This document shows, piece after piece, positions 1-64,000 of a DNA stretch of 64,000 bases. Below the pieces are notes generated by a model. It saw nothing but the letters and a program-made list of their open reading frames with translations. It ran no database searches and had not been told where the DNA came from. The stretch lies in the NCBI GenBank assembly GCA_949286165.1, contig CASDZK010000068.1, forward strand, positions 1 through 64,000, read 5' to 3'. Each line of letters starts with the position of its first letter. Positions within the stretch are counted from its first letter, which is position 1. Source of the DNA: an uncultured Alistipes sp. Its GTDB lineage: Bacteria > Bacteroidota > Bacteroidia > Bacteroidales > Rikenellaceae. The translations under genes and the position numbers were made by a program.

Positions 1-254
1 AGAGAATACGTATTTGTCTTGGAACATAGCAGCTATTTGTATTAGACTGCAAAATTGCAAAATCAAGTCCGTTTCATTTCAAAAAACCGTGTAATTGACT
101 ATATTTCAATAATTTCAAAGAACTATTTATCCACTTTTACAGGACAGTAGTGATATCGGGTATTTATCATTTGGCAATCGATCGGTTGCATAACGCGACA
201 TATTAGTTGTCAATAAATACTCGACACTAACCGACAAAAAACCGAATGATAGGC
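1..254. other. Upstream region of the GH92 gene, no gene seen
   Basis: AT-rich stretch with no convincing open frame, RNA gene or terminator. I saw no clean TTTG-N20-TAnnTTTG promoter, so the start of the GH92 transcript is not resolved here. The left part may belong to an intergenic region that begins outside the window. Confidence 0.4.
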
Positions 255-2585
255 ATGAAAACGACATTCCGTAAGCATTTCTTCACTTGTTATCTGTTTT
301 CCTTTCTGATTTTAAGCCTGCCTGCACAACCAACACAGGCCCAATCCCCGGTCGATTACGTCCGGCCACAAATAGACTCCCACAAATCCAGATGGTTTTA
401 CTTTTCTTCGGCATGCCGCCCGTTCGGAATGGTAAGTTTAAGTCCGGACACATGGGTAAGAGGATCATGGAATTCCGGCTATCTTTATGATTCGACAGAA
501 GTTCGATGTTTCAGCCACATTCATTGTTGGCAAATATCCGGTATCCCCGTCATGCCTACTGTAGGAGAAATTACCGGACACAAGGGTATGGAGACATATA
601 AGTCGAAATTCTCACACCAAACGGAAATTGTCAAACCCGGCTATCACAAACTAACGTTAGACAAGTATGGCATAGACGTGGAATTAACCTCCACAAACCG
701 TGTCGGCATGCATCGTTATCGTTATCCCAAAGGAGAAAAAGCCAACGTGTTGTTCGATGTCGGAGCTTTCCTCGGGCACGGAAAAATGCAAACCGCCGCC
801 ATCCGACAATTCTCGGATAAAGAAATACGGGGTTATGCCGTCATGGCCCCGACCAGTAGAAGGCCCAAACCATTGAAAGTGTATTTCATAGCCCAATTCG
901 ATCAGCCCTTTTCCGAATTCGGAGGTTGGGAAATGATCGGCAACTCGAAGCAATTAGTCAGAAAAAACTCTTTGGAAGGGGCAAACACGGGAGGATATGT
1001 TCGTTTCGATCGTCTGAAATCGAATACTTTATTAATGAAAGTGGCCATATCGTATGTCAGTGAAGAACAAGCCGGTCTCAACCTGCAAACAGAACTCGAT
1101 CATTGGGATTTCGACCGAATAAAGAAAGATTCGTTTTCAGCATGGAACCGCGAATTAGGGAAAATCAAAGTCGAAGGAGGTTCTGAACAAGAAAGAATCA
1201 AATTTTATACAGATTTATGGCATGCTTTATTAGGCCGGCACATGTTCTCGGACGTCAACGGCAAGTACATCGACAATACCGGGGAAACTCCGCAAGTAAG
1301 GCAAGTTCCGCTACAAGACGGCAAACCGATCCGGAACACCTATAATTCTGACGGACTCTGGGGTTCCGAGTTCAACCTCAATATATTATGGTCGCTTGCC
1401 TATCCGCGAATCATGAGCGAATTCGTATCCACGTTGGTAGATTATTACCGTAATGGAGGCATGATCGCCCGAGGACCGAGCGGAGGAAATTACACTTACG
1501 TTATGGTCGGAGACCAGGCTATTTCCCTGATTACGGCAGCTTACAATAAAGGTATCCGGGACTTTGACGTTGAAGCGGCTTACGAAGGATGTATAAAAAA
1601 CTCCGAACCGGGGGGTATCCGGGATTATGCAGGATACGATACGACACCCGACGCTTTTATGGAACACTACATAGCCAAAGGATTCGTTCCTGAAAAAATT
1701 TTTAAAGGAATGCATAAAGAAGGATGCGCCTTAACGTTATTTTTCGCTTATCAAGACTGGTGTATGGGACAATTCGCGAAAGGATTGGGACAAGAAGACA
1801 TATATAAAAAATATAATGACCGTTCTTTCAATTACCGCTATTTATACGACAAACAAACCGGCTGGATGCGTCCCCGAATGGCAGACGGTTCCTGGTTGAA
1901 GGATTTTGCCCCTGTGGGAAAAGGTTTCAATATGCCCGGATTTGTCGAAAGCAATGCCGCGATTTACAGTTATTACGTACCCCATAACATCCAGGACCTT
2001 ATTTACCTGTTCGGAGGCAAAGAAATTTTTATCGAAAGGTTGAACAAACAATTCGAGGCAGCCGCTCCGACAAATTTCATCACTGCCCACGGAGCCCATG
2101 CCGAAAATTGGGTAGATTATGAAAATCAGCCCTCCCTGCACATGGCCCACCTGTTTAATCATGCCGGTGCCCCCTGGCTGACTCAATATTGGGTAAGACG
2201 TATAAAAAAGGAGGTTTTCGGAGACATCACGCCCTATGGCGGTTACAATGGCGATGAAGACCAGGGCCAAATGGGAGCTTTAGGCGTATTGATGGCAATC
2301 GGGCTATTCGATGTGCAAGGCGGCGCTTCCGTTACCCCCCAATATGAAATCACTTCTCCCATCTTTGACAAGATAACCATTCAGTTGGACAACAAATATT
2401 ACCCGGGCAAAGAATTTATCATTCAAACCAAAAACAATTCGCCTGAAAACATCTATATACAATCCGCCGAATTGAACGGGAAGCCGTTGAATACCTATCA
2501 CTTTCCTCATAGCGAACTGATAAAGGGCGGAATATTGGAAATAGAATTGGGTCCCAGTCCCAATAAAGAATGGGGAACAAAATAA
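255..2585 (+). CDS. GH92 family glycosidase, secreted, catalytic-acid position Gln
   Basis: Probable exported exo-acting alpha-mannosidase-type enzyme of family GH92, which releases mannose from host or yeast glycans in a calcium-dependent inverting reaction. The ATG at 255 is preferred over the one at 246 because it starts a clean signal peptide (residues 1-30, ending near AQS). GH92 hallmarks are PFGMVSLSPDT at about 56-66, NHAGAPWLTQ near 637 and GDEDQGQMGA near 666-675, equivalent to the family G-N-D/E-D-x-G-Q base motif. The motif that normally reads N-E-P, whose Glu is the catalytic acid, reads N-Q-P here (Gln625). In characterised GH92 enzymes that Glu-to-Gln change goes with cleavage of mannose-1-phosphate linkages, so substrate may differ from plain alpha-mannosides. 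Length (776 aa) is normal for the family. A HAD phosphatase follows after 54 bp. The family call is firm; the specificity is inferred. Confidence 0.9.
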   Translation: MKTTFRKHFFTCYLFSFLILSLPAQPTQAQSPVDYVRPQIDSHKSRWFYFSSACRPFGMVSLSPDTWVRGSWNSGYLYDSTEVRCFSHIHCWQISGIPVMPTVGEITGHKGMETYKSKFSHQTEIVKPGYHKLTLDKYGIDVELTSTNRVGMHRYRYPKGEKANVLFDVGAFLGHGKMQTAAIRQFSDKEIRGYAVMAPTSRRPKPLKVYFIAQFDQPFSEFGGWEMIGNSKQLVRKNSLEGANTGGYVRFDRLKSNTLLMKVAISYVSEEQAGLNLQTELDHWDFDRIKKDSFSAWNRELGKIKVEGGSEQERIKFYTDLWHALLGRHMFSDVNGKYIDNTGETPQVRQVPLQDGKPIRNTYNSDGLWGSEFNLNILWSLAYPRIMSEFVSTLVDYYRNGGMIARGPSGGNYTYVMVGDQAISLITAAYNKGIRDFDVEAAYEGCIKNSEPGGIRDYAGYDTTPDAFMEHYIAKGFVPEKIFKGMHKEGCALTLFFAYQDWCMGQFAKGLGQEDIYKKYNDRSFNYRYLYDKQTGWMRPRMADGSWLKDFAPVGKGFNMPGFVESNAAIYSYYVPHNIQDLIYLFGGKEIFIERLNKQFEAAAPTNFITAHGAHAENWVDYENQPSLHMAHLFNHAGAPWLTQYWVRRIKKEVFGDITPYGGYNGDEDQGQMGALGVLMAIGLFDVQGGASVTPQYEITSPIFDKITIQLDNKYYPGKEFIIQTKNNSPENIYIQSAELNGKPLNTYHFPHSELIKGGILEIELGPSPNKEWGTK

Positions 2586-2639
2586 AGCAATTCATAAACA
2601 CCGATAGCCTGATAATAAATTTCCAAAGCCTATAATAAA

Positions 2640-3233
2640 ATGATAACCGATATAATCTTCGACCTGGGAGGAGTAGTCGCCGGACGTGACAAAAGCCGTT
2701 GTCCCGACGAAATCAACAAATTTTTCTCATTTCTGGCCGAAGAAAACGAAAAGTTTCCCCCATGCTGGGTAGAGTTCGACCGGGGTATGCTCCCACAGCA
2801 ACAAGTGGCTGAAGAGCTGTCGCAGCTGACCGGCCGTTCCCCTGCCGTATGCAATGATTATATAGACAAAGCGATTCAAGCTCTGGACGTCTTTCCCTAT
2901 ACGGAACAAATGATACGCGAACTGGCGTCTGAAAAATACAGGTTGTATGTCTTGTCCAACATGTCCCTGGAATTTTATTCCCGATTAAAAACATTCGACG
3001 TATTCCGGTATTTTCACGGTCAAGTCGTCTCCTGCTACGAACATCGGGTAAAACCGGATCCGGAATTCTACAAAATAGCCCTGAACCGTTTCAATCTCAT
3101 ACCTGAAACAACATTGTTCATCGACGACAAATTAAAAAACGTAGAAGCCGCAGCCGCTTTGGGCATACGAACATACCATTTTACCGATCCGATAAAAAGT
3201 TGCGACGACATCCGTTCCCTGTTGAATTTATAA
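2640..3233 (+). CDS. HAD-superfamily hydrolase, YihX-like sugar-phosphatase type
   Basis: Cytosolic HAD phosphatase of 197 aa. Motif I FDLGGVV at residues 7-13 supplies the nucleophile Asp8 and Asp/Gly pair typical of the subgroup that includes YihX (alpha-glucose-1-phosphatase) and epoxide-hydrolase-like HADs. Motif II is the Ser in VLSNMS, motif III a Lys in the HRVKPDPEFY segment, and motif IV FIDDKLKNVEAA. A small alpha-helical cap lies between motifs I and II. It sits 54 bp after the GH92 gene on the same strand and could be cotranscribed, which would fit handling of a sugar phosphate, but that is inference. It ends 4 bp from the convergent LuxR-type gene, with no terminator between them. 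Substrate cannot be read from sequence. Confidence 0.85.
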   Translation: MITDIIFDLGGVVAGRDKSRCPDEINKFFSFLAEENEKFPPCWVEFDRGMLPQQQVAEELSQLTGRSPAVCNDYIDKAIQALDVFPYTEQMIRELASEKYRLYVLSNMSLEFYSRLKTFDVFRYFHGQVVSCYEHRVKPDPEFYKIALNRFNLIPETTLFIDDKLKNVEAAAALGIRTYHFTDPIKSCDDIRSLLNL

Positions 3234-3237
3234 CATA

Positions 3238-3864
3238 TTATACATCGGACGATTCCGGAGCAATGATATTCCGAATATCGTCCAATTCAACCAGTTTATT
3301 CACGATCGCATAAATTGTCAGGCCGGCCACGCTATGTATCTGTAATTTCGCCGCAATATTGCGGCGGTGTGTCATTACCGTATGGGTCGATAAATACAAA
3401 TTTTCAGCAATCTGTTTATTCGTCAATCCCTTAACCACACAAGCAATAATTTCTTTCTCTCGGGTACTCAACGCACTGGCAGATCCATTCTGGACAGGTT
3501 CCACTCTTTGAGTTATTCCCTGCAGCTTCTCCCGAATCTGGTCTGGTGTATCGTAAATCGACAACACCTCATCATACGATTTCAATACCGACTGTTCTGT
3601 CATGGAGGCCTGTAAAGCGATGCATTTCAGATGGCTGCAACCGGATTCGGTCTTAACCTGCTGCAAAGAAAAAACACCCAACAAAGACGGATTGACAATC
3701 AGAATATCCGATTTCTGTTTCTTCAACAAATAAGTCAGCCTGGACATCTCCGCCACTTCCAAAATCTGGAGATTGGGCAAATTAAGCCGTTTCAATACGG
3801 CAATAATTCCGCTGCGTATGATAATGGACGAATCGGCCACGGCCACAGTCAGCATTGTACTCAT
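3238..3864 (-). CDS. LuxR/GerE-type regulator with degenerate receiver domain
   Basis: DNA-binding response-regulator-like protein of 208 aa. Residues 5-115 resemble a CheY receiver, but the phosphoacceptor Asp is replaced: the strand that should read D-x-x-x-x-D reads DILIVNPS, with Asn58 at the acceptor position. No clear conserved Lys follows. The C-terminal GerE helix-turn-helix spans about 132-190 (LSTREKEI, GLTNKQIAENL, STHTVMTHRRNI). It is therefore probably not controlled by ordinary phosphorylation. Its start codon overlaps the stop of the upstream hemerythrin gene by 4 bp (ATGA), so the two are translationally coupled and likely form a functional pair. Hemerythrin-plus-LuxR pairs recur in Bacteroidota, where an oxygen, NO or redox role is plausible but inferred. 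Confidence 0.85.
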   Translation of the reverse strand: MSTMLTVAVADSSIIIRSGIIAVLKRLNLPNLQILEVAEMSRLTYLLKKQKSDILIVNPSLLGVFSLQQVKTESGCSHLKCIALQASMTEQSVLKSYDEVLSIYDTPDQIREKLQGITQRVEPVQNGSASALSTREKEIIACVVKGLTNKQIAENLYLSTHTVMTHRRNIAAKLQIHSVAGLTIYAIVNKLVELDDIRNIIAPESSDV

Positions 3865-4559
3865 AATTTCGTATACTCCGTTTCAAGTTCCGTTATTACC
3901 GGAATAAATAAATGATCTTCGATATAATTATGGGAAGCCAGATCCTTTGCGCAAGAAAAAATATCGAATAATACGCTGTTCAACTCATTGCTGCCATTAG
4001 CAGGATAATACTTGATAATGATATTTTTCAATTCCGTCAGCTTGGTCTCTACCTGATTATGCTGTTTCCGAAAAACAGAAATATTATAATGGGGATCGGA
4101 CTTGCCCGATAACAAAAGACGAACGTACGGGAATACCGTATCTTCTTCGTACATCATATGCTTGCGAACTTCCGCTACATATTCGTCAAAAAAACGAATG
4201 ATGGCAAAAGCTATATCGCTATGGCTGCAATCGATCGCTTCAATCAATTTTCGGCGAATCGCAGGCAAACGAAAATCCAGAAAATAATCATGAGAACGGT
4301 GCAGATAATCAATCAAAGCCTCTACCGATAACTGTCCCGGCATTACCGTAAACAAGTCCGGATCATCCGTTACCAAAAGATTTACCACGGTCAGAAAAGT
4401 GGTAACATCTACTCCGTTCTTTCGACAAACCTCCCGAATCGTCTGGTCTCCGAACCCCAAAGACAAACCAAATCTGCTCAACACCAACAACATGGGATAA
4501 TTATCGCAAATCAGATCGCTCATACGGTCCGTTTCCTCATAATGTTCTATTTTATACAT
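3861..4559 (-). CDS. Hemerythrin-like diiron protein with ScdA-N-like front domain
   Basis: Cytosolic protein of 232 aa. Residues 15-75 (NYPMLLVLSRFGLSLGFGDQ onward) resemble the N-terminal helical domain of ScdA/RIC iron-sulfur repair proteins. Residues 85-228 form a four-helix hemerythrin-like domain with candidate iron ligands in HRSHDYF, RKHMMYEED, RKQHNQ and SHNYIEDH. Such proteins bind a diiron centre and respond to oxygen or NO, or repair damaged iron-sulfur clusters. It is the first gene of a two-gene operon with the overlapping LuxR-type gene. A Bacteroidota-type promoter lies about 120 bp upstream and the long leader holds a strong hairpin. A later ATG at 4523 (before SDLICDNYP) is an alternative start. 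Confidence 0.85.
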   Translation of the reverse strand: MYKIEHYEETDRMSDLICDNYPMLLVLSRFGLSLGFGDQTIREVCRKNGVDVTTFLTVVNLLVTDDPDLFTVMPGQLSVEALIDYLHRSHDYFLDFRLPAIRRKLIEAIDCSHSDIAFAIIRFFDEYVAEVRKHMMYEEDTVFPYVRLLLSGKSDPHYNISVFRKQHNQVETKLTELKNIIIKYYPANGSNELNSVLFDIFSCAKDLASHNYIEDHLFIPVITELETEYTKL

Positions 4560-4600
4560 ACAAATACGTTTTTATATCATTTTTATAAAACGACATGTTT

Positions 4601-4640
4601 GGAAGGAATTTTCGAAGACGCTCCTTCAAAAATTCCTTCC
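4601..4640 (-). promoter_or_regulatory. Hairpin in the leader of the hemerythrin operon
   Basis: Perfect 12-bp arms (4601-4612 and 4629-4640, GGAAGGAATTTT and its complement) enclose a 16-nt loop that can itself pair GAAG with CTTC. It lies between the promoter at 4680-4710 and the start codon, so it is transcribed. No U-run follows on the minus strand, so it is not an obvious terminator. A leader control structure or mRNA stabiliser is possible. Confidence 0.6.
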
Positions 4641-4679
4641 CCATGAACAAACATAATTTCCCTTTACAAGATGACGAAG

Positions 4680-4710
4680 CAAAGATACCTCGTAAAATCT
4701 CCTCGCACAA
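4680..4710 (-). promoter_or_regulatory. Bacteroidota-type promoter for hemerythrin/LuxR operon
   Basis: On the minus strand TATCTTTG (4687-4680) matches the -7 consensus TAnnTTTG and is preceded by TTG (4710-4708) with a 20-bp spacer. Confidence 0.6.
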
Positions 4711-4747
4711 TCACTACATATAGGTATTTTCAACGAAAAACAAAACA

Positions 4748-4802
4748 GCTTTTCCGAAATTATCCCGAATACAAATCATATTACGAATAATTTCGGAAAA
4801 GC
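4748..4802 (-). terminator. Intrinsic terminator of the deoxyhypusine-synthase-like gene
   Basis: Perfect 16-bp arms (4748-4763 and 4787-4802, GCTTTTCCGAAATTAT) with a 23-nt loop begin 45 bp beyond the stop of the minus-strand gene. A U-rich run follows on that strand. Confidence 0.75.
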
Positions 4803-4847
4803 CGTTCGTACGCATCCGACTTTCAACGTAGCGGCCGTTCTATACCG

Positions 4848-5822
4848 TTACCATCCCAACAGATAAGCGAATACCAATGGAGCCACAATAGTCGCATCCG
4901 ATTCTATAATAAATTTAGGTGTATCCACATCCAATTTTCCCCATGTAATTTTTTCATTGGGAACAGCTCCAGAATACGACCCGTAAGAAGTCGTGGAATC
5001 GGATATCTGACAAAAATAAGCCCAGAAAGGCACATCGTGCCATTCCAAATCCTGATACATCATAGGAACTACGCAAATCGGAAAATCTCCGGAAATGCCG
5101 CCGCCGATCTGAAAAAATCCGACTCCTTTACCTCCAGAGTTCGCACGATACCACTCTGTCAGAAAAATCATGTATTCGATACCGCTTTTCATGGTCGAAG
5201 CTTTCAAATCGCCCTTGATGACATAAGAGGTAAATATGTTGCCCATCGTACTGTCTTCCCAACCGGGAACAATAATCGGCATATTCTTTTCACATGCCGC
5301 CAATACCCAGCTGTCTTTCGGGTCGATGTCATAGTATTGTTCCAGCTCTCCGCTACGTACCAACTGATACATATATTCATACGGCAAGTAACGTTCTCCT
5401 TTTTCGTCCGCTCTTTTCCATATTTTGAACAAAAGGTGTTGCAATCTGCGAAAAGCCTCCTCTTCGGGAATGCAGGTATCGGTTACGCGGTTCAAATGAT
5501 TATCCAATAATTCGCGTTCCTGTTCGGGTGTAAGATCCCGGTAATTAGGAACTCGTTTATAATAACTGTGAGCCACCAAATTCATCAAGTCTTCTTCCAA
5601 ATTATTGGCCGAGCAACAGATGATATGCACCTTGTCCTGGCGAATCATTTCCGCCAACGACAATCCGAGTTCCGCCGTACTCATAGCGCCGCCGATCGTG
5701 ATCATCATTTTTCCTCCGGCCATCAGATGCGCGTCGTACGCTTTAGCGGCATCCACCAACGACGCCGCGTTAAAATGACGATAATGATGCGTAATAAATT
5801 CAGAAACAGGTCCTTTTTTCAT
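4848..5822 (-). CDS. Deoxyhypusine synthase-like protein
   Basis: Protein of 324 aa related to deoxyhypusine synthase, the NAD-dependent enzyme that transfers an aminobutyl group from spermidine to a lysine. Visible hallmarks are the N-terminal HYRHFNAASLVDAAKAY, the NAD-fold segment MITIGGAMSTAELG, and near the C terminus ITWGKLDVD, whose Lys aligns with the catalytic lysine of the eukaryotic enzyme. Bacteria lack eIF5A, so the acceptor must be something else, perhaps a polyamine as in homospermidine synthases; this is inference. The frame is open to 5888, but a perfect -7 element (5870-5877) lies inside that extension, so the ATG at 5822 (MKKGPVSEF) is the start. The gene is monocistronic, with its own promoter and terminator. 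Confidence 0.85.
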   Translation of the reverse strand: MKKGPVSEFITHHYRHFNAASLVDAAKAYDAHLMAGGKMMITIGGAMSTAELGLSLAEMIRQDKVHIICCSANNLEEDLMNLVAHSYYKRVPNYRDLTPEQERELLDNHLNRVTDTCIPEEEAFRRLQHLLFKIWKRADEKGERYLPYEYMYQLVRSGELEQYYDIDPKDSWVLAACEKNMPIIVPGWEDSTMGNIFTSYVIKGDLKASTMKSGIEYMIFLTEWYRANSGGKGVGFFQIGGGISGDFPICVVPMMYQDLEWHDVPFWAYFCQISDSTTSYGSYSGAVPNEKITWGKLDVDTPKFIIESDATIVAPLVFAYLLGW

Positions 5823-5869
5823 TTTTGTTTTTTTTACTTCGACATACGGAGAGTGACATCTCCCCGATG

Positions 5870-5877
5870 CAAAGGTA
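5870..5877 (-). promoter_or_regulatory. Promoter -7 element of the deoxyhypusine-synthase-like gene
   Basis: TACCTTTG on the minus strand is a perfect TAnnTTTG match. It predicts a transcript start near 5863, about 40 nt before the ATG at 5822, and rules out the longer open frame as the coding start. Confidence 0.65.
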
Positions 5878-6053
5878 ACATAATTCATCCAAACCGCATA
5901 CTAAAATTCTTGGAGTATACCGAACGCCCTTATTTCCTTCCCTTTTCCGAAAATTCCATTTCTTTCGTAGAAAACATTCTGACCGCAGGCACCTACCCTT
6001 AGAAACAGCAAACTATACAGTAAAAACACCGTATCGATTTATATTCGCCAAAC

Positions 6054-6085
6054 TTTGTTTTTTAAATTCTTTCTTTCTTACTTTG
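6054..6085 (+). promoter_or_regulatory. Promoter of panB
   Basis: TTTG at 6054-6057, a 20-bp spacer, then TTACTTTG at 6078-6085 (one mismatch to TAnnTTTG). The predicted transcript start leaves a leader of roughly 20 nt before the panB ATG. Confidence 0.55.
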
Positions 6086-6112
6086 CCTTGCTAAACGGAA
6101 AATATTTTAATA

Positions 6113-6928
6113 ATGTCTGTATCTACGAACTTAAGAGCGGTAACAACCTATCGGTTGAAAGAGATGAAGGAACGCGGAGAGAAAATTACCATGCTTACCG
6201 CATACGATTATACAATGGCCCGCATCATGGACGAGGCAGGCATAGACGCCATTTTAGTCGGGGATTCCGCAGCCAATGTCATAGCAGGATACCAAACGAC
6301 CGTGCCGATGACGCTGGAAAACATGATTTACCACGGGAAAGCGGTATCGCGTGCCGTAAAACGGGCCTTGGTCGTCGTAGACCTGCCTTTCGGTACTTAT
6401 CAGGGCAACTCCAAAATGGCATTGGCTTCGGCCATCCAGATCATGAAAGAGACGGAAGCCGATGCCGTAAAGCTGGAAGGCGGGGCCGAAATCATAGAAT
6501 CCGTACAACGAATTTTATGCGCCGGCATACCAGTCATGGGGCACTTGGGCTTAACTCCCCAATCCATCAATAAATACGGGACTTATACCGTCCGGGCGAA
6601 AGAAAAGGAAGAAGCGGACAAACTGTTCGAAGACGCCATACTTCTGGAAAAAACCGGTTGCTTCAGTATCGTTCTCGAAAAAATCCCCTCCGCATTGGGC
6701 AAACGGGTCGCCGAACGATTGCGCATTCCGATTATAGGAATCGGCGGAGGACGGCATGTGGACGGACAAGTCCTCGTTTCGTACGACATGTTGGGTATTA
6801 CCGGCGAATTTTCGCCCCGATTCCTGCGCCGTTACGCCAATTTGCGAGAAATCATGGACGCCTCGTTCAGGCAATACATCGAAGACGTTAAAAGTCGCGA
6901 TTTCCCGAACGAATCCGAGGAGTACTGA
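6113..6928 (+). CDS. panB: 3-methyl-2-oxobutanoate hydroxymethyltransferase (PanB)
   Basis: Catalyses the first committed step of pantothenate and CoA synthesis, transfer of a hydroxymethyl group from methylene-tetrahydrofolate to 2-oxoisovalerate, in the cytosol. The 271-aa length is typical. Family motifs are clear: [19 protein letters not shown] and [19 protein letters not shown] near the N terminus, [29 protein letters not shown], and the C-terminal [24 protein letters not shown]. The invariant metal-binding Asp residues in VGDS and VVVDLPFG are present. It is followed after 3 bp by a TrmH-type methyltransferase, so the two are probably cotranscribed. No other pantothenate genes are adjacent. 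Confidence 0.95.
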
Positions 6929-6931
6929 TTC

Positions 6932-7462
6932 ATGCGAAAACTTGAAACTTGCCAATTGAACCGTCTGTCCGTGGAAGACTTTCAGGCCGCTTCGAAATAC
7001 CCCGTCGTCATCGTCGCCGACCACATACGCTCCTTGCACAACATAGGCGCGCTGTTTCGTACGGCCGACGCCTTCCTGCTGGAAAGCATATATTTGTGCG
7101 GCATTACGGCCACCCCGCCCAACAAAGAGATTCACAAGACGGCGTTAGGAGCGGAATTATCCGTAAAATGGCACTACAAGCCGGATACGAAAGAAGCTGT
7201 AAACGAGCTGATAAGGGCCGGTTATACCCCCGTCTGCATCGAACAGGTGGAAGGAGCCGTTCCTCTAAACGATTTCCAGATAGACCGTACCAAATCGTAC
7301 GCCTTGATATTGGGAAACGAAGTGAAAGGTGTCCAGCAGGAAATCGTGGATCTGTGCGAAACCGCCATCGAAATTCCTCAACAGGGAACCAAGCATTCCC
7401 TGAACGTATCGGTCGCCGCCGGCATCGTCCTCTGGCATTTTTTCAACGCTTTCCGACAATAA
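6932..7462 (+). CDS. SpoU/TrmH-type RNA 2'-O-methyltransferase
   Basis: SAM-dependent SPOUT-class methyltransferase of 176 aa. All three SPOUT motifs are visible: motif 1 NIGALFRTADAF near residue 37, motif 2 LILGNEVKGV near 125, and motif 3 in GTKHSLNVSVAAGIVLWHF near 150-170, which forms the knotted SAM site. It acts on the 2'-hydroxyl of an RNA ribose; tRNA is more likely than rRNA because there is no separate N-terminal L30-like substrate domain, but the target nucleotide cannot be deduced. It begins 3 bp after panB and is probably read from the panB promoter. Confidence 0.88.
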   Translation: MRKLETCQLNRLSVEDFQAASKYPVVIVADHIRSLHNIGALFRTADAFLLESIYLCGITATPPNKEIHKTALGAELSVKWHYKPDTKEAVNELIRAGYTPVCIEQVEGAVPLNDFQIDRTKSYALILGNEVKGVQQEIVDLCETAIEIPQQGTKHSLNVSVAAGIVLWHFFNAFRQ

Positions 7463-7498
7463 GAAAATCAGAAAACATCCTGTTCCATTCAGTTCGAT

Positions 7499-7640
7499 GA
7501 GGCCGCTCCCAAAGAGATTTTTAGAGGTCGGCTTCTCTTTGAATAATGCAGAGAGATATTCGGTTGCAATTTTTTCAGGTTGCAACCGAATTCTTTTTAT
7601 TCGTCCGCAGAGTTGTTAAGGATGACTTCTCGGTCCTGTC
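7499..7640 (-). repeat. Solo end of an IS1182-like element (copy A)
   Basis: About 125 bp from 7510 to 7635 is nearly identical to 12245-12365, which lies just beyond the stop of the IS1182-type transposase remnant. Both copies begin at a GAGG, contain AGAGATTTTTAGAGGTCGG and end near GTTGTTAAGGATG. Copy A has no transposase sequence beside it, so it is a leftover terminal fragment. Confidence 0.7.
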
Positions 7641-7739
7641 CTTCTGATTGTACGATTCATATACTATCTTTGCTCCCATGGTAAATGACTGGTTATCTTT
7701 TTTAAAGCACTATAAATACGACTATCTTTTACCACACAC

Positions 7740-7776
7740 AACGGTTATCTCGCTTATTTTTAGCAAGATAACCGTT
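7740..7776 (+). promoter_or_regulatory. Intergenic hairpin downstream of an orphan promoter element
   Basis: Arms 7740-7754 and 7762-7776 (AACGGTTATCTCGCT against its complement, one mismatch) flank a 7-nt loop. The sequence that follows is T-rich but lacks a clean U-run. It sits about 70 nt after TATCTTTG at 7665-7672. It could end a short RNA. Confidence 0.4.
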
Positions 7777-7875
7777 CGTTCATTTGTATTGTTTTCCCCC
7801 CAATTCAGCACCCGAACTCAACAGGACTTTTCAGGCATTCTGAAAAGAAGGGTAACTTTAAGTCTGTCCTTGACT

Positions 7876-7907
7876 TTTGGGACACCCTCTTATTTTCACT
7901 ATATTTG
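7876..7907 (+). promoter_or_regulatory. Promoter of the six-hairpin-like secreted protein
   Basis: TTTG (7876-7879), exactly 20 bp, then TATATTTG (7900-7907), a perfect Bacteroidota promoter. It lies within the longest open frame and therefore favours the ATG at 7976. Confidence 0.75.
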
Positions 7908-7975
7908 TCGATAAGCAACCGTTTTCAATAAAAAAACAGTTTGCGATACAACTTCAAATATCGAGATTTCCGCCT

Positions 7976-9349
7976 ATGAAACGTCTTTTTTGCACCGTTT
8001 GCGCCATTGTCGCCTGCGCTTCCGCCTTTTCCCAAACCGGATTGCTGTCCGCAGCAGAATTAAAATACCTGAAAGAATTGACTTCTTCGGTCATCGAAAG
8101 TTCCCGCATTTACGAAAACCAATCCGTTTCCCCCGATTTCGGACCGAACGCCACGGGCGGAACACTGATACGTCCCGGAGGCCGGGACTGCTACCCGGCC
8201 TTTTGGATCCGGGATTACGCCATGTCTCTGGCATGCGGACTTATCGGCCGCAAAGAACAACTGCACATGTTGCGCCTGACCGCATCGACGCAGTGCGACC
8301 AAGCCCGGATAACCCAAGGCGGAAGCATGATTCCCCTCGGAGCCATTGCCGACCATATCCGCATAGACGATTCGCGCCCCATCTATTTTCCCGGAACTTA
8401 CGACTACGACAAGCAAGGAGTAGAAACCTGGGGCCGGACCCCTCCTTACAGCGACCAATATTTCTTTATCGAAATGGCCTACCATTACGTGGTCCGGGCG
8501 GGTGGCTCGAAAAAAATATTGCAGGAGACAGTCAACGGCATTACGTTGCTGGAACGGTTAGACAGGGCATTCAATGTCCCGCCCGCCCGGGACGATACCC
8601 ATATCGTATATACGACAGAACATTTCCGCGGTGTTGATTTCGGATTCAGAGACGCACAAATCATTACCGGATACCTCAGTGTTCCTTCCATCTACAAGTA
8701 CAAAGCCGCCCGGGACATGGCCGAATTATACGAATTGTCGGGAAATCGGGAACGCGCTTCCGTCTATTCATCCGTGGCCGATACCCTGAAACGGCATATC
8801 CCCCGAATTTTCTGCGACTCGCGCGGAATGATACGGGCCTCCACGGAAACCGGCAGCCAAGCCGATGTATGGGCTACCGCTTTAGCCGTTTACTACGGCA
8901 TATTGGAAGGGGAGGACCGGCAAAAAGCCTGCCGAACCCTCTCGAATGCCTATCGGGACGGCACGCTGGCCTACCAAGGCAATATCCGTCATATCCTTGT
9001 TTCGGACGATTTCAATGAATCCACGGCGTGGGAACGCTCTCTTTCTCCCAAAAACACCTACCAAAACGGCGCCTATTGGGGAACGCCTACCGGCTGGGTA
9101 TGCTACGCCATCTCGCTCGCCGACCCGGAAAGCGCCCGGAAACTGGCCGCAGAATACATAGCAGACCTGAAAACGACCGATTACCGGCAAGGAGATTCCT
9201 TCGGCGGTCCTTACGAATGTTTTTCGCCGACAGGCCATTTCCAGAATCCCGTATATATGACCACCGTTACCTGTCCCCTATCCGTTTTCATACAATGTGC
9301 CGGTCCGGAATCCGGCAAACGACCGGCCGATAAAATAAAAAAACGTTAA
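7976..9349 (+). CDS. Secreted protein, six-hairpin glycosidase-like, unassigned family
   Basis: Exported protein of 457 aa. Starting at 7976 gives a clean signal peptide ([20 protein letters not shown]), and the promoter at 7876-7907 excludes the start at 7877. The mature part has features seen in (alpha/alpha)6-barrel glycosidases: [19 protein letters not shown] near 65, a [13 protein letters not shown] segment, [17 protein letters not shown] near 150, and late [16 protein letters not shown] and [11 protein letters not shown] segments. Conserved Asp, Glu, Trp and Tyr residues suggest a carbohydrate-active enzyme, but I do not recognise a named GH family and assign no substrate. It lies alone between an IS remnant and mutS, with mutS starting 31 bp downstream. 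Confidence 0.65.
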
Positions 9350-9383
9350 TTTTGTATGCTCAACTAAAACTCAAATAACTTTG
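9347..9383 (+). promoter_or_regulatory. Two nested -7 elements before mutS
   Basis: TAATTTTG at 9347-9354 and TAACTTTG at 9376-9383 both match TAnnTTTG. The second has TTTG 21 bp upstream but overlaps the TTG start codon at 9381. Use of the first is compatible with that start; use of the second would need the ATG at 9417. Confidence 0.5.
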
Positions 9384-12035
9384 GCACAAGAGAACAAATA
9401 TGTGGAAACCCCTTTGATGAAACAGTATTACAACATCAAACACACTCATCCCGACGCTATTTTGCTGTTTCGCGTAGGCGATTTTTACGAAACTTTCGGA
9501 GAAGACGCCATACGTTCCAGTTCCATATTGGGAATTACGCTGACGCGCCGGGCGAACGGGTCCGCATCTTTCGTGGAACTGGCAGGTTTTCCCTATCACG
9601 CGCTGGACACTTATCTGCCCAAATTAGTGCAGGCCGGAGAAAGAGTGGCCATCTGCGAACAACTGGAGGATCCTAAAACTACGAAAAAAATCGTCAAACG
9701 GGGTGTTATCGAATTGATCACTCCGGGTGTTTCTTTCAACGACAACATCATTCCCCGCAAAGAAAACTCCTTCGTCGCCTCCGTTTACTTCGGCAAAAAA
9801 AGCATGGGCATTGCTTTTTTGGACGTTACTACCGGCGAATTTCTGACCGCCGAAGGAGACCACAACTACATGGACAAGTTGCTGACTAACCTAAAACCTA
9901 AAGAAATATTGTTCCAACGCGGTTGCAAGGACCAATTCATCAACCTGTTCGGCGACCGGTACTACCTCTATCCGTTGGAGCAATGGATTTTCTCTGAAAC
10001 CGGAGCTCGGGAAAAACTGATGAACCAGTTCGGCGTCAGCTCTCTCCGGGGCTACGGGGTGGAAAACATGTCCAATGGGTTAGTCGCGGCCGGAGCCATA
10101 TTATATTATCTGGAATTTACCGAACATCGGCAAACCAGCCACATCAATTCCATTACCCGCATAGAAGAGGACAAATACGTGTGGCTGGATCGTTATTCGC
10201 TGGCCAACCTGGAGATATTCCGGAACAATTCGGGCAATGGTTCCTGTTTCGTCGATATCATCGACAAAACCGTTACCCCCATGGGAGCCCGCCTGTTGAA
10301 ACGGTGGATTTCCCTGCCGTTAAAAGACAAAAAACAGATTGAGACGCGGCAGAAAGCAGTCGGATATTTTCTGGAAGATGCCGACTGTGCCACCGATATT
10401 TACAAATCGCTGACCCAATTGAACGATATGGAACGGCTCGTTTCCAAAATAGTTTTAGGTCGGGTCGCTCCGCGGGAAATCCTACAACTGAAACGGGCAT
10501 TGACAGCCATTCGCGATATCAAGCGATACGGGACCCAATCTCATTGCGACACGTTGAAAAAATGGGTCGAGAAACTAGACGGCTGCGAACCTATCTGCGA
10601 CCTGATCGACCGAACCATCATGGAAGAACCAGCCGCATCCGTTCAAAAAGGCAGCGTCATCAAAACCGGAATATCGGCAGAGCTGGACGAATTGCGCCGC
10701 TTGTCGATAGACAGTAAAACCTATTTAGAAAAACTTCAACAGCAGGAAAGTGAACGGACGGGCATCCCTTCTTTGAAAATTTCGTATAACAACGTATTCG
10801 GATATTACATCGAAGTAAGAAACACCCACAAAGACAAAGTGCCGGAAGAATGGGTCCGTAAACAGACGTTGGCCAATGCCGAACGGTACATCACGTCCGA
10901 ATTGAAAGAATATGAAGAAAAAATATTGGGCGCCGAAGAAAAAATACTGAACCTCGAAACCCAGATATACAATTCGCTGGTCAATGAATTGGCGTCGCAC
11001 GCCTCTGCTGTACAAACCAACGCGGCGATAGCGGCTCAGATCGACGTCATTCTCTCTTTTGCCTCGGCAGCCGATGAATACAATTATGCCTGTCCCGTCA
11101 TTTCCGAAGATATCGTTCTCGATATCAAAGGAGGCCGTCATCCGGTTATCGAAAACCTGATGCGTTCCGGAGACCGGTACATTCCCAACGATCTCTATTT
11201 AGATCATGAAAAGCAACAAATCATCATCATTACCGGTCCCAATATGTCCGGGAAATCGGCCTTGCTACGGCAAACAGCCCTGATCGTGCTCATGGCTCAA
11301 ATAGGATCCTACGTTCCGGCTTCCTCCGCCGTCATCGGTTTAGTAGATAAAATTTTCACTCGGGTCGGAGCCTCAGACAACATTTCCCAGGGAGAATCCA
11401 CATTTATGGTCGAAATGCTCGAATCCGCCAATATTCTAAACAATATTACCGACCGATCACTTGTCTTGTTGGACGAAATAGGACGGGGAACCAGCACATA
11501 CGACGGCATATCTATCGCCTGGTCCATGGTAGAATATTTGCATCAAAATCAAGCCGGCTCTCCCCGCACTCTATTCGCTACGCATTACCACGAGCTGAAC
11601 CAGCTGGCCGATCAATATCCGCGCATCAAAAATTTCAACGTACAAGTCAAAGAAATCAATAACCGGGTCATTTTCCTGCGTAAACTGGTCGCCGGTGGTA
11701 CGGAACACTCTTTCGGTATCCATGTGGCCCGCATGGCAGGTATGCCGCGCAGCGTAGTATCTCGAGCCGAGGAAATCCTACACCTGCTCGAATCACGCGC
11801 CCGAGAACGAAACCGGTCGGTTGAGCCCGGCAGCAAAGATCTCAGCACATTCAAAGAGTTCAAGGAAACAATTACAGACAAGGAACAAGGTGTTCAAATG
11901 TCTTTGTTCCAATTGGACGACCCTTTATTGTACCAGATCCGCGATCGTATCAAAAGTCTGGACATAAACATGCTTACTCCTATGGAAGCGTTGAATATAT
12001 TGAACGACATTAAAAATTTATTAGGTGTAAAATAA
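9381..12035 (+). CDS. mutS: DNA mismatch repair protein MutS
   Basis: Recognises mismatches and small loops and, with MutL, directs repair. Residues 34-37 read DFYE, containing the Phe-x-Glu mismatch wedge (Phe35, Glu37). The connector, lever and clamp regions follow, then the ATPase with Walker A GPNMSGKS (Lys625), Walker [15 protein letters not shown], and the signature loop including [13 protein letters not shown]. The C-terminal end [34 protein letters not shown] is the usual MutS tail. At 884 aa it is full length. The start is a TTG, because an upstream ATG at 9357 meets a stop and the conserved TPLMKQYY segment begins before the first internal ATG at 9417. A tRNA-Gly gene follows. Confidence 0.95.
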
Positions 12036-12086
12036 CCAGAGCACCAAACAGTTAAGGTTGTGCAATACTTTATTATAAGAAAAAGA

Positions 12087-12118
12087 TTTGGAAAAACAAG
12101 AAACAATACCTATCTTTG
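12087..12118 (+). promoter_or_regulatory. Promoter of tRNA-Gly
   Basis: TTTG (12087-12090), 20-bp spacer, TATCTTTG (12111-12118): a perfect match, about 36 nt before the mature tRNA. Confidence 0.7.
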
Positions 12119-12153
12119 TTGCCGTAAAATAATTGTAAAGCTTTAATGGTTAT

Positions 12154-12226
12154 GCGGAAATAGCTCAGTTGGTAGAGCACAACCTTGCCAAGGTTGGGGT
12201 CGCGAGTTCGAGTCTCGTTTTCCGCT
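12154..12226 (+). tRNA. tRNA-Gly (GCC)
   Basis: A 73-nt cloverleaf: acceptor GCGGAAA with TTTCCGC, D arm GCTC/GAGC, anticodon arm CAACC-TTGCCAA-GGTTG with anticodon GCC, a 5-nt variable loop, and a T arm with TTCGAGT. Discriminator base is T and no CCA is encoded. An IS remnant begins about 6 bp after its 3' end. Confidence 0.95.
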
Positions 12227-12231
12227 CTCGA

Positions 12232-12722
12232 GAGGGTAACCCAAAAGAGATTTTTAGAGGTCGGCTTCTCTTTAGATAATGCAGAGAGATATTCGGTTGC
12301 AATTTTTTCAAGTTGCAGCCGATTTCTTTTTATTCGTCCGCAGAGTTGTTAAGGATGCCCCTCGGTCCTTATGGCCTCATATGGCTATTCAGGGCGCCTA
12401 TGCGGTTACAAAGGCATGCTTCCTGCTCCGCAGGTCTGCCAGAGAGAGCATTGCCGGGTATTTCCTGAAGTTGTGCGTGAGCGCGACGAGACCGAACTTG
12501 CCCCTCACTTTTCTGTCTGACATGAGGCGGAACCGCTTGAAGCCGTGGTTGAACTTGATGCCCCCCGAACACAGCCTCCGGCTCTATGGATCGCCGGTTT
12601 CTGTGCATCAGTCCCCCTTTCGCCGGTAAGGTGTAGTAGTCAAAACTTGTCCTGACATTTTCAATACTATCGTACAAAAAAAGTATCCGATGTCTGCTGC
12701 GAAGATACGCAACTATTCTCAC
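12232..12722 (-). pseudogene. Frameshifted C-terminal remnant of an IS1182-type transposase
   Basis: On the minus strand the frame reads HRNRRSIEPEAVFG and then, after a one-base shift near 12565, GIKFNHGFKRFRLMSDRKV, KFGLVALTHNFRKYPAML and a stop near 12399. This is the typical C-terminal end of an IS1182-family DDE transposase (the conserved R-x-x-E-P-E-x-V-F-G-x-I-K motif, then G-x-x-x-L-x-H-N-x-x-K). The catalytic N-terminal two thirds are missing. Beyond the stop, 12245-12365 repeats the solo end at 7499-7640. The element is truncated and frameshifted, hence dead. It lies directly behind tRNA-Gly. Confidence 0.75.
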
Positions 12723-12839
12723 TCATACAACCTGATGCAGCGATAACCTGTTCATCTGGTTGTATTTTTCCAATATCCTGCAATTGATACCTTCTTGCTA
12801 CATCAATGCCTAGCTATTAAAAGTATCGAAACCTTCACG

Positions 12840-13082
12840 ATAAAACAAAAGGCCGAAGCGACCAGGGTAACGCAAGAAGAACAGAAGACGGAAACGACCA
12901 AAACGGAAGAAGTGAACACGGACACCGATAAGGAAATCGATATTACCGAGAAGCCGGCGGCCGACCCGTACAGGTGCATTACATTTTTGGAATTTTGGTA
13001 CTATTGGCGGTGGCCTTTTCTTCCTTCGGAAGACGAAAGTATTTACGGCCATAGCCGCTTTCTTTCGCAAATTGTTTTAGCA
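12840..13082 (+). pseudogene. Possible broken small membrane-protein gene
   Basis: A Lys/Glu/Thr-rich stretch (QKAEATRVTQEEQKTETTKT onward) ends at EKPAADPYR. In the next reading frame the DNA continues VHYIFGILVLLAVAFSSFGRR and stops near 13045: a single transmembrane helix with a basic end. The join suggests a one-base frameshift in a small protein with a charged linker and C-terminal membrane anchor. I recognise no family. No ribosome-binding site or confident start was found. It lies between the transposase remnant and tRNA-Ser, so decay after an insertion is plausible, and a sequencing error is the alternative. Confidence 0.35.
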
Positions 13083-13090
13083 GGGGATAA

Positions 13091-13136
13091 AAGGAAAACA
13101 CCCAAAAGGACCTTAAAAATAGGTTCTTTTTGGGTG
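13091..13136 (-). terminator. Terminator downstream of tRNA-Ser
   Basis: Inverted repeat ACACCCAAAAGGACC and GGTTCTTTTTGGGTGT with a short A-rich loop, about 40 bp beyond the tRNA-Ser 3' end on the minus strand and followed there by T-rich sequence. Confidence 0.65.
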
Positions 13137-13172
13137 TCTTACTTGTAAAGCCTTAATAATTAAGGTTGTCAG

Positions 13173-13259
13173 CGGAGAGACAGGGATTCGAACCCTGGGT
13201 ACGGTTACCCGTACACCGCATTTCGAGTGCGGCCCGATCGACCACTCCGGCATCTCTCC
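13173..13259 (-). tRNA. tRNA-Ser (CGA)
   Basis: An 87-nt minus-strand cloverleaf: acceptor GGAGAGA/TCTCTCC, a long variable arm (GTACGGGTAACCGTAC), anticodon loop CTCGAAA with anticodon CGA on a CCGCA/TGCGG stem, T arm with GGTTCGAATCC, and discriminator G. The long variable arm is diagnostic for class II tRNA-Ser. No CCA is encoded. Confidence 0.95.
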
Positions 13260-13304
13260 GGGCACAAAAGTATAATTTTTTTCGGTTCCTTACAAAAAAA
13301 AACA

Positions 13305-14876
13305 TCAGAAACCGAAATCATCTACCACAACCTCTTCCTGGGTTTGTTGCACTTCCGGAGCTTTCGCCTTTTTCTGCACCTCGTTTCCCGCAATGAATAT
13401 TGCATCGGGCCTGACTGGACAAATGGATTCGCAGGCTCCGCAACCAATACATATTTCGGGCGTAATGGATGGAATGGTCAATCCATTCTTATACTCCACC
13501 ATATGTACGGCCTGAGTCGGGCAATGTTCCGCACAGGCTCCGCAATACTCTTCTTTGGAATAAACGACGCACTCCTCCTTATGAAACTGCACGACACCCA
13601 CTTGCGTCAGCTTTTTCTCCTCCAACGACATCTTCTGCAAAGCACCGTTCGGACAAATCTGCGTACATAAATTACACTCGAACTGACAAAATTCATGCAC
13701 GCTGAAATACATGTAAGGCTGCATTAATCCTGATATTCCGTTTTCAAAAAAAGCCGGTTTCAACACATGGACAGGACATTTGCTCACACATAACTGGCAA
13801 GCCGTACATTTCTGCCGAAAACGGGCCACCGAACCCGCTCCCGGAGGCAACGGGTAACGCCGCCGAGACGTAAGTCCCGCCGCTTTTGCCATCTTTCCTC
13901 CGACAGGCAACGCCGCAAGCGCCAACAGACTTCCGGAAATAAACCTCCGGCGAGATTCGTTAAATTCATTTGCCGGGACATCCTCTTTTACCTTCACTTT
14001 CGGTAATATGCCGCCCTTTTTTTCCGACATCCATCCCACAGGCAGATAACGCACTCCCCCTTCCTTACACTTATCCAAACAATTGAAACAAACTACGCAA
14101 CGGCTCGAATCGACAACGCCCCGCACATCATCGATACACATGGCTTTACAATCAGAAACGCATTTTTTGCAATGCGTGCATTTTTCCGTATCCAAACGCA
14201 CTCGGAACAAAGAATAGCGGGAAACCAGTCCCAACAACGTTCCCACCGGACACAAAGTATTACACCATATCCGTTTTTTCTGCCATACCAATACGACAAG
14301 AACGACCAACACAAGAGCTGACAATAACAACATGAACCAAGGCTGAGGCTCCACAGTTACATTGTAAAACGAATAATTGCCGGCACGGTTGGCAACAGCT
14401 GCAATAGCATTATTCAGATATAAAACGACAGGTTTAAAAAACGACACGGTTATACGACCGAAATTGGAATACGGATCCAACAATAAAAGAAGAAACGCGC
14501 TTCCTGCCACGTATGCTACGGTTACCCCCCCTAAAACGCCATATCGGAGATAATTATGAGGAGGTTCATATTTCGTTCTGAGCTTTCTCTTTTGTTTCGT
14601 ACGATTCATCCACCATCGCTTAACCCGCAATATCACGTCCTGAAAAATCCCCAAAGGACATAATATCGAACAATACAAACGTCCGAACAAAAGCGTAAAC
14701 AACAGAAGGAAAAGAACAATAACCACCGATCCTACCATCAATGCAGGAACAAACTGAACATGCAACAATCCGTGCATCTGAACCGGCAGCAATTCCGCGA
14801 AATCGAGAAAAAACAGCAATACGGCAAGCCCATACAAAACTGCTGCTGTTCTACGGATATATTTCAAACTCTTCAT
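13305..14876 (-). CDS. Membrane-bound polyferredoxin, NapH/NosR-like
   Basis: Inner-membrane iron-sulfur protein of 523 aa. The N-terminal 210 residues hold several membrane helices and the GRLYCSILCPLGIFQD motif of NapH/NosR/CcoG-type proteins, repeated in part as WCNTLCPVGTLLG. Then come ferredoxin motifs CTHCKKCVSDCKAMC and CVVCFNCLDKC, a Tat-like linker (RRRFISGSLLALAALPVGG) and further clusters CTACQLCVSKCP, CNLCTQICP, CGACAEHCP and CIGCGACESICP. This arrangement indicates electron transfer between the quinone pool or cytosol and a partner protein. The start codon directly abuts the stop of the DUF362 gene (TAGATG), so they form an operon, and DUF362 proteins are often found with ferredoxins. 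The redox partner is unknown. Confidence 0.85.
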   Translation of the reverse strand: MKSLKYIRRTAAVLYGLAVLLFFLDFAELLPVQMHGLLHVQFVPALMVGSVVIVLFLLLFTLLFGRLYCSILCPLGIFQDVILRVKRWWMNRTKQKRKLRTKYEPPHNYLRYGVLGGVTVAYVAGSAFLLLLLDPYSNFGRITVSFFKPVVLYLNNAIAAVANRAGNYSFYNVTVEPQPWFMLLLSALVLVVLVVLVWQKKRIWCNTLCPVGTLLGLVSRYSLFRVRLDTEKCTHCKKCVSDCKAMCIDDVRGVVDSSRCVVCFNCLDKCKEGGVRYLPVGWMSEKKGGILPKVKVKEDVPANEFNESRRRFISGSLLALAALPVGGKMAKAAGLTSRRRYPLPPGAGSVARFRQKCTACQLCVSKCPVHVLKPAFFENGISGLMQPYMYFSVHEFCQFECNLCTQICPNGALQKMSLEEKKLTQVGVVQFHKEECVVYSKEEYCGACAEHCPTQAVHMVEYKNGLTIPSITPEICIGCGACESICPVRPDAIFIAGNEVQKKAKAPEVQQTQEEVVVDDFGF

Positions 14877-15809
14877 CTACATTTTGATCCGTTTAATCTC
14901 GATTTTACTCAAATCGGATGTTCCCAAATTCAGTTTTTCGCCTAAAGCGATATGACTTACCGTAGCCAAATCCATCTCTTGTACCTGATTGAAAAACTTG
15001 ACCGCAGCCGTATCAACAGCAATGGGATCGGGCGAAGCAAAAAGCCCCTTCATGACCGCTACGTCCTCAATACTTTTCCCTCGCGGCCCGTTCTGTTTCA
15101 ACACCCGGTACGCATCCACAATATTCAAAGCCGGTTTTTTCTGAAACGTACAGACATCTGCGATACATTGCTGCAAATTATTATTGTGCATATATCCCCG
15201 GTCCCAAACAATGCCCATATAATTCTTCATGGAAATCGTCATTTTCGCACCGCCGTGGTTTTTCAGAATCGGGACATTGAACCATACGTCGCAATCAACC
15301 AAAGCCTTATGAATTTTGGCCTTTTTCATATTGACTGCCTGAGGCAATTCCACTTCCACATAGTACGACTCGTCGTTGGCCGGCAGCATTTTTCCTCCGG
15401 CGGCTTCTACCGCCGCTTTTATACCGCTCGTTTCATAACAACTTTTCCATTCGTCACAAGTATGGTCGAACACCTGCACTTCCTTCGCTCCGGCAGCCAA
15501 ACACTGTTTGACCAAAGCCCCGATCAATTCGGGATTAGCATTTCCCGCCAATTCCGGCGTACGCGCCCAACCGATATTCGGTTTGATGACAACGGTTTGT
15601 CCTTGCTTCACAAACCGACCTATCCCTCCGAATTCCGCAAGCATGCGCTCCAACATGGGAACCGGTTCGCCTCCCATAACGGCTACCATATTACCGTCGT
15701 TCGCAACCGCAGGAACACCGTCGGCAAACGCCTTGCGAATCATTCCCATATCGAGTACCGACGCGATACCGGCCGCAGCCATCCCTTTCAGAAAATCTTT
15801 TCTATCCAT
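14877..15809 (-). CDS. DUF362 domain protein with Tat-like leader
   Basis: Protein of 310 aa with a DUF362 domain, a family linked to iron-sulfur proteins but without a settled function. The leader MDRKDFLKGMAAAGIASVLD resembles a Tat signal with a single Arg-Lys pair. Family features include VVIKPNIGWARTPE, VFDHTCDEW, VPILKNHGGAKMTISMKNYMG and DPIAVDTAAVKFF. The ATG at 15809 has an AAGGAGAG Shine-Dalgarno-like sequence about 10 nt upstream; the longer frame opens with GTG at 15815. It is the first gene of the operon with the polyferredoxin, whose ATG directly follows its stop. Confidence 0.85.
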   Translation of the reverse strand: MDRKDFLKGMAAAGIASVLDMGMIRKAFADGVPAVANDGNMVAVMGGEPVPMLERMLAEFGGIGRFVKQGQTVVIKPNIGWARTPELAGNANPELIGALVKQCLAAGAKEVQVFDHTCDEWKSCYETSGIKAAVEAAGGKMLPANDESYYVEVELPQAVNMKKAKIHKALVDCDVWFNVPILKNHGGAKMTISMKNYMGIVWDRGYMHNNNLQQCIADVCTFQKKPALNIVDAYRVLKQNGPRGKSIEDVAVMKGLFASPDPIAVDTAAVKFFNQVQEMDLATVSHIALGEKLNLGTSDLSKIEIKRIKM

Positions 15810-15853
15810 AGTCACAACTCTCCTTGCATTGATTTCACAATATTTATTAAGAG

Positions 15854-15861
15854 CAAAAATA
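15854..15861 (-). promoter_or_regulatory. -7 element of the DUF362/polyferredoxin operon
   Basis: TATTTTTG on the minus strand is a perfect TAnnTTTG match 45 bp before the ATG. No clear -33 TTTG was seen. Confidence 0.45.
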
Positions 15862-16005
15862 ATACTTTTTACAAAAATCTACCTATACTTCTTCTTTTCA
15901 AACCTCTATTTTCTTTTAAAATGACAACCTTCATATTCTAAATAGCCTCTTCGACCAATCACAACAAAAGATAAATACTCCGGATACGATTAGTTTCAAA
16001 ATACT

Positions 16006-16013
16006 TATCTTTG
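16006..16013 (+). promoter_or_regulatory. -7 element of the HTCS gene
   Basis: TATCTTTG is a perfect TAnnTTTG match 25 bp before the ATG at 16038. It overlaps a TTG at 16011 that opens the longest frame, which excludes that TTG as the start. Confidence 0.6.
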
Positions 16014-16037
16014 TATGGCTCTAATGCTACCTCCCAA

Positions 16038-19000
16038 ATGATTGGAAACAGCAAATTTTCACTCATCTTATTACCTATCATAACCGGCATTTTCGTATCG
16101 ACCTCGTTCGCTTCGAATGCCCCGTCGCTCTTTTTTTCCCGTATTTCCACAGATGCAGGTCTGTCTCAAAGTACCGTATTCTCCATTACTCAGGACAAAC
16201 AAGGGGCCATGTGGTTCGCTACATTCGACGGAATCAATAAATACGACGGCTATTCCTTTACCGTTTACCGAAATGATCCACATTCCCTTTCCAGTATTGC
16301 CGACGACATGACCCGAGTCGTCAAAACCGACCGCCGAAACAGAATATGGATCGGAACCCGCAAAGGTTTATCCTGTTACGACAGAGGAAACGATTGCTTT
16401 AAAAATTTTGAATATTTCGTAAATCACGAAAATATACAGATAAATGCGATAGAAGAAATCGCACAAGATACCCTATTGCTCGGAACGAATCGGGGCATTA
16501 TACTTTTCGATTCCGAAAAAATGGTTTTCATCCCTCCATTCATTGCCTGTTCCCCTTGTTTTTGCATTCTCAGTACCGATAAACAGATTTACCTCGGAAC
16601 CGATGACGGTTTATTGCTGTATGATTTCGAAAGACAACAGACATTTCCTGTATTTCCTTGCTTGAACGGGATCCGGATTCAGTCGATTCTCCTGCAAACG
16701 CCCGACAAATTATGGATAGCTACTGAAGGGAAAGGTCTGTATTCAATCATCCTTAAAACGAATCGCATCAAAAACTACCGACATATTCCCAACGATCCCC
16801 ATAGTCTCGCCAACGATTGTGTTCGCACTTTAACGTTGGACGCCGAAGGCAAATTATGGATCGGAACCTTAACGGGACTGAATATTTATCAGGATTCGAC
16901 AGACGCTTTTGACAGCTATTTCCACGATCCGACAGACAACTACTCGTTGTCTCAAAATTCCATCCGGGCTTTGTTTACGGATAACCAAAACGGAATGTGG
17001 GTCGGGACGTATTTCGGAGGTCTGAACTACTATCACGAATTGAAAAACCGTTTCCGACATATTCGGCAAATTCCCCGTCAAAACTCTTTAAACGACAATG
17101 TCATCAGTTGTATAGTAGAAGACGAGAATCATAATTTATGGATAGGGACAAACGACAAAGGCATCAATTTCTATGACGCCGCTTCCCGCCGATTCCATTA
17201 TTATACCCTTCAAACGAAAAATCACTCCCCGGGACTTTCTTCCAACAACATCAAAGCAATCTATATCGACGAAGAAACCGACCGTGCCTACATCGGAACC
17301 CACGGCGGCGGACTGAACGTCGTAGACCGGAAATCCGGACAGATAACTCACTTTACCAGAGAGAACAGCTCTTTGAATGACCGAAGCATTTATGCTATTT
17401 TACCATGGGAAAACCATACGTTGTTATTAGGAGCACTAAACGGTTTGACCGTTTTCGATCCCCGTACATCCTCATTTACCCCTACCCTGACTTTACCCCC
17501 CAAAAACGGGAACAACCGAATCACGGTATTATTCAAAGACTCGTCAAAACGGCTCTGGATCGGAGGCGAGAACGGCTTGTCGGTTTACCAACCCGAAGCC
17601 TCTTCCGAAAGATTTACGCGACAAAACGTTTTCGATTCCGCCATTTTATCGGACGCGTTCATACATTGCATTATAGAACGCGCTCCCGGAGAAATATGGA
17701 TAGGTACACGGCAAGGATTATTCCTCGTAAACACAAAAAACCGCCAAACCAAACATTACACCACACAGAACGGACTTCCGAACAATGTCGTATACGGAAT
17801 TCTCACGGATTTGGAACAACGTTTGTGGCTGAGTACCAATAACGGCATCAGCCGATTTTCGCCGGACACGGAAACTTTCCGGAATTTCACGCAAACAGAC
17901 GGACTACAAAACAAACAATTCAACAATTATTCCTATTGTAAGAGGTCGAACGGAGAAATGATGTTCGGAGGCATCAACGGAATCACGGCTTTTTTCCCGG
18001 AACACTTGAACGACAACCCCTATACTCCACCCGCCGTTATCAACGAATTGAAAGTTTCCGGACAACCCGTCCGGCCGAACGATGCAACAAAAATATTGGA
18101 CAAAGCCATCGACCAGACCTCTTCCATTACGCTTCGAGCTTCGCAATCGGCTTTTTCCATCGGTTTCGTCGTCTCCAATTATCTTTCAGGGCAACACGAT
18201 ACTTTCAAATACAGATTAAAAGGATACGATAAGGAATGGCATGCTTCAAAAGAACATACGGCATCTTATGCCAATCTCCCCGCCGGCACATACACCTTTC
18301 AAGTAAAAGCGGCAAACAATAACGGTTCATGGAACCCTATCCCGACGGAATTGAAAATCCGCATTCTCCCTGTCTGGTATAAAAGCTGGTGGGCCATTAT
18401 CCTGTTTTGTATTTTCGGGATTACCCTGATTCTATTCTTTCTCAGACATATCTGGTTAAGAAAAGTCATGATGGACAAAATCAATCTGGAACGTCTGGAA
18501 AAGAGACATCAAGAAGAAATCTACCGGACAAAAATGCGTTTTTTCATTCACGTCTCCCATGAATTGCGTACCCCGCTGACCCTGATGGTCGCGCCTCTTC
18601 AGGAATTACAAGAAAAAACGACAGACCCGTGGACACAAAAACAACTGCGATACCTGAAACGCAACACCGACCGATTGCTACGCCTCGTCAATCAACTGCT
18701 GGATTTCAAACGGGCGGAATCCGGTACGCTGAAACTGCAAATTGTTCGTGAAAACATAGATCCGATCGTGCGGGAACATTTCACGAATTTCGAGCAATCG
18801 GCCCGTCAAAAAAACATCGATTATCGTTACGATTCGGAAATAGGAAAACAAGAACATCTTTTCGACCGGTATTACATCGAAACAATACTGAACAATCTGC
18901 TGTCAAACGCTTTCAAATTTACGGAAACCGGGGGAAACATAACGCTTCGGGTCGCGGATACAAACGACCAACTCGTCATCGAGATAAGCGACACGGGCAT

Positions 19001-20099
19001 CGGGATTCCCATCGACCAGCAAAAACATATTTTCGACTATTTTTACCAGACGGACGATGCCCGTTCCGGAAGCGGAATAGGACTGGCTCTCGTATCGAAA
19101 CTCGTGGAATTGCATAAAGGGGAAATTACCCTGAAAAGCATTCCAGGCCAAGGCAGCACCTTCACGGTACGGCTTCCGCAAAACGAATCCGCCTACCGTA
19201 CGGAAGAAATGAAATCCGTCTCAACGGCCGCATTTTCGAGCTGCCCCGTTCTTCCGGAAATCCGGGAAACCTCCCTTCAGGAATTTCCTAACCCGAACGA
19301 CACCCGGTCACGCCCCAAAATTCTCCTTGTCGAAGACAATCCGGAAATTTTACAATACCTTTCAGAAGGATTGTCCCCCTTTTTTCAAACCTTCCAAGCC
19401 GCAAATGGCCAGGAAGGTCTCGACATTCTACACGGCAACGACCGGATAGACTTAATCGTTACCGATATCATGATGCCCGTAATGGACGGTATTCAAATGT
19501 GCCAAAAGATCAAGCAGGACATAACCGTTTGCCACATTCCCGTTATCATGTTATCTGCAAAAATCGACATCAAAGATCAACTGGAAGGTTTGCAAGTAGG
19601 AGCGGACGACTACATTCCCAAACCGTTCACGATAGCCGTACTGACAGCCAAAATACGCAACATGTTCCAAACCAGAAAACGGTTGCAGGAGTATTACGCT
19701 CGACATCTGGACGTAGAACCCGGACAAATAGCCGGCAACGTCATGGACGAAACGTTGTTAAAACGGGCTGTTTCCATCGTCGAAGAAAATATGGACAACA
19801 GTTCCTTTTCCGTCGATGAATTTGCCCAGGCAATGAATATGAGCCGGTCCAATCTTCATTTGAAACTGAAAGCCATTACCGGAGAGCCGGCCACCGCTTT
19901 CATCCGCAAAATCCGGCTCCGCAAAGCCTGCCGGTTATTGCAGGAAGGGGTTTATTCCGTCTCAGAAATCAGTACGATGGTAGGGTTCGGCACGCCCGCC
20001 TATTTTACGACATGTTTCAAGAAACATATCGGCTGTCTGCCCACGGAATACGTAAAAAAACGATCCGACCGTTACGACAGCGAAATTCCGACAGAATAA
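16038..20099 (+). CDS. Hybrid two-component system (HTCS) sensor-regulator
   Basis: One-protein signalling system that senses an oligosaccharide in the periplasm and activates neighbouring polysaccharide-utilisation genes. The 1353-aa chain has an N-terminal signal/anchor, about 14 beta-propeller repeats with the DKQGAMWFATFDGINKYDG pattern (about 35-670), a Y_Y_Y domain (YRLKGYDKEW, YTFQVKAANNNGSW, about 700-775), one transmembrane helix (about 785-805), a histidine kinase with FFIHVSHELRTPLTL (phosphoacceptor His841) and an ATPase with DTGIGIPID and GSGIGLALV. A receiver with DLIVTDIMMPVMDG (Asp1143) and a C-terminal AraC helix-turn-helix (FSVDEFAQAMNMSRSNLHLKL onward) follow. It is followed by GH88 and a PL12-like lyase, so its ligand is probably an unsaturated heparan-type disaccharide. 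That is inferred from the neighbours. Confidence 0.95.
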   Translation: MIGNSKFSLILLPIITGIFVSTSFASNAPSLFFSRISTDAGLSQSTVFSITQDKQGAMWFATFDGINKYDGYSFTVYRNDPHSLSSIADDMTRVVKTDRRNRIWIGTRKGLSCYDRGNDCFKNFEYFVNHENIQINAIEEIAQDTLLLGTNRGIILFDSEKMVFIPPFIACSPCFCILSTDKQIYLGTDDGLLLYDFERQQTFPVFPCLNGIRIQSILLQTPDKLWIATEGKGLYSIILKTNRIKNYRHIPNDPHSLANDCVRTLTLDAEGKLWIGTLTGLNIYQDSTDAFDSYFHDPTDNYSLSQNSIRALFTDNQNGMWVGTYFGGLNYYHELKNRFRHIRQIPRQNSLNDNVISCIVEDENHNLWIGTNDKGINFYDAASRRFHYYTLQTKNHSPGLSSNNIKAIYIDEETDRAYIGTHGGGLNVVDRKSGQITHFTRENSSLNDRSIYAILPWENHTLLLGALNGLTVFDPRTSSFTPTLTLPPKNGNNRITVLFKDSSKRLWIGGENGLSVYQPEASSERFTRQNVFDSAILSDAFIHCIIERAPGEIWIGTRQGLFLVNTKNRQTKHYTTQNGLPNNVVYGILTDLEQRLWLSTNNGISRFSPDTETFRNFTQTDGLQNKQFNNYSYCKRSNGEMMFGGINGITAFFPEHLNDNPYTPPAVINELKVSGQPVRPNDATKILDKAIDQTSSITLRASQSAFSIGFVVSNYLSGQHDTFKYRLKGYDKEWHASKEHTASYANLPAGTYTFQVKAANNNGSWNPIPTELKIRILPVWYKSWWAIILFCIFGITLILFFLRHIWLRKVMMDKINLERLEKRHQEEIYRTKMRFFIHVSHELRTPLTLMVAPLQELQEKTTDPWTQKQLRYLKRNTDRLLRLVNQLLDFKRAESGTLKLQIVRENIDPIVREHFTNFEQSARQKNIDYRYDSEIGKQEHLFDRYYIETILNNLLSNAFKFTETGGNITLRVADTNDQLVIEISDTGIGIPIDQQKHIFDYFYQTDDARSGSGIGLALVSKLVELHKGEITLKSIPGQGSTFTVRLPQNESAYRTEEMKSVSTAAFSSCPVLPEIRETSLQEFPNPNDTRSRPKILLVEDNPEILQYLSEGLSPFFQTFQAANGQEGLDILHGNDRIDLIVTDIMMPVMDGIQMCQKIKQDITVCHIPVIMLSAKIDIKDQLEGLQVGADDYIPKPFTIAVLTAKIRNMFQTRKRLQEYYARHLDVEPGQIAGNVMDETLLKRAVSIVEENMDNSSFSVDEFAQAMNMSRSNLHLKLKAITGEPATAFIRKIRLRKACRLLQEGVYSVSEISTMVGFGTPAYFTTCFKKHIGCLPTEYVKKRSDRYDSEIPTE

Positions 20100-20105
20100 A
20101 TCCGG

Positions 20106-20141
20106 TTTCAACATTTCCGAAAGCAATTTCAACATTTCCGA
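20106..20141 (+). promoter_or_regulatory. Perfect 15-bp direct repeat, candidate HTCS operator
   Basis: TTTCAACATTTCCGA occurs at 20106-20120 and again at 20127-20141, identical in all 15 bases and offset by 21 bp, two helical turns. The pair lies between the HTCS stop and the GH88 promoter, just upstream of the expected -33 region (about -72 to -37 from the predicted transcript start). This is the position and geometry expected for an AraC-type activator dimer. Confidence 0.7.
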
Positions 20142-20164
20142 TAGTCCGGGAAGGTTCCATCGCA

Positions 20165-20172
20165 TACCTTTG
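20165..20172 (+). promoter_or_regulatory. -7 element of the GH88/heparinase operon
   Basis: TACCTTTG, a perfect TAnnTTTG match, 22 bp before the GH88 ATG. There is no good -33 TTTG, as expected for a promoter needing an activator. Confidence 0.65.
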
Positions 20173-20194
20173 TCCAGAACAAAAAACACAAAAC

Positions 20195-21466
20195 ATGAAG
20201 AACCGAATTTTATTAAGTTCATGGCTGATTTTAGGCATTGCCTGCACTTCTGCAAAAACGGAAACCGACGATTGGTTGAAAAAGGGAATCGACACGGCCG
20301 CCGCCCAATTAAAATCGATGACCGAGAAAACCAGGGCGAACGCCGATACGATTCTACTCCCGCGTTCTGTCCGGACAACATTCGATACAGCTTTCATCAC
20401 GCACCAACTCGGAAGAGCATTTCAGGAATCCGAACCGGAAATTCCCGGTTCTAAAACCGGAGAAATACGGTTTTGTTCCACCATTTACGATTGGACCAGC
20501 GGTTTTTTTCCCGGCAGTTTATGGTACATGTACGAATTGACGGGAAACGATTTTTTCAAAGAACAAGCAATCATGCACACGAACCTGTTGAATCCCGTAA
20601 AAACCCATACCGGCACACACGATTTAGGCTTCATGATGTTTTGCAGTTTCGGGAATGCCGAACGACTGGCCCGCAACGACACCATCGCGCCCATATTGCA
20701 GCAAACAGCGGACAATCTGATTACCCGATTCGACCCTAATATCGGCTGTATCCGGTCATGGGATTTCGGACCATGGAATTTTCCGGTTATCATAGACAAC
20801 ATGATGAACCTCGAACTCTTGTTCCATGTCAGCCGGCAATCCGGGAATCCCGAATACAAAAGAATCGCCGTCACACATGCCAATACCACGTTAAAGCACC
20901 ATTTCCGTCCGGACGCATCTTCCTTTCATGTCGTCAGCTACAGAAACGACGGCAGCGTAGAATGCCGGCAAACCTTTCAAGGAAAAGCCAACGAATCCTG
21001 TTGGGCAAGAGGGCAAGCCTGGGCTTTGTACGGTTACACGACATGTTTTCGGGAGACCGGAGATACAACCTATCTGGACATGGCAAAAAATATTGCGACA
21101 TTAATCATGACACGGGTAACAACAGACGATGCTGTACCCTTCTGGGACTACGATGCTCCCGATTTGCCGGAAACGCCGCGAGACGCTTCCGCCGCAGCCA
21201 TTACCGCATCCGCCATGTTGTCGCTTTATCGCCTGACTTCCGATTCCAAATATTTCGATTACGCTGAAAAAATTCTGAAAAACCTTTCCTCGCCCGTCTA
21301 TCTGGCTTCGGCGGGAAGCAATCAGGGATTCGTATTGAAGCACTCTACCGGTTCCCTGCCACACGGTTCGGAAATAGACTCCCCGTTGAATTATGCCGAT
21401 TATTATTATCTGGAATCCCTGAAAAAATACATGGATATACGAAACCTCGATTATAAAAACTTATAA
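20195..21466 (+). CDS. GH88 unsaturated glucuronyl hydrolase
   Basis: Hydrolyses the 4,5-unsaturated uronic acid left at the non-reducing end by polysaccharide lyases. The 423-aa protein has an N-terminal leader with a lipobox-like GIAC at about residues 14-17, so it may be a surface or periplasmic lipoprotein. Family motifs include YDWTSGFFPGSLWYMYE, THDLGFMMFCSFGNA with a candidate catalytic Asp, WDFGPWNFPVIIDNMMNLE with the second Asp, and WARGQAWALYGYT. The start at 20195 is supported by the promoter at 20165-20172; an open frame reaching back to 20012 overlaps the HTCS gene and is rejected. A heparinase-like lyase follows after 12 bp, which would supply its substrate. Confidence 0.92.
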   Translation: MKNRILLSSWLILGIACTSAKTETDDWLKKGIDTAAAQLKSMTEKTRANADTILLPRSVRTTFDTAFITHQLGRAFQESEPEIPGSKTGEIRFCSTIYDWTSGFFPGSLWYMYELTGNDFFKEQAIMHTNLLNPVKTHTGTHDLGFMMFCSFGNAERLARNDTIAPILQQTADNLITRFDPNIGCIRSWDFGPWNFPVIIDNMMNLELLFHVSRQSGNPEYKRIAVTHANTTLKHHFRPDASSFHVVSYRNDGSVECRQTFQGKANESCWARGQAWALYGYTTCFRETGDTTYLDMAKNIATLIMTRVTTDDAVPFWDYDAPDLPETPRDASAAAITASAMLSLYRLTSDSKYFDYAEKILKNLSSPVYLASAGSNQGFVLKHSTGSLPHGSEIDSPLNYADYYYLESLKKYMDIRNLDYKNL

Positions 21467-21478
21467 AACCGTACGATT

Positions 21479-23476
21479 ATGAAATTTTTACCGATATGGA
21501 TCGGACTTTTCATGTTTTGCGCAAGTCCCATACATGCGCAGGAACTGAACCCGAATGTCTTCGCGCTGCTGAACCTCGACGCTCCCGGACTGGAGCAAGT
21601 GAAAGAATCGCACCGCGCCGGAAAGGACCGGGAGGCTGCCGAAAATTTACTCGAATATTACCGCAACCGCACCCATGTCCATTTCCCGGATATTTCCGAC
21701 CTGACCCAAGTAACCATCAGTTCCAAAGAACAGCAATGGGCGGACGATGCGTTGGAACATACCTTTTTTTCCCACGAAGGCTACCAACCCTCCTTCAATT
21801 ACGGAAAGGACATCGACTGGAGATACTGGCCGGTACGGGACAACGAACTTCGCTGGCAGCTCCACCGGCACAAATGGTTCGGAGCCATGGGACAGGCCTA
21901 TTGCGTATCGGGCGATGAAAAATACGCCAAAGAATGGGTATTTCAATACATGGACTGGATAAAGAAGAACCCGCTGGTAAAAATAGATCCGGAAAAATAC
22001 GAACTGACGGACGACATGAAAATCAAAGACGATGCGGAAAACTCCCGTTTCGCATGGCGTCCGTTGGAAACCAGCCATCGTCTGCAAGACCAGATCCGAC
22101 AATTCCTGTATTTCGTTCATTCCCCGCATTTCACACCGGAATTTCTTACCGAATTTCTCGTCAATTATCACAAACACGCCGAACATATCCTGCACAATTA
22201 CTCCAAACAGGGGAACCATTTGTTGTTCGAAGCCCAACGCATGTTTTTCGCAGGCACCTTCTTCCCGGAATTCAAGGAGGCGGCCGATTGGAGAAAAAGC
22301 GGCATAGATATTCTGAACCGGGAAATCGACATTCAGGTATATCCGGATGGAGGACAGTTCGAACTGGACCCCCACTACCATTTGGCTTCCATCGAAATAT
22401 TCTGCAAGGCGTTGGAAATGGCGGACGCAAACGGTCTAAGAAACGAATTTCCGCAACATTATACGGACATGATCGAAAAAATGATTATGTTCTACATCAA
22501 CATCTGTTTCCCGGACTATACCAACCCTTGTTTCAGCGACGCCAAAATAACCGGGAAAAACGGTATAATCAGAAACCTCAGGAAATGGTCCGCTATTTTT
22601 CCCGATAACCAATACATCAAATATTTCGCTACGGACGGAAAAAAGGGCAAACTTCCGGAATATTTGTCCCAAGCGTTCAAAGAGTCCGGTTTCTTCGTTT
22701 TCAGGAATGCATGGCAGGATCCCGCGACCGTCATGATCGTAAAAGCCGGTCCTGAAGGGGAATGGCACTGCCAACCGGACAACGGCACTTTCGAGCTTTG
22801 GATAAACGGCAAAAACTTTTTCCCCGATTCGGGAAGCTACATATACGGAGGCGACGATGAAGTAATGGCATGGCGCAACTGGTTCCGGCAAACCAGAGTA
22901 CATAACACGCTCACGCTCGGCAATGAAAACATCACGACAACCGACTCTAAAACTCTGCTCTGGGAAGGGACAGGCGACCTGCAAAAATTAGTTACGGAAA
23001 ATCAAAGTTACGAAAACCTGAAACACCGAAGGTCCGTATTTTTCATCGAGAACAAATTTTTCGTCATCGTCGATGAAGCCATCGGAAATGCATTAGGAGA
23101 CGTCAACTTGCATTTCGAGTTGTGCGAAGGCCCGGTAAAAATCGATTCCGTCCGGCACACTTTAACCACGGAGAACGACGGCAACACGCAAATTTTCATG
23201 CAGTGTTTCGGTTCCCACCCCCTGCACCTGAGGCAAGAAGAAGGCTGGTATTCGACGGCATACCGTAAAAAAGAGGAAAGGCCGGCCGTAGCCTTCGACA
23301 TTGAAAAAACGAACGCAGCCCCTGTAAGGTATATTACGGTTATTTACCCGGTCCAGGAAAATTCCACACCCAAAATATCCTGTAAGTTCAATTCAGCCGC
23401 TTTCAGTGATCAAGGCATGGACGTCGATATAAAAATAGACAAAAAACGGTACCGTCTCCGCTACGAGCTTCATTGA
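21479..23476 (+). CDS. Heparinase II/III family polysaccharide lyase, PL12-like
   Basis: Secreted lyase of 665 aa with a signal peptide (MKFLPIWIGLFMFCASPIHA). The N-terminal (alpha/alpha) domain has IDWRYWPVRDNELRWQLHRH, RPLETSHRLQDQIRQF and SKQGNHLLFEAQRMFFAGTF. The catalytic Asn of PL12 enzymes would be the one in GNH and the catalytic Tyr the one in FELDPHYHLASIE. The C-terminal beta-sandwich starts around FFVFRNAW and contains HCQPDNGTFELWINGKNFFPDSG, with the expected metal/active-site His. PL12 enzymes cleave heparan sulfate or heparosan by beta-elimination, and the adjacent GH88 fits that product. There is no sulfatase nearby, so a low-sulfated substrate is suggested by context only. 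Confidence 0.9.
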   Translation: MKFLPIWIGLFMFCASPIHAQELNPNVFALLNLDAPGLEQVKESHRAGKDREAAENLLEYYRNRTHVHFPDISDLTQVTISSKEQQWADDALEHTFFSHEGYQPSFNYGKDIDWRYWPVRDNELRWQLHRHKWFGAMGQAYCVSGDEKYAKEWVFQYMDWIKKNPLVKIDPEKYELTDDMKIKDDAENSRFAWRPLETSHRLQDQIRQFLYFVHSPHFTPEFLTEFLVNYHKHAEHILHNYSKQGNHLLFEAQRMFFAGTFFPEFKEAADWRKSGIDILNREIDIQVYPDGGQFELDPHYHLASIEIFCKALEMADANGLRNEFPQHYTDMIEKMIMFYINICFPDYTNPCFSDAKITGKNGIIRNLRKWSAIFPDNQYIKYFATDGKKGKLPEYLSQAFKESGFFVFRNAWQDPATVMIVKAGPEGEWHCQPDNGTFELWINGKNFFPDSGSYIYGGDDEVMAWRNWFRQTRVHNTLTLGNENITTTDSKTLLWEGTGDLQKLVTENQSYENLKHRRSVFFIENKFFVIVDEAIGNALGDVNLHFELCEGPVKIDSVRHTLTTENDGNTQIFMQCFGSHPLHLRQEEGWYSTAYRKKEERPAVAFDIEKTNAAPVRYITVIYPVQENSTPKISCKFNSAAFSDQGMDVDIKIDKKRYRLRYELH

Positions 23477-23479
23477 TAC

Positions 23480-23536
23480 CATGGCATTAAAAGACGACGA
23501 ACCGACAAAATCGGTTCGTCGTCTTTTAATGCCATG
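23480..23536 (+). terminator. Very long perfect hairpin between convergent genes
   Basis: Two perfect 26-bp arms (23480-23505 and 23511-23536) enclose the 5-nt loop CAAAA. The inner stem AAAAGACGACGAACCGA ends in TTTT on both strands, so it can terminate the heparinase operon and, in reverse, the guaD-like gene. Confidence 0.8.
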
Positions 23537-23632
23537 CGACACATTTTATTTTTCCAATGACAACGGCAATTTCCTAACGTAAACAATGTCATATCGTGAA
23601 ACCAGACCGACATTTTCGCGTGTCGCCCAATA

Positions 23633-24163
23633 TCAATACTCTACCTTATCGGTCTTTTCTTCCCATTTACGAAATGCCTCCAACGCCTCTTCGCGCATAA
23701 AATGTTCGCACTGGATCGACCGTTGGTCATAATCGAGTTCCAACTGATCGTAAATAAAGGAATCGTCGAAATCAATTGCCTGAGCATCGGCTTTCGTATT
23801 GCCATAACAAATTCTTTCTACTCCGGCCCAATAAAGGGCGCTGAGGCACATCGGACAAGGTTCGCAGGAACTGTACACCGTACAACCGTCCAACCGGAAA
23901 GTCCCCAATTTCCGACAAGCACTGCGAATCGCGGCAATCTCAGCATGGGCCGTAGGATCCGTATCAGGAACTACCCGATTAACCCCCGTAGCGATTACGT
24001 TACCGTCACGAACGATTACGGCCCCGAACGGACCTCCTCCGTTATCGACATTTTCTATCGACAGCCGGATCGCCATCCTCATATAACGGGCATCGTCGGC
24101 CGAAAAATCGGTCTTTTCGGAAAGATCTTTCCGACAACCGTTATTGCTGACAATTACATCCAT
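23633..24163 (-). CDS. guaD: Guanine deaminase, cytidine-deaminase fold
   Basis: Converts guanine to xanthine in purine salvage or catabolism. The 176-aa protein carries the zinc site of the CDA superfamily: TAHAEIAA with zinc His and catalytic Glu, and SCEPCPMC with the two zinc Cys. The C-terminal AIDFDDSFIYDQL and a domain-swapped tail match Bacillus-type GuaD more closely than tRNA adenosine deaminase. The minus-strand promoter ends near 24195, so the ATG at 24163 (MDVIVSNN) is a better start than that at 24181, which would leave a 7-nt leader. Another nucleoside deaminase activity remains possible. Confidence 0.85.
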   Translation of the reverse strand: MDVIVSNNGCRKDLSEKTDFSADDARYMRMAIRLSIENVDNGGGPFGAVIVRDGNVIATGVNRVVPDTDPTAHAEIAAIRSACRKLGTFRLDGCTVYSSCEPCPMCLSALYWAGVERICYGNTKADAQAIDFDDSFIYDQLELDYDQRSIQCEHFMREEALEAFRKWEEKTDKVEY

Positions 24164-24194
24164 AGATATTATGATAAACACATATTCCGAAAGA

Positions 24195-24225
24195 CAAAAA
24201 TAACCAATCCGCCCAACAAAACAAA
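24195..24225 (-). promoter_or_regulatory. Promoter of guaD
   Basis: On the minus strand TTTG (24225-24222), 19-bp spacer, TATTTTTG (24202-24195). Confidence 0.65.
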
Positions 24226-24319
24226 CGATAAAAAAGCCTCAAAAAATCCTCTTCCCTTTTTTAAAATACCCAAATCGCTTTTAGGTTATTTTCAATTTTC
24301 CTTTCCGAATATCCAAATA

Positions 24320-24354
24320 AAAAAACAGGCAAAAATCAAACGATTTCTGCCTGC
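24320..24354 (-). terminator. Terminator of the DUF5606 gene
   Basis: Arms CAGGCAAAAATC (24326-24337) and GATTTCTGCCTG (24342-24353) form a hairpin on the minus strand followed by a run of seven T, 22 bp after the stop. Confidence 0.75.
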
Positions 24355-24375
24355 CTTCCTTAATAAAGAGCTTAC

Positions 24376-24936
24376 TTATTTCGCTTTTACGGCTGACGAA
24401 CGTTGTTGCGGTGCTTTCGCCTTGGAAGCCGGCTTGACCGTCGTTTCCTTTTTCTGTATTTTAGGATGAACCGCCTGTTTCGCCGCCATGTTTTTCACGG
24501 CATCCTCCGCCGGCGAATCTTCCTGTTCCTGCCCGTTTTCATCGGACTCCTCCACAAAAACGGTCATTCCCGCCGCCCGCAGGATATTGTACCATGCAAA
24601 AATTTTTTTCATATCGGACACATGCACCCGATCTTCATCATAAACAGGTACGAACGTTTTAAATGCCTTTTTCAACTCTTCGGCGGAAGATTTCGGACTA
24701 AGTGCTTCTCCTCCTTCATTCTTATCATATATTGTCTGAAACACGACAGACAACGGCATGTCTTCATTCTCAGTAAACACGGCAATATCCCCCAGGGAAC
24801 TTACCTTAGACGTCCCCTGTACAGGCATACGCCTTCCATCCGACAGGTTTTCCACAATAATTCCGCTTTTACTCTGAGCAACGAATCTGTAAAGACCGGA
24901 TTGACCGGAAATGGACAAAATTTCTGATAGTTTCAT
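24376..24936 (-). CDS. DUF5606 domain protein
   Basis: Bacteroidota-specific protein of 186 aa with no known function. The DUF5606 core spans residues 1-140: KLSEILSISGQSGLYRFV, SGIIVENLSDGRRMPV, KVSSLGDIAVFTENEDMPL and KIFAWYNILRAAGM. The C-terminal 45 residues are Lys/Ala/Glu-rich and low in complexity (KKETTVKPASKAKAPQQ), likely disordered. There is no signal peptide, so it is cytosolic. It is monocistronic with a perfect -7 element (24961-24968) and its own terminator. The N-terminal fold may be an RNA- or nucleotide-binding barrel, but that is a guess from its strand-rich pattern. Confidence 0.85.
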   Translation of the reverse strand: MKLSEILSISGQSGLYRFVAQSKSGIIVENLSDGRRMPVQGTSKVSSLGDIAVFTENEDMPLSVVFQTIYDKNEGGEALSPKSSAEELKKAFKTFVPVYDEDRVHVSDMKKIFAWYNILRAAGMTVFVEESDENGQEQEDSPAEDAVKNMAAKQAVHPKIQKKETTVKPASKAKAPQQRSSAVKAK

Positions 24937-24960
24937 ATTATTTTTAGATTAAATCCGCGA

Positions 24961-24968
24961 CAAATATA
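24961..24968 (-). promoter_or_regulatory. -7 element of the DUF5606 gene
   Basis: TATATTTG on the minus strand, a perfect TAnnTTTG match, 24 bp before the start codon. Confidence 0.6.
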
Positions 24969-25079
24969 CGCTTTTTTCATGACATCGTCCCCAGGCATTC
25001 CTTTATTTACAAAATATGCGCTCCCGGGCAATGGTATATTTTTTGTTTAATCCCGTTCAATCAAAATACTATCTCTTCT

Positions 25080-26258
25080 ATGAAATCGATCGGCATGAAA
25101 ACAAATTTTCTCATCACTTTGCTCATACCTTGCAGTTACTGGTTCTCCGCATGTTCATCTCAAAAACCGACAGCAACAAACGAATCCTTATTCGAGCTGG
25201 AAGTAGCGGAAGCGATTTCCTTAGAAATGCCTTATAGCCAAATATTTACAGGACAAACTTACGCCAGTGACAGCTACGTCATACAACCCCGCGTTACCGG
25301 ATACCTGATAGGAAAATATTTCTCCAGCGGAGAAAAAGTAAACAAAGGGGATTTATTATTCCAAATCGATCCTGCTCCGTTCAACGCGGCCGTCATGAAA
25401 GCCAATGCCGACATGGCCAGTGCCAACGCAACGTTCAAAGCAGCCGAAAGCAATTACAAACGTAGCGTTCCGTTAGCTCGTATCAACGCTATCAGCCAAA
25501 GCGCATTGGATCAAGCCGTTGCCGACTTCGAATCGGGCAAAGAATCGGTCAAAGCGGCCAAAGCTGCTTTAGAGCTGGCCAAACTGGATTTAAGTTACAC
25601 GAGGATCTACGCCCCGGCAAGCGGCTATATCGCTCCTTCCAAAGCGGCGGTAGGCGATTATGTGGGGGGAGGAACAGCATATACTCAACTGACCACCATT
25701 TACTCCACGGACAGCATTATCGTATATATCTATCTGCCCGTTCGGGAATTCATGAATTTGCAGAAAATACAACCCGGGCTTTCCATCGATTCCCTGTTTT
25801 CCGATATACGACTCATTATGCCGAACGGCACATTCTATGAATATCCGGGTACTTACGATTACACCGAACCCTCGGTCAGCAATGAAACCGGCGCTATGGT
25901 CGTACACCTCTCCTTTCCAAACACGGAAGGCAAAATCCGTCCGGGAACTTTTGCCCGCATACTGACCGGCATAGGCGATCCCCATCCGATGATTCTGATT
26001 CCCCAGCGCGCCGTCAGCGAAGTACAGGGACTGACCAACATATACGTCGTCAATCCGGACAGCACGTTATCGTACAAGGCCGTAGAAATAGCTTTCCCTT
26101 ATCAAAGTTTTTACGCTGTAAGTTCCGGTATAAATCCAGGGGAACAAATATTAGTCAACGGACTGCAAAAAGCACGCAGCGGGATGAAGATAAAACCTGT
26201 CATGGTCCATATCGATACCATCCACACAACTAAAGTCGGAGGGAATACAAATGAATAA
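25080..26258 (+). CDS. RND efflux periplasmic adaptor (membrane fusion protein)
   Basis: Periplasmic lipoprotein adaptor of a tripartite efflux pump, 392 aa. The leader ends in a lipobox at FSAC (Cys25), so it is probably anchored to the inner membrane. The biotinyl-lipoyl-like half motifs SYVIQPRVTGYLIGKYFSSGEKVNKGDLLFQI and IYAPASGYIAPSKAAVGDYV flank a helical hairpin (about 95-160). Beta-barrel and membrane-proximal domains follow. Two in-frame ATGs (25080, 25095) both give workable leaders. It overlaps the pump gene by 8 bp. Substrates cannot be predicted, and no local regulator gene is present. Confidence 0.92.
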   Translation: MKSIGMKTNFLITLLIPCSYWFSACSSQKPTATNESLFELEVAEAISLEMPYSQIFTGQTYASDSYVIQPRVTGYLIGKYFSSGEKVNKGDLLFQIDPAPFNAAVMKANADMASANATFKAAESNYKRSVPLARINAISQSALDQAVADFESGKESVKAAKAALELAKLDLSYTRIYAPASGYIAPSKAAVGDYVGGGTAYTQLTTIYSTDSIIVYIYLPVREFMNLQKIQPGLSIDSLFSDIRLIMPNGTFYEYPGTYDYTEPSVSNETGAMVVHLSFPNTEGKIRPGTFARILTGIGDPHPMILIPQRAVSEVQGLTNIYVVNPDSTLSYKAVEIAFPYQSFYAVSSGINPGEQILVNGLQKARSGMKIKPVMVHIDTIHTTKVGGNTNE

Positions 26259-29200
26259 TTTTTTCGTACAACGTCCGATTTTTGCGATGGTCATATCCAT
26301 CGTAATCGTCATTCTCGGATTGATTTCCCTGCAATCACTGCCTATCGAGCAATATCCCGACATTACCCCTCCGGTAGTGGAAGTCAGCGCATCCTACCAA
26401 GGAGCCGACGCTTCTACCGTACAACAATCGGTGGCGACCCCCATCTCTCAAGACATCATGGGCGTAGAAAACATGCTTTACATGCAATCCACTTGTGCAA
26501 ACGACGGAAGCATGTCGTTACAAGTCAGTTTCGACATCGGTTCGGATATAGACATGAACACGGTCTTTACCGAAAACCGGGTCTCTACAGCCACTCCCAT
26601 GCTTCCCGCTTCCGTCAGACAACAAGGCGTATCGACCACCAAAACAATGAACAGTTTTCTGATGATCTTTACGTTATACAGCGACGGACGTTACAACGGC
26701 GACTTCCTGTCGAATTATGCCACCATCAACATAAAAAACGAATTGCTGAAAATCAACGGCGTAGGAAAAGTCAATATCATGGGAGCTGGAGAATATTCCA
26801 TGCGGGTATGGATAGAACCGGATAAACTGCACTATCTAAACCTGAGTATCAGCGAAGTCGTAAATGCCATAGAATCGCAAAGCGGAATTTATCCGGCAGG
26901 AAAACTGGGAGGCGCTCCGGCCCCGACCGGCACGGAATTTACCTATACGGTAGTTTTGCCTCCGGCCATATCCACTCCCGAAGAATACGGTAACATTATC
27001 GTAAAAGTATTGGACGACGGCTCGCAGGTTTTCTTAAAAGATATCGCCCGCATCGATTTCGGATCCCAATCCTACGACGTCTCTTCCAGGTTGGGCGATA
27101 AAGATTGCGCAATGATTATGCTTTACCAGACTCCGGGCAGCAATGCTCTGGAAGTCGGGAACAAGGCCAAAACAGTCATGGCGTCGCTATCCGAAAAGTT
27201 CGAAGACGGAATGAAATACGACCTTCTGGTAGATACGACAGCTGTTATTAAAACAGGCGTGGAAGAAATCGTATGGACATTGGTTATCGCCCTGGTTTTA
27301 GTCGTATTGATTATTTACCTGTTCATTCAGGACCTCCGGGCCATGATTATCCCGGTCGTATCCATCCCCGTAGCTCTTATCGGAGCCTTCATGCTTTTCC
27401 CTTTGTTAGGTTTTACCATCAACGTTTTCTCACTGCTCGGTTTGGTTCTGGCCATCGGTCTGGTAGTGGATGATGCTATCGTCGTAGTGGAAGCCGTGCA
27501 GGTCAACATAGAAAAAGGGCTGTCGCCTAAAGAAGCCACCGTAGCCGCCATGAAAGCGGTCTCCTCGCCCATCATAGCCACTACCCTTGTTTTGACCGCC
27601 GTATTCATTCCCGTTTCGTTCATCGGCGGCATTACGGGGCTGATGTACCAGCAATTCGCGATTACGATCGCTTTTTCCGTCATCATATCGGCTTTCAACG
27701 CATTAACACTCAGCCCGGCCCTATGTTCCATCTGGCTCAGACCGAGAAAACAAAGCAGCAAAGGCTTTTTCGGCGCATTCAACCGATGGTTCGGAAAACG
27801 CGTGGATTCCTACCTTTCAAAAGTAAACATCATTACGCGGCACTCGCTACGCTCCCTCGTGTTTATCCTGCTCACTTCATTGGTCGTCTTTATCCTGTTC
27901 AAAGTCCTTCCCTCCGGATTTCTGCCGGAAGAAGACCAAGGTTTTCTCATGACCAGCATTTCGTTGCCTAATGCTGCATCGCTCGAACGGACCGAAGCGG
28001 CCGCCCATGAAGTGTACAAAATCGTAGCGGCTCGCCCGGACGTAGAAAGCGTTTCCGTAGTAAGCGGTTTCAACATGCTTTCCGGGATCGCTTCCTCAAA
28101 CAGTGCCGTTCTATTCATCAAACTGACGGATTACAATACCAGAGCCTCCGCCAGCGTCATTGCCAACGAACTGAACGAACAACTGTACATGGCGGTAAAC
28201 AGTTGTACCGCCTATACTTTCGGGCCGCCCCCCATTCCGGGTATAGGAACCAGTTCCGGATTCACGATCATGATCCAGGACAAAGGCGGCAATACTCCGG
28301 AATATCTGGCGCATTATACCGACTTGTTCATTGCACAAGCCCAAAAGCGGCCGGAAATCGCAACGGCATACACGGAATTCAACGCAGACATTCCGCAACG
28401 GAAAATTACCATCGATTCCCAAGCCGCTTATCATGAAGGGGTAAGCATGGATAAAATACACGAATTGCTGAATACTTTTCTGGGAGGAAGCTACATCAAC
28501 AATTTCAACCGTTTCGGACAGCTGTATCAAACCTACATCCAGGCGGAAAGCAAATACCGCCAGAATAAGACCGATTTAGATAACTTCTTCGTTACCAACA
28601 GTCAGGGAGAAAGCGTTCCGCTTTCCGCTTTCGTGTCGATCACGAACACTTCCGGCGTAGAATACCTGACTCAGTTCAACCTATACAATGCCATAACGGT
28701 CATGGGCAATGCGGCCAAAGGATATTCTTCGTCACAAGCGTTAGACGCCCTGGAAGAGACGGCGGAGGAAGTGCTACCCAAAGACATGGGATACGCATTC
28801 AGCGGCATGTCGTACCAAGAACGGCAAGCATCCGGGAAAAGCGGCATGACCTATCTTTCCGCGTTCGTATTCGTATTTTTGGTGCTTGCCGCTTTGTACG
28901 AAAGCTGGACCCTCCCCTTCTCCATCCTGTTAGGCGTTCCTTTTGCCGTATTCGGCGCCCTGCTTTTCCTTTTCGGCGCACACTTCTTCTTTCCTGATTT
29001 CATCAACAACATCTTTTTCCAGGTCTCGCTGATCATGCTGATCGGATTATCCGCCAAAAACGCCATTCTAATCATCGAATACGCTTTAGACAAATCGAAA
29101 GAGGGAGCTTCGCTGCACGATGCCGTATTGGAAGCGGCCCAACTCAGAGTCCGCCCTATCATTATGACCGCTTTTGCCTTCATTTTAGGAGTCATGCCCC

Positions 29201-29382
29201 TGATTTTCGCCAACGGATCGAATTCCCAAGCTCGAAACGTAATGGGAATCGCCCTTTTTGGCGGTATGCTCATCGCGACGATCATCGGTCTGTTCATTTA
29301 TCCGATGTTATACACGTTAATCCGAAAATTCGATGAAAAACGAAAAAACAAAAAAAATGAAATCTCAAGCCAAAACATATAG
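26251..29382 (+). CDS. RND (AcrB/HAE1-type) efflux pump permease
   Basis: Inner-membrane proton-driven pump of 1043 aa, the normal length for HAE1-type transporters. It begins MNNFFVQRPIFAMVISIVIVILG and has twelve predicted membrane helices around two large periplasmic loops. The proton relay is intact: the TM4 Asp pair in GLVVDDAIVVVE (about 407-408) and the Lys in LSAKNAILIIEYALDKS of TM10. The SVPVALIGA and GVPFAVFGALLF repeats show the internal duplication. Start and end overlap the adaptor (8 bp) and outer-membrane gene, so the three proteins form one operon. Drugs, bile salts or other hydrophobic compounds are typical substrates; the specific ones are unknown. Confidence 0.95.
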   Translation: MNNFFVQRPIFAMVISIVIVILGLISLQSLPIEQYPDITPPVVEVSASYQGADASTVQQSVATPISQDIMGVENMLYMQSTCANDGSMSLQVSFDIGSDIDMNTVFTENRVSTATPMLPASVRQQGVSTTKTMNSFLMIFTLYSDGRYNGDFLSNYATINIKNELLKINGVGKVNIMGAGEYSMRVWIEPDKLHYLNLSISEVVNAIESQSGIYPAGKLGGAPAPTGTEFTYTVVLPPAISTPEEYGNIIVKVLDDGSQVFLKDIARIDFGSQSYDVSSRLGDKDCAMIMLYQTPGSNALEVGNKAKTVMASLSEKFEDGMKYDLLVDTTAVIKTGVEEIVWTLVIALVLVVLIIYLFIQDLRAMIIPVVSIPVALIGAFMLFPLLGFTINVFSLLGLVLAIGLVVDDAIVVVEAVQVNIEKGLSPKEATVAAMKAVSSPIIATTLVLTAVFIPVSFIGGITGLMYQQFAITIAFSVIISAFNALTLSPALCSIWLRPRKQSSKGFFGAFNRWFGKRVDSYLSKVNIITRHSLRSLVFILLTSLVVFILFKVLPSGFLPEEDQGFLMTSISLPNAASLERTEAAAHEVYKIVAARPDVESVSVVSGFNMLSGIASSNSAVLFIKLTDYNTRASASVIANELNEQLYMAVNSCTAYTFGPPPIPGIGTSSGFTIMIQDKGGNTPEYLAHYTDLFIAQAQKRPEIATAYTEFNADIPQRKITIDSQAAYHEGVSMDKIHELLNTFLGGSYINNFNRFGQLYQTYIQAESKYRQNKTDLDNFFVTNSQGESVPLSAFVSITNTSGVEYLTQFNLYNAITVMGNAAKGYSSSQALDALEETAEEVLPKDMGYAFSGMSYQERQASGKSGMTYLSAFVFVFLVLAALYESWTLPFSILLGVPFAVFGALLFLFGAHFFFPDFINNIFFQVSLIMLIGLSAKNAILIIEYALDKSKEGASLHDAVLEAAQLRVRPIIMTAFAFILGVMPLIFANGSNSQARNVMGIALFGGMLIATIIGLFIYPMLYTLIRKFDEKRKNKKNEISSQNI

Positions 29383-30751
29383 CTACTTTCTGATAATCGC
29401 ACTGTTTCCGGTTACCTTGATCGGGTGCATGGTAGGGCCGAACTTCAAATCCCCGCAAGTGAACGTACCCGACCGGTATTTATACGATTCTTTGTCCGGC
29501 ACGGCGCAAAATCCGGCCATCGACAGTGCATGGTGGAAAAATTTCGGAGACCCGAAATTGGATTCGCTTATCAAAATCGCCATCGATTCCAATAAAAACC
29601 TGTCCATCGCTTTATCCAGAGTGGAACAGGCCCGGCTGAAAGCCCGCTCCGCAAGAGCCGACCTGGCCCCGTCTTTGGACATATCCGGTTCAGCCTCATG
29701 GGAACACACGGAACAAGCGGGCTGGACGCAAAACTATACCGTCCAACCCTCCATCTCCTGGACACTCGACGTTTTCGGGAAACTGCGCCGGATGAGCCAA
29801 TCGGCAAAAGCCGATTGGTTAGCCAGCAAATACGGCTATTCAGCCACCATGCTCTCCTTGTTATCGGAAGTGGCCACCAACTATTTTTCCCTGCTCGAAT
29901 ATAAACGCAATCTGGACATTTCCCGACAAACTTACCGTTCCCGGGAAATCTCCTTCGCCATGATAGATTCTTCCTTCAAATACGGAAAATCCTCGGGACT
30001 GGACAGAAGACAAGCCGAATCGCAACTGCAAACGGCCGCCGCAGCCATATCACAATATGAACGGGCCGTAGCACAAACCACTTTGACGATCAACTCCCTG
30101 TTAGGCGAGAATCCGCATCCCATCGAAACGAGCCATTCCCTTACCATCGAGAATATAACGATTCCGGATATTCCTTCCGGAATCCCGGCCTCTTTATTAA
30201 AGCGCAGGCCCGATATCATGCAGGCATACCAACAGGCAGCATCGGCTTCCGCGCAAATCGGTGTCGCCGTAGCTAACCGGTTCCCCTCTTTCGCATTGAC
30301 CGGAGCAGGAGGCGTCGCCTCCGAAATCGTCAAAGGAATCAGTTCGGGCAATCCGGTCGCCTGGGGCGGAAAGGTACTGATTACAGAACCCTTACTGAAC
30401 TGGGGAAACAATAAAAGGGCTGTCGAAATCGCCCGGGAAACTTACAAACAAACCGTGCTGCAATACGAACAGACCGTTATCAACGCTTTTTCGGAAGTGG
30501 AACAATCCCTTTCGGCCATACAAACTTACAAACAGCAAATCAAGAAATACCAGGCTTTGCTGAAAACCGTAAACGATATCCGGGAAATGACCACGCAACT
30601 TTATGCCGCCGGCAGTACCGATTATCTGCAAGTATTGGACGCGGAACGGACCTACTTTTCCACCCAAATACAATATGTTCAACTGCTAAGCAGTCAATTG
30701 GCCGCCTATACTACCCTATATATGGCTTTAGGAGGCGGTTTATACGAATAA
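29357..30751 (+). CDS. TolC-like outer membrane efflux lipoprotein
   Basis: Outer-membrane channel of the RND pump, NodT/OprM type, 464 aa. The start at 29357 (MKSQAKTYSYF) gives a signal ending in the lipobox IGC, followed by MVGPNFKSPQVNVPDRY, which is typical of NodT lipoproteins. The open frame from 29333 begins within the pump gene. Two OEP repeats occur: SLIKIAIDSNKNLSIALSRVEQARL near 75 and RRPDIMQAYQQAASASAQIGVAVANRFPSFALTG near 285, with a C-terminal LYAAGSTDYLQVLDAERTYF. It overlaps the pump gene by 26 bp. It ends only 4 bp from the convergent YgjP-like gene, with no terminator between them. Confidence 0.92.
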   Translation: MKSQAKTYSYFLIIALFPVTLIGCMVGPNFKSPQVNVPDRYLYDSLSGTAQNPAIDSAWWKNFGDPKLDSLIKIAIDSNKNLSIALSRVEQARLKARSARADLAPSLDISGSASWEHTEQAGWTQNYTVQPSISWTLDVFGKLRRMSQSAKADWLASKYGYSATMLSLLSEVATNYFSLLEYKRNLDISRQTYRSREISFAMIDSSFKYGKSSGLDRRQAESQLQTAAAAISQYERAVAQTTLTINSLLGENPHPIETSHSLTIENITIPDIPSGIPASLLKRRPDIMQAYQQAASASAQIGVAVANRFPSFALTGAGGVASEIVKGISSGNPVAWGGKVLITEPLLNWGNNKRAVEIARETYKQTVLQYEQTVINAFSEVEQSLSAIQTYKQQIKKYQALLKTVNDIREMTTQLYAAGSTDYLQVLDAERTYFSTQIQYVQLLSSQLAAYTTLYMALGGGLYE

Positions 30752-30755
30752 AAAA

Positions 30756-33514
<2,759 letters not shown>

Positions 33515-33611
33515 TTATGCCTCGTAAAGGTAGGGAAAATAAATTTCATAAAATTATTTTGCAATTATATTTTTTGATGTATTATTGCAAAAAAAATGAA
33601 ACGAAAAACAT

Positions 33612-33926
33612 ATGAACAACAAGGGGACGAACGCTAAAAAGCGACTGGTTGTCAGCTATAAAAATCTGAGTGACGAACTGAAAGCGGCATTGAAGAAACA
33701 ATATCCGAACGGGTATAGCGAAAACATGATCCGGGTGGATAAAGGTCCAGGAGATTTTTTTTACGCTATTGTTTTGGAAACGGAAGAGGTCAGTTATTTG
33801 ATTAAAGTAGATGTCAAGATCGACGACGGAAATACTGACGAAGAAGAAGACAAAGAATATTACGACGATAATATTGAAGGAGCCGAAGATATCATCGACG
33901 ACAACGTTTCGGACGACGACGAATAA
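33612..33926 (+). CDS. Small conserved-looking acidic protein
   Basis: Protein of 104 aa of unknown function. The N-terminal 70 residues look folded (KRLVVSYKNLSDELKAALKKQYPNGY, MIRVDKGPGDFFYAIVLETE, YLIKVDVKID) and the C-terminal 30 are almost all Asp and Glu, likely disordered. No signal peptide, no membrane segment. It could bind nucleic-acid-mimicking or metal partners through the acidic tail, but that is speculation. The gene starts about 118 bp upstream of and divergent from ligA, and 30 bp before a GT2 gene, with which it may share a transcript. Confidence 0.7.
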   Translation: MNNKGTNAKKRLVVSYKNLSDELKAALKKQYPNGYSENMIRVDKGPGDFFYAIVLETEEVSYLIKVDVKIDDGNTDEEEDKEYYDDNIEGAEDIIDDNVSDDDE

Positions 33927-33956
33927 ATTTTTTTATCCGAAACGAATCCAATATCC

Positions 33957-34796
33957 ATGATCTCAATCATTACGGCCATATACAATCAGTTGGATATGAA
34001 CAAATTGTTCTGGGAATACCTGAACAAATACACGGACAATCCTTTCGAACTGATTATCATAGATAACTGCTCGGACGACGGAAGCCGGGAATTCTTTCAA
34101 TCTTTGGCCGGACAAGGCGTACGGGTAATCGCCAATGAAGCGAATTATTCATACCCGCATTGCCAAAACCAGGGCATTGCCGTCGCAACCGGCGATACTC
34201 TGGTATTTTTTAACAACGACATTTTAGTCTCTCCACATTGGGACAGCCGCCTTTTACAAGTATTGGGAAAAGAAAACCGCGACGTAGTCAGTTTAGCCAG
34301 CAATGACAGAATCAACGACCGAAAAACGACGAAAAAGATATCCAGACGATGGAAACGGATTAAATATCCGCTGATTTCGCTATTCGGGCAACGCACTTTC
34401 TCACTCCGGCTTATGCAACGGTTATGTTACGGTAATTGGACAACTTACACGGAACGGATATTTGCCCGATACGGATTTTCTCTAACCCCGGGCTTTTCAG
34501 GTTCCGCTATTGCCATGAACAGAAAAGCCCTGGAAAAATTAGGCTGTTGGGATATCTCACAACAAGGAGCCGACTTCGACCTGTTTTTCCGAACCTGCCA
34601 TCGGCACGAAACAGTGGGCGATCTGCAACCGTTAGCCGTCATCAACGGCATCTTCATCCATCACTACCGACGGCTGACTCTGTATGGAGGGAAATATCCC
34701 CCGTTCGCAGACGCAGCCAATCTCGTACCTCTCAAAACCAAATGGCCGGAAACCGACTTTCAAAAATGGATGAAAATCGTCAATTTCGAATCATAA
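33957..34796 (+). CDS. Family 2 glycosyltransferase
   Basis: Inverting GT-A fold glycosyltransferase, 279 aa. It starts with ISIITAIYNQLD and contains FELIIIDNCSDDGSREFF, then QGIAVATGDTLVFFNNDILV, whose D-x-D-like NND chelates the metal with the nucleotide sugar. No membrane helix is obvious, so it is peripheral or cytosolic. Donor and acceptor cannot be read. It is not in a cell-surface glycan cluster. A terminator follows at 34815-34852. Confidence 0.88.
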   Translation: MISIITAIYNQLDMNKLFWEYLNKYTDNPFELIIIDNCSDDGSREFFQSLAGQGVRVIANEANYSYPHCQNQGIAVATGDTLVFFNNDILVSPHWDSRLLQVLGKENRDVVSLASNDRINDRKTTKKISRRWKRIKYPLISLFGQRTFSLRLMQRLCYGNWTTYTERIFARYGFSLTPGFSGSAIAMNRKALEKLGCWDISQQGADFDLFFRTCHRHETVGDLQPLAVINGIFIHHYRRLTLYGGKYPPFADAANLVPLKTKWPETDFQKWMKIVNFES

Positions 34797-34814
34797 TATA
34801 CATTAAGCTGTAAA

Positions 34815-34852
34815 CAAAAAACGGAACAGGCAAATTTACCGTTCCGTTTTTA
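34815..34852 (+). terminator. Intrinsic terminator after the GT2 gene
   Basis: Arms AAAAACGGAAC and GTTCCGTTTTT with a 13-nt loop, followed by ATTTT. Confidence 0.75.
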
Positions 34853-34868
34853 TTTTGAAAAACAAGAA

Positions 34869-34892
34869 GGATTGCGTATCTTTACGCAATCC
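34869..34892 (+). promoter_or_regulatory. Palindrome over a -7-like element, before the BT_3928-like gene
   Basis: GGATTGCGT and ACGCAATCC flank ATCTTT. TATCTTTA (34877-34884) spans the centre and differs from TAnnTTTG in the last base. The gene starts 41 bp further on. Either a regulator site over the promoter or a leader hairpin. Confidence 0.4.
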
Positions 34893-34932
34893 GGGAAATT
34901 CATAATTTCGGAATACACAAAATCACGACAAC

Positions 34933-36162
34933 ATGAAACGTTTCGTCATACCTTTATCCAGATACATACTTGCCTCATTATTCATTTTTTCGGGATTCGT
35001 CAAAAGCGTCGATCCCATGGGTACAGCCATAAAAATTCGCGAATACATGCTGGCATTCCATTTCGATGTCCTGACAGACATCGCTCCGTGGTTATCCGTA
35101 CTGTTATGTGGGGCCGAACTGTTGCTCGGGTTGTTATTGCTGACCGGCATATTCCGAAAAACAGCGGCATACGCCACCCTGCTGTTTATGAGTTTTTTTA
35201 CTCTTTTGACTTTATATATATTGATAGCGTCTCCGGTATCGGACTGCGGCTGTTTCGGAGAAGCCGTTTCTCTCAGCAATAGTGCAACATTCATAAAAAA
35301 CCTGATATTCACGTCCATAGCTGTTTTCTATACCATTAGCATACGGCATACGACTGTATCGGCCCGCAAACCGTACATCATGGTAATACTTCTGGCCTGT
35401 TTCAGTTTCGGGATACCGATCCACGCCCTTTCGTTTCTGCCGGTAATCGACTTTTTGCCTTATAAAACAGGAACCAACATTCCTCAAGCAATGCACATTC
35501 CGGACGACGCCCCCAAAAGCGAATACAAAACGACCTTGATATACAAAAACATAAAGACCGGTGCCATTCGGGAATTCGAATTGGAAGATACCACCTGGTA
35601 CGATTCCGGCACGTGGGAATACATAGATACGAAAAACAAAACGGTCAAACAAGGTTATATTCCACCCATCTCGCATTTCAATATTCTGGACCGCAACGGA
35701 GAAGACCGGGCAAACGAAATTCTATCCGATCCGGGCGACCAATGTTGGCTGATATTGCCGGAATACGAAAAACTAAGTAACCGCAGTCTGACAAATTTAT
35801 CCGAATTCAGTCGGTTCGCAGCTACCGAAAATATCCCCCTGCTCACATTTACCGGCCAGGATCCGGATATGACAACCGCTTACCTTTCCGAACAAGGCAT
35901 ACAAACGACAGCATGTTACAACGTAGACCCCACTACATTGAAATCCATGATCCGTTCCCGCTCACATACGGGCGTACTATTCATCCGAGAAGGTACAATT
36001 CTTGCGAAATGGAATGCAACGATGCTCCCTTCGCTTGAAACGACAAAGGACCTGCAGACCGCGATAAAACACAATCAGTCCCGAACAGTTTTCTTCTACG
36101 GATTTTTGATATTATGCGCCGTAGCTTTAATAATATACCTCATCCGACAACGCAAGTTATAG
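34933..36162 (+). CDS. BT_3928-like membrane protein, DoxX/MauE-type N-terminus
   Basis: Inner-membrane protein of 409 aa. Residues 1-150 form four membrane helices of the DoxX/MauE type, with the redox motif SDCGCFGEAV at about 99-108 as in MauE-like proteins that partner with quinone or thiol redox systems. Residues 160-375 are an extracytoplasmic domain resembling a thioredoxin-like fold (WLILPEYEKLSN, IPLLTFTGQD, GVLFIREGTILAKWN) without a C-x-x-C pair, and a final membrane helix lies near the C terminus. The same architecture is known in Bacteroidota as the BT_3928 family. Its role is unknown; electron transfer or disulfide maintenance is a reasonable guess. A sialidase-like gene follows after 26 bp. 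Confidence 0.8.
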   Translation: MKRFVIPLSRYILASLFIFSGFVKSVDPMGTAIKIREYMLAFHFDVLTDIAPWLSVLLCGAELLLGLLLLTGIFRKTAAYATLLFMSFFTLLTLYILIASPVSDCGCFGEAVSLSNSATFIKNLIFTSIAVFYTISIRHTTVSARKPYIMVILLACFSFGIPIHALSFLPVIDFLPYKTGTNIPQAMHIPDDAPKSEYKTTLIYKNIKTGAIREFELEDTTWYDSGTWEYIDTKNKTVKQGYIPPISHFNILDRNGEDRANEILSDPGDQCWLILPEYEKLSNRSLTNLSEFSRFAATENIPLLTFTGQDPDMTTAYLSEQGIQTTACYNVDPTTLKSMIRSRSHTGVLFIREGTILAKWNATMLPSLETTKDLQTAIKHNQSRTVFFYGFLILCAVALIIYLIRQRKL

Positions 36163-36188
36163 AATAAATTTTCAAAAATATCACGACT

Positions 36189-37352
36189 ATGCAGAATATG
36201 ACAAAATACAACCATCTCCGTTCGATTCTGTTCGTGGGTATTTTATATTTCATTCTCCCGCTATCGGCCCATACTCAAGTTTCGGTCAATCGTTTTATGG
36301 GAAAAGAAATTAAATATATAGACATAGCTTCCGCCATCCGTAACAGCTCTCCGGTATTCATTTCCGAAGATACCTGTCGTACAGGGACCATATCTGCCGT
36401 ACACTCCCGTAACCACAAAGGAATCCTCTATGTATATACTTGTTCCTGTCAGCCGGACAGTATCCGTCTAATCTTTACAAGCAATAAAAACAAACATCCG
36501 GATATCATACATCGGGAAAGTTTGTATGCTCCTGACAGTATCGTTTCCCAAGGCATAAACGTGTGCAGTACGAACGACAGAAAAGGCAATGATATTCTAT
36601 TTCTGTTTACCCGCAATGGAACGATGCATTATAGTTTGCTCAACGAAACGGAACAATCCGGTTGGAGCAATTTTAATTTGCTTAACGGTTATTGCAGTAA
36701 CGGCATCTCCTCTGTATTCCGCAACAGACATGGAGAATTAATCGCTTTTTTCGGTAATTCGGATTTGTCCACTTCCAGCGGACGCAAACCGATCTATAAA
36801 ATAAAATCTTACGACCAAGGATTATCGTGGAGTTTGCCGGAAATCGCGGTAAAACATAACATCTACGACTTAGACTATGTACAAGTAACTCGATCTGAAC
36901 AAGGGAAACAAAACGTATTATACATGTTAGCCGGTAATTCAGACCGTTCTCTCGTATTTTTATCGATCAGCAAAGACGAAGGAGAAAGTTGGAGTTATCC
37001 GACATTATTGCCCAACTTTCTCGACGGATACGGACACCAACTGTCCATCATAGGAGAAACCGCCTATATTCTGTTTGCGGACAATATTGAACACATCGAG
37101 GGTAAATTCATCAACCATTCCTACGGAAACCTGTTGTTATGGAAGGGCTCTGTCAAAGATTTGGAAAATAAAAACAAAGGGACCGGAATATACAGACTAG
37201 CGGAAACCCGAACCATCCATTCAGACCAGCTACAAGCAGTCGCCATTCCTCTAGCCAAAGACCGATTGCGTCTGGTAATCGGCCCCTGTTGGAACGATCC
37301 GGACTCTTCCTTCCTGAAATCGTATAATCTGCACATGGAAACCAAACAATGA
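36189..37352 (+). CDS. Secreted BNR-repeat (sialidase-like) beta-propeller protein
   Basis: Exported protein of 387 aa with a signal peptide (MTKYNHLRSILFVGILYFIL). Two Asp-box motifs are visible, KSYDQGLSWSLPE and SISKDEGESWSYPT, typical of six-bladed sialidase-fold propellers. I could not place the arginine triad or the Tyr/Glu nucleophile pair of true GH33 sialidases, so catalysis is unproven. It may be a glycan-binding or exo-acting enzyme on host glycans. It lies between a BT_3928-like gene and GH97, on the same strand, within a loose carbohydrate cluster. Confidence 0.7.
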   Translation: MQNMTKYNHLRSILFVGILYFILPLSAHTQVSVNRFMGKEIKYIDIASAIRNSSPVFISEDTCRTGTISAVHSRNHKGILYVYTCSCQPDSIRLIFTSNKNKHPDIIHRESLYAPDSIVSQGINVCSTNDRKGNDILFLFTRNGTMHYSLLNETEQSGWSNFNLLNGYCSNGISSVFRNRHGELIAFFGNSDLSTSSGRKPIYKIKSYDQGLSWSLPEIAVKHNIYDLDYVQVTRSEQGKQNVLYMLAGNSDRSLVFLSISKDEGESWSYPTLLPNFLDGYGHQLSIIGETAYILFADNIEHIEGKFINHSYGNLLLWKGSVKDLENKNKGTGIYRLAETRTIHSDQLQAVAIPLAKDRLRLVIGPCWNDPDSSFLKSYNLHMETKQ

Positions 37353-37572
37353 TTCTAATTTTTGGCTGGTTTGTCATACTTACCTGTCGCTGAAACCGGC
37401 AAATAACGATACATTACAACAAATCATTCATGCGTAAGGAAAAGAGCAATTGTTCATCGAAACAATCCTGCCGATACATAGTCCATTATCTTTCTTAAAT
37501 CGGTTATGACAACTCGTACATAAGAACATCGACATAACAACTTGTTTTTTATTATTATCATTAAACTACGAT

Positions 37573-39501
37573 ATGATTGGAAAATTATTTCTGCTAATAG
37601 GAATTTGTTTGAGTGAATGTTTGTATGCAGTAGCTCAAAAAACGGATAAAGAGTACACAGTACACTCGCCGAACGAGAAACTCGCGCTATCCGTTCGACA
37701 AACAGAAGACGGAAAATTCATGTACACATTTTCTGTCGATAAAACATTGTTAATCAAAGATTCGCCATTAGGATTTCAATTGAAAAACACGCAAGAGAAT
37801 GTTCCTGCTTCGGGGTGGAAGGTAGAAAAAATATCCAAACAACAAGTACGCAAAAAATGGAAACCGGTTTGGGGAAAGCGGGCAATCGTTCCGGATCACT
37901 ATAACGAACTGGTAATGGATTTGTCTGCCCCGAACGGCGAACTAACGAAAATGCAACTGGTTCTACGAAGTTATAATGACGGCGTAGCGTTTTGTTACAA
38001 AGTACCCTCTGACGGTTGTAGAGATAGTATCAAGGTACAGGCCGAACAAACTTCCTATCATTTTACAGCAGATTATACGGCCTGGTATTACAATGGAGAG
38101 AACCATAACATCGGACCAGAAAAACTTACGGCAACAGACGGCGTGCGCCTACCAATCATGACAATAAAGGCAGGAGACAATCATTATATGGCTGTTCATG
38201 AAGCCTGTCTGGACATGGGAACGCCTTTAGTCTTACAGTCGAAAAAAGGAGAAACCTTGTTTACCGTGGCATCAAAACCAGAATATCTATTCCCCGGTTA
38301 CACATCCGCTTGGCGAGTTATCTTGTACGGAACGACACCGGGTATGCTAACCGATTCTCATTTGCTGGAGTTGCTCAATCCGGAACCGAAATATGACTTT
38401 TCGTGGGTAAAGCCGGGCATGGCAGTCTGGGACTGGCGAATCAATGGTGCAATTTGGGACGATTTTACCTACACAATGTCCTACCCTTCTTGGATACGCA
38501 TGGTAGACTTTGCTGCAGAACAAGGGTTCCGTTACTTGGTTTTAGATGCGAACTGGTATGGTCCAGAATTTGCGTCCGATTCAGATCCAATCAAAGGCGA
38601 CAAGGCAAAAGATGTACAACGTCTGCTGGCTTACAGTAAAGAAAAAGGAGTAGGTATTTGGCTCTATCTGAACGATGTCGGAGGAAGGAAATACCCCATC
38701 GAAGAAACACTGAAACAATATGCCGACTGGGGGGCAGTTGGCGTTAAATACGGTTTCATGCGAGGTACGCCGGAAGAGAAGAACCTATGGACAAGAAGAA
38801 TCACAGAACTTTGCGCACAAAACCATTTACTGATTGACTTTCACGACGGTCCTGTACACCCTTACGGACAAATGCGTACATGGCCGAATGCCGTTACCCG
38901 GGAGTATTGCCACGCCCAACTGGACGGGCATCATGTCTTTATGCCGGAAACCTTTGTTACAACGGTTTTTGTCAATATGGTGGCTGGTCCAATCGACATG
39001 AACAACGGCATGTTTGACCTTCGGCAAGGACACACCACACGAATAGACGAAAGCCAGCCAGTACCCTCTACTTTAGTTGCAGAAGCAGCCCGTACACTGA
39101 TTACCTTTTCAGGCGTAACCATTTTACCTGATATTCCGGAATATTACCGAAAATACCCGACATTGCTGCGATTCTTATCAGCACAGAAAATGCCCTGGAA
39201 AGAAAGTCGAACTCTGGCAGGCGAAATCGGGAAATACATTGTCATGATGCGGGAAACGGACGATGCCTATCTGATAGGCGCCGCTACGAACGAGGAAGGA
39301 CGAACACTTGAAATACCTTTTTCATTCCTTCCGAAAGGCACATATGAAGTCGAAATTACAGAAGACGGTGCCGATGCGCATTATTTGACCAATCGGGAAA
39401 GCCTGAAAACTTATAAAAAACAAGTAACGCATACTGACACTTTACCATTGAAGCAGGCACCGGGCGGAGGCACTTGTCTATTAATTTCCAAAAAGCGTTA
39501 A
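37573..39501 (+). CDS. GH97 family glycosidase
   Basis: Periplasmic alpha-glycosidase of 642 aa with a signal peptide ending near VAQ. GH97 architecture: an N-terminal beta-sandwich (SPNEKLALSVRQTEDGKFMY onward), a catalytic barrel beginning VKPGMAVWDWRINGAIWDD, and a C-terminal beta domain (TYEVEITEDGADAHYL). Barrel strands include RYLVLDANWYG and IWLYLNDVGG. The catalytic segment reads LIDFHDGPVHPYGQMRTWPNA. In retaining GH97 enzymes the nucleophile is an Asp in this region, whereas inverting SusB-type enzymes have a Glu after the His, so the enzyme is probably the retaining kind (alpha-galactosidase or similar). That is inference from a motif. Confidence 0.88.
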   Translation: MIGKLFLLIGICLSECLYAVAQKTDKEYTVHSPNEKLALSVRQTEDGKFMYTFSVDKTLLIKDSPLGFQLKNTQENVPASGWKVEKISKQQVRKKWKPVWGKRAIVPDHYNELVMDLSAPNGELTKMQLVLRSYNDGVAFCYKVPSDGCRDSIKVQAEQTSYHFTADYTAWYYNGENHNIGPEKLTATDGVRLPIMTIKAGDNHYMAVHEACLDMGTPLVLQSKKGETLFTVASKPEYLFPGYTSAWRVILYGTTPGMLTDSHLLELLNPEPKYDFSWVKPGMAVWDWRINGAIWDDFTYTMSYPSWIRMVDFAAEQGFRYLVLDANWYGPEFASDSDPIKGDKAKDVQRLLAYSKEKGVGIWLYLNDVGGRKYPIEETLKQYADWGAVGVKYGFMRGTPEEKNLWTRRITELCAQNHLLIDFHDGPVHPYGQMRTWPNAVTREYCHAQLDGHHVFMPETFVTTVFVNMVAGPIDMNNGMFDLRQGHTTRIDESQPVPSTLVAEAARTLITFSGVTILPDIPEYYRKYPTLLRFLSAQKMPWKESRTLAGEIGKYIVMMRETDDAYLIGAATNEEGRTLEIPFSFLPKGTYEVEITEDGADAHYLTNRESLKTYKKQVTHTDTLPLKQAPGGGTCLLISKKR

Positions 39502-39667
39502 TATGATTTAAATTTCCTGACAACTAAGGAGACATAGTTAGTTCTTTCTTACCTCTTTTTATATCTCGATTTCCAGAAAGAAAAAACAGTTAACCGCCCA
39601 TTGTTTCAAAAAATAGTATTACCTTTGACCCAAATTTGATTTTAGGAATTACTTAATATACAAATTC

Positions 39668-40771
39668 ATGAAAAGAATACTGGTTTCGACTAGCGGGGGA
39701 GATTGTCCCGGTCTGAATGCCGTTATTCGCGGAATTGTGAAACGGGCCCATCAAGAAAGCGAAGAATGGGAAGTACTCGGCAGCATTCAAGCCTATAACG
39801 GAATATTATGGGAACCCACGGAAGTCAAGTTATTGGATGAAAAAACCGTTGCCGGTATCCACTATCAAGGGGGTACGATCATCGAAACGACGAATAAAGG
39901 AGGTCCCTTCGCATGGCCTATCTTCAATAAAAAGACAGGAAAATGGGAATATGTGGACCGCTCGGAAGAAATGATCCGTAAATTGCAATATATGGGTGTC
40001 GATGCGGTCATCAGCATCGGCGGAGACGGTTCCCAGAAATTGTCGCAAAAACTGTTCGAACAAGGCTTGGACATCGTTGGTGTTCCCAAAACCATCGACA
40101 ACGACTTATCTGCGACTGATTTTACGTTCGGTTTCCAAACGGCCGTACAAATCGCTACGGATGCCATAGACAAACTGGTTACAACCGCTGCATCCCATAA
40201 CCGGACTTTTATTCTGGAAGTCATGGGGCGCCATACCGGATGGATCGCATTACACGCAGCCATCGCTGGAGGAGCGGACGTATGCCTGATCCCGGAAATT
40301 CCGTATGATGTGACTAAAGTCGTACAGAAACTGAAATCAAGATATAAAAAAGGCCGCGGTTCCGCTATTATCGTCGTTGCAGAAGGAGCGAAACCCATTG
40401 ACGGCAGCGAATTCGCAGCTGTGTCCAATGAAGTAGGTTATGAAAACGTTCGATTGGGCGGTGTCGCATACAAAGTCAGCGACCAAATCAAAGCAGCCGG
40501 TTTCGACAGCGGCGATATCCGAGAAACCATACTCGGGCACTTGCAGCGCGGGGGAGTTCCTATTGCTTACGACCGGGTATTGGCTACCCAGTTCGGTGTA
40601 AAAGCATTCGAATTGGTAAAAAACAAAGAATTCGGCCATATGGTCGCTTACCGTCATCCGGATATCGTAAGCGTGCCGTTTACGGAAGCTATCGGAAAAA
40701 TGAATTTTGTAGATCCCAATAGCGACATTATGGATACGGCAAGAGGTACCGGCATTTGCTTCGGAGATTAA
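39668..40771 (+). CDS. pfkA: 6-phosphofructokinase, group III type
   Basis: Phosphorylates fructose 6-phosphate in glycolysis. The 367-aa length fits a homotetrameric PfkA. Substrate motifs: LVSTSGGDCPGLNAVIRG at the nucleotide site, SIGGDGSQ with Gly121, PKTIDNDL with Lys141 and catalytic Asp144, and MGRHTGW. In the A and B groups Gly at the first site goes with ATP and Gly at the second with ATP; here the combination Gly121 plus Lys141 is typical of group III enzymes. The phosphoryl donor therefore cannot be called from sequence alone; ATP is more likely. It has its own terminator. Confidence 0.95.
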   Translation: MKRILVSTSGGDCPGLNAVIRGIVKRAHQESEEWEVLGSIQAYNGILWEPTEVKLLDEKTVAGIHYQGGTIIETTNKGGPFAWPIFNKKTGKWEYVDRSEEMIRKLQYMGVDAVISIGGDGSQKLSQKLFEQGLDIVGVPKTIDNDLSATDFTFGFQTAVQIATDAIDKLVTTAASHNRTFILEVMGRHTGWIALHAAIAGGADVCLIPEIPYDVTKVVQKLKSRYKKGRGSAIIVVAEGAKPIDGSEFAAVSNEVGYENVRLGGVAYKVSDQIKAAGFDSGDIRETILGHLQRGGVPIAYDRVLATQFGVKAFELVKNKEFGHMVAYRHPDIVSVPFTEAIGKMNFVDPNSDIMDTARGTGICFGD

Positions 40772-40826
40772 GCCTTGACGAAGAAGGATAAAATAAAACA
40801 ACCTCCTTGGACTCTTTTAAAGATAA

Positions 40827-40858
40827 AAAAATACGGATTGAAAATCCGTATTTTTTTT
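40827..40858 (+). terminator. Terminator of pfkA fused to the next promoter
   Basis: Stem AATACGGATT/AATCCGTATT with a short AAAA-type loop and an eight-T run (40851-40858). The last T begins TATCTTTG (40858-40865). Confidence 0.8.
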
Positions 40859-40865
40859 ATCTTTG
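40858..40865 (+). promoter_or_regulatory. -7 element of the GH43/unassigned protein genes
   Basis: TATCTTTG, a perfect TAnnTTTG match 42 bp before the GH43 start. It overlaps the T-run of the pfkA terminator. Confidence 0.55.
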
Positions 40866-40907
40866 TTCTCTTTACCCCCAATACCCTAAAATGAACCAAC
40901 CTGTAAT

Positions 40908-41891
40908 ATGAAAAAATATCCATTTCTGCTACTATTCTCACTGGCATTTTATTTCTCAGTATCTGCCCCCAAAAGCGAAAAGAACCGCTACAGGAATCCG
41001 GTAGTCAATTATAGCCTGCCTGACCCTTCCGTAATCGAAGGAAACGACGGCTATTATTATTTATACGCTACGGAAGACATTCATAACCTACCGATTTATC
41101 GTTCAAAAGATCTGATCCATTGGGAAATGGTCTGTACGGCATTTACAGACCAGACACGGCCCGATTTCGAACCGGGCGGAGGACTTTGGGCTCCGGACAT
41201 CAATAAAATCAACGACCGGTACGTTCTCTATTATTCCATGTCGAAATGGGGAGGAGAATGGACCTGCGGTATCGGTCGCGCAATTGCAGACATGCCCTCC
41301 GGCCCGTTCAAAGACCTCGGCATGTTGTTTCGCAGCAATGAAATACGCGTTCAAAATTCCATCGATCCTTTTTACCTAGAAGACAATGGGAAAAAATACC
41401 TTTTCTGGGGAAGTTTCAGAGGCATCTACGGTATCGAACTGACCGACGACGGATTATCCGTAAAAAAAGGAGAAAAACCCCGGCAAATCGCAGGAACAGC
41501 TTATGAAGGAACCTACATTCATAAAAGAAACGGCTACTATTACCTTTTCGCCTCCACAGGAACCTGTTGCGAAGGGATAAAAAGTACTTATACCACAGTC
41601 GTAGGACGTTCCAAAAACTTATTCGGACCTTATGTAAACAAACAAGGACAATCCATGATGGAAAACCATCACGAAATACTCATTCATAAAAACGACACTT
41701 TCGTGGGAACCGGCCACAACTCAGAAATAATAACGGATAAAACCGGCAAAAACTGGATATTTTATCATGCCGTCAGTACGAAAAATCCCCGAGGGCGAGT
41801 ACTCATGCTGGATAAAATAGAGTGGAAAAACGAATGGCCTATCGTTCCGAAAAGTTCCCCATCATTGAAATCAAAGAAACCTATACTGTAA
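40908..41891 (+). CDS. GH43 family glycosidase
   Basis: Five-bladed beta-propeller of 327 aa with a hydrophobic leader (first 20 residues). All three GH43 catalytic carboxylates are recognisable: base Asp39 in LPDPSVI, pKa-modulating Asp153 in NSIDPFYL, and acid Glu200 in AYEGTYI. The FASTGTCCEG segment is typical of a subgroup related to arabinan-acting GH43. Substrate is probably an alpha-L-arabinofuranoside or beta-xyloside, not resolvable here. It is followed after 10 bp by an unassigned secreted protein; the two probably act together. Confidence 0.88.
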   Translation: MKKYPFLLLFSLAFYFSVSAPKSEKNRYRNPVVNYSLPDPSVIEGNDGYYYLYATEDIHNLPIYRSKDLIHWEMVCTAFTDQTRPDFEPGGGLWAPDINKINDRYVLYYSMSKWGGEWTCGIGRAIADMPSGPFKDLGMLFRSNEIRVQNSIDPFYLEDNGKKYLFWGSFRGIYGIELTDDGLSVKKGEKPRQIAGTAYEGTYIHKRNGYYYLFASTGTCCEGIKSTYTTVVGRSKNLFGPYVNKQGQSMMENHHEILIHKNDTFVGTGHNSEIITDKTGKNWIFYHAVSTKNPRGRVLMLDKIEWKNEWPIVPKSSPSLKSKKPIL

Positions 41892-41901
41892 AAACTTAAA
41901 T

Positions 41902-43935
41902 ATGATCCGTAAAATTTTAACATACGCCATAACAGGCTCGATCGGCATTGCACCTGCCAAAGCCATAAACTATACACCGGACAATGTTTCGACCTCCATT
42001 GCTTTGATGACTCCCGGAAACAACTCGGAAAGTTATTCCCTATCCTTGCAAAAATCGGAACATACCCCGTATGACTACCAGGCAACAGCTTCCGAAAAAC
42101 TACCGGTCATGATACTTCAGAATGTCGAACAAATCGACGGGAAACACCGCATTACCGTTACGATAACAGCATTCGAAGATATTTATTTCAACTTGGGAAT
42201 CCAAGTAAAAACCGGTTATCGTCACGACGACTGCCAATTTTACATGCCGGGATTTTGGTATCGCCGTAATTTGCGTTCTCCGAAAGAAGCCCCGTCTTTC
42301 CATACCTCGGACAGCTGGACTGTCCGAGAAGACCGTCTAAGCACCCCGTTGACCGCCATTTTCGACGAAAAAAACGGAAAAGTCGTCTCCATAATCCGTT
42401 TGGACAAATTTGAAACAGACGCCTTAACAACGCATGAAACAGGAAAAGTCGTTTTATCCGGACAAACCTCTATCGGTTACACCGGATTTGAAAATATCTC
42501 AGGGACAGCATCGCTTTCTTTCGGATTTCCCTACAAAGAAACGCCGAAAACCTATATCCGCAAACTTACTCTCGCCCCTTCCGTAGAGGCTTACCAGTTA
42601 TTGCATCAAGGCGAAAGCCTCTCTCTGACCTGGGAGTTGCAAGAAACGGAAGCCATTGATTTTTCGGACTGCGTACGACGCGTATGGGAATACAGTTACG
42701 ACACTTACCGTCCCCAAATCGTGGACACGCCCTATACTCCGGAAAAGATGAAACAAACGATGAGCAATTTTTTCACGGAAAGTTTCGTAGACGACGCCCC
42801 TATCTGTTATTATTCGGGCGTGGAACTACGTACGGAAACCTGTGACCGGACCGACATCGCCGAAGTAGGTTTTGTTGGTCGCACGTTATTGAATGCTTTT
42901 AACGCGATGGAATACGGTGCGCAGCAACGGCGTCCGGATTTAACGGCCGATGCAGAAAAAATTTTCGATTCTTATCTGCAAAACGGATTTTCCGACGCAG
43001 GATTTTTTCATGAAGTGATGCACCACAAACGTAACTTTACAGAACCGATCCACAGCATTCGCCGTCAATCGGAGGGTGCATACGCTGCACTTCACTATCT
43101 GAATTATGAAAAATCGCAGGGACGCAAACAGCCGGAATGGGAGAGACGGATAAAAGAAATGCTGGATGCATTTTTGAAACTACAAAACAGCGACGGAAGT
43201 TTTCCCCGCAAATTCAAAGACGATTTTTCCATTGTAGATCCAAGCGGCGGCAGCACTCCCTCAGCCACCTTACCCTTAGTCATGGGCTATAAATATTTTA
43301 AGGACAAACGTTATTTGGAAAGTGCCAAACACACCGTTTCTTATTTAGAAAAAGAGCTGATTTCCAAAGCCGATTACTTTTCTTCCACATTAGACGCCAA
43401 CTGCGAAGACAAAGAAGCCTCGCTTTACGCCGCCACAGCAGCCTACTATCTGGCTCTGGTCACTCAAGGAAAAGAACAGGCCCATTATGCCGACCTGGCC
43501 AGAGAAGCCGCTTATTTCGCATTATCATGGTATTATGTTTGGGACGTTCCGTTCGCCTCCGGCCAGATGTTGGGAGATTTAGGATTGAAAACCAGAGGAT
43601 GGGGAAATGTATCGGTAGAGAATAACCATATCGACGTATTTGTTTTCGACTTCGCCGATGTTTTGAATTGGCTGGCAAAAACATACGGCGAACGCCGTTT
43701 TTCCGATTTTTCCCAAGTAATCAGCACCTCCATGCGCCAGCTCTTGCCTGAGGAAGGGCATTTATGCGGCATTGCCAAAGCAGGCTATTATCCGGAAGTG
43801 GTTCAACATACCCGTTGGGATTACGGAAAAAACGGAAAAGGTTATTACAACGATATTTTTGCGCCGGGATGGACTGTCGCTTCCTTATGGGAACTGCTCT
43901 CTCCGGGACGCGCTGAACGTTTTTTAGAAAAATAA
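41902..43935 (+). CDS. Large secreted protein of unassigned family, (alpha/alpha)-barrel-like
   Basis: Protein of 677 aa with an N-terminal leader (MIRKILTYAITGSIGIAPAKA). The first 260 residues are beta-rich. The rest is helical with repeating features of six-hairpin glycosidases: RRVWEYSYDTYRPQ near 255, RRQSEGAYAALHYL near 395, LLDAFLKLQNSDGSFPRK near 425, EKEASLYAATAAYYLAL-type spacing near 495, ALSWYYVWDVPF near 535, and NNHIDVFVFDFADVLNWL near 575. It contains many conserved Trp, Tyr, Asp and Glu residues. It is probably a carbohydrate-active enzyme working with the adjacent GH43, but I recognise no named family and no catalytic pair can be assigned. Confidence 0.65.
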   Translation: MIRKILTYAITGSIGIAPAKAINYTPDNVSTSIALMTPGNNSESYSLSLQKSEHTPYDYQATASEKLPVMILQNVEQIDGKHRITVTITAFEDIYFNLGIQVKTGYRHDDCQFYMPGFWYRRNLRSPKEAPSFHTSDSWTVREDRLSTPLTAIFDEKNGKVVSIIRLDKFETDALTTHETGKVVLSGQTSIGYTGFENISGTASLSFGFPYKETPKTYIRKLTLAPSVEAYQLLHQGESLSLTWELQETEAIDFSDCVRRVWEYSYDTYRPQIVDTPYTPEKMKQTMSNFFTESFVDDAPICYYSGVELRTETCDRTDIAEVGFVGRTLLNAFNAMEYGAQQRRPDLTADAEKIFDSYLQNGFSDAGFFHEVMHHKRNFTEPIHSIRRQSEGAYAALHYLNYEKSQGRKQPEWERRIKEMLDAFLKLQNSDGSFPRKFKDDFSIVDPSGGSTPSATLPLVMGYKYFKDKRYLESAKHTVSYLEKELISKADYFSSTLDANCEDKEASLYAATAAYYLALVTQGKEQAHYADLAREAAYFALSWYYVWDVPFASGQMLGDLGLKTRGWGNVSVENNHIDVFVFDFADVLNWLAKTYGERRFSDFSQVISTSMRQLLPEEGHLCGIAKAGYYPEVVQHTRWDYGKNGKGYYNDIFAPGWTVASLWELLSPGRAERFLEK

Positions 43936-43977
43936 CCATTAATACGCCCATTTTTCCAAATATCTTATTTTTTCTCT

Positions 43978-43985
43978 TACCTTTG
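43978..43985 (+). promoter_or_regulatory. -7 element of the GIN-domain gene
   Basis: TACCTTTG, a perfect TAnnTTTG match, 28 bp before the ATG at 44014. Confidence 0.6.
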
Positions 43986-44013
43986 TGAAACACACATTCA
44001 AACATTAATATAG

Positions 44014-44700
44014 ATGAAAAAATACCTGATCGCCTGCTCATGGATATTAACGGCTGTTTGCACATGGGCGCAACAGACCGTAGAATCGAAAACTTCCGAT
44101 TTTTCAAAACTCAGATTATCGGGAAATATCGAAGTAACTCTGATCAAAGCGGAAGCTCCGGCCATTAAAGCGGAAATTATCGACGCTTCTTCCGATAAAT
44201 TCGAATGGCAGGTACAAAACGAAGAGTTATCCATTAAATTGAAACAGGTCGTGGCTATCGGGAAAGATACCCCCAAACCTTTTGCCAAAGTATTGATTTA
44301 TTATACTGCTCTGTCCGACATATATTGCACCGGGACTACCTTGTTAAACGAAGGGACGTTAATCTCCGATGTGTTGACCATAACCGCTTCATCCAAAGCC
44401 AACATAGCCGTTTTAGTCCAATGTCGGGACATTACCGTCGAAGCTGCCAATTCCAAGGTCACAGTAAACGGAGAAACCGAGTTTCTGACTGTAAAAGCCA
44501 ATACGGGTTCTTCCGTCAATACGGTTACGATGACCTGTCAAAACGCCAATATTTCCACGGCAACCAATGCCGAATGTTTTGCAACGGCCATACAGCGTTT
44601 CGAGGCGAAAGCGACAACCAATTCCAATGTGTATTACAAAGGCGCTCCCGAAATCATTAAAAAGACGGAAAACAGTCTCGGTAAAGTACAATCGTTCTAA
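44014..44700 (+). CDS. GIN-domain (DUF2807) beta-helix protein
   Basis: Exported protein of 228 aa with a signal peptide ending at TWAQ. After it comes the GIN pattern: FSKLRLSGNIEVTLIKAEAP near 30, ASSDKFEWQVQNEELSIKL, then a repetitive beta-helix with many Thr, Asn and Ser. GIN-domain proteins are widespread in Bacteroidota envelopes and are thought to be adhesion- or surface-related, without a defined activity. It is monocistronic, with its own promoter and a strong terminator. Confidence 0.8.
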   Translation: MKKYLIACSWILTAVCTWAQQTVESKTSDFSKLRLSGNIEVTLIKAEAPAIKAEIIDASSDKFEWQVQNEELSIKLKQVVAIGKDTPKPFAKVLIYYTALSDIYCTGTTLLNEGTLISDVLTITASSKANIAVLVQCRDITVEAANSKVTVNGETEFLTVKANTGSSVNTVTMTCQNANISTATNAECFATAIQRFEAKATTNSNVYYKGAPEIIKKTENSLGKVQSF

Positions 44701-44714
44701 AAATATTTTCAGCT

Positions 44715-44756
44715 AAAAAACACGACCGGACGTATTTTGTCCGGTCGTGTTTTTTA
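44715..44756 (+). terminator. Bidirectional terminator between GIN-domain gene and hppA
   Basis: Arms AAAAAACACGACCGGAC and GTCCGGTCGTGTTTTTT with a 7-nt loop. Both strands carry a T-run, so it can end the GIN-domain gene and hppA. Confidence 0.85.
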
Positions 44757-44777
44757 TGTGAGAATGCACTTTCATTT

Positions 44778-46994
44778 TCAGAACAGGCTGTAAGCTACGG
44801 TAAGCCCGGCCATCACAATCGCGACCATGCTCATCAGTTTGATAAGAATGTTAAGCGAAGGTCCGGAAGTGTCTTTAAACGGATCGCCGACCGTATCCCC
44901 TACGACCGTCGCCTTATGATTATCGGAACCTTTCCCGCCCAGATTGCCTTCTTCAATATATTTTTTTGCATTATCCCATGCACCGCCCGAGTTAGCCATA
45001 AAAATAGCCAAAACGAATCCTGCACCGAGACCTCCTACCAAAAGTCCCACGACCCCCGAAACACCGAATATCATCCCGATAACAATCGGAGCAAGGATCG
45101 CTATGATGGAAGGGAAGAGCATTTCGCGTTGCGCTCCTCTGGTGGAAATTTCGACGCAGCGGGCATAATCCGGCATTCCTTTCCCTTCCAAAATTCCTTT
45201 TATCTCCCGGAATTGACGACGCACCTCATTAACCATGCTCTGTGCCGCCCTACCTACCGCATTCATCGTCAAACCGCAAAACAGAAACGCCATCATGGAA
45301 CCGACAAATATACCGATCAACACTTTAGGATTCATCAGATTGATTTGGTAATAATCCATGAAATCCAAGATCCCGGCTTCAGCAACTGTCTTTTGCGTCC
45401 CGTTGGAAAGTGTGATAACCGTTTGACCAATATGTTGCAACCCAATTTTGATTTCTTCGATATAAGAAGCCAAAAGAGCCAACCCCGTCAATGCAGCAGA
45501 ACCTATGGCAAATCCTTTTCCCGTCGCAGCCGTCGTATTTCCGAGTGCGTCGAGAGCGTCCGTCCGTTTGCGCACTTCCGGACCGAGACCGCTCATTTCC
45601 GCGTTGCCTCCGGCATTATCGGCAATAGGTCCGTAAGCATCGGTAGCCAGCGTAATTCCGAGCGTGGACAACATACCTACCGCCGCAATACCTATACCAT
45701 ACAGACCCATACTCAAATTTTCAGCCGACAGCATGTGAGCAACATCAAACCGGATAGCGCACAAATAAGAGAGAATAATCGCTACTCCGATAGTCAGCAC
45801 GGGAATGGCGGTCGATATCATGCCGGTTCCGATACCTGAAATAATGACGGTAGCCGGTCCGGTTTCCGAACTTTTGGCGATTTTCCTCGTAGGTTTATAC
45901 GAGTGCGAGGTATAATATTCCGTTACCTGACCGATAATAACACCTGCCGCCAAACCGGTAATAACCGAAAAAGAGATGCCCAACCAGTTTTGAATCTGGA
46001 GTGCATAAAGAATGCCGAAAGTGGCGACGGCAATCAATACGGAACTTATATTCGTCCCTCGCCCCAACGCATTCAACAGTTGTTTCATGGTAGCTCCCTC
46101 TTTCGTCCTTACCAGAAAAATTCCCATAATGGAAAGCAATATCCCCACCGCCGCAATCAACATCGGAGCCAAAATAGCCTTTACCTGCATCGTTTCGTCT
46201 CCGGACAAAGCGAATGACGCAGCCCCTAAAGCGGCTGTAGCCAAAATAGAGCCGCAATAACTCTCGTACAAATCTGCACCCATACCGGCCACATCTCCAA
46301 CATTATCGCCGACATTATCCGCTATGGTCGCCGGATTACGCGGGTCGTCTTCGGGAATACCCGCCTCTACTTTACCCACCAAATCAGCACCGACATCGGC
46401 CGCTTTGGTATATATTCCCCCTCCTACACGGGCGAAAAGAGCCTGCGTCGAAGCTCCCATTCCGAACGTAAGCATCGTAGTGGTAATCACGACAAGTTTT
46501 TGTGCTCCCGTAACCTCCACAAAATGGTTAAGAATGATATACCATAACGATATATCGAGAAGTCCCAAACCGACAACGACAAGTCCCATGACAGCCCCGC
46601 TGCGGAAAGCCACCTTCAATCCCCGATCCAACGACAAAGACGCCGCATTGGCCGTTCTGGCCGAAGCATAAGTCGCCGTTTTCATTCCGAAAAAACCGGC
46701 TAATCCCGAAAAGAATCCTCCGGTAAGAAAAGCGAAAGGCACCCATGTATTCTGAACACCCAAACCATAGGCAAGATAAGCAAAAAACAGGGCCAAAACG
46801 ATAAATACGATCGTTACGACCTTGTATTGCTGTTTAAGGTAAGCCATCGCACCTTTACGAACATGCGAAGCGATTTCTTTCATGCGTTCCGTCCCTTCGC
46901 TTTCTTGTTTCATGCGACGATAAAAATACCACGCAAAAACTAATGCGACAACCGACGCTGCAGGAACAAGCCAAAAAATAGCAGGTGTACTCAT
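44778..46994 (-). CDS. hppA: Membrane-bound ion-translocating pyrophosphatase
   Basis: Hydrolyses pyrophosphate and pumps Na+ and/or H+ across the inner membrane. The 738-aa protein has about 16 membrane helices. Substrate motifs are [20 protein letters not shown], then [17 protein letters not shown], and near the C terminus [19 protein letters not shown]. The [20 protein letters not shown] segment has Ala where potassium-independent enzymes have Lys, so this is the potassium-dependent class, which in Bacteroidota is usually Na+- or Na+,H+-translocating. It ends convergently with the GIN-domain gene. A long non-coding region lies upstream and no clear promoter was seen. Confidence 0.95.
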
Positions 46995-47516
46995 AATAGA
47001 TTTATTTAATTAAACATAAAAAAATTTCGCCATACCGTTAGTTCAGCTTTTACAGAACGACAATACCATATAATTCATGTAAGTCGCATTTATCCGTTAT
47101 TTCATTGATAAATTACAAAAAATCTGCAATAAAGATAAACATTACAAAATGAAAAGACAACAATTTTCTGCATTCATTTTTCAGTCGGGACCAAAACCAA
47201 TAAAACAAACCTATATTTCTTCCCTAAACAAATTCCGGAATTTCCCGATTTCAGGAAATTTCTCTCCAAAAGTGCACGTCGCCTTTTATCGAGCTTCTTG
47301 TTCTTCAAATCGTTTTATATAAAAAAATTCATTCCAACAACAATAAGAGGCCGACTAAAAAGTCGTGATTTTATCTTCTGGAGAATTGGATATTTGAATT
47401 CTCGCTCCCGGATAGGAGAATACGAATACCCCCCCGAAACTTTAAATCACGACTTTTCAGTCAGCCTCTTTACCTACAATCCTTACGGACTGTTTCCTTT
47501 TATTTTTTGAATCGCA
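46995..47516. other. 522-bp gap between hppA and DUF2027-Smr
   Basis: AT-rich leader region of hppA (46995-47340) with no recognisable gene, then a MITE-like element (47345-47471). No TAnnTTTG element on the minus strand stands out. The short open frame over the MITE is not accepted. Confidence 0.5.
47345..47471. mobile_element. MITE-like element with 27-bp terminal inverted repeats
   Basis: Left arm 47345-47371 (starts AAGAGGCCGACTAAAAAGTC) and right arm 47445-47471 match as inverted repeats with two mismatches in 27. The element is about 127 bp, has no coding capacity, and its ends (GAGGC-C/T-GACT) resemble the end of the solo IS1182-type copy at 7499 (GAGGCCG). No clear target duplication flanks it. 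It may also fold into a hairpin that helps end transcription. Confidence 0.5.
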
Positions 47517-48383
47517 TCAATAAAATATCAAAATAGCCCCATATCCATACTCTCGGAAAGAAGCGTCCTGATAAGACAATTTGGGATAATCCCGTTTCAG
47601 TTTTTTCTGTAATTCATATTTCAATTTTCCGCTGCCTACCCCATGTATGAAAACCATTTTACCATGCTTTCCGGACAATACGGCGGAATCGAGTGCTATA
47701 GTAAACCGCGAAAGTTGGGCCGTCAATATTTCTCCTGGCGACATCCCTTCCGTATCCTCAAGAATTTTTTCGATATGTAAATCAACAACCTCCGGCTCGC
47801 CATGACCGTTTTTGGTCCCGCTCTTTTTAACGGCATCGGGCCGTATCGGAACTTTCTCCACCGGAACCCCTAAAGCGGTTCCCAATTCGTCCAACTCCAC
47901 TTTGTGCATTTTATGCACCTCAGGAACAGTATCGGACCGTTCGGCCACCGGTTCCGTATCTTCGGATGAATCCATGTTTTTCCGTTCCGCCTCTTTCTCC
48001 AAATCCTTGTTATTCAAAGCCACGACCTGACGCAAATACTGCTCCCGGATAGCATTCAAGTCGATACTCTCCTCCTCTTCTTCATCTTCGCTCAACAAAG
48101 CTACCTTGCCGTACCGAGAAAAAGCCGATACTCTCTTCGTTTTTTCTTCTTTTTGCTCTTTTTTTGCCGCTTTTCCTTTGGTTCCCGGACGTTCGTCGCC
48201 TACGCCGATCCGTTCCACCGCCCGGCGTTCTTCCTCTTCATCCACCGCGACCAATTCGCTGATAACGGCCGGAACGACAAAGCCGTCCTCCACTTCCACA
48301 TTGGCAATCGCATTCCGTATGCTTTTCACGATTCCCACATGCACATCGTTAATAAATTTTACCCGATCTCCGATCTTAATCAT
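47517..48383 (-). CDS. DUF2027 and Smr domain protein
   Basis: Cytosolic protein of 288 aa. The N-terminal 50 residues (MIKIGDRVKFINDVHVGIVK) match the DUF2027 beta domain. Residues 60-190 are charged and low in complexity (Glu, Lys, Asp). The C-terminal 90 residues form a Smr domain with VDLHIEKI and the HGVGSGKLKYELQKKL motif. Smr domains nick branched DNA or cut RNA at collided ribosomes. The family is Bacteroidota-specific. It is divergent from queA with a 58-bp gap, so the two share a promoter region. Confidence 0.88.
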   Translation of the reverse strand: MIKIGDRVKFINDVHVGIVKSIRNAIANVEVEDGFVVPAVISELVAVDEEEERRAVERIGVGDERPGTKGKAAKKEQKEEKTKRVSAFSRYGKVALLSEDEEEEESIDLNAIREQYLRQVVALNNKDLEKEAERKNMDSSEDTEPVAERSDTVPEVHKMHKVELDELGTALGVPVEKVPIRPDAVKKSGTKNGHGEPEVVDLHIEKILEDTEGMSPGEILTAQLSRFTIALDSAVLSGKHGKMVFIHGVGSGKLKYELQKKLKRDYPKLSYQDASFREYGYGAILIFY

Positions 48384-48414
48384 AGCAACTCTGTTTTTTG
48401 TCCCGCAAATTTAA

Positions 48415-48422
48415 TACTTTTG
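48415..48422 (+). promoter_or_regulatory. -7 element of queA-like operon
   Basis: TACTTTTG, a TAnnTTTG match, 19 bp before the ATG at 48442. Confidence 0.45.
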
Positions 48423-48441
48423 CGTTTTACCTCGGCAACCG

Positions 48442-49677
48442 ATGAACAAAGATATCGACATAAAAGACTTTTCATACTTTCTTCCGGAAGATCGCATCGC
48501 CCGTTTCCCTTTAGACGAAAGAGATCGGTCCAAACTGTTGGTTTTCAAAAACGGACAAATCTCCCATACGCAATTCGACCGCATCGCCGAACACCTGCCG
48601 CCCCATTCGCTGCTGGTATTCAACAATACCAAAGTAATCCGGGCCAGACTGATGTTCTTCAAGGAAAGCGGAGCCCGAATCGAAATTTTTTGTTTGGAAC
48701 CTTACGCCCCTGCCGATTACGAAAGAGCATTCGCCCAAACAGGTTCCTGCCAATGGAAATGCATGGTCGGGAACTTGAAAAAATGGAAATCGGGAGCATT
48801 GCATACCCGTTTTACCGACAACGGCAAAGAGTATGTCATTTCCGCCAGCCGCCAACCATCGGTCTCCGGAAATGAGGAAATCATTGAATTTCAATGGAAC
48901 CACAACAAACTTTCATTCGGACAAATCTTAGAGTTATTAGGAAGAATCCCGATTCCTCCGTATCTGAACCGGGAAAGTTGCGAAACGGACAATACCCGCT
49001 ATCAAACCGTCTATTCGAAAATCGAAGGTTCCGTCGCGGCGCCGACAGCCGGACTGCATTTCACAAATCCGCTAATTGAAGAGTTGAAACGGCAACACGG
49101 CATGGAAACGGAAGAAATAACGTTGCATGTGGGAGCAGGCACGTTCCTGCCCGTCAAACACGAAAACGCAGCGATGCACGTCATGCATGCGGAACATTTC
49201 GACATTACCCGCACGGCCTTGCGAAACATCTGCCGAAAACAAGAACGGATCATTGCCGTAGGAACTACCTCTGTCCGTACTTTGGAGTCATTGTCCGTCA
49301 TAGGATATCGGATCATGCGAAACGGATCGGCGGATACGGACCGGGAAATCGGTCAATGGGAAGCCTACGACATCCCCGATGATATTTCCGGCCGGCAATT
49401 GCTCGAAGCTCTTGAGAATTACATGGAACGGCATAACCTCCAACATTTGCCATGCAGTACCCGGATCATGATCGTACCGGGTTACCGTTTTCGCATTATC
49501 CGAGGCATGATTACCAACTTCCACCAACCGCAAAGCACGCTGTTGCTGCTGATTTCGGCATTGATCGGCGATACATGGCGGGCAGTGTACGACTACGCCT
49601 TATCCCACGATTTCCGTTTCCTGAGTTACGGCGACAGCTCCTTGTTGTTGCCCGCATGTTTTACCTCAGACAAATAA
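48442..49677 (+). CDS. queA: QueA-type tRNA ribosyltransferase-isomerase, long form
   Basis: Predicted to transfer and isomerise the ribosyl part of SAM onto 7-aminomethyl-7-deazaguanine at the tRNA wobble position, making epoxyqueuosine. At 411 aa it is longer than classical QueA (about 350). The QueA core is clear: FSYFLPEDRIARFPLDERDRSKLLV, LVFNNTKVIRARL, AGLHFTNPLIEEL, LHVGAGTFLPVK, IAVGTTSVRTLESL, FHQPQSTLLLLISAL and YALSHDFRFLSYGDSSLLLP. Extra length lies in an insertion after the N-terminal domain (about 70-150). Many Bacteroidota carry both a classical and a long form, so orthology to E. coli QueA is uncertain. A YgiQ-family gene follows 10 bp later. Confidence 0.85.
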   Translation: MNKDIDIKDFSYFLPEDRIARFPLDERDRSKLLVFKNGQISHTQFDRIAEHLPPHSLLVFNNTKVIRARLMFFKESGARIEIFCLEPYAPADYERAFAQTGSCQWKCMVGNLKKWKSGALHTRFTDNGKEYVISASRQPSVSGNEEIIEFQWNHNKLSFGQILELLGRIPIPPYLNRESCETDNTRYQTVYSKIEGSVAAPTAGLHFTNPLIEELKRQHGMETEEITLHVGAGTFLPVKHENAAMHVMHAEHFDITRTALRNICRKQERIIAVGTTSVRTLESLSVIGYRIMRNGSADTDREIGQWEAYDIPDDISGRQLLEALENYMERHNLQHLPCSTRIMIVPGYRFRIIRGMITNFHQPQSTLLLLISALIGDTWRAVYDYALSHDFRFLSYGDSSLLLPACFTSDK

Positions 49678-49687
49678 TCGAACTTTC

Positions 49688-51412
49688 ATGGGCGCGTACA
49701 CAACGAAGGATTTTCTGCCCACTTCGGTAAAAGAGGTTCGGGAGCGGGGTTGGGAAGAACTGGACATTATTCTGTTCTCCGGCGATGCTTACGTCGATCA
49801 CCCTTCCTTCGGCATCGCCGTCATCGGCAGATTGCTCGAAGCCGAAGGCTATCGGGTAGCCGTAATTCCCCAGCCCAATTGGCGGGACGATTTGCGGGAT
49901 TTTAAAAAATTAGGTAAACCCAGGCTGTTTTTCGGCGTTTCGGCCGGCAATATGGACTCCATGGTCAATCACTACACCGCAGCCAAACGGTTGCGCAGCA
50001 ACGATGCCTACACGCCGGGAGGAAAAGCGGGATACCGCCCCGACTACGCTTCCCGGGTATATTGCAACATTCTGAAAAAGCTTTACCCCGACACCCCCGT
50101 CGTATTGGGCGGCATAGAAGGTTCCTTGCGCAGATTTACCCATTACGACTATTGGCAGGACGGCCTGAAACCGTCGGTTCTGATCGAAAGCCGCGCCGAC
50201 ATACTGGTTTACGGCATGGGCGACCGGGTCATTCTGGATATCGCCAAAACCCTGCATAACGGATTCAATCTGCACCTGATCCGCAAAATCAAGCAAATCG
50301 CTTTCGTTGCCGATAAAAAATATGTGGACAGACTGCCTTCGGACCGCACGATCATGCTGCACTCTTTCGAAGCCTGTTGCAAAGACAAACGTAAATTCGG
50401 AGAAAATTTCTGCCATATAGAAACCGAATCGAACCGCATGGAAGCCAAAATTCTGGTCGAACCTTATCAAAACCGGTACATCGTGGTCAATGAACCCTAT
50501 CCTTATTTGACCACGGAACAGCTCGATCACAGTTTCGCCTTGCCTTATACCCGGCTGCCCCATCCGCGATACCGGAACAAAGGAAAAATCCCGGCTTTCG
50601 AAATGATAAAATTTTCCGTGAACCTGCATCGGGGATGTTTCGGAGGATGCAGTTTCTGCACCATATCCGCCCATCAGGGCAAATACGTCTCTTCCCGGTC
50701 GGAACAGTCCATACTGAACGAAATAGCACAAATTACCCGGTCGGAAGATTTCAAAGGCTATTTGTCGGATCTGGGCGGCCCCTCCGCCAACATGTACAAC
50801 ATGCACGGAAAAGACACCGCTTTATGCCGCCGTTGCTCCCGCCCTTCCTGCATCTACCCCGCCGTATGCAAAAACCTGAATAACAGCCACGCCCCCATTC
50901 TGGAAATATACCGGAAAGTAAGAGAAATCCCTGCCGTAAAAAAAGCGTTCATCGGCAGCGGCATCCGATACGACATGATCGATGAAGAAAACCGTAACCG
51001 GTATCTGACGGAAGTCATTACGCGCCACACTTCGGGACGGCTGAAAGTGGCGCCGGAACACACTTCGGACAAAGTGCTGAAACAAATGCGGAAGCCGCCG
51101 TTCGACCTTTTTGTCCGGCTGAATGAAGATTTCCGGAAAATATGCAGAAAAGCGGGCGTGAACTATCAGTTGATTCCCTATTTCATCTCCAGCCATCCGG
51201 CTTGTTCGCGCAACGAAATGAAAGAATTGTCGGAAAAGATGAAAGGGCTGCATTTCCGGTTGGAACAGGTACAGGATTTTACCCCCACTCCGCTAACCCT
51301 TTCTTCCGTCATGTACTACACGGGGGAAAACCCTTACACACACGAAAAATTGTTCGTGGAGCGGAACATCGAAAACAAGAAAAAACAGAAAAATTATTTT
51401 TTTAAAAAGTGA
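49688..51412 (+). CDS. YgiQ family radical SAM protein
   Basis: Radical SAM enzyme of 574 aa, cytosolic. The N-terminal 280 residues (about 15-280) form the YgiQ-specific region with DIILFSGDAYVDHPSFG, GNMDSMVNHYTA, and VVLGGIEGSLRRFTHYDYW. The iron-sulfur motif is HRGCFGGCSFCTISAHQG (C-x3-C-x2-C), followed by a TIM-barrel half and ending in TPTPLTLSSVMYYTGENP. It begins 10 bp after the queA-like gene, so the pair is an operon. The physiological reaction of YgiQ is not established; tRNA or metabolite modification is possible given its neighbour. Confidence 0.92.
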   Translation: MGAYTTKDFLPTSVKEVRERGWEELDIILFSGDAYVDHPSFGIAVIGRLLEAEGYRVAVIPQPNWRDDLRDFKKLGKPRLFFGVSAGNMDSMVNHYTAAKRLRSNDAYTPGGKAGYRPDYASRVYCNILKKLYPDTPVVLGGIEGSLRRFTHYDYWQDGLKPSVLIESRADILVYGMGDRVILDIAKTLHNGFNLHLIRKIKQIAFVADKKYVDRLPSDRTIMLHSFEACCKDKRKFGENFCHIETESNRMEAKILVEPYQNRYIVVNEPYPYLTTEQLDHSFALPYTRLPHPRYRNKGKIPAFEMIKFSVNLHRGCFGGCSFCTISAHQGKYVSSRSEQSILNEIAQITRSEDFKGYLSDLGGPSANMYNMHGKDTALCRRCSRPSCIYPAVCKNLNNSHAPILEIYRKVREIPAVKKAFIGSGIRYDMIDEENRNRYLTEVITRHTSGRLKVAPEHTSDKVLKQMRKPPFDLFVRLNEDFRKICRKAGVNYQLIPYFISSHPACSRNEMKELSEKMKGLHFRLEQVQDFTPTPLTLSSVMYYTGENPYTHEKLFVERNIENKKKQKNYFFKK

Positions 51413-51420
51413 TTCTTTCG

Positions 51421-51428
51421 TATTTTTG
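51421..51428 (+). promoter_or_regulatory. -7 element of dnaB
   Basis: TATTTTTG, perfect TAnnTTTG match, 32 bp before the GTG start. A second TATTTTTG at 51454-51461 overlaps the start codon and is therefore less likely to be the working one. Confidence 0.5.
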
Positions 51429-51460
51429 AAACGAGCTATCATTTCAAAACAACTATTTTT

Positions 51461-53017
51461 GTGAACACGATCCGCAAACCATCGGGAAAACCCCAAGCGA
51501 AATCTACCAACGAAATCGTTTCCGCCATCAGCCGGGAGGCCGGTTATCTGCCTCCCCAGGCCATCGATCTGGAAGAAGCCGTATTGGGGGCTATCATGAT
51601 TGAAAACAACGCTATTTTTTCGGTTCAGGAAATACTGAAACCCGAATCTTTTTATAAAGAAAGCCACCAGGAAATTTATCAGGCTGCTTTGGATCTTTCG
51701 GCCAAGCACGAACCGATCGACCTTTACACCGTCGGGGAAATGCTCGGACGAAAAAACAAACTGGCGGAAATAGGCGGAGCCGTTTATCTGGCTTCACTGA
51801 CCCAGAAAGTAGGTTCGGCCGCTCATGTGGAGTTTCATGCCAAAATCATCGCTCAAAAATACATCCAACGCGAATTGATACGGGCTTCCACCGACATTCA
51901 ACGGAACTCGTTCGACGACTCCATCGATGTGACCGACCTGATCGATTACGCCGAAGGAGAGATATTCAAAGTATCGGAAGGGCATATCAAACGGGACGTG
52001 CAGAAATCGTACGACATCGTGAAAAAAGCGATGAAGCTGATCGAAGAAGCCGGCAACAAACCGGACGGCTTGAGCGGAGTCCCTTCCGGATTTTCGGAAT
52101 TGGACAAGCTGACCCTCGGATGGCAACCTTCGGACCTGATCATCATAGCGGCCCGGCCGGCAATGGGAAAAACCGCTTTCGTATTGTCTCTGGCCCGAAA
52201 TATTTCGGTGGACTATTCCCGGGGAGTCGCGTTTTTTTCATTGGAAATGAGCGCGGAACAGTTGATGACCCGTTTGATGGTCTCGGAATCAGGCATCGAT
52301 TCCCGCACCATCAAAAGCGGCAAGCTGACGACCGAACAATGGACCCATCTGGAAAAATCGATCGTCCCCCTGCAAAACGCTTCCATGTTCATCGACGATA
52401 CCCCGGCCTTATCCATCTTCGAGTTCCGGTCGAAAGCCCGCCGGCTGAAATCGCAGTACGATATCGAGTTAATCATCATCGACTACCTGCAGCTGATGAC
52501 CGGGCCGAACGAAACCCGGGGCAACCGGGAACAGGAAGTGTCCGCCATTTCGCGATCGCTGAAAGCGATTGCGAAAGAACTGAACATTCCGATCATCGCT
52601 CTGTCCCAGTTGAACCGTTCGGTAGAGACCCGAGGAGGGAACAAACGGCCGCAATTGTCGGACCTGCGCGAATCGGGCGCTATCGAACAAGACGCCGATA
52701 TCGTAGCGTTCATCCATCGTCCGGAATATTACGGCATGACGCACGACGAAGAAGGGCTTCCGCTGGTTCCCGGTCTGGCGGAAATCATCGTGGCCAAACA
52801 TCGAAACGGCCCGACGGACATTATCAACCTGAAATTCCGGAGCGAACAGGCCCGCTTTTCCAACTTGGACGATATTCCCGACGGAATACACACTTACGGC
52901 TTATCGGACAATCAAGGAGGCTACAAAGATTTCGACAGCAACTCTTTCGCGGCTCCGCAGCCCCAGTCCCCGTTTTCCGGAGGAAGTTTCGAAAACAACA
53001 ACGATCCGGTATTCTAA
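51461..53017 (+). CDS. dnaB: Replicative DNA helicase DnaB
   Basis: Hexameric helicase that unwinds the replication fork. The N-terminal domain (about 30-150) contains PPQAIDLEEAVLGAIMIENN and RELIRASTDIQRNSFDDS. The RecA-like helicase domain has PSGFSELDKLTLGWQPSDLIIIAARPAMGKTAF, with Walker A APAMGKTA-type Lys, Walker B LIIIDYLQLM, and SQLNRSVETRGGNKRPQLSDLRESGAIEQDAD. No intein is present. The start is a GTG at 51461; no ATG occurs before the conserved N-terminal region. At 518 aa it is full length, with a short Gly/Ser/Pro-rich tail. Confidence 0.95.
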   Translation: MNTIRKPSGKPQAKSTNEIVSAISREAGYLPPQAIDLEEAVLGAIMIENNAIFSVQEILKPESFYKESHQEIYQAALDLSAKHEPIDLYTVGEMLGRKNKLAEIGGAVYLASLTQKVGSAAHVEFHAKIIAQKYIQRELIRASTDIQRNSFDDSIDVTDLIDYAEGEIFKVSEGHIKRDVQKSYDIVKKAMKLIEEAGNKPDGLSGVPSGFSELDKLTLGWQPSDLIIIAARPAMGKTAFVLSLARNISVDYSRGVAFFSLEMSAEQLMTRLMVSESGIDSRTIKSGKLTTEQWTHLEKSIVPLQNASMFIDDTPALSIFEFRSKARRLKSQYDIELIIIDYLQLMTGPNETRGNREQEVSAISRSLKAIAKELNIPIIALSQLNRSVETRGGNKRPQLSDLRESGAIEQDADIVAFIHRPEYYGMTHDEEGLPLVPGLAEIIVAKHRNGPTDIINLKFRSEQARFSNLDDIPDGIHTYGLSDNQGGYKDFDSNSFAAPQPQSPFSGGSFENNNDPVF

Positions 53018-53037
53018 CCGTTCATCAGCAAATCATT

Positions 53038-53907
53038 ATGGAAAAACCCGTTATCGAATTGTCGTCCGCTACCCTTTGCAGCCAGAACCGGCGCGGATAC
53101 AAAGTCATACTCCGGAATGTCAATTTACAAGTATTTCCTTATGAAATGGTATATCTGATCGGGAAAGTCGGCAGCGGGAAAAGCACCCTGTTAAAAACGT
53201 TATACGGGGAACTCCCTTTGGCGGCCGGACAAGGCATGATCGTGGGAGAAGACCTGAACACGTTGAAATCCAAACGCATTCCTTTCTTACGAAGAAAATT
53301 GGGCATGGTTTTTCAAGATTTTCAGTTGCTCGACGACCGGAATGTCTATGAAAACCTGCATTTTGTCCTGCAAGCCACGGGATGGAAAAACAAGGCCGCC
53401 ATGCACGACCGGATTCTGGAAATTCTGCAATTGGTGGGTTTGGAGCACAAAATCCGAACGTTTCCCTACAAGTTATCGGGCGGAGAACAGCAACGGCTGG
53501 CCATAGGAAGAGCCCTGCTCAACCACCCTCTAGTTATTTTGGCCGATGAACCCACCGGCAATTTGGACCCGGAAAGCTACGAGCGCGTCATGAATTTATT
53601 CACGGACATTGCGGCTACGGGTTGCGGCGTATTGATCGCCACGCACAACATTTCGGTCATCGAACGTTTTCCGGCCCGTACCATCCGCTGTGCCAACAGA
53701 ACCACAGAAGAAATAGACATCGTATCCATCTTAGGACTTGAGAACGAAACCGATCGTTTTTCAGAACAGACTTTCGGCGACATGGACAGTATTTCCGAAA
53801 ATCCCGAAAACGCATGGGAATCCGGCCCGATATTTCTGGACGAGTCCGGTCATTACGAAAACGATCCTTCTTTTGAACGAGATCCTCACGGCAAAGGTTG
53901 GTGGTAA
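53038..53907 (+). CDS. ftsE: FtsE-like ABC ATPase with acidic C-terminal extension
   Basis: ATPase of the FtsEX cell-division complex, which at the septum controls peptidoglycan hydrolases. The 289-aa protein has Walker [11 protein letters not shown]-loop [13 protein letters not shown], signature [16 protein letters not shown] and Walker [15 protein letters not shown]. FtsE is normally about 225 aa; residues 230-289 are an acidic tail ending in HGKGWW with no known domain. The ATG at 53038 lies 21 bp after dnaB; an open frame in the same phase extends back through dnaB but is a shadow. No ftsX is adjacent, as gyrB follows. Another ABC role such as lipoprotein release (LolD-like) is a minor alternative. 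Confidence 0.88.
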
Positions 53908-54008
53908 TTCTTCGCCCGCTTTACGACAACCGGCCCGGTTCCTTGTCCAAAGGCGGAACGAGACCGCGAAAAGTATTGAAATCACTTTCAAACACCGATT
54001 CTTTTTCG

Positions 54009-54016
54009 TATATTTG
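54009..54016 (+). promoter_or_regulatory. -7 element of gyrB
   Basis: TATATTTG, a perfect TAnnTTTG match, 25 bp before the gyrB ATG. Confidence 0.65.
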
Positions 54017-54041
54017 CATGTTTTAACAAGCATTAAAATCA

Positions 54042-56000
54042 ATGAATTCAAACGTGGAACAAGAACAAAACAACCATACGGAATATTCAGCCAGCAGCAT
54101 TCAGGTGTTGGAAGGTCTGGAAGCCGTACGTAAACGACCGGCCATGTATATCGGCGATATCGGAATCCGGGGATTACATCACTTGGTATATGAAGTAGTG
54201 GATAACTCCATTGACGAAGCTTTGGCCGGACATTGTACCCATATTGAAGTTTACATCAACGAAGATAATTCCATTACCGTATCGGACAACGGACGAGGTA
54301 TCCCTACGGATTACCATCCAAAGGAAAAGAAATCCGCTCTGGAAGTCGTATTAACCGTACTGCATGCGGGAGGAAAATTCGATAAAGGTTCTTACAAAGT
54401 ATCCGGAGGTTTGCACGGAGTAGGTGTTTCCTGTGTAAATGCATTGTCCACCAGCCTAGAAGCAATCGTTTACCGCAACGGTAAAATTTACAGACAGTGT
54501 TTTTCGCGCGGAACGGCATTGGCCGACGTAGAAATCATCGGAGAAACGGATAAAACAGGAACAACAATCACATTCAAGCCGGACGATACCATTTTCACGG
54601 AAACCGTATATAATTTCGACATCCTTTCCGCACGTTTGAGAGAGCTGGCTTACCTGAACAAAGGCGTCCATCTGAATATTACCGATCGTAGGGAAAAAGA
54701 CGAAAATGGACAAGACCTTCGGATCGAATACTATTCGGAAACCGGATTGAAGGATTTCATCGAATTGCTGGATGCTAACCGAACGAAACTAACGGAAAAC
54801 ATCATCTATATCGAAACGGAAAAAGACGGTATTCCCGTAGAAGTCGCCATGCAATACAACACGGGATATACGGAAAATGTACACTCTTACGTAAACAATA
54901 TCAATACCATAGAAGGCGGCACGCATTTGACCGGTTTCAGACGTGCTTTGACCCGTACTTTGAAAAAATATGCGGAAGAAAGCGGCATGCTCTCCAAACT
55001 GAAACTTGAAATCAACAGTGACGATTTCCGGGAAGGGCTGACCGCCGTTATTTCCGTAAAAGTCGCCGAACCGCAATTTGAAGGGCAGACCAAGACTAAA
55101 TTGGGAAACAGTGAAGTCGCAGGCAGCGTGGACCAAGCAATAACGACAGCATTGAACAACTATCTCGAAGAAAATCCGAAAGATGCCAAGGCCATCGTAC
55201 AGAAAGTAATTTTAGCGGCACAAGCCCGTACGGCAGCTAAAAAAGCAAGAGAGCTAGTGCAACATAAATCAGGAATTTCCTCCGGCACTTCTTTGCCTGG
55301 AAAGTTAGCCGGTTGCACTTCGAAAGACGCCAGCAAAACCGAAATATTCCTGGTCGAAGGGGACTCTGCAGGCGGAACGGCCAAACAAGGCAGAGATCGT
55401 ATGTATCAGGCCATATTGCCTTTGCGAGGGAAAATTCTGAACGTGGAGAAAGCTATTGATCATCGGGTATTCGAAAGTGAAGAAATCCGTAACATTTTCA
55501 TCGCATTGGGCGTAACGATCGGAACGGAAGAAGACAGCAAAGCGCTGAACCTTGAAAAACTGAGATACAACAAAATTATCATCATGACCGATGCCGATGT
55601 GGACGGAAGCCATATTGCCACGCTTATCATGACCTTCTTCTTCCGCTACATGAACGACATTATCAAAAACGGGCATCTATACATCGCCACGCCTCCGTTA
55701 TACCTCGTAAAAAAAGGGAAAAACGAACGATATTGCTGGACGGAAGAAGAACGGAAACAAACCGTTGAAGAATTCGGAAGCCGCGGCGTGGAAATACAGC
55801 GTTACAAAGGGTTGGGAGAAATGAATGACCACCAGTTATGGGAAACGACTATGAATCCGGAAACCCGTATTCTTCGGCAAGTAACCATCGACAGCGCTGC
55901 CGAGGCCGACCGAATTTTCTCCATGCTTATGGGAGACGACGTGCCACCCCGACGCGAGTTTATCGAACGCCATGCCAAATACGCCAATATAGACGCGTAA
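54042..56000 (+). CDS. gyrB: DNA gyrase subunit B
   Basis: ATPase subunit of gyrase, which introduces negative supercoils. The 652-aa protein has the ATP site (RPAMYIGDIGIRGLHHLVYEVVDNSIDEA, VSDNGRGIPTDYHPKEKKSALEVVLTVLHAGGKFD, YKVSGGLHGVGVSCVNALS), the transducer domain, and the TOPRIM metal site EGDSAGGTAKQGRDRM and TDADVDGSHI, then RYKGLGEMNDHQLWETTM. There is no large insertion as in E. coli GyrB, as is normal in this phylum. It is monocistronic, with its own promoter and a terminator. Confidence 0.97.
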   Translation: MNSNVEQEQNNHTEYSASSIQVLEGLEAVRKRPAMYIGDIGIRGLHHLVYEVVDNSIDEALAGHCTHIEVYINEDNSITVSDNGRGIPTDYHPKEKKSALEVVLTVLHAGGKFDKGSYKVSGGLHGVGVSCVNALSTSLEAIVYRNGKIYRQCFSRGTALADVEIIGETDKTGTTITFKPDDTIFTETVYNFDILSARLRELAYLNKGVHLNITDRREKDENGQDLRIEYYSETGLKDFIELLDANRTKLTENIIYIETEKDGIPVEVAMQYNTGYTENVHSYVNNINTIEGGTHLTGFRRALTRTLKKYAEESGMLSKLKLEINSDDFREGLTAVISVKVAEPQFEGQTKTKLGNSEVAGSVDQAITTALNNYLEENPKDAKAIVQKVILAAQARTAAKKARELVQHKSGISSGTSLPGKLAGCTSKDASKTEIFLVEGDSAGGTAKQGRDRMYQAILPLRGKILNVEKAIDHRVFESEEIRNIFIALGVTIGTEEDSKALNLEKLRYNKIIIMTDADVDGSHIATLIMTFFFRYMNDIIKNGHLYIATPPLYLVKKGKNERYCWTEEERKQTVEEFGSRGVEIQRYKGLGEMNDHQLWETTMNPETRILRQVTIDSAAEADRIFSMLMGDDVPPRREFIERHAKYANIDA

Positions 56001-56018
56001 AAACATAATGACTTTCAA

Positions 56019-56059
56019 CTAAAAACTGCCTGAGACACCCGTTTTGGACAGTTTTTTAG
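56019..56059 (+). terminator. Terminator of gyrB
   Basis: CTAAAAACTG (56019-56028) pairs with CAGTTTTTTAG (56048-56059) with a 20-nt loop; the 3' arm is T-rich. Confidence 0.6.
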
Positions 56060-56093
56060 TATTCAGTCCCAACTGCCGTAAAAATTCGATCTT

Positions 56094-56585
56094 ATGACTG
56101 CTCCGTTACAAACCACCGTATCGTCAAACGACAAAAAAGAAAAATACGAACTGTTGTTATCGCAAATCAAAGCCCTCATCGAACGGGAAACCAACCGCAC
56201 GGCATCTTTGGCCAATGTAGCCGCTGCACTGAAATCATCATTCGATTTTTTCTGGGTAGGTTTTTATTTGACGGAAAACAACGACACGTTGGTTTTAGGG
56301 CCTTTTCAAGGAGAACCGGCCTGCACCCGCATTGCATTCGGAAAAGGAGTGTGCGGAACGGCATGGGCCAAAGGAAAAACGATTATTGTCAATGATGTGG
56401 ACAAATTCGAAGGACATATCGCATGCAGTTCATTGTCGCGTTCCGAAATAGTCGTTCCTTTAATTCGAAACGGACAAACGGCAGGTGTTTTGGATATCGA
56501 CAGCGAATATCTGTCTCACTTCGATCCAACCGACGCTTTTTATCTGGAGGCGATCGGCAAATTACTAACGCAATATTGTTTTTAA
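56094..56585 (+). CDS. msrC: Free methionine-(R)-sulfoxide reductase (GAF)
   Basis: Reduces free methionine-R-sulfoxide, an oxidative-stress repair reaction, using cysteine chemistry within a GAF fold. The 163-aa protein has all three redox cysteines expected: Cys77 (EPACTRI), Cys87 (KGVCGTAW) and Cys111 (GHIACSS). Flanking FFWVGFYLTENN and VPLIRNGQTAGVLDIDSEYLSHFDPTD match the family. It is cytosolic. The zinc-uptake lipoprotein gene starts 5 bp later, so the three genes up to 58234 form one operon. Confidence 0.92.
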   Translation: MTAPLQTTVSSNDKKEKYELLLSQIKALIERETNRTASLANVAAALKSSFDFFWVGFYLTENNDTLVLGPFQGEPACTRIAFGKGVCGTAWAKGKTIIVNDVDKFEGHIACSSLSRSEIVVPLIRNGQTAGVLDIDSEYLSHFDPTDAFYLEAIGKLLTQYCF

Positions 56586-56590
56586 ACCGC

Positions 56591-57475
56591 ATGAAAAAAC
56601 TATTCAACTACGGAATTGTCGGTTTATTATGTTTTTTTTCAATCATCATTCCGTCTTGTAACCGCTCCGTTTCTCCCAGCGACAACTCGATTGTCGTATC
56701 CATCGAACCGCTCCGTTACTTCGTAGAAAAGATAACCGACGGACAATTTCCCGTAACCGTTCTCGTTCCTTCCGGCGTAAGTCCGGAAACCTTCGAACCT
56801 TCCGCCCAAAACATCAAAGAAGCAGGCAAATCCCGGTTATTCATCGCTACGGGAGCCTTGGAAGCCGAAGCGAATTTATTGCAGGGCATCTCCGGAACGG
56901 ACCGTTTAATTCTGGCCGACAGCATTTCCCCCATAACCGGCGGACACGACCATCGCCACACAGCAACCGAAGCGCACCATACCCTCCGAAATATCGATCC
57001 GCATATCTGGCTATCTCCTGCGGAAGCCCGGGTCATCACGCAATCCATCACCCGAAAATTATGTGCATTGTACCCAGGTTCCTGCCAGGCATTCCAACAA
57101 AACTGCACTCTGCTATTACAGCAGATCGACTCCCTGGACAGGTATATGACCCGACAATTCGCCGATATGCCATCGAATTGTTTCATCATTTACCATCCCG
57201 CGCTGACCTATTTAGCCCGCCAATACCGCCTCAAACAAATCGCCATCGAAAAAGACGGGAAAGAACCTACCGGCAATGGACTGAAAGCGCTTATCGACAC
57301 GGCCCGAACCCATAACATACGGACATTGTTCTGCCAGACCCAATTGAACAGCCAGGCCGTGCATACGATCGCGAACGAAATAAACGGCCGTGTCGAAATC
57401 ATCGATCCGTTGGCACATAATTGGCTGCAAAACATGTATGCAATTACAGACGCCATAACCGGCAGCTACCAGTAA
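56591..57475 (+). CDS. ZnuA/TroA-type zinc-binding lipoprotein
   Basis: Periplasmic metal-binding component of an ABC importer, 294 aa. The ATG at 56591 gives a lipoprotein signal ending at IIPSC; the longer frame runs back through msrC. Cluster A-1 features include VVSIEPLRYFVEKITDG and VPSGVSPETFEPSAQNIKEAGKS. A His-rich loop GGHDHRHTATEAHH and DPHIWLSP supply the metal ligands, with another His in IYHPALTYLARQY and Asp in IIDPLAHNW. The His loop favours zinc over manganese. It is followed by an ATPase gene 12 bp later, but no permease follows. Confidence 0.9.
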   Translation: MKKLFNYGIVGLLCFFSIIIPSCNRSVSPSDNSIVVSIEPLRYFVEKITDGQFPVTVLVPSGVSPETFEPSAQNIKEAGKSRLFIATGALEAEANLLQGISGTDRLILADSISPITGGHDHRHTATEAHHTLRNIDPHIWLSPAEARVITQSITRKLCALYPGSCQAFQQNCTLLLQQIDSLDRYMTRQFADMPSNCFIIYHPALTYLARQYRLKQIAIEKDGKEPTGNGLKALIDTARTHNIRTLFCQTQLNSQAVHTIANEINGRVEIIDPLAHNWLQNMYAITDAITGSYQ

Positions 57476-57487
57476 AACCAACCGCCA

Positions 57488-58234
57488 ATGTCTCAAAACC
57501 TGTTAATATCCATAAACGACGTTACAACGGGTTATGAAAACCAACCCGTTCTCAGCCATATCAATCTTACGATTCGGCAAAACGACTTCATCGGCATAAT
57601 AGGTCCGAACGGAGGGGGCAAAACCACATTGTTAAAGCTGATTTTAGGTCAATTATCTCCCTGGAGCGGCAAAGTGATTTATCACAACGACGTTCGAAAT
57701 TATATCGGTTATCTGCCCCAATACAACCGTATAGACAAACAGTTTCCTATTCGTATCGAAGAAGTAGTCCTCTCCGGCCTTCAATCCCAAAAACGCATTT
57801 GGGGACGTTATACCAAAACGGACCGAATGAAAGCCGAAGAAATTATGAAAAGGTGCGGAATAGCGCATATCGCCCAACACAACATAGGTTCGGCTTCAGG
57901 CGGTGAACTTCAGCGAGCTTTATTATGCAGGGCTTTGATCTCACAACCTAAATTACTGGTATTGGACGAACCGAACACATTCGTAGATAACCAATTTGAG
58001 AAAGAATTATACCAATTATTAAAAGAGGTAAACGCGCAAATGGCGATAGTGATGGTATCACACGATTTAGGAACCATCACTTCCTATGTAAAAACGATAG
58101 CCTGCGTAAATAGAAATTTGCACTACCATCATTCCAACATCATCACACAAGAACAATTATACAGTTACGATTGCCCGATTTTACTAATCACTCACGGCAA
58201 CGTTCCTCACACCGTACTCGATAAACACGTCTAA
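57488..58234 (+). CDS. ZnuC-type metal ABC transporter ATPase
   Basis: ATPase of a zinc-type importer, 248 aa. Walker A GPNGGGKTT near 43-51, Q-loop IGYLPQYNRIDKQFP, signature GSASGGELQRALLCRAL and Walker B LLVLDEPNTFVD. H-loop is MVSHDLGTITS. The C-terminal residues include YDCPILLITHGNVPHTVLDKH, a His-containing tail of the type often seen in ZnuC-like ATPases. It belongs with the upstream lipoprotein gene. The expected membrane permease gene is absent; the next gene is a convergent XRE regulator. Confidence 0.9.
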   Translation: MSQNLLISINDVTTGYENQPVLSHINLTIRQNDFIGIIGPNGGGKTTLLKLILGQLSPWSGKVIYHNDVRNYIGYLPQYNRIDKQFPIRIEEVVLSGLQSQKRIWGRYTKTDRMKAEEIMKRCGIAHIAQHNIGSASGGELQRALLCRALISQPKLLVLDEPNTFVDNQFEKELYQLLKEVNAQMAIVMVSHDLGTITSYVKTIACVNRNLHYHHSNIITQEQLYSYDCPILLITHGNVPHTVLDKHV

Positions 58235-58251
58235 AAGAAACCATTTTTTAT

Positions 58252-58263
58252 TTACAAATGTAA
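58252..58263 (+). promoter_or_regulatory. TTACAAATGTAA palindrome, site 1
   Basis: Perfect 12-bp palindrome-like site 18 bp after the ZnuC-type stop, between it and the 3' end of the XRE gene. One of six related sites within 853 bp. Confidence 0.6.
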
Positions 58264-58299
58264 CAATATAGATTGTCTACATAAATAACTAACAATGAA

Positions 58300-58725
58300 T
58301 TATTTATAATAATCTCTAAACGTTCCGTCGTTGTATAGAATGACAATTCTGTCTATTTCCTTGTTCTTCTGTACTGCATTATCAATATCTGTCTTATTAT
58401 CAATTTCTTTTACATTTGTAATCCGCTCTTTTTCGTGCGATTTTTTCTCATTCGGTATATCTTCCGGCTCATCGGGAAATAACTCGGGCAGCAAAGGTTC
58501 AGATTGCGGTAATAAAGATCGGTACATATCCCCATTTCCCAACAACAACCAATCCGGATTAAGTTTCGGGTACTTGGAAAGTAATTTTTCAATAAAATCG
58601 AAACTGGGTTTGTTTCGCCCGGATAAAATATGCGATATACTGGAAGGTTGAACCTCCAATTTTTCTGCAAAACGCAAAGCATTCAATCCCTCCGCTTGCA
58701 TGAATTGATAAATTCTATTTTTCAT
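58300..58725 (-). CDS. XRE-type transcriptional regulator
   Basis: DNA-binding protein of 141 aa. The N-terminal helix-turn-helix spans about 16-42 (LRFAEKLEVQPSSISHILSG followed by RNKPSFDF) and the domain closes with LSKYPKLNPDWLLLGNG, as in lambda-repressor-like regulators. The middle is Pro/Glu-rich and probably disordered, and the C terminus is a short conserved-looking strand pair (DRIVILYNDGTFRDYYK). Its promoter at 58761-58792 is overlapped by palindrome site 3, so it very likely represses itself. Its wider targets and signal are unknown. It is AT-rich compared with its neighbours and faces the zinc genes tail to tail. The family is common in Bacteroidota. Confidence 0.85.
   Translation of the reverse strand: MKNRIYQFMQAEGLNALRFAEKLEVQPSSISHILSGRNKPSFDFIEKLLSKYPKLNPDWLLLGNGDMYRSLLPQSEPLLPELFPDEPEDIPNEKKSHEKERITNVKEIDNKTDIDNAVQKNKEIDRIVILYNDGTFRDYYK
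58410..58421 (+). promoter_or_regulatory. TTACATTTGTAA palindrome, site 2 (inside the XRE gene)
   Basis: A perfect copy of the palindrome in the middle of the XRE coding sequence. Confidence 0.55.
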
Positions 58726-58757
58726 ATTCTAAATAAAATTTGGTGCCAACACCTGGA

Positions 58758-58769
58758 TTACAAATGTAT
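58758..58769 (-). promoter_or_regulatory. TTACAAATGTAT palindrome, site 3 (over the XRE -7 element)
   Basis: Differs from the perfect site by one terminal base. It contains TACATTTG on the minus strand, the XRE promoter -7 element, so occupation would block the XRE promoter. Confidence 0.65.
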
Positions 58770-58792
58770 TCTTATTTTTTGATTTATCCAAA
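58761..58792 (-). promoter_or_regulatory. Promoter of the XRE gene
   Basis: On the minus strand TTTG (58792-58789), exactly 20 bp, TACATTTG (58768-58761), a perfect Bacteroidota promoter about 36 bp before the ATG at 58725. Confidence 0.8.
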
Positions 58793-58803
58793 TTCTTTTG
58801 ATG

Positions 58804-58815
58804 TTACAGATGTAA
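58804..58815 (+). promoter_or_regulatory. TTACAGATGTAA palindrome, site 4
   Basis: Copy of the palindrome with G for A at the centre, 12 bp upstream of the XRE -33 element on the minus strand. Confidence 0.6.
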
Positions 58816-59250
58816 TCCAGCCTAATGTGTCATGATCACTCTTGAATATATAGTTTATATAAATAATCTAATTAACTGATTTACAATCTAATATATTTAA
58901 TTATTTAAAATAAAGACATTGTTCTACATATACATTAGATTTTAGATACTTTATCATGCGAATATTGATTTTAAGTAAATTGAATTATAATACTGATTAT
59001 CAATATTTTTACTATTATAAATATCTGATATTAATACGATTTCAATATGGGTAAAAGCAACAGTTATTACAAATGTAATCACGTAATTATGATTACATTT
59101 GTAATAACACGCTTCTACTCCACTTATGATGACCTTTTATTGAATTCTTTCCATGAATCCTTCCTCTCCCCTTCCTGAACCCATACAAAAGAGGAGTAAA
59201 TGTTCTATTAAAAACGACTTAATTATGTTAAATAACAAACCTGAAAAAAA
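58816..59250. other. 435-bp AT-rich region upstream of the XRE gene, no gene seen
   Basis: Very AT-rich with no accepted gene. A 32-codon frame (58956-59054) is tyrosine-rich and looks like chance. Contents are palindrome sites 5 and 6, described separately. It could hold a short RNA or a remnant of a lost gene, but nothing in the sequence decides this. Confidence 0.5.
59063..59108. promoter_or_regulatory. Paired palindromes within a larger inverted repeat, sites 5 and 6
   Basis: TTACAAATGTAA (59067-59078) and TTACATTTGTAA (59093-59104) lie on the arms of a perfect 19-bp inverted repeat (59063-59081 and 59090-59108) with an 8-bp centre. Each contains a TACATTTG-type -7 motif, on opposite strands, though no matching -33 TTTG is present. 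Centre-to-centre distance of the two sites is 26 bp. Confidence 0.65.
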
Positions 59251-59275
59251 CGGGAGTCGAAAAAATCGACTCCCG
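59251..59275 (-). terminator. Terminator of the CBM9-like/kinase operon
   Basis: CGGGAGTCGA and TCGACTCCCG around an AAAAA loop, followed by a T-run on the minus strand, 21 bp after the stop at 59296. Confidence 0.8.
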
Positions 59276-59295
59276 CAATATAAAAGCAAGTAAAC

Positions 59296-59946
59296 TTATT
59301 CGAACTTTATTTTTCCGAAATATTCGGGAACATGAAAATTGGGTTCAGCAGTCGCGATCGGATACTTAGATAAAAAATGAGGTATCGATAGAGCGTCTCC
59401 GCATTTGTAAAAATTCGCCCGGGCTTCTACTCCATTCAAAGAAGCGAATCGATGTTTAAAAAATACCGTCCGAGGAATAATAATGGTCAAGGCCCAACTA
59501 TTTTTGTCACTCGACTTCTCTTCTTCAAACGAAATCCGAGGCAAAGACGGATAACGTAAAATAGTTTTTAAAACGGTTGGTCCGGCATGTTCGGCCAACG
59601 GCTTTTCTTTTCGAAAAGCCAATAAAGCCGTTCCTATGCAGTTAAATTCAAAATTATAGTAACCCGTATCATCGAAAGAAATAAAAAATTCGACGCACGA
59701 ATCGGTCCAAACCGCTCCGTTATCTTCCATAACTCGAGCCATCGTACACTCCTCTTGCACACGATATCGAAGATACAGACAATCTTCGTCATGCGCAATG
59801 CTGAAATTTGCGGAGGGCGAATACGGATATCCTTTCCAATTGACTGTATCGATCCGGTAAGCGGGCAGAGCATCCAACCTCCTGTTCAATTCCTCAGGCA
59901 TTTCTTTTCCTGAAACGGCAATACGGGGTACTTGCAATGTTTCCAT
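59296..59946 (-). CDS. CBM9-like carbohydrate-binding domain protein
   Basis: Protein of 216 aa with a beta-sandwich fold similar to family 9 carbohydrate-binding/DOMON-like domains (GYPYSPSANFSIAHDEDCLYLRYRVQEE, DNGAVWTDSCVEFFISFDD, YYNFEFNCIGTALLAFRKE, WALTIIIPRTVFF). No signal peptide is evident, so it may be cytosolic. The ATG at 59946 overlaps the stop of the kinase-like gene by one base (TGATG); a longer frame extends into that gene and is rejected. It is in an operon with the kinase-like gene, so a sugar ligand is plausible. Confidence 0.8.
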   Translation of the reverse strand: METLQVPRIAVSGKEMPEELNRRLDALPAYRIDTVNWKGYPYSPSANFSIAHDEDCLYLRYRVQEECTMARVMEDNGAVWTDSCVEFFISFDDTGYYNFEFNCIGTALLAFRKEKPLAEHAGPTVLKTILRYPSLPRISFEEEKSSDKNSWALTIIIPRTVFFKHRFASLNGVEARANFYKCGDALSIPHFLSKYPIATAEPNFHVPEYFGKIKFE

Positions 59947-61049
59947 CACGCCTTCAATTTTTCCAGTTCTTGTTCTACCACCTTTTGCATAGCTCCGAAC
60001 TGCTCTTCCATGCTGCACAACAGCTTATATTGAGCATGTGTACGCACCAAATTATGTTCCGGATATTTAATCTTATAATACGTATCCCCATTGATATAAT
60101 CCATCAAGAACCGCAATACTTGTTCATAAGTGATGTATTTGGCGGAAAAAGCGAGGTATTCTTTTTCGTAGTCGTTCAAAAACGAAGCGGTTTGCGAAAG
60201 ATAGCCGGCCGTATATCCCTGAAACATGTCCATACTCATAGATACTTTATTCAAATCGCGATCATCTTCCGCTCCGGTATTGGTATAAGAACGAATGGCA
60301 TCCCCGAAATCATTCAGGCAAGTACTGCCCAACACCGTATCCAGATCGATAACGCACAATACGTTACCCGACTTATCGAACAATATATTATTGATCTTCG
60401 TGTCATTATGGGTTACTCTTGTCGGAATCTTCCCGCTTTCTACCAATTCCCAAAATTTCAACATTTCCGAACGTCGGCTTTCTATCCAAGCGATTTCTTC
60501 CTGTAATCCGGCAACTCGTCCGGCAGCGTTGTTTTTCACAGCCTCGTCCCATTGATCGAAACGGAACCGGATATTGTGGAAACCCGGCAAAATATCGGCC
60601 AATTTCCCTTGAAAATCAGCCAACATGCTCTGGAACTGCCCGATGCCTTTTCCTCCTTGATAAGCCAATTCCGGCGTATCGGCACCATTATAGGCGATCG
60701 TATCGTCTATGAACAAACATACAGCCCAATACTCTCCGTCATCCGTTTTATAGTACAATTTACCATCTTTGGCAGGAATAATCGTCAAGGATTCGCGCAA
60801 CGGATCTCCTCCTCTCCGCTCGATCTTCATTTTCAAATGATCCGTTACCATCTTGATATTCTGCATCATTGCAGGAATATCCGTAAAAATGTTTTTATTT
60901 TTTCGTTGCAAGATATAGCGAGGAGCAGCAGGCTCTTTCAAACGGATAATAAAAGTGTCATTAATGAACCCTTCTCCCAAAGGTTGAACGGTCGCTACGG
61001 TCCCTTCCAATTGAAACCGGTTACTGATTTCTTCTAAATTATAAGCCAT
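59946..61049 (-). CDS. Aminoglycoside-phosphotransferase-fold kinase, NahK-like
   Basis: Kinase of 367 aa with the APH/choline kinase fold. Nucleotide-side sequence: LGEGFINDTFII. Catalytic loop THNDTKINNILFD (Asp in HND, with Asn in the metal site) and the metal Asp in VIDLDTVL. The HNDTKINN form matches N-acetylhexosamine 1-kinases rather than antibiotic-resistance APH enzymes, which suggests a 1-phosphorylation of an amino sugar such as GlcNAc or GalNAc; this is inferred from a motif only. It is the first gene of an operon with the CBM9-like gene. Its coding strand includes the complement of the 15-mer used twice upstream of GH88 (60456-60470), probably by chance. Confidence 0.75.
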   Translation of the reverse strand: MAYNLEEISNRFQLEGTVATVQPLGEGFINDTFIIRLKEPAAPRYILQRKNKNIFTDIPAMMQNIKMVTDHLKMKIERRGGDPLRESLTIIPAKDGKLYYKTDDGEYWAVCLFIDDTIAYNGADTPELAYQGGKGIGQFQSMLADFQGKLADILPGFHNIRFRFDQWDEAVKNNAAGRVAGLQEEIAWIESRRSEMLKFWELVESGKIPTRVTHNDTKINNILFDKSGNVLCVIDLDTVLGSTCLNDFGDAIRSYTNTGAEDDRDLNKVSMSMDMFQGYTAGYLSQTASFLNDYEKEYLAFSAKYITYEQVLRFLMDYINGDTYYKIKYPEHNLVRTHAQYKLLCSMEEQFGAMQKVVEQELEKLKA

Positions 61050-61199
61050 TATTCGATTCTCTTATTTTATTTGTTTGTAAATTTCCTCAAAAACGAATTC
61101 TTATACCGATTTATAATATGCAAATATAATAAACTTATTCGATTGCTTCCAATTATACGGATCATTCTTGTCGTTCCTTCCCCTCCTTGCCTTCTCTTT

Positions 61200-61220
61200 T
61201 AAATGTAAAAAATACATTTA
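61200..61220. promoter_or_regulatory. Inverted repeat upstream of the GH43 promoter
   Basis: TAAATGTA (61200-61207) and TACATTTA (61213-61220) are separated by five A. The pair lies at about -62 to -42 relative to the predicted GH43 transcript start, an activator-like position. The half-site resembles half of the XRE palindrome (ATGTA/TACAT). Confidence 0.5.
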
Positions 61221-61224
61221 TTTA

Positions 61225-61255
61225 TTGGAAGGTCCGGAAAATCCGTTTAACTTTG
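61225..61255 (+). promoter_or_regulatory. Promoter of the second GH43 gene
   Basis: TTG (61225-61227), 20-bp spacer, TAACTTTG (61248-61255), a good Bacteroidota promoter 24 bp before the ATG. Confidence 0.65.
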
Positions 61256-61278
61256 CTTGAAACCAAATCGACTTAAAA

Positions 61279-62277
61279 ATGACTACCAAACGATTATTTC
61301 TCATTGGCTTGTTGTCGTTCATTATTCCGTACGACCTATCTTCCGCTTTGCTGTACGCCCAGGAGAGTACGCCGGAAGAAAAAACGTTCAAAGCATCGGG
61401 CAACCCGATTTTCAGGCATAAATATACCGCAGACCCGGCAGCTTTGGTATATAAAGACACCCTATACATTTATGCCGGCCATGACGAATGTCCCCCTCCG
61501 CACAACTATTATTGCCTGAATGAATGGCTGGTATTTTCTTCTTCCGACCTGGAAACCTGGACGGAACATCCGGTTCCCCTCCGCCCTTCCGATTTCCAAT
61601 GGGCCAAAGGGGAAGCCTGGGCTTCTCAGGTCATCGAAAGAAACGGCAAATTTTATTGGTACGTAACCGTAGAACATCAGAAGGGGGGAAAATCGATCGG
61701 CGTAGCCGTTGCCGATACGCCGACAGGCCCGTTTAAAGACGCCAGAGGCTCGGCCCTGATTACCAACGACATGACCCAAGCAACGAAAATTGCCTGGGAC
61801 GACATCGACCCTACCGTATTCATCGATACGGACGGCCAGGCCTACCTGATATGGGGAAACACCCAGTGTTACATGATGAAACTGAAAGAAAACATGATAG
61901 AAGCCGACGGCCCCATCATCCCCGTAGAACTGCCCCGTTTTACGGAAGCCCCATGGATACACAAATACAAAGATCTTTATTATTTATCCTACGCTTCCGA
62001 ATTTCCGGAAAAAACGGTTTACGCCACATCCAAAAGCATCGAAGGCCCCTGGGAATATAAAGGGATATTGAACGAATTGTCTGGAAATTCCAACACCAAC
62101 CATCAAGCTATCGTCGAATTCAAAGGGAAGTGGTACTTTATTTACCATAACGGAGGAGCCGATGTCAATGGCGGCAGTTTTCGCAGGTCGGTATGTATTG
62201 ACTATCTGCATTACAACCGGGACGGAAGCATAAAACGGATACAGATGACCAGTGAAGGCGTTAAACCGGCCAAATGA
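61279..62277 (+). CDS. GH43 family glycosidase, second copy
   Basis: Secreted beta-propeller glycosidase of 332 aa with a signal peptide ending near YAQ. The catalytic carboxylates are recognisable: base Asp52 in YTADPAALVY, Asp176 in DDIDPTVFID and acid Glu222 in RFTEAPWIHK. The HDECPPPHNYYCLNEW insertion and GDPTPxxxxx-free loop suggest a subgroup acting on arabino- or galacto-oligosaccharides. It is not part of a cluster but has its own promoter and terminator. Relationship to the GH43 at 40908 is distant, so it is not a recent duplicate. Confidence 0.88.
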   Translation: MTTKRLFLIGLLSFIIPYDLSSALLYAQESTPEEKTFKASGNPIFRHKYTADPAALVYKDTLYIYAGHDECPPPHNYYCLNEWLVFSSSDLETWTEHPVPLRPSDFQWAKGEAWASQVIERNGKFYWYVTVEHQKGGKSIGVAVADTPTGPFKDARGSALITNDMTQATKIAWDDIDPTVFIDTDGQAYLIWGNTQCYMMKLKENMIEADGPIIPVELPRFTEAPWIHKYKDLYYLSYASEFPEKTVYATSKSIEGPWEYKGILNELSGNSNTNHQAIVEFKGKWYFIYHNGGADVNGGSFRRSVCIDYLHYNRDGSIKRIQMTSEGVKPAK

Positions 62278-62306
62278 AAAAAGCAGGGATTTACCCTGCT
62301 TTTTTC
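62275..62306. terminator. Bidirectional terminator, GH43 and DHOD-like
   Basis: AAAAAAGCAGGG and CCCTGCTTTTTT around a 5-nt loop, T-run on both strands, between convergent genes. Confidence 0.85.
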
Positions 62307-62316
62307 ATTATATCGA

Positions 62317-63294
62317 TTACCCTTGATACGATGAAAAATACTTCATAAACTGAGCGCGTTCATAACCCAATGAATTTTTCGTATGACTGCTGTTCATCAT
62401 GCCGACAAACTCATTCGTAGATTTATATCCGTGCCGTTGCATCCAATCCGCCAAGAAGTCATTCATATATTTGATAATCGTATCGCCGCCCTTATAAACG
62501 GAAGAGCATACCTGAACGGCCTTAGCTCCCGCCAATAACATTTTTACGACGGACTCGCCGCTTTCGATACCGGAAGATGCGGCATAATCCACAAAAGGAA
62601 CTTCCGCACTGGCTCTTCCGATCCAACGGGTTAAAGTTCGCATTTCCACATGCGTGCTCAACGTGCCGTTCGATCCGACCGTAAAATCTTCGATATCGAT
62701 GTCCGGTTCATAAAAACGATTGAACATGACGACCCCCTTGACGCCGCGGAAATACAAGGCATTGACGATATACAGCGGATTGGTAAAGTGATTCGACAAT
62801 TTCACGGATACCGGTATAGACAAAGCCTTGGCCACCTCTCCCGCCGTCTGCAAATAACGGTCTTCGATCTGTCCGGCGCTCTGGTCTTTAGATTCGGGCA
62901 TAAAGAAAATGTTGAGCTCCAAAGCATCGGCGCCGGCCGTTTCCACTTCCCGCGCATATTTGACCCATTCGCCCCCTTTCGTACAGTTGATGCTGGCAAT
63001 TATCGGCACCGTACACTCCTTTTTGGCTTCCCGAATCAAAGTCACGTACTTCTCCAGCGTATTGTCCTTGATATAGGCATTTATATAATCGGCCGCTTCC
63101 GGATATTCCGGATAAACATCCATAACCGAAGCCTCCCGCAACATCTGTTCTTCGAACAAAGACTTCAAAACGACAGCACCGGCATGCATTCCGTTTTTCC
63201 GAATATTCTCCAACGACGAGGTCAATCCGGAACTTCCCAAAATAACCGGCGATTTCAACTTCAACCCTAAATAAGTGGTTTCAATATTTACCAT
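62317..63294 (-). CDS. Dihydroorotate dehydrogenase-like flavoprotein
   Basis: FMN-binding TIM-barrel protein of 325 aa related to class 1 dihydroorotate dehydrogenases. Visible features are TTYLGLKLKSPVILGSSGLTSS, VVLKSLFEEQ, ALELNIFF, IPVSVKLSNHFTNP and GAKAVQVCSSVYKGG, the last being a phosphate-binding loop. The catalytic Cys/Ser region normally in GNPL-type enzymes is altered, and NCTKGGEW suggests a divergent substrate. Such DHOD-like proteins occur in Bacteroidota beside a true PyrD, so the role in pyrimidine synthesis is uncertain. It lies 42 bp after the YggS-type gene in one operon. Confidence 0.8.
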   Translation of the reverse strand: MVNIETTYLGLKLKSPVILGSSGLTSSLENIRKNGMHAGAVVLKSLFEEQMLREASVMDVYPEYPEAADYINAYIKDNTLEKYVTLIREAKKECTVPIIASINCTKGGEWVKYAREVETAGADALELNIFFMPESKDQSAGQIEDRYLQTAGEVAKALSIPVSVKLSNHFTNPLYIVNALYFRGVKGVVMFNRFYEPDIDIEDFTVGSNGTLSTHVEMRTLTRWIGRASAEVPFVDYAASSGIESGESVVKMLLAGAKAVQVCSSVYKGGDTIIKYMNDFLADWMQRHGYKSTNEFVGMMNSSHTKNSLGYERAQFMKYFSSYQG

Positions 63295-63335
63295 AACTCA
63301 CTATGTTTAATTATTTACATTATCCATCAATTATC

Positions 63336-63995
63336 CTACCGAAAAATACGGCTTCCTACCCGTATCATCGTACTGCCCTCTTCCACGGCCAATTCGTAAT
63401 CGTTAGACATTCCCATAGAAAGCGTATCGAACGTCTCTTCTTCATTGAAATACGTTTTTTTCACATGGTCGAAAATACGTTTCAGTTTTCGGAATTCTTC
63501 CCGTATCAACTGCCGATCGTCCGAGAAAGTCGCCATTCCCATAACTCCCCGTATCCGGACATGAGACATGCCTTTCCACGGCGCCGAATCCAGATAAGCA
63601 TATAATTCAGACTCTTCCCATCCGTGTTTCGTGCTTTCCTGAGCAACATGCATTTCAAGTAATACATCCAATACGCGATCCCGTTTCCGACCTTCCTTCT
63701 GGATCGCATCGAGCAATTTTCCCGAATCGACGGAATGAATCAAAGCGACGAACGGCGCAATATATTTTACTTTGTTCGTCTGTAAAGAACCTATAAAATG
63801 CCATTGAATATCTTTCGGCAAAGCCTCGTATTTCTCTTCCAATTCCCGCGGGCGGTTCTCTCCGAAAATGCGGGCGCCTCCCCCGTACGCTTCTCTTATC
63901 TCCTCGATACTCCTCATTTTGGACACGGTAACCAACGTAACTCCCTTGCCGGCGATCTTATCGTTGATTTCCATGATGTTTTTTACAATACTCAT
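63336..63995 (-). CDS. YggS/PLPBP family PLP-binding protein
   Basis: PLP homeostasis protein of 219 aa, cytosolic. The PLP Schiff-base Lys is Lys26 in VTVSKMRS, followed by GARIFGENRPRELEEKYEAL and WHFIGSLQTNKVKYI. The later VRIRGVMGMATFSDD and the end LSMGMSNDYELAVEEGSTMIRVGSRIF are the PLP-phosphate site. The family keeps free PLP in balance and affects amino-acid and vitamin B6 metabolism; it has no proven enzyme activity. The start ATG (63993-63995) is only five bases from the window edge, so the upstream region is not visible. The DHOD-like gene follows. Confidence 0.92.
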   Translation of the reverse strand: MSIVKNIMEINDKIAGKGVTLVTVSKMRSIEEIREAYGGGARIFGENRPRELEEKYEALPKDIQWHFIGSLQTNKVKYIAPFVALIHSVDSGKLLDAIQKEGRKRDRVLDVLLEMHVAQESTKHGWEESELYAYLDSAPWKGMSHVRIRGVMGMATFSDDRQLIREEFRKLKRIFDHVKKTYFNEEETFDTLSMGMSNDYELAVEEGSTMIRVGSRIFR

Positions 63996-64000
63996 AATTT

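Follow-up and report, generated by a model that had tools for sequence, protein, structure and literature searches.

Gene organization at the locus

The window (the whole 64-kb stretch of DNA that was analysed) carries a gene for a hybrid two-component system (HTCS) regulator, followed on the same strand by two genes for the breakdown of heparin-type polysaccharides, with a short direct repeat between the regulator gene and the first of these. The features are as follows, operator units being predictions and the -7 box being matched to its consensus.

16011 to 20099, plus strand: HTCS regulator, 1362 aa, with (Pfam) Reg_prop beta-propeller sensor, Y_Y_Y, HisKA, HATPase_c, receiver and AraC-type HTH_18 domains
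20087 to 20093, plus strand: possible weak third unit TCCGACA (5/7), offset 78, at the 3' end of the HTCS gene
20106 to 20120, plus strand: predicted operator unit 1 (distal), TTTCAACATTTCCGA, its TTCAACA core beginning 58 bp before the -7 box
20127 to 20141, plus strand: predicted operator unit 2 (proximal), TTTCAACATTTCCGA, its core beginning 37 bp before the -7 box
20165 to 20172, plus strand: Bacteroidota-type -7 box TACCTTTG (TAnnTTTG)
20195 to 21466, plus strand: GH88-like unsaturated glucuronyl hydrolase with N-terminal DUF4995 (Pfam; PDB 3wiw, 370 bits)
21479 to 23476, plus strand: heparin/heparan-sulfate lyase HepC, heparinase II/III family (NCBIfam NF045573; PDB 5jmd, 994 bits)

Among solved sensors, that of the HTCS is nearest to PDB 4a2l (902 bits over residues 28-792, against 279 bits for the next best structure), which is BT4663, the heparin sensor of B. 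thetaiotaomicron. Its receiver carries CHIP (C148-P151 of alignment A1) and is thereby a receiver of the S/CHIP type. In the PDB comparison the GH88-like protein is nearest to 3wiw, a family-88 hydrolase, and then to unsaturated glucuronyl hydrolases; its start at 20195 is supported because the DUF4995 profile matches from residue 1. HepC was called by NCBIfam NF045573 at 783.5 bits, the cutoff being 700. The two genes are separated by 12 bp and likely belong to the same operon.

The first-pass annotation had placed the repeat between the regulator gene and its presumed target, and this is the arrangement found, with the HTCS gene directly upstream and GH88/HepC directly downstream. The repeat precedes polysaccharide-degrading genes that adjoin an HTCS with an AraC-type domain, and the linkage is to heparin/heparan degradation, both as HepC and GH88 in the window and, in relatives, as PULs with lyase orthologues near the HTCS. 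On the other side of the HTCS gene, upstream and on the minus strand (13305-15815), genes for a ferredoxin-rich protein and a DUF362 protein adjoin each other; these are unrelated to the operator.

The repeat pair and its rarity

The 15-mer TTTCAACATTTCCGA occurs exactly at 20106-20120 and 20127-20141, so that the perfect 15-bp direct repeat with a 21-bp offset first reported here is present as described, and the span given for it, 20106-20172, begins with the first repeat and closes with the -7 box, as had been implied. The likeness continues beyond the 15-mer (TTTCAACATTTCCGA-A-AG against TTTCAACATTTCCGA-T-AG, 17 of 18 positions identical). The stretch 20106-20141 thus holds two conserved sites in direct repeat, with a centre-to-centre distance of 21 bp in the window and 20-22 bp in relatives. 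TCCGACA at 20087-20093, a conceivable third unit, may be a chance match.

The pair is the only exact 15-mer pair at an offset of 15-60 bp in the 64-kb window; 30 Markov shuffles of the window gave none, and the chance expectation of an exact 15-mer pair within the 95-bp HTCS-GH88 intergenic region is about 5e-7. Allowing up to 2 mismatches, the window contains 4 sites that match TTTCAACATTTCCGA, whereas shuffling gives an expectation of 0.54. Across the whole 2.56-Mb assembly it occurs exactly three times, always on the window's own contig, and the reversed TTTCAACATTTCCGA, used as a control, had no match in the assembly even at 2 mismatches. The pair TTTCAACA-N13-TTTCAACA with fewer than 2 mismatches is found at one site in the 2.56 Mb, namely in this repeat.

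The third exact copy of TTTCAACATTTCCGA, at 60456-60470, sits inside a kinase-like gene and has no partner, again as the first-pass annotation had described it. The gene belongs to the APH family (59946-61049, minus strand), and the copy is antisense to its coding sequence. Its neighbours in the genome (26 with two mismatches and 2 with one) lead to about 0.03-0.04 exact copies expected by chance, and for this reason the copy is mildly surprising. It was rejected as a second operator, being antisense in coding sequence, partnerless and with nothing pointing to a function, and is probably due to chance. When the same genome was searched for a regulon, no paired site besides the one between HTCS and GH88 had fewer than 2 mismatches. 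Twelve pairs with 2 mismatches were checked and rejected as further operators, since all twelve lack a -7 box at a distance of 37 bp and the majority are inside long ORFs.

Promoter architecture

TAnnTTTG is the consensus of the Bacteroidota -7 box and is matched by TACCTTTG at 20165-20172; the start site is predicted to lie a few bases downstream of this box. For the -33 box (TTTG/TTG) no TTG is present anywhere in 20081-20168, and the GH88 promoter therefore has no recognisable -33 box. Between the proximal repeat (20127-20141) and the -7 box there are 23 bp, which puts this repeat at about the usual position of a -33 box. The repeat had been described as lying just upstream of the -33 position: the repeats are indeed upstream of the -7 box, but there is no -33 box and the proximal repeat occupies approximately its place. 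A missing -33 box fits an activator-dependent promoter.

Conservation at orthologous loci

The TTCAACA core is common to the orthologous loci of four other genomes, one of the same genus and the others from three other families. In the congeneric genome G001 (HTCS orthologue 61% identical in the best segment, followed by a lyase gene), TTCAACA stands 100, 79 and 37 bp before TACTTTTG, two of the copies being inside the coding end of the HTCS gene. In G325 (54%) it stands 99 and 78 bp before TAATTTTG, and in G032 (46%) TTCAACA at 78 bp is accompanied by TTAGACA at 99 bp, in both cases ahead of a PUL operon. The earlier annotation had suggested looking for the paired repeat in related species; in these three genomes its core stands on the same phase before a linked lyase gene or PUL operon.

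That annotation had also made its reading depend on conservation upstream of orthologous GH88 genes, and this is seen in G424 (locus L235; 44%), where the gene order HTCS-GH88-heparan lyase is that of the window. Its HTCS-GH88 gap contains four units spaced 21-22 bp apart, at 100, 79, 57 and 37 bp before the -7-like box TAATATTG (one mismatch), two of the four being exact TTCAACA, and the last unit stands 37 bp before the box as it does in the window.

In the 140-bp regions of the five promoters, all 10 exact TTCAACA copies fall at 37+21n ±1 bp (37, 58, 79, 100) before the -7 box; the nominal probability of this phasing is optimistic, to be read as strong but not literal, because the comb was defined post hoc and copies within one promoter are related. 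Each of the 10 copies is accompanied by a second box that fits YGANA with no more than 1 mismatch, the background rate being 13%. Sequence comparison gives a bipartite repeat unit of about TTcaACAaaanYGAaA, that is, TTcaACA and then YGAaA about 11 bp on; in the unit table behind it only the second box is independent, because some units were picked by first-box likeness. Exact TTCAACA pairs at 20-22 bp are present at four orthologous loci (the window, L131, L183, L230), and among 210 permutations of the 7-mer no other had more than 2 such pairs in orthologous loci.

Conservation before the targets of orthologous regulators is therefore clear in G001, G325/G727, G424 and G032, and weaker or 22-bp forms of the repeat occur in G253, G254, G257 and G708. 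Three g19 orthologues have the core in a 20-22-bp pair (one exact, two degenerate) facing a gene divergent from the HTCS, and these pairs are out of the 37+21n phase relative to the box tested. At the orthologous locus of Bacteroides oleiciplenus the pair, TTACACAAAAGTATAAG/GTAGACATAATCGCAAG at 21 bp, is weaker. No clear TTCAACA pair was found in many of the orthologous loci scanned (most of genus g22, plus G506, G554 and G285), so either the core there has drifted or the stretches read do not include the sites. Some orthologous loci (L217, L252) do show a drifted core, TTnnACA. In G010, where the HTCS gene stands directly before the HepC gene, no such repeat was found.

Two further repeat arrays were observed near these loci. 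An intergenic array of 22-bp direct repeats, with several types in succession, lies at L238:9094-9340 (G325), in the same contig region as the heparin locus. Tandem 22-bp repeats with the core CAGTATACGACT lie at L251:6398-6450 and L252:580-650, near the HTCS_Hep loci of G708 and G788, and may be operators of another regulator.

Two accounts of the repeat that do without a DNA-binding protein bear on these data. It could be an accident of mutation, through replication slippage that left a short tandem duplication, or of coding, if the GH88 protein began further upstream and its frame there encoded the peptide repeat STFPKAI-STFPI. A period of 21 is divisible by three, and the open GH88 frame reaches back to 20012. 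We consider this very improbable, as the GH88 protein started at 20195 begins with DUF4995 at residue 1 and a lipoprotein-like signal, and a slippage copy would not share its core, phase and -7 box distance with promoters of other genera. The position of the repeat 3' of the HTCS gene on the same strand would also suit an RNA-level element, namely a leader, attenuator or terminator of the HTCS transcript; this is just as improbable, since the repeats are direct, not inverted, and the conserved elements are upstream of the -7 box, two of the G001 units being inside the HTCS coding end, and therefore precede the start of the target's transcript.

Repeats at other HTCS genes

The flanks of 74 other HTCS genes from diverse Bacteroidota were scanned for direct repeats of at least 14/16. 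Their counts peak at 21 bp (6 repeats) and 22 bp (3); other periods had 0-2, and 130 distant control regions gave 0-1. Where a TAnnTTTG box lies at the locus of another HTCS gene, direct repeats of this kind next to it have a period of 21 bp (5 boxes) or 22 bp (3 boxes), with none at the 11 other periods (16-20 and 23-28 bp). Clear 21-22-bp direct repeats flank other HTCS genes at L060:5824, L067:3682, L071:5802, L072:5830 and L088:9326; their cores are unrelated, e.g. TTTGCCCACGTTT and TTTTACCCAAACG, and they are candidate operators for their HTCS regulators.

Promoter-proximal repeats are bound by many regulators, and binding by the HTCS is here a prediction, so the pair might instead be the target of a different regulator, e.g. 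a catabolite or global AraC/CRP-type factor. This is unlikely: the motif tracks HTCS_Hep orthologues across families, beside the HTCS or its PUL operon, the genome itself has one good paired site, unlike what a global regulator would have, and 21-22-bp repeats are enriched in HTCS-flanking DNA.

Proposed operator and mechanism

With a probability of roughly 90%, the repeat serves as operator for the neighbouring HTCS, which would be a heparin/heparan-sulfate regulator of the BT4663 type, and it is very probably the place where this HTCS binds to turn on the heparin-digesting genes. The repeat sequence was obtained directly, as were its rarity, conservation and phasing and the gene families, and the latter four agree in supporting the operator reading first put forward for this pair; binding and activation we infer from them. 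The geometry had been thought to suit an AraC-type activator dimer, and the 21-bp spacing matches the published structure of HTCS motifs (PMC3878776).

In the proposed mechanism, an oligosaccharide would bind the periplasmic beta-propeller sensor of the HTCS, whose kinase would phosphorylate the fused receiver, and this phosphorylation would free the AraC-type DNA-binding domain from an inhibitory contact with the receiver. The two DNA-binding domains of the HTCS dimer would then take the two direct repeats, which are separated by two helical turns (21 bp) and face the same side of the DNA, and the bipartite unit would place the two helix-turn-helix motifs of each AraC-type domain in successive major grooves. 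As the proximal unit lies where the -33 box would be, the HTCS, once bound, would bring RNA polymerase to the promoter and activate the GH88-HepC operon. Phosphorylation control is inferred by analogy: the S/CHIP receiver motif marks phosphorylation-controlled DNA binding (PMC11253607), and conservation of CHIP in the receiver suggests phosphorylation-gated release of the DNA-binding domain, as reported for BT4663 and others (PMC11253607).

More tentatively, operators of BT4663-type HTCSs could in general be more than simple dimer sites, with two to four units arrayed every 21 bp in fixed register to the -7 box (37, 58, 79, 100 bp), so that several dimers may line up on one DNA face, and the number and strength of the units may set the promoter threshold in each species.

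Comparison with known systems

In AraC-type activator sites (araI-like), a pair of direct repeats is spaced by about 21 bp, and the proximal repeat adjoins the upstream promoter element. The window is alike in the spacing of its two direct repeats and in the position of the proximal one at the upstream promoter element; it differs in that the regulator is a membrane-bound hybrid kinase and the promoter is of the Bacteroidota -7/-33 type.

Among HTCSs, direct repeats averaging 21 bp were predicted for 16 B. thetaiotaomicron regulators by Ravcheev et al. 2013, HTCS_Hep included, the latter with a direct repeat before BT4662, BT4675 and BT4658 (PMC3878776). The operator architecture in the window was therefore already known. 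A response-regulator fragment of BT4663 binds the bt4662 promoter in gel shifts (PMC11253607); no footprinted HTCS operators were found in our literature search. The window resembles the Bacteroides HTCS operators (PMC3878776) in its two-site direct repeat, at their average of 21 bp, before polysaccharide-degradation genes linked to an HTCS gene, but lies outside the genus Bacteroides and has a two-gene GH88/lyase target with no SusC/SusD seen adjoining; what is added here is that the units are phased to the -7 box and number 2 to 4 in relatives. With HTCS_Hep (BT4663) and the bt4662 promoter it shares the nearest solved sensor, the heparin/heparan sulfate pathway and the direct repeat, the comparison being one of architecture.

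Conclusions

The novelty is modest and consists of the BT4663-type core motif outside Bacteroides (about TTcaACAaaanYGAaA), the fixed phase to the -7 box and the variable number of units. These comparative data are independent of the original prediction and support 21-bp direct-repeat operators for HTCSs outside Bacteroides, and for the heparin regulator they specify a core motif and a distance to the promoter. A sequence scan for phased repeats ahead of -7 boxes would then be able to find HTCS regulons, and the pair lends itself to simple constructs with which to examine how DNA is read by a membrane-bound hybrid kinase.
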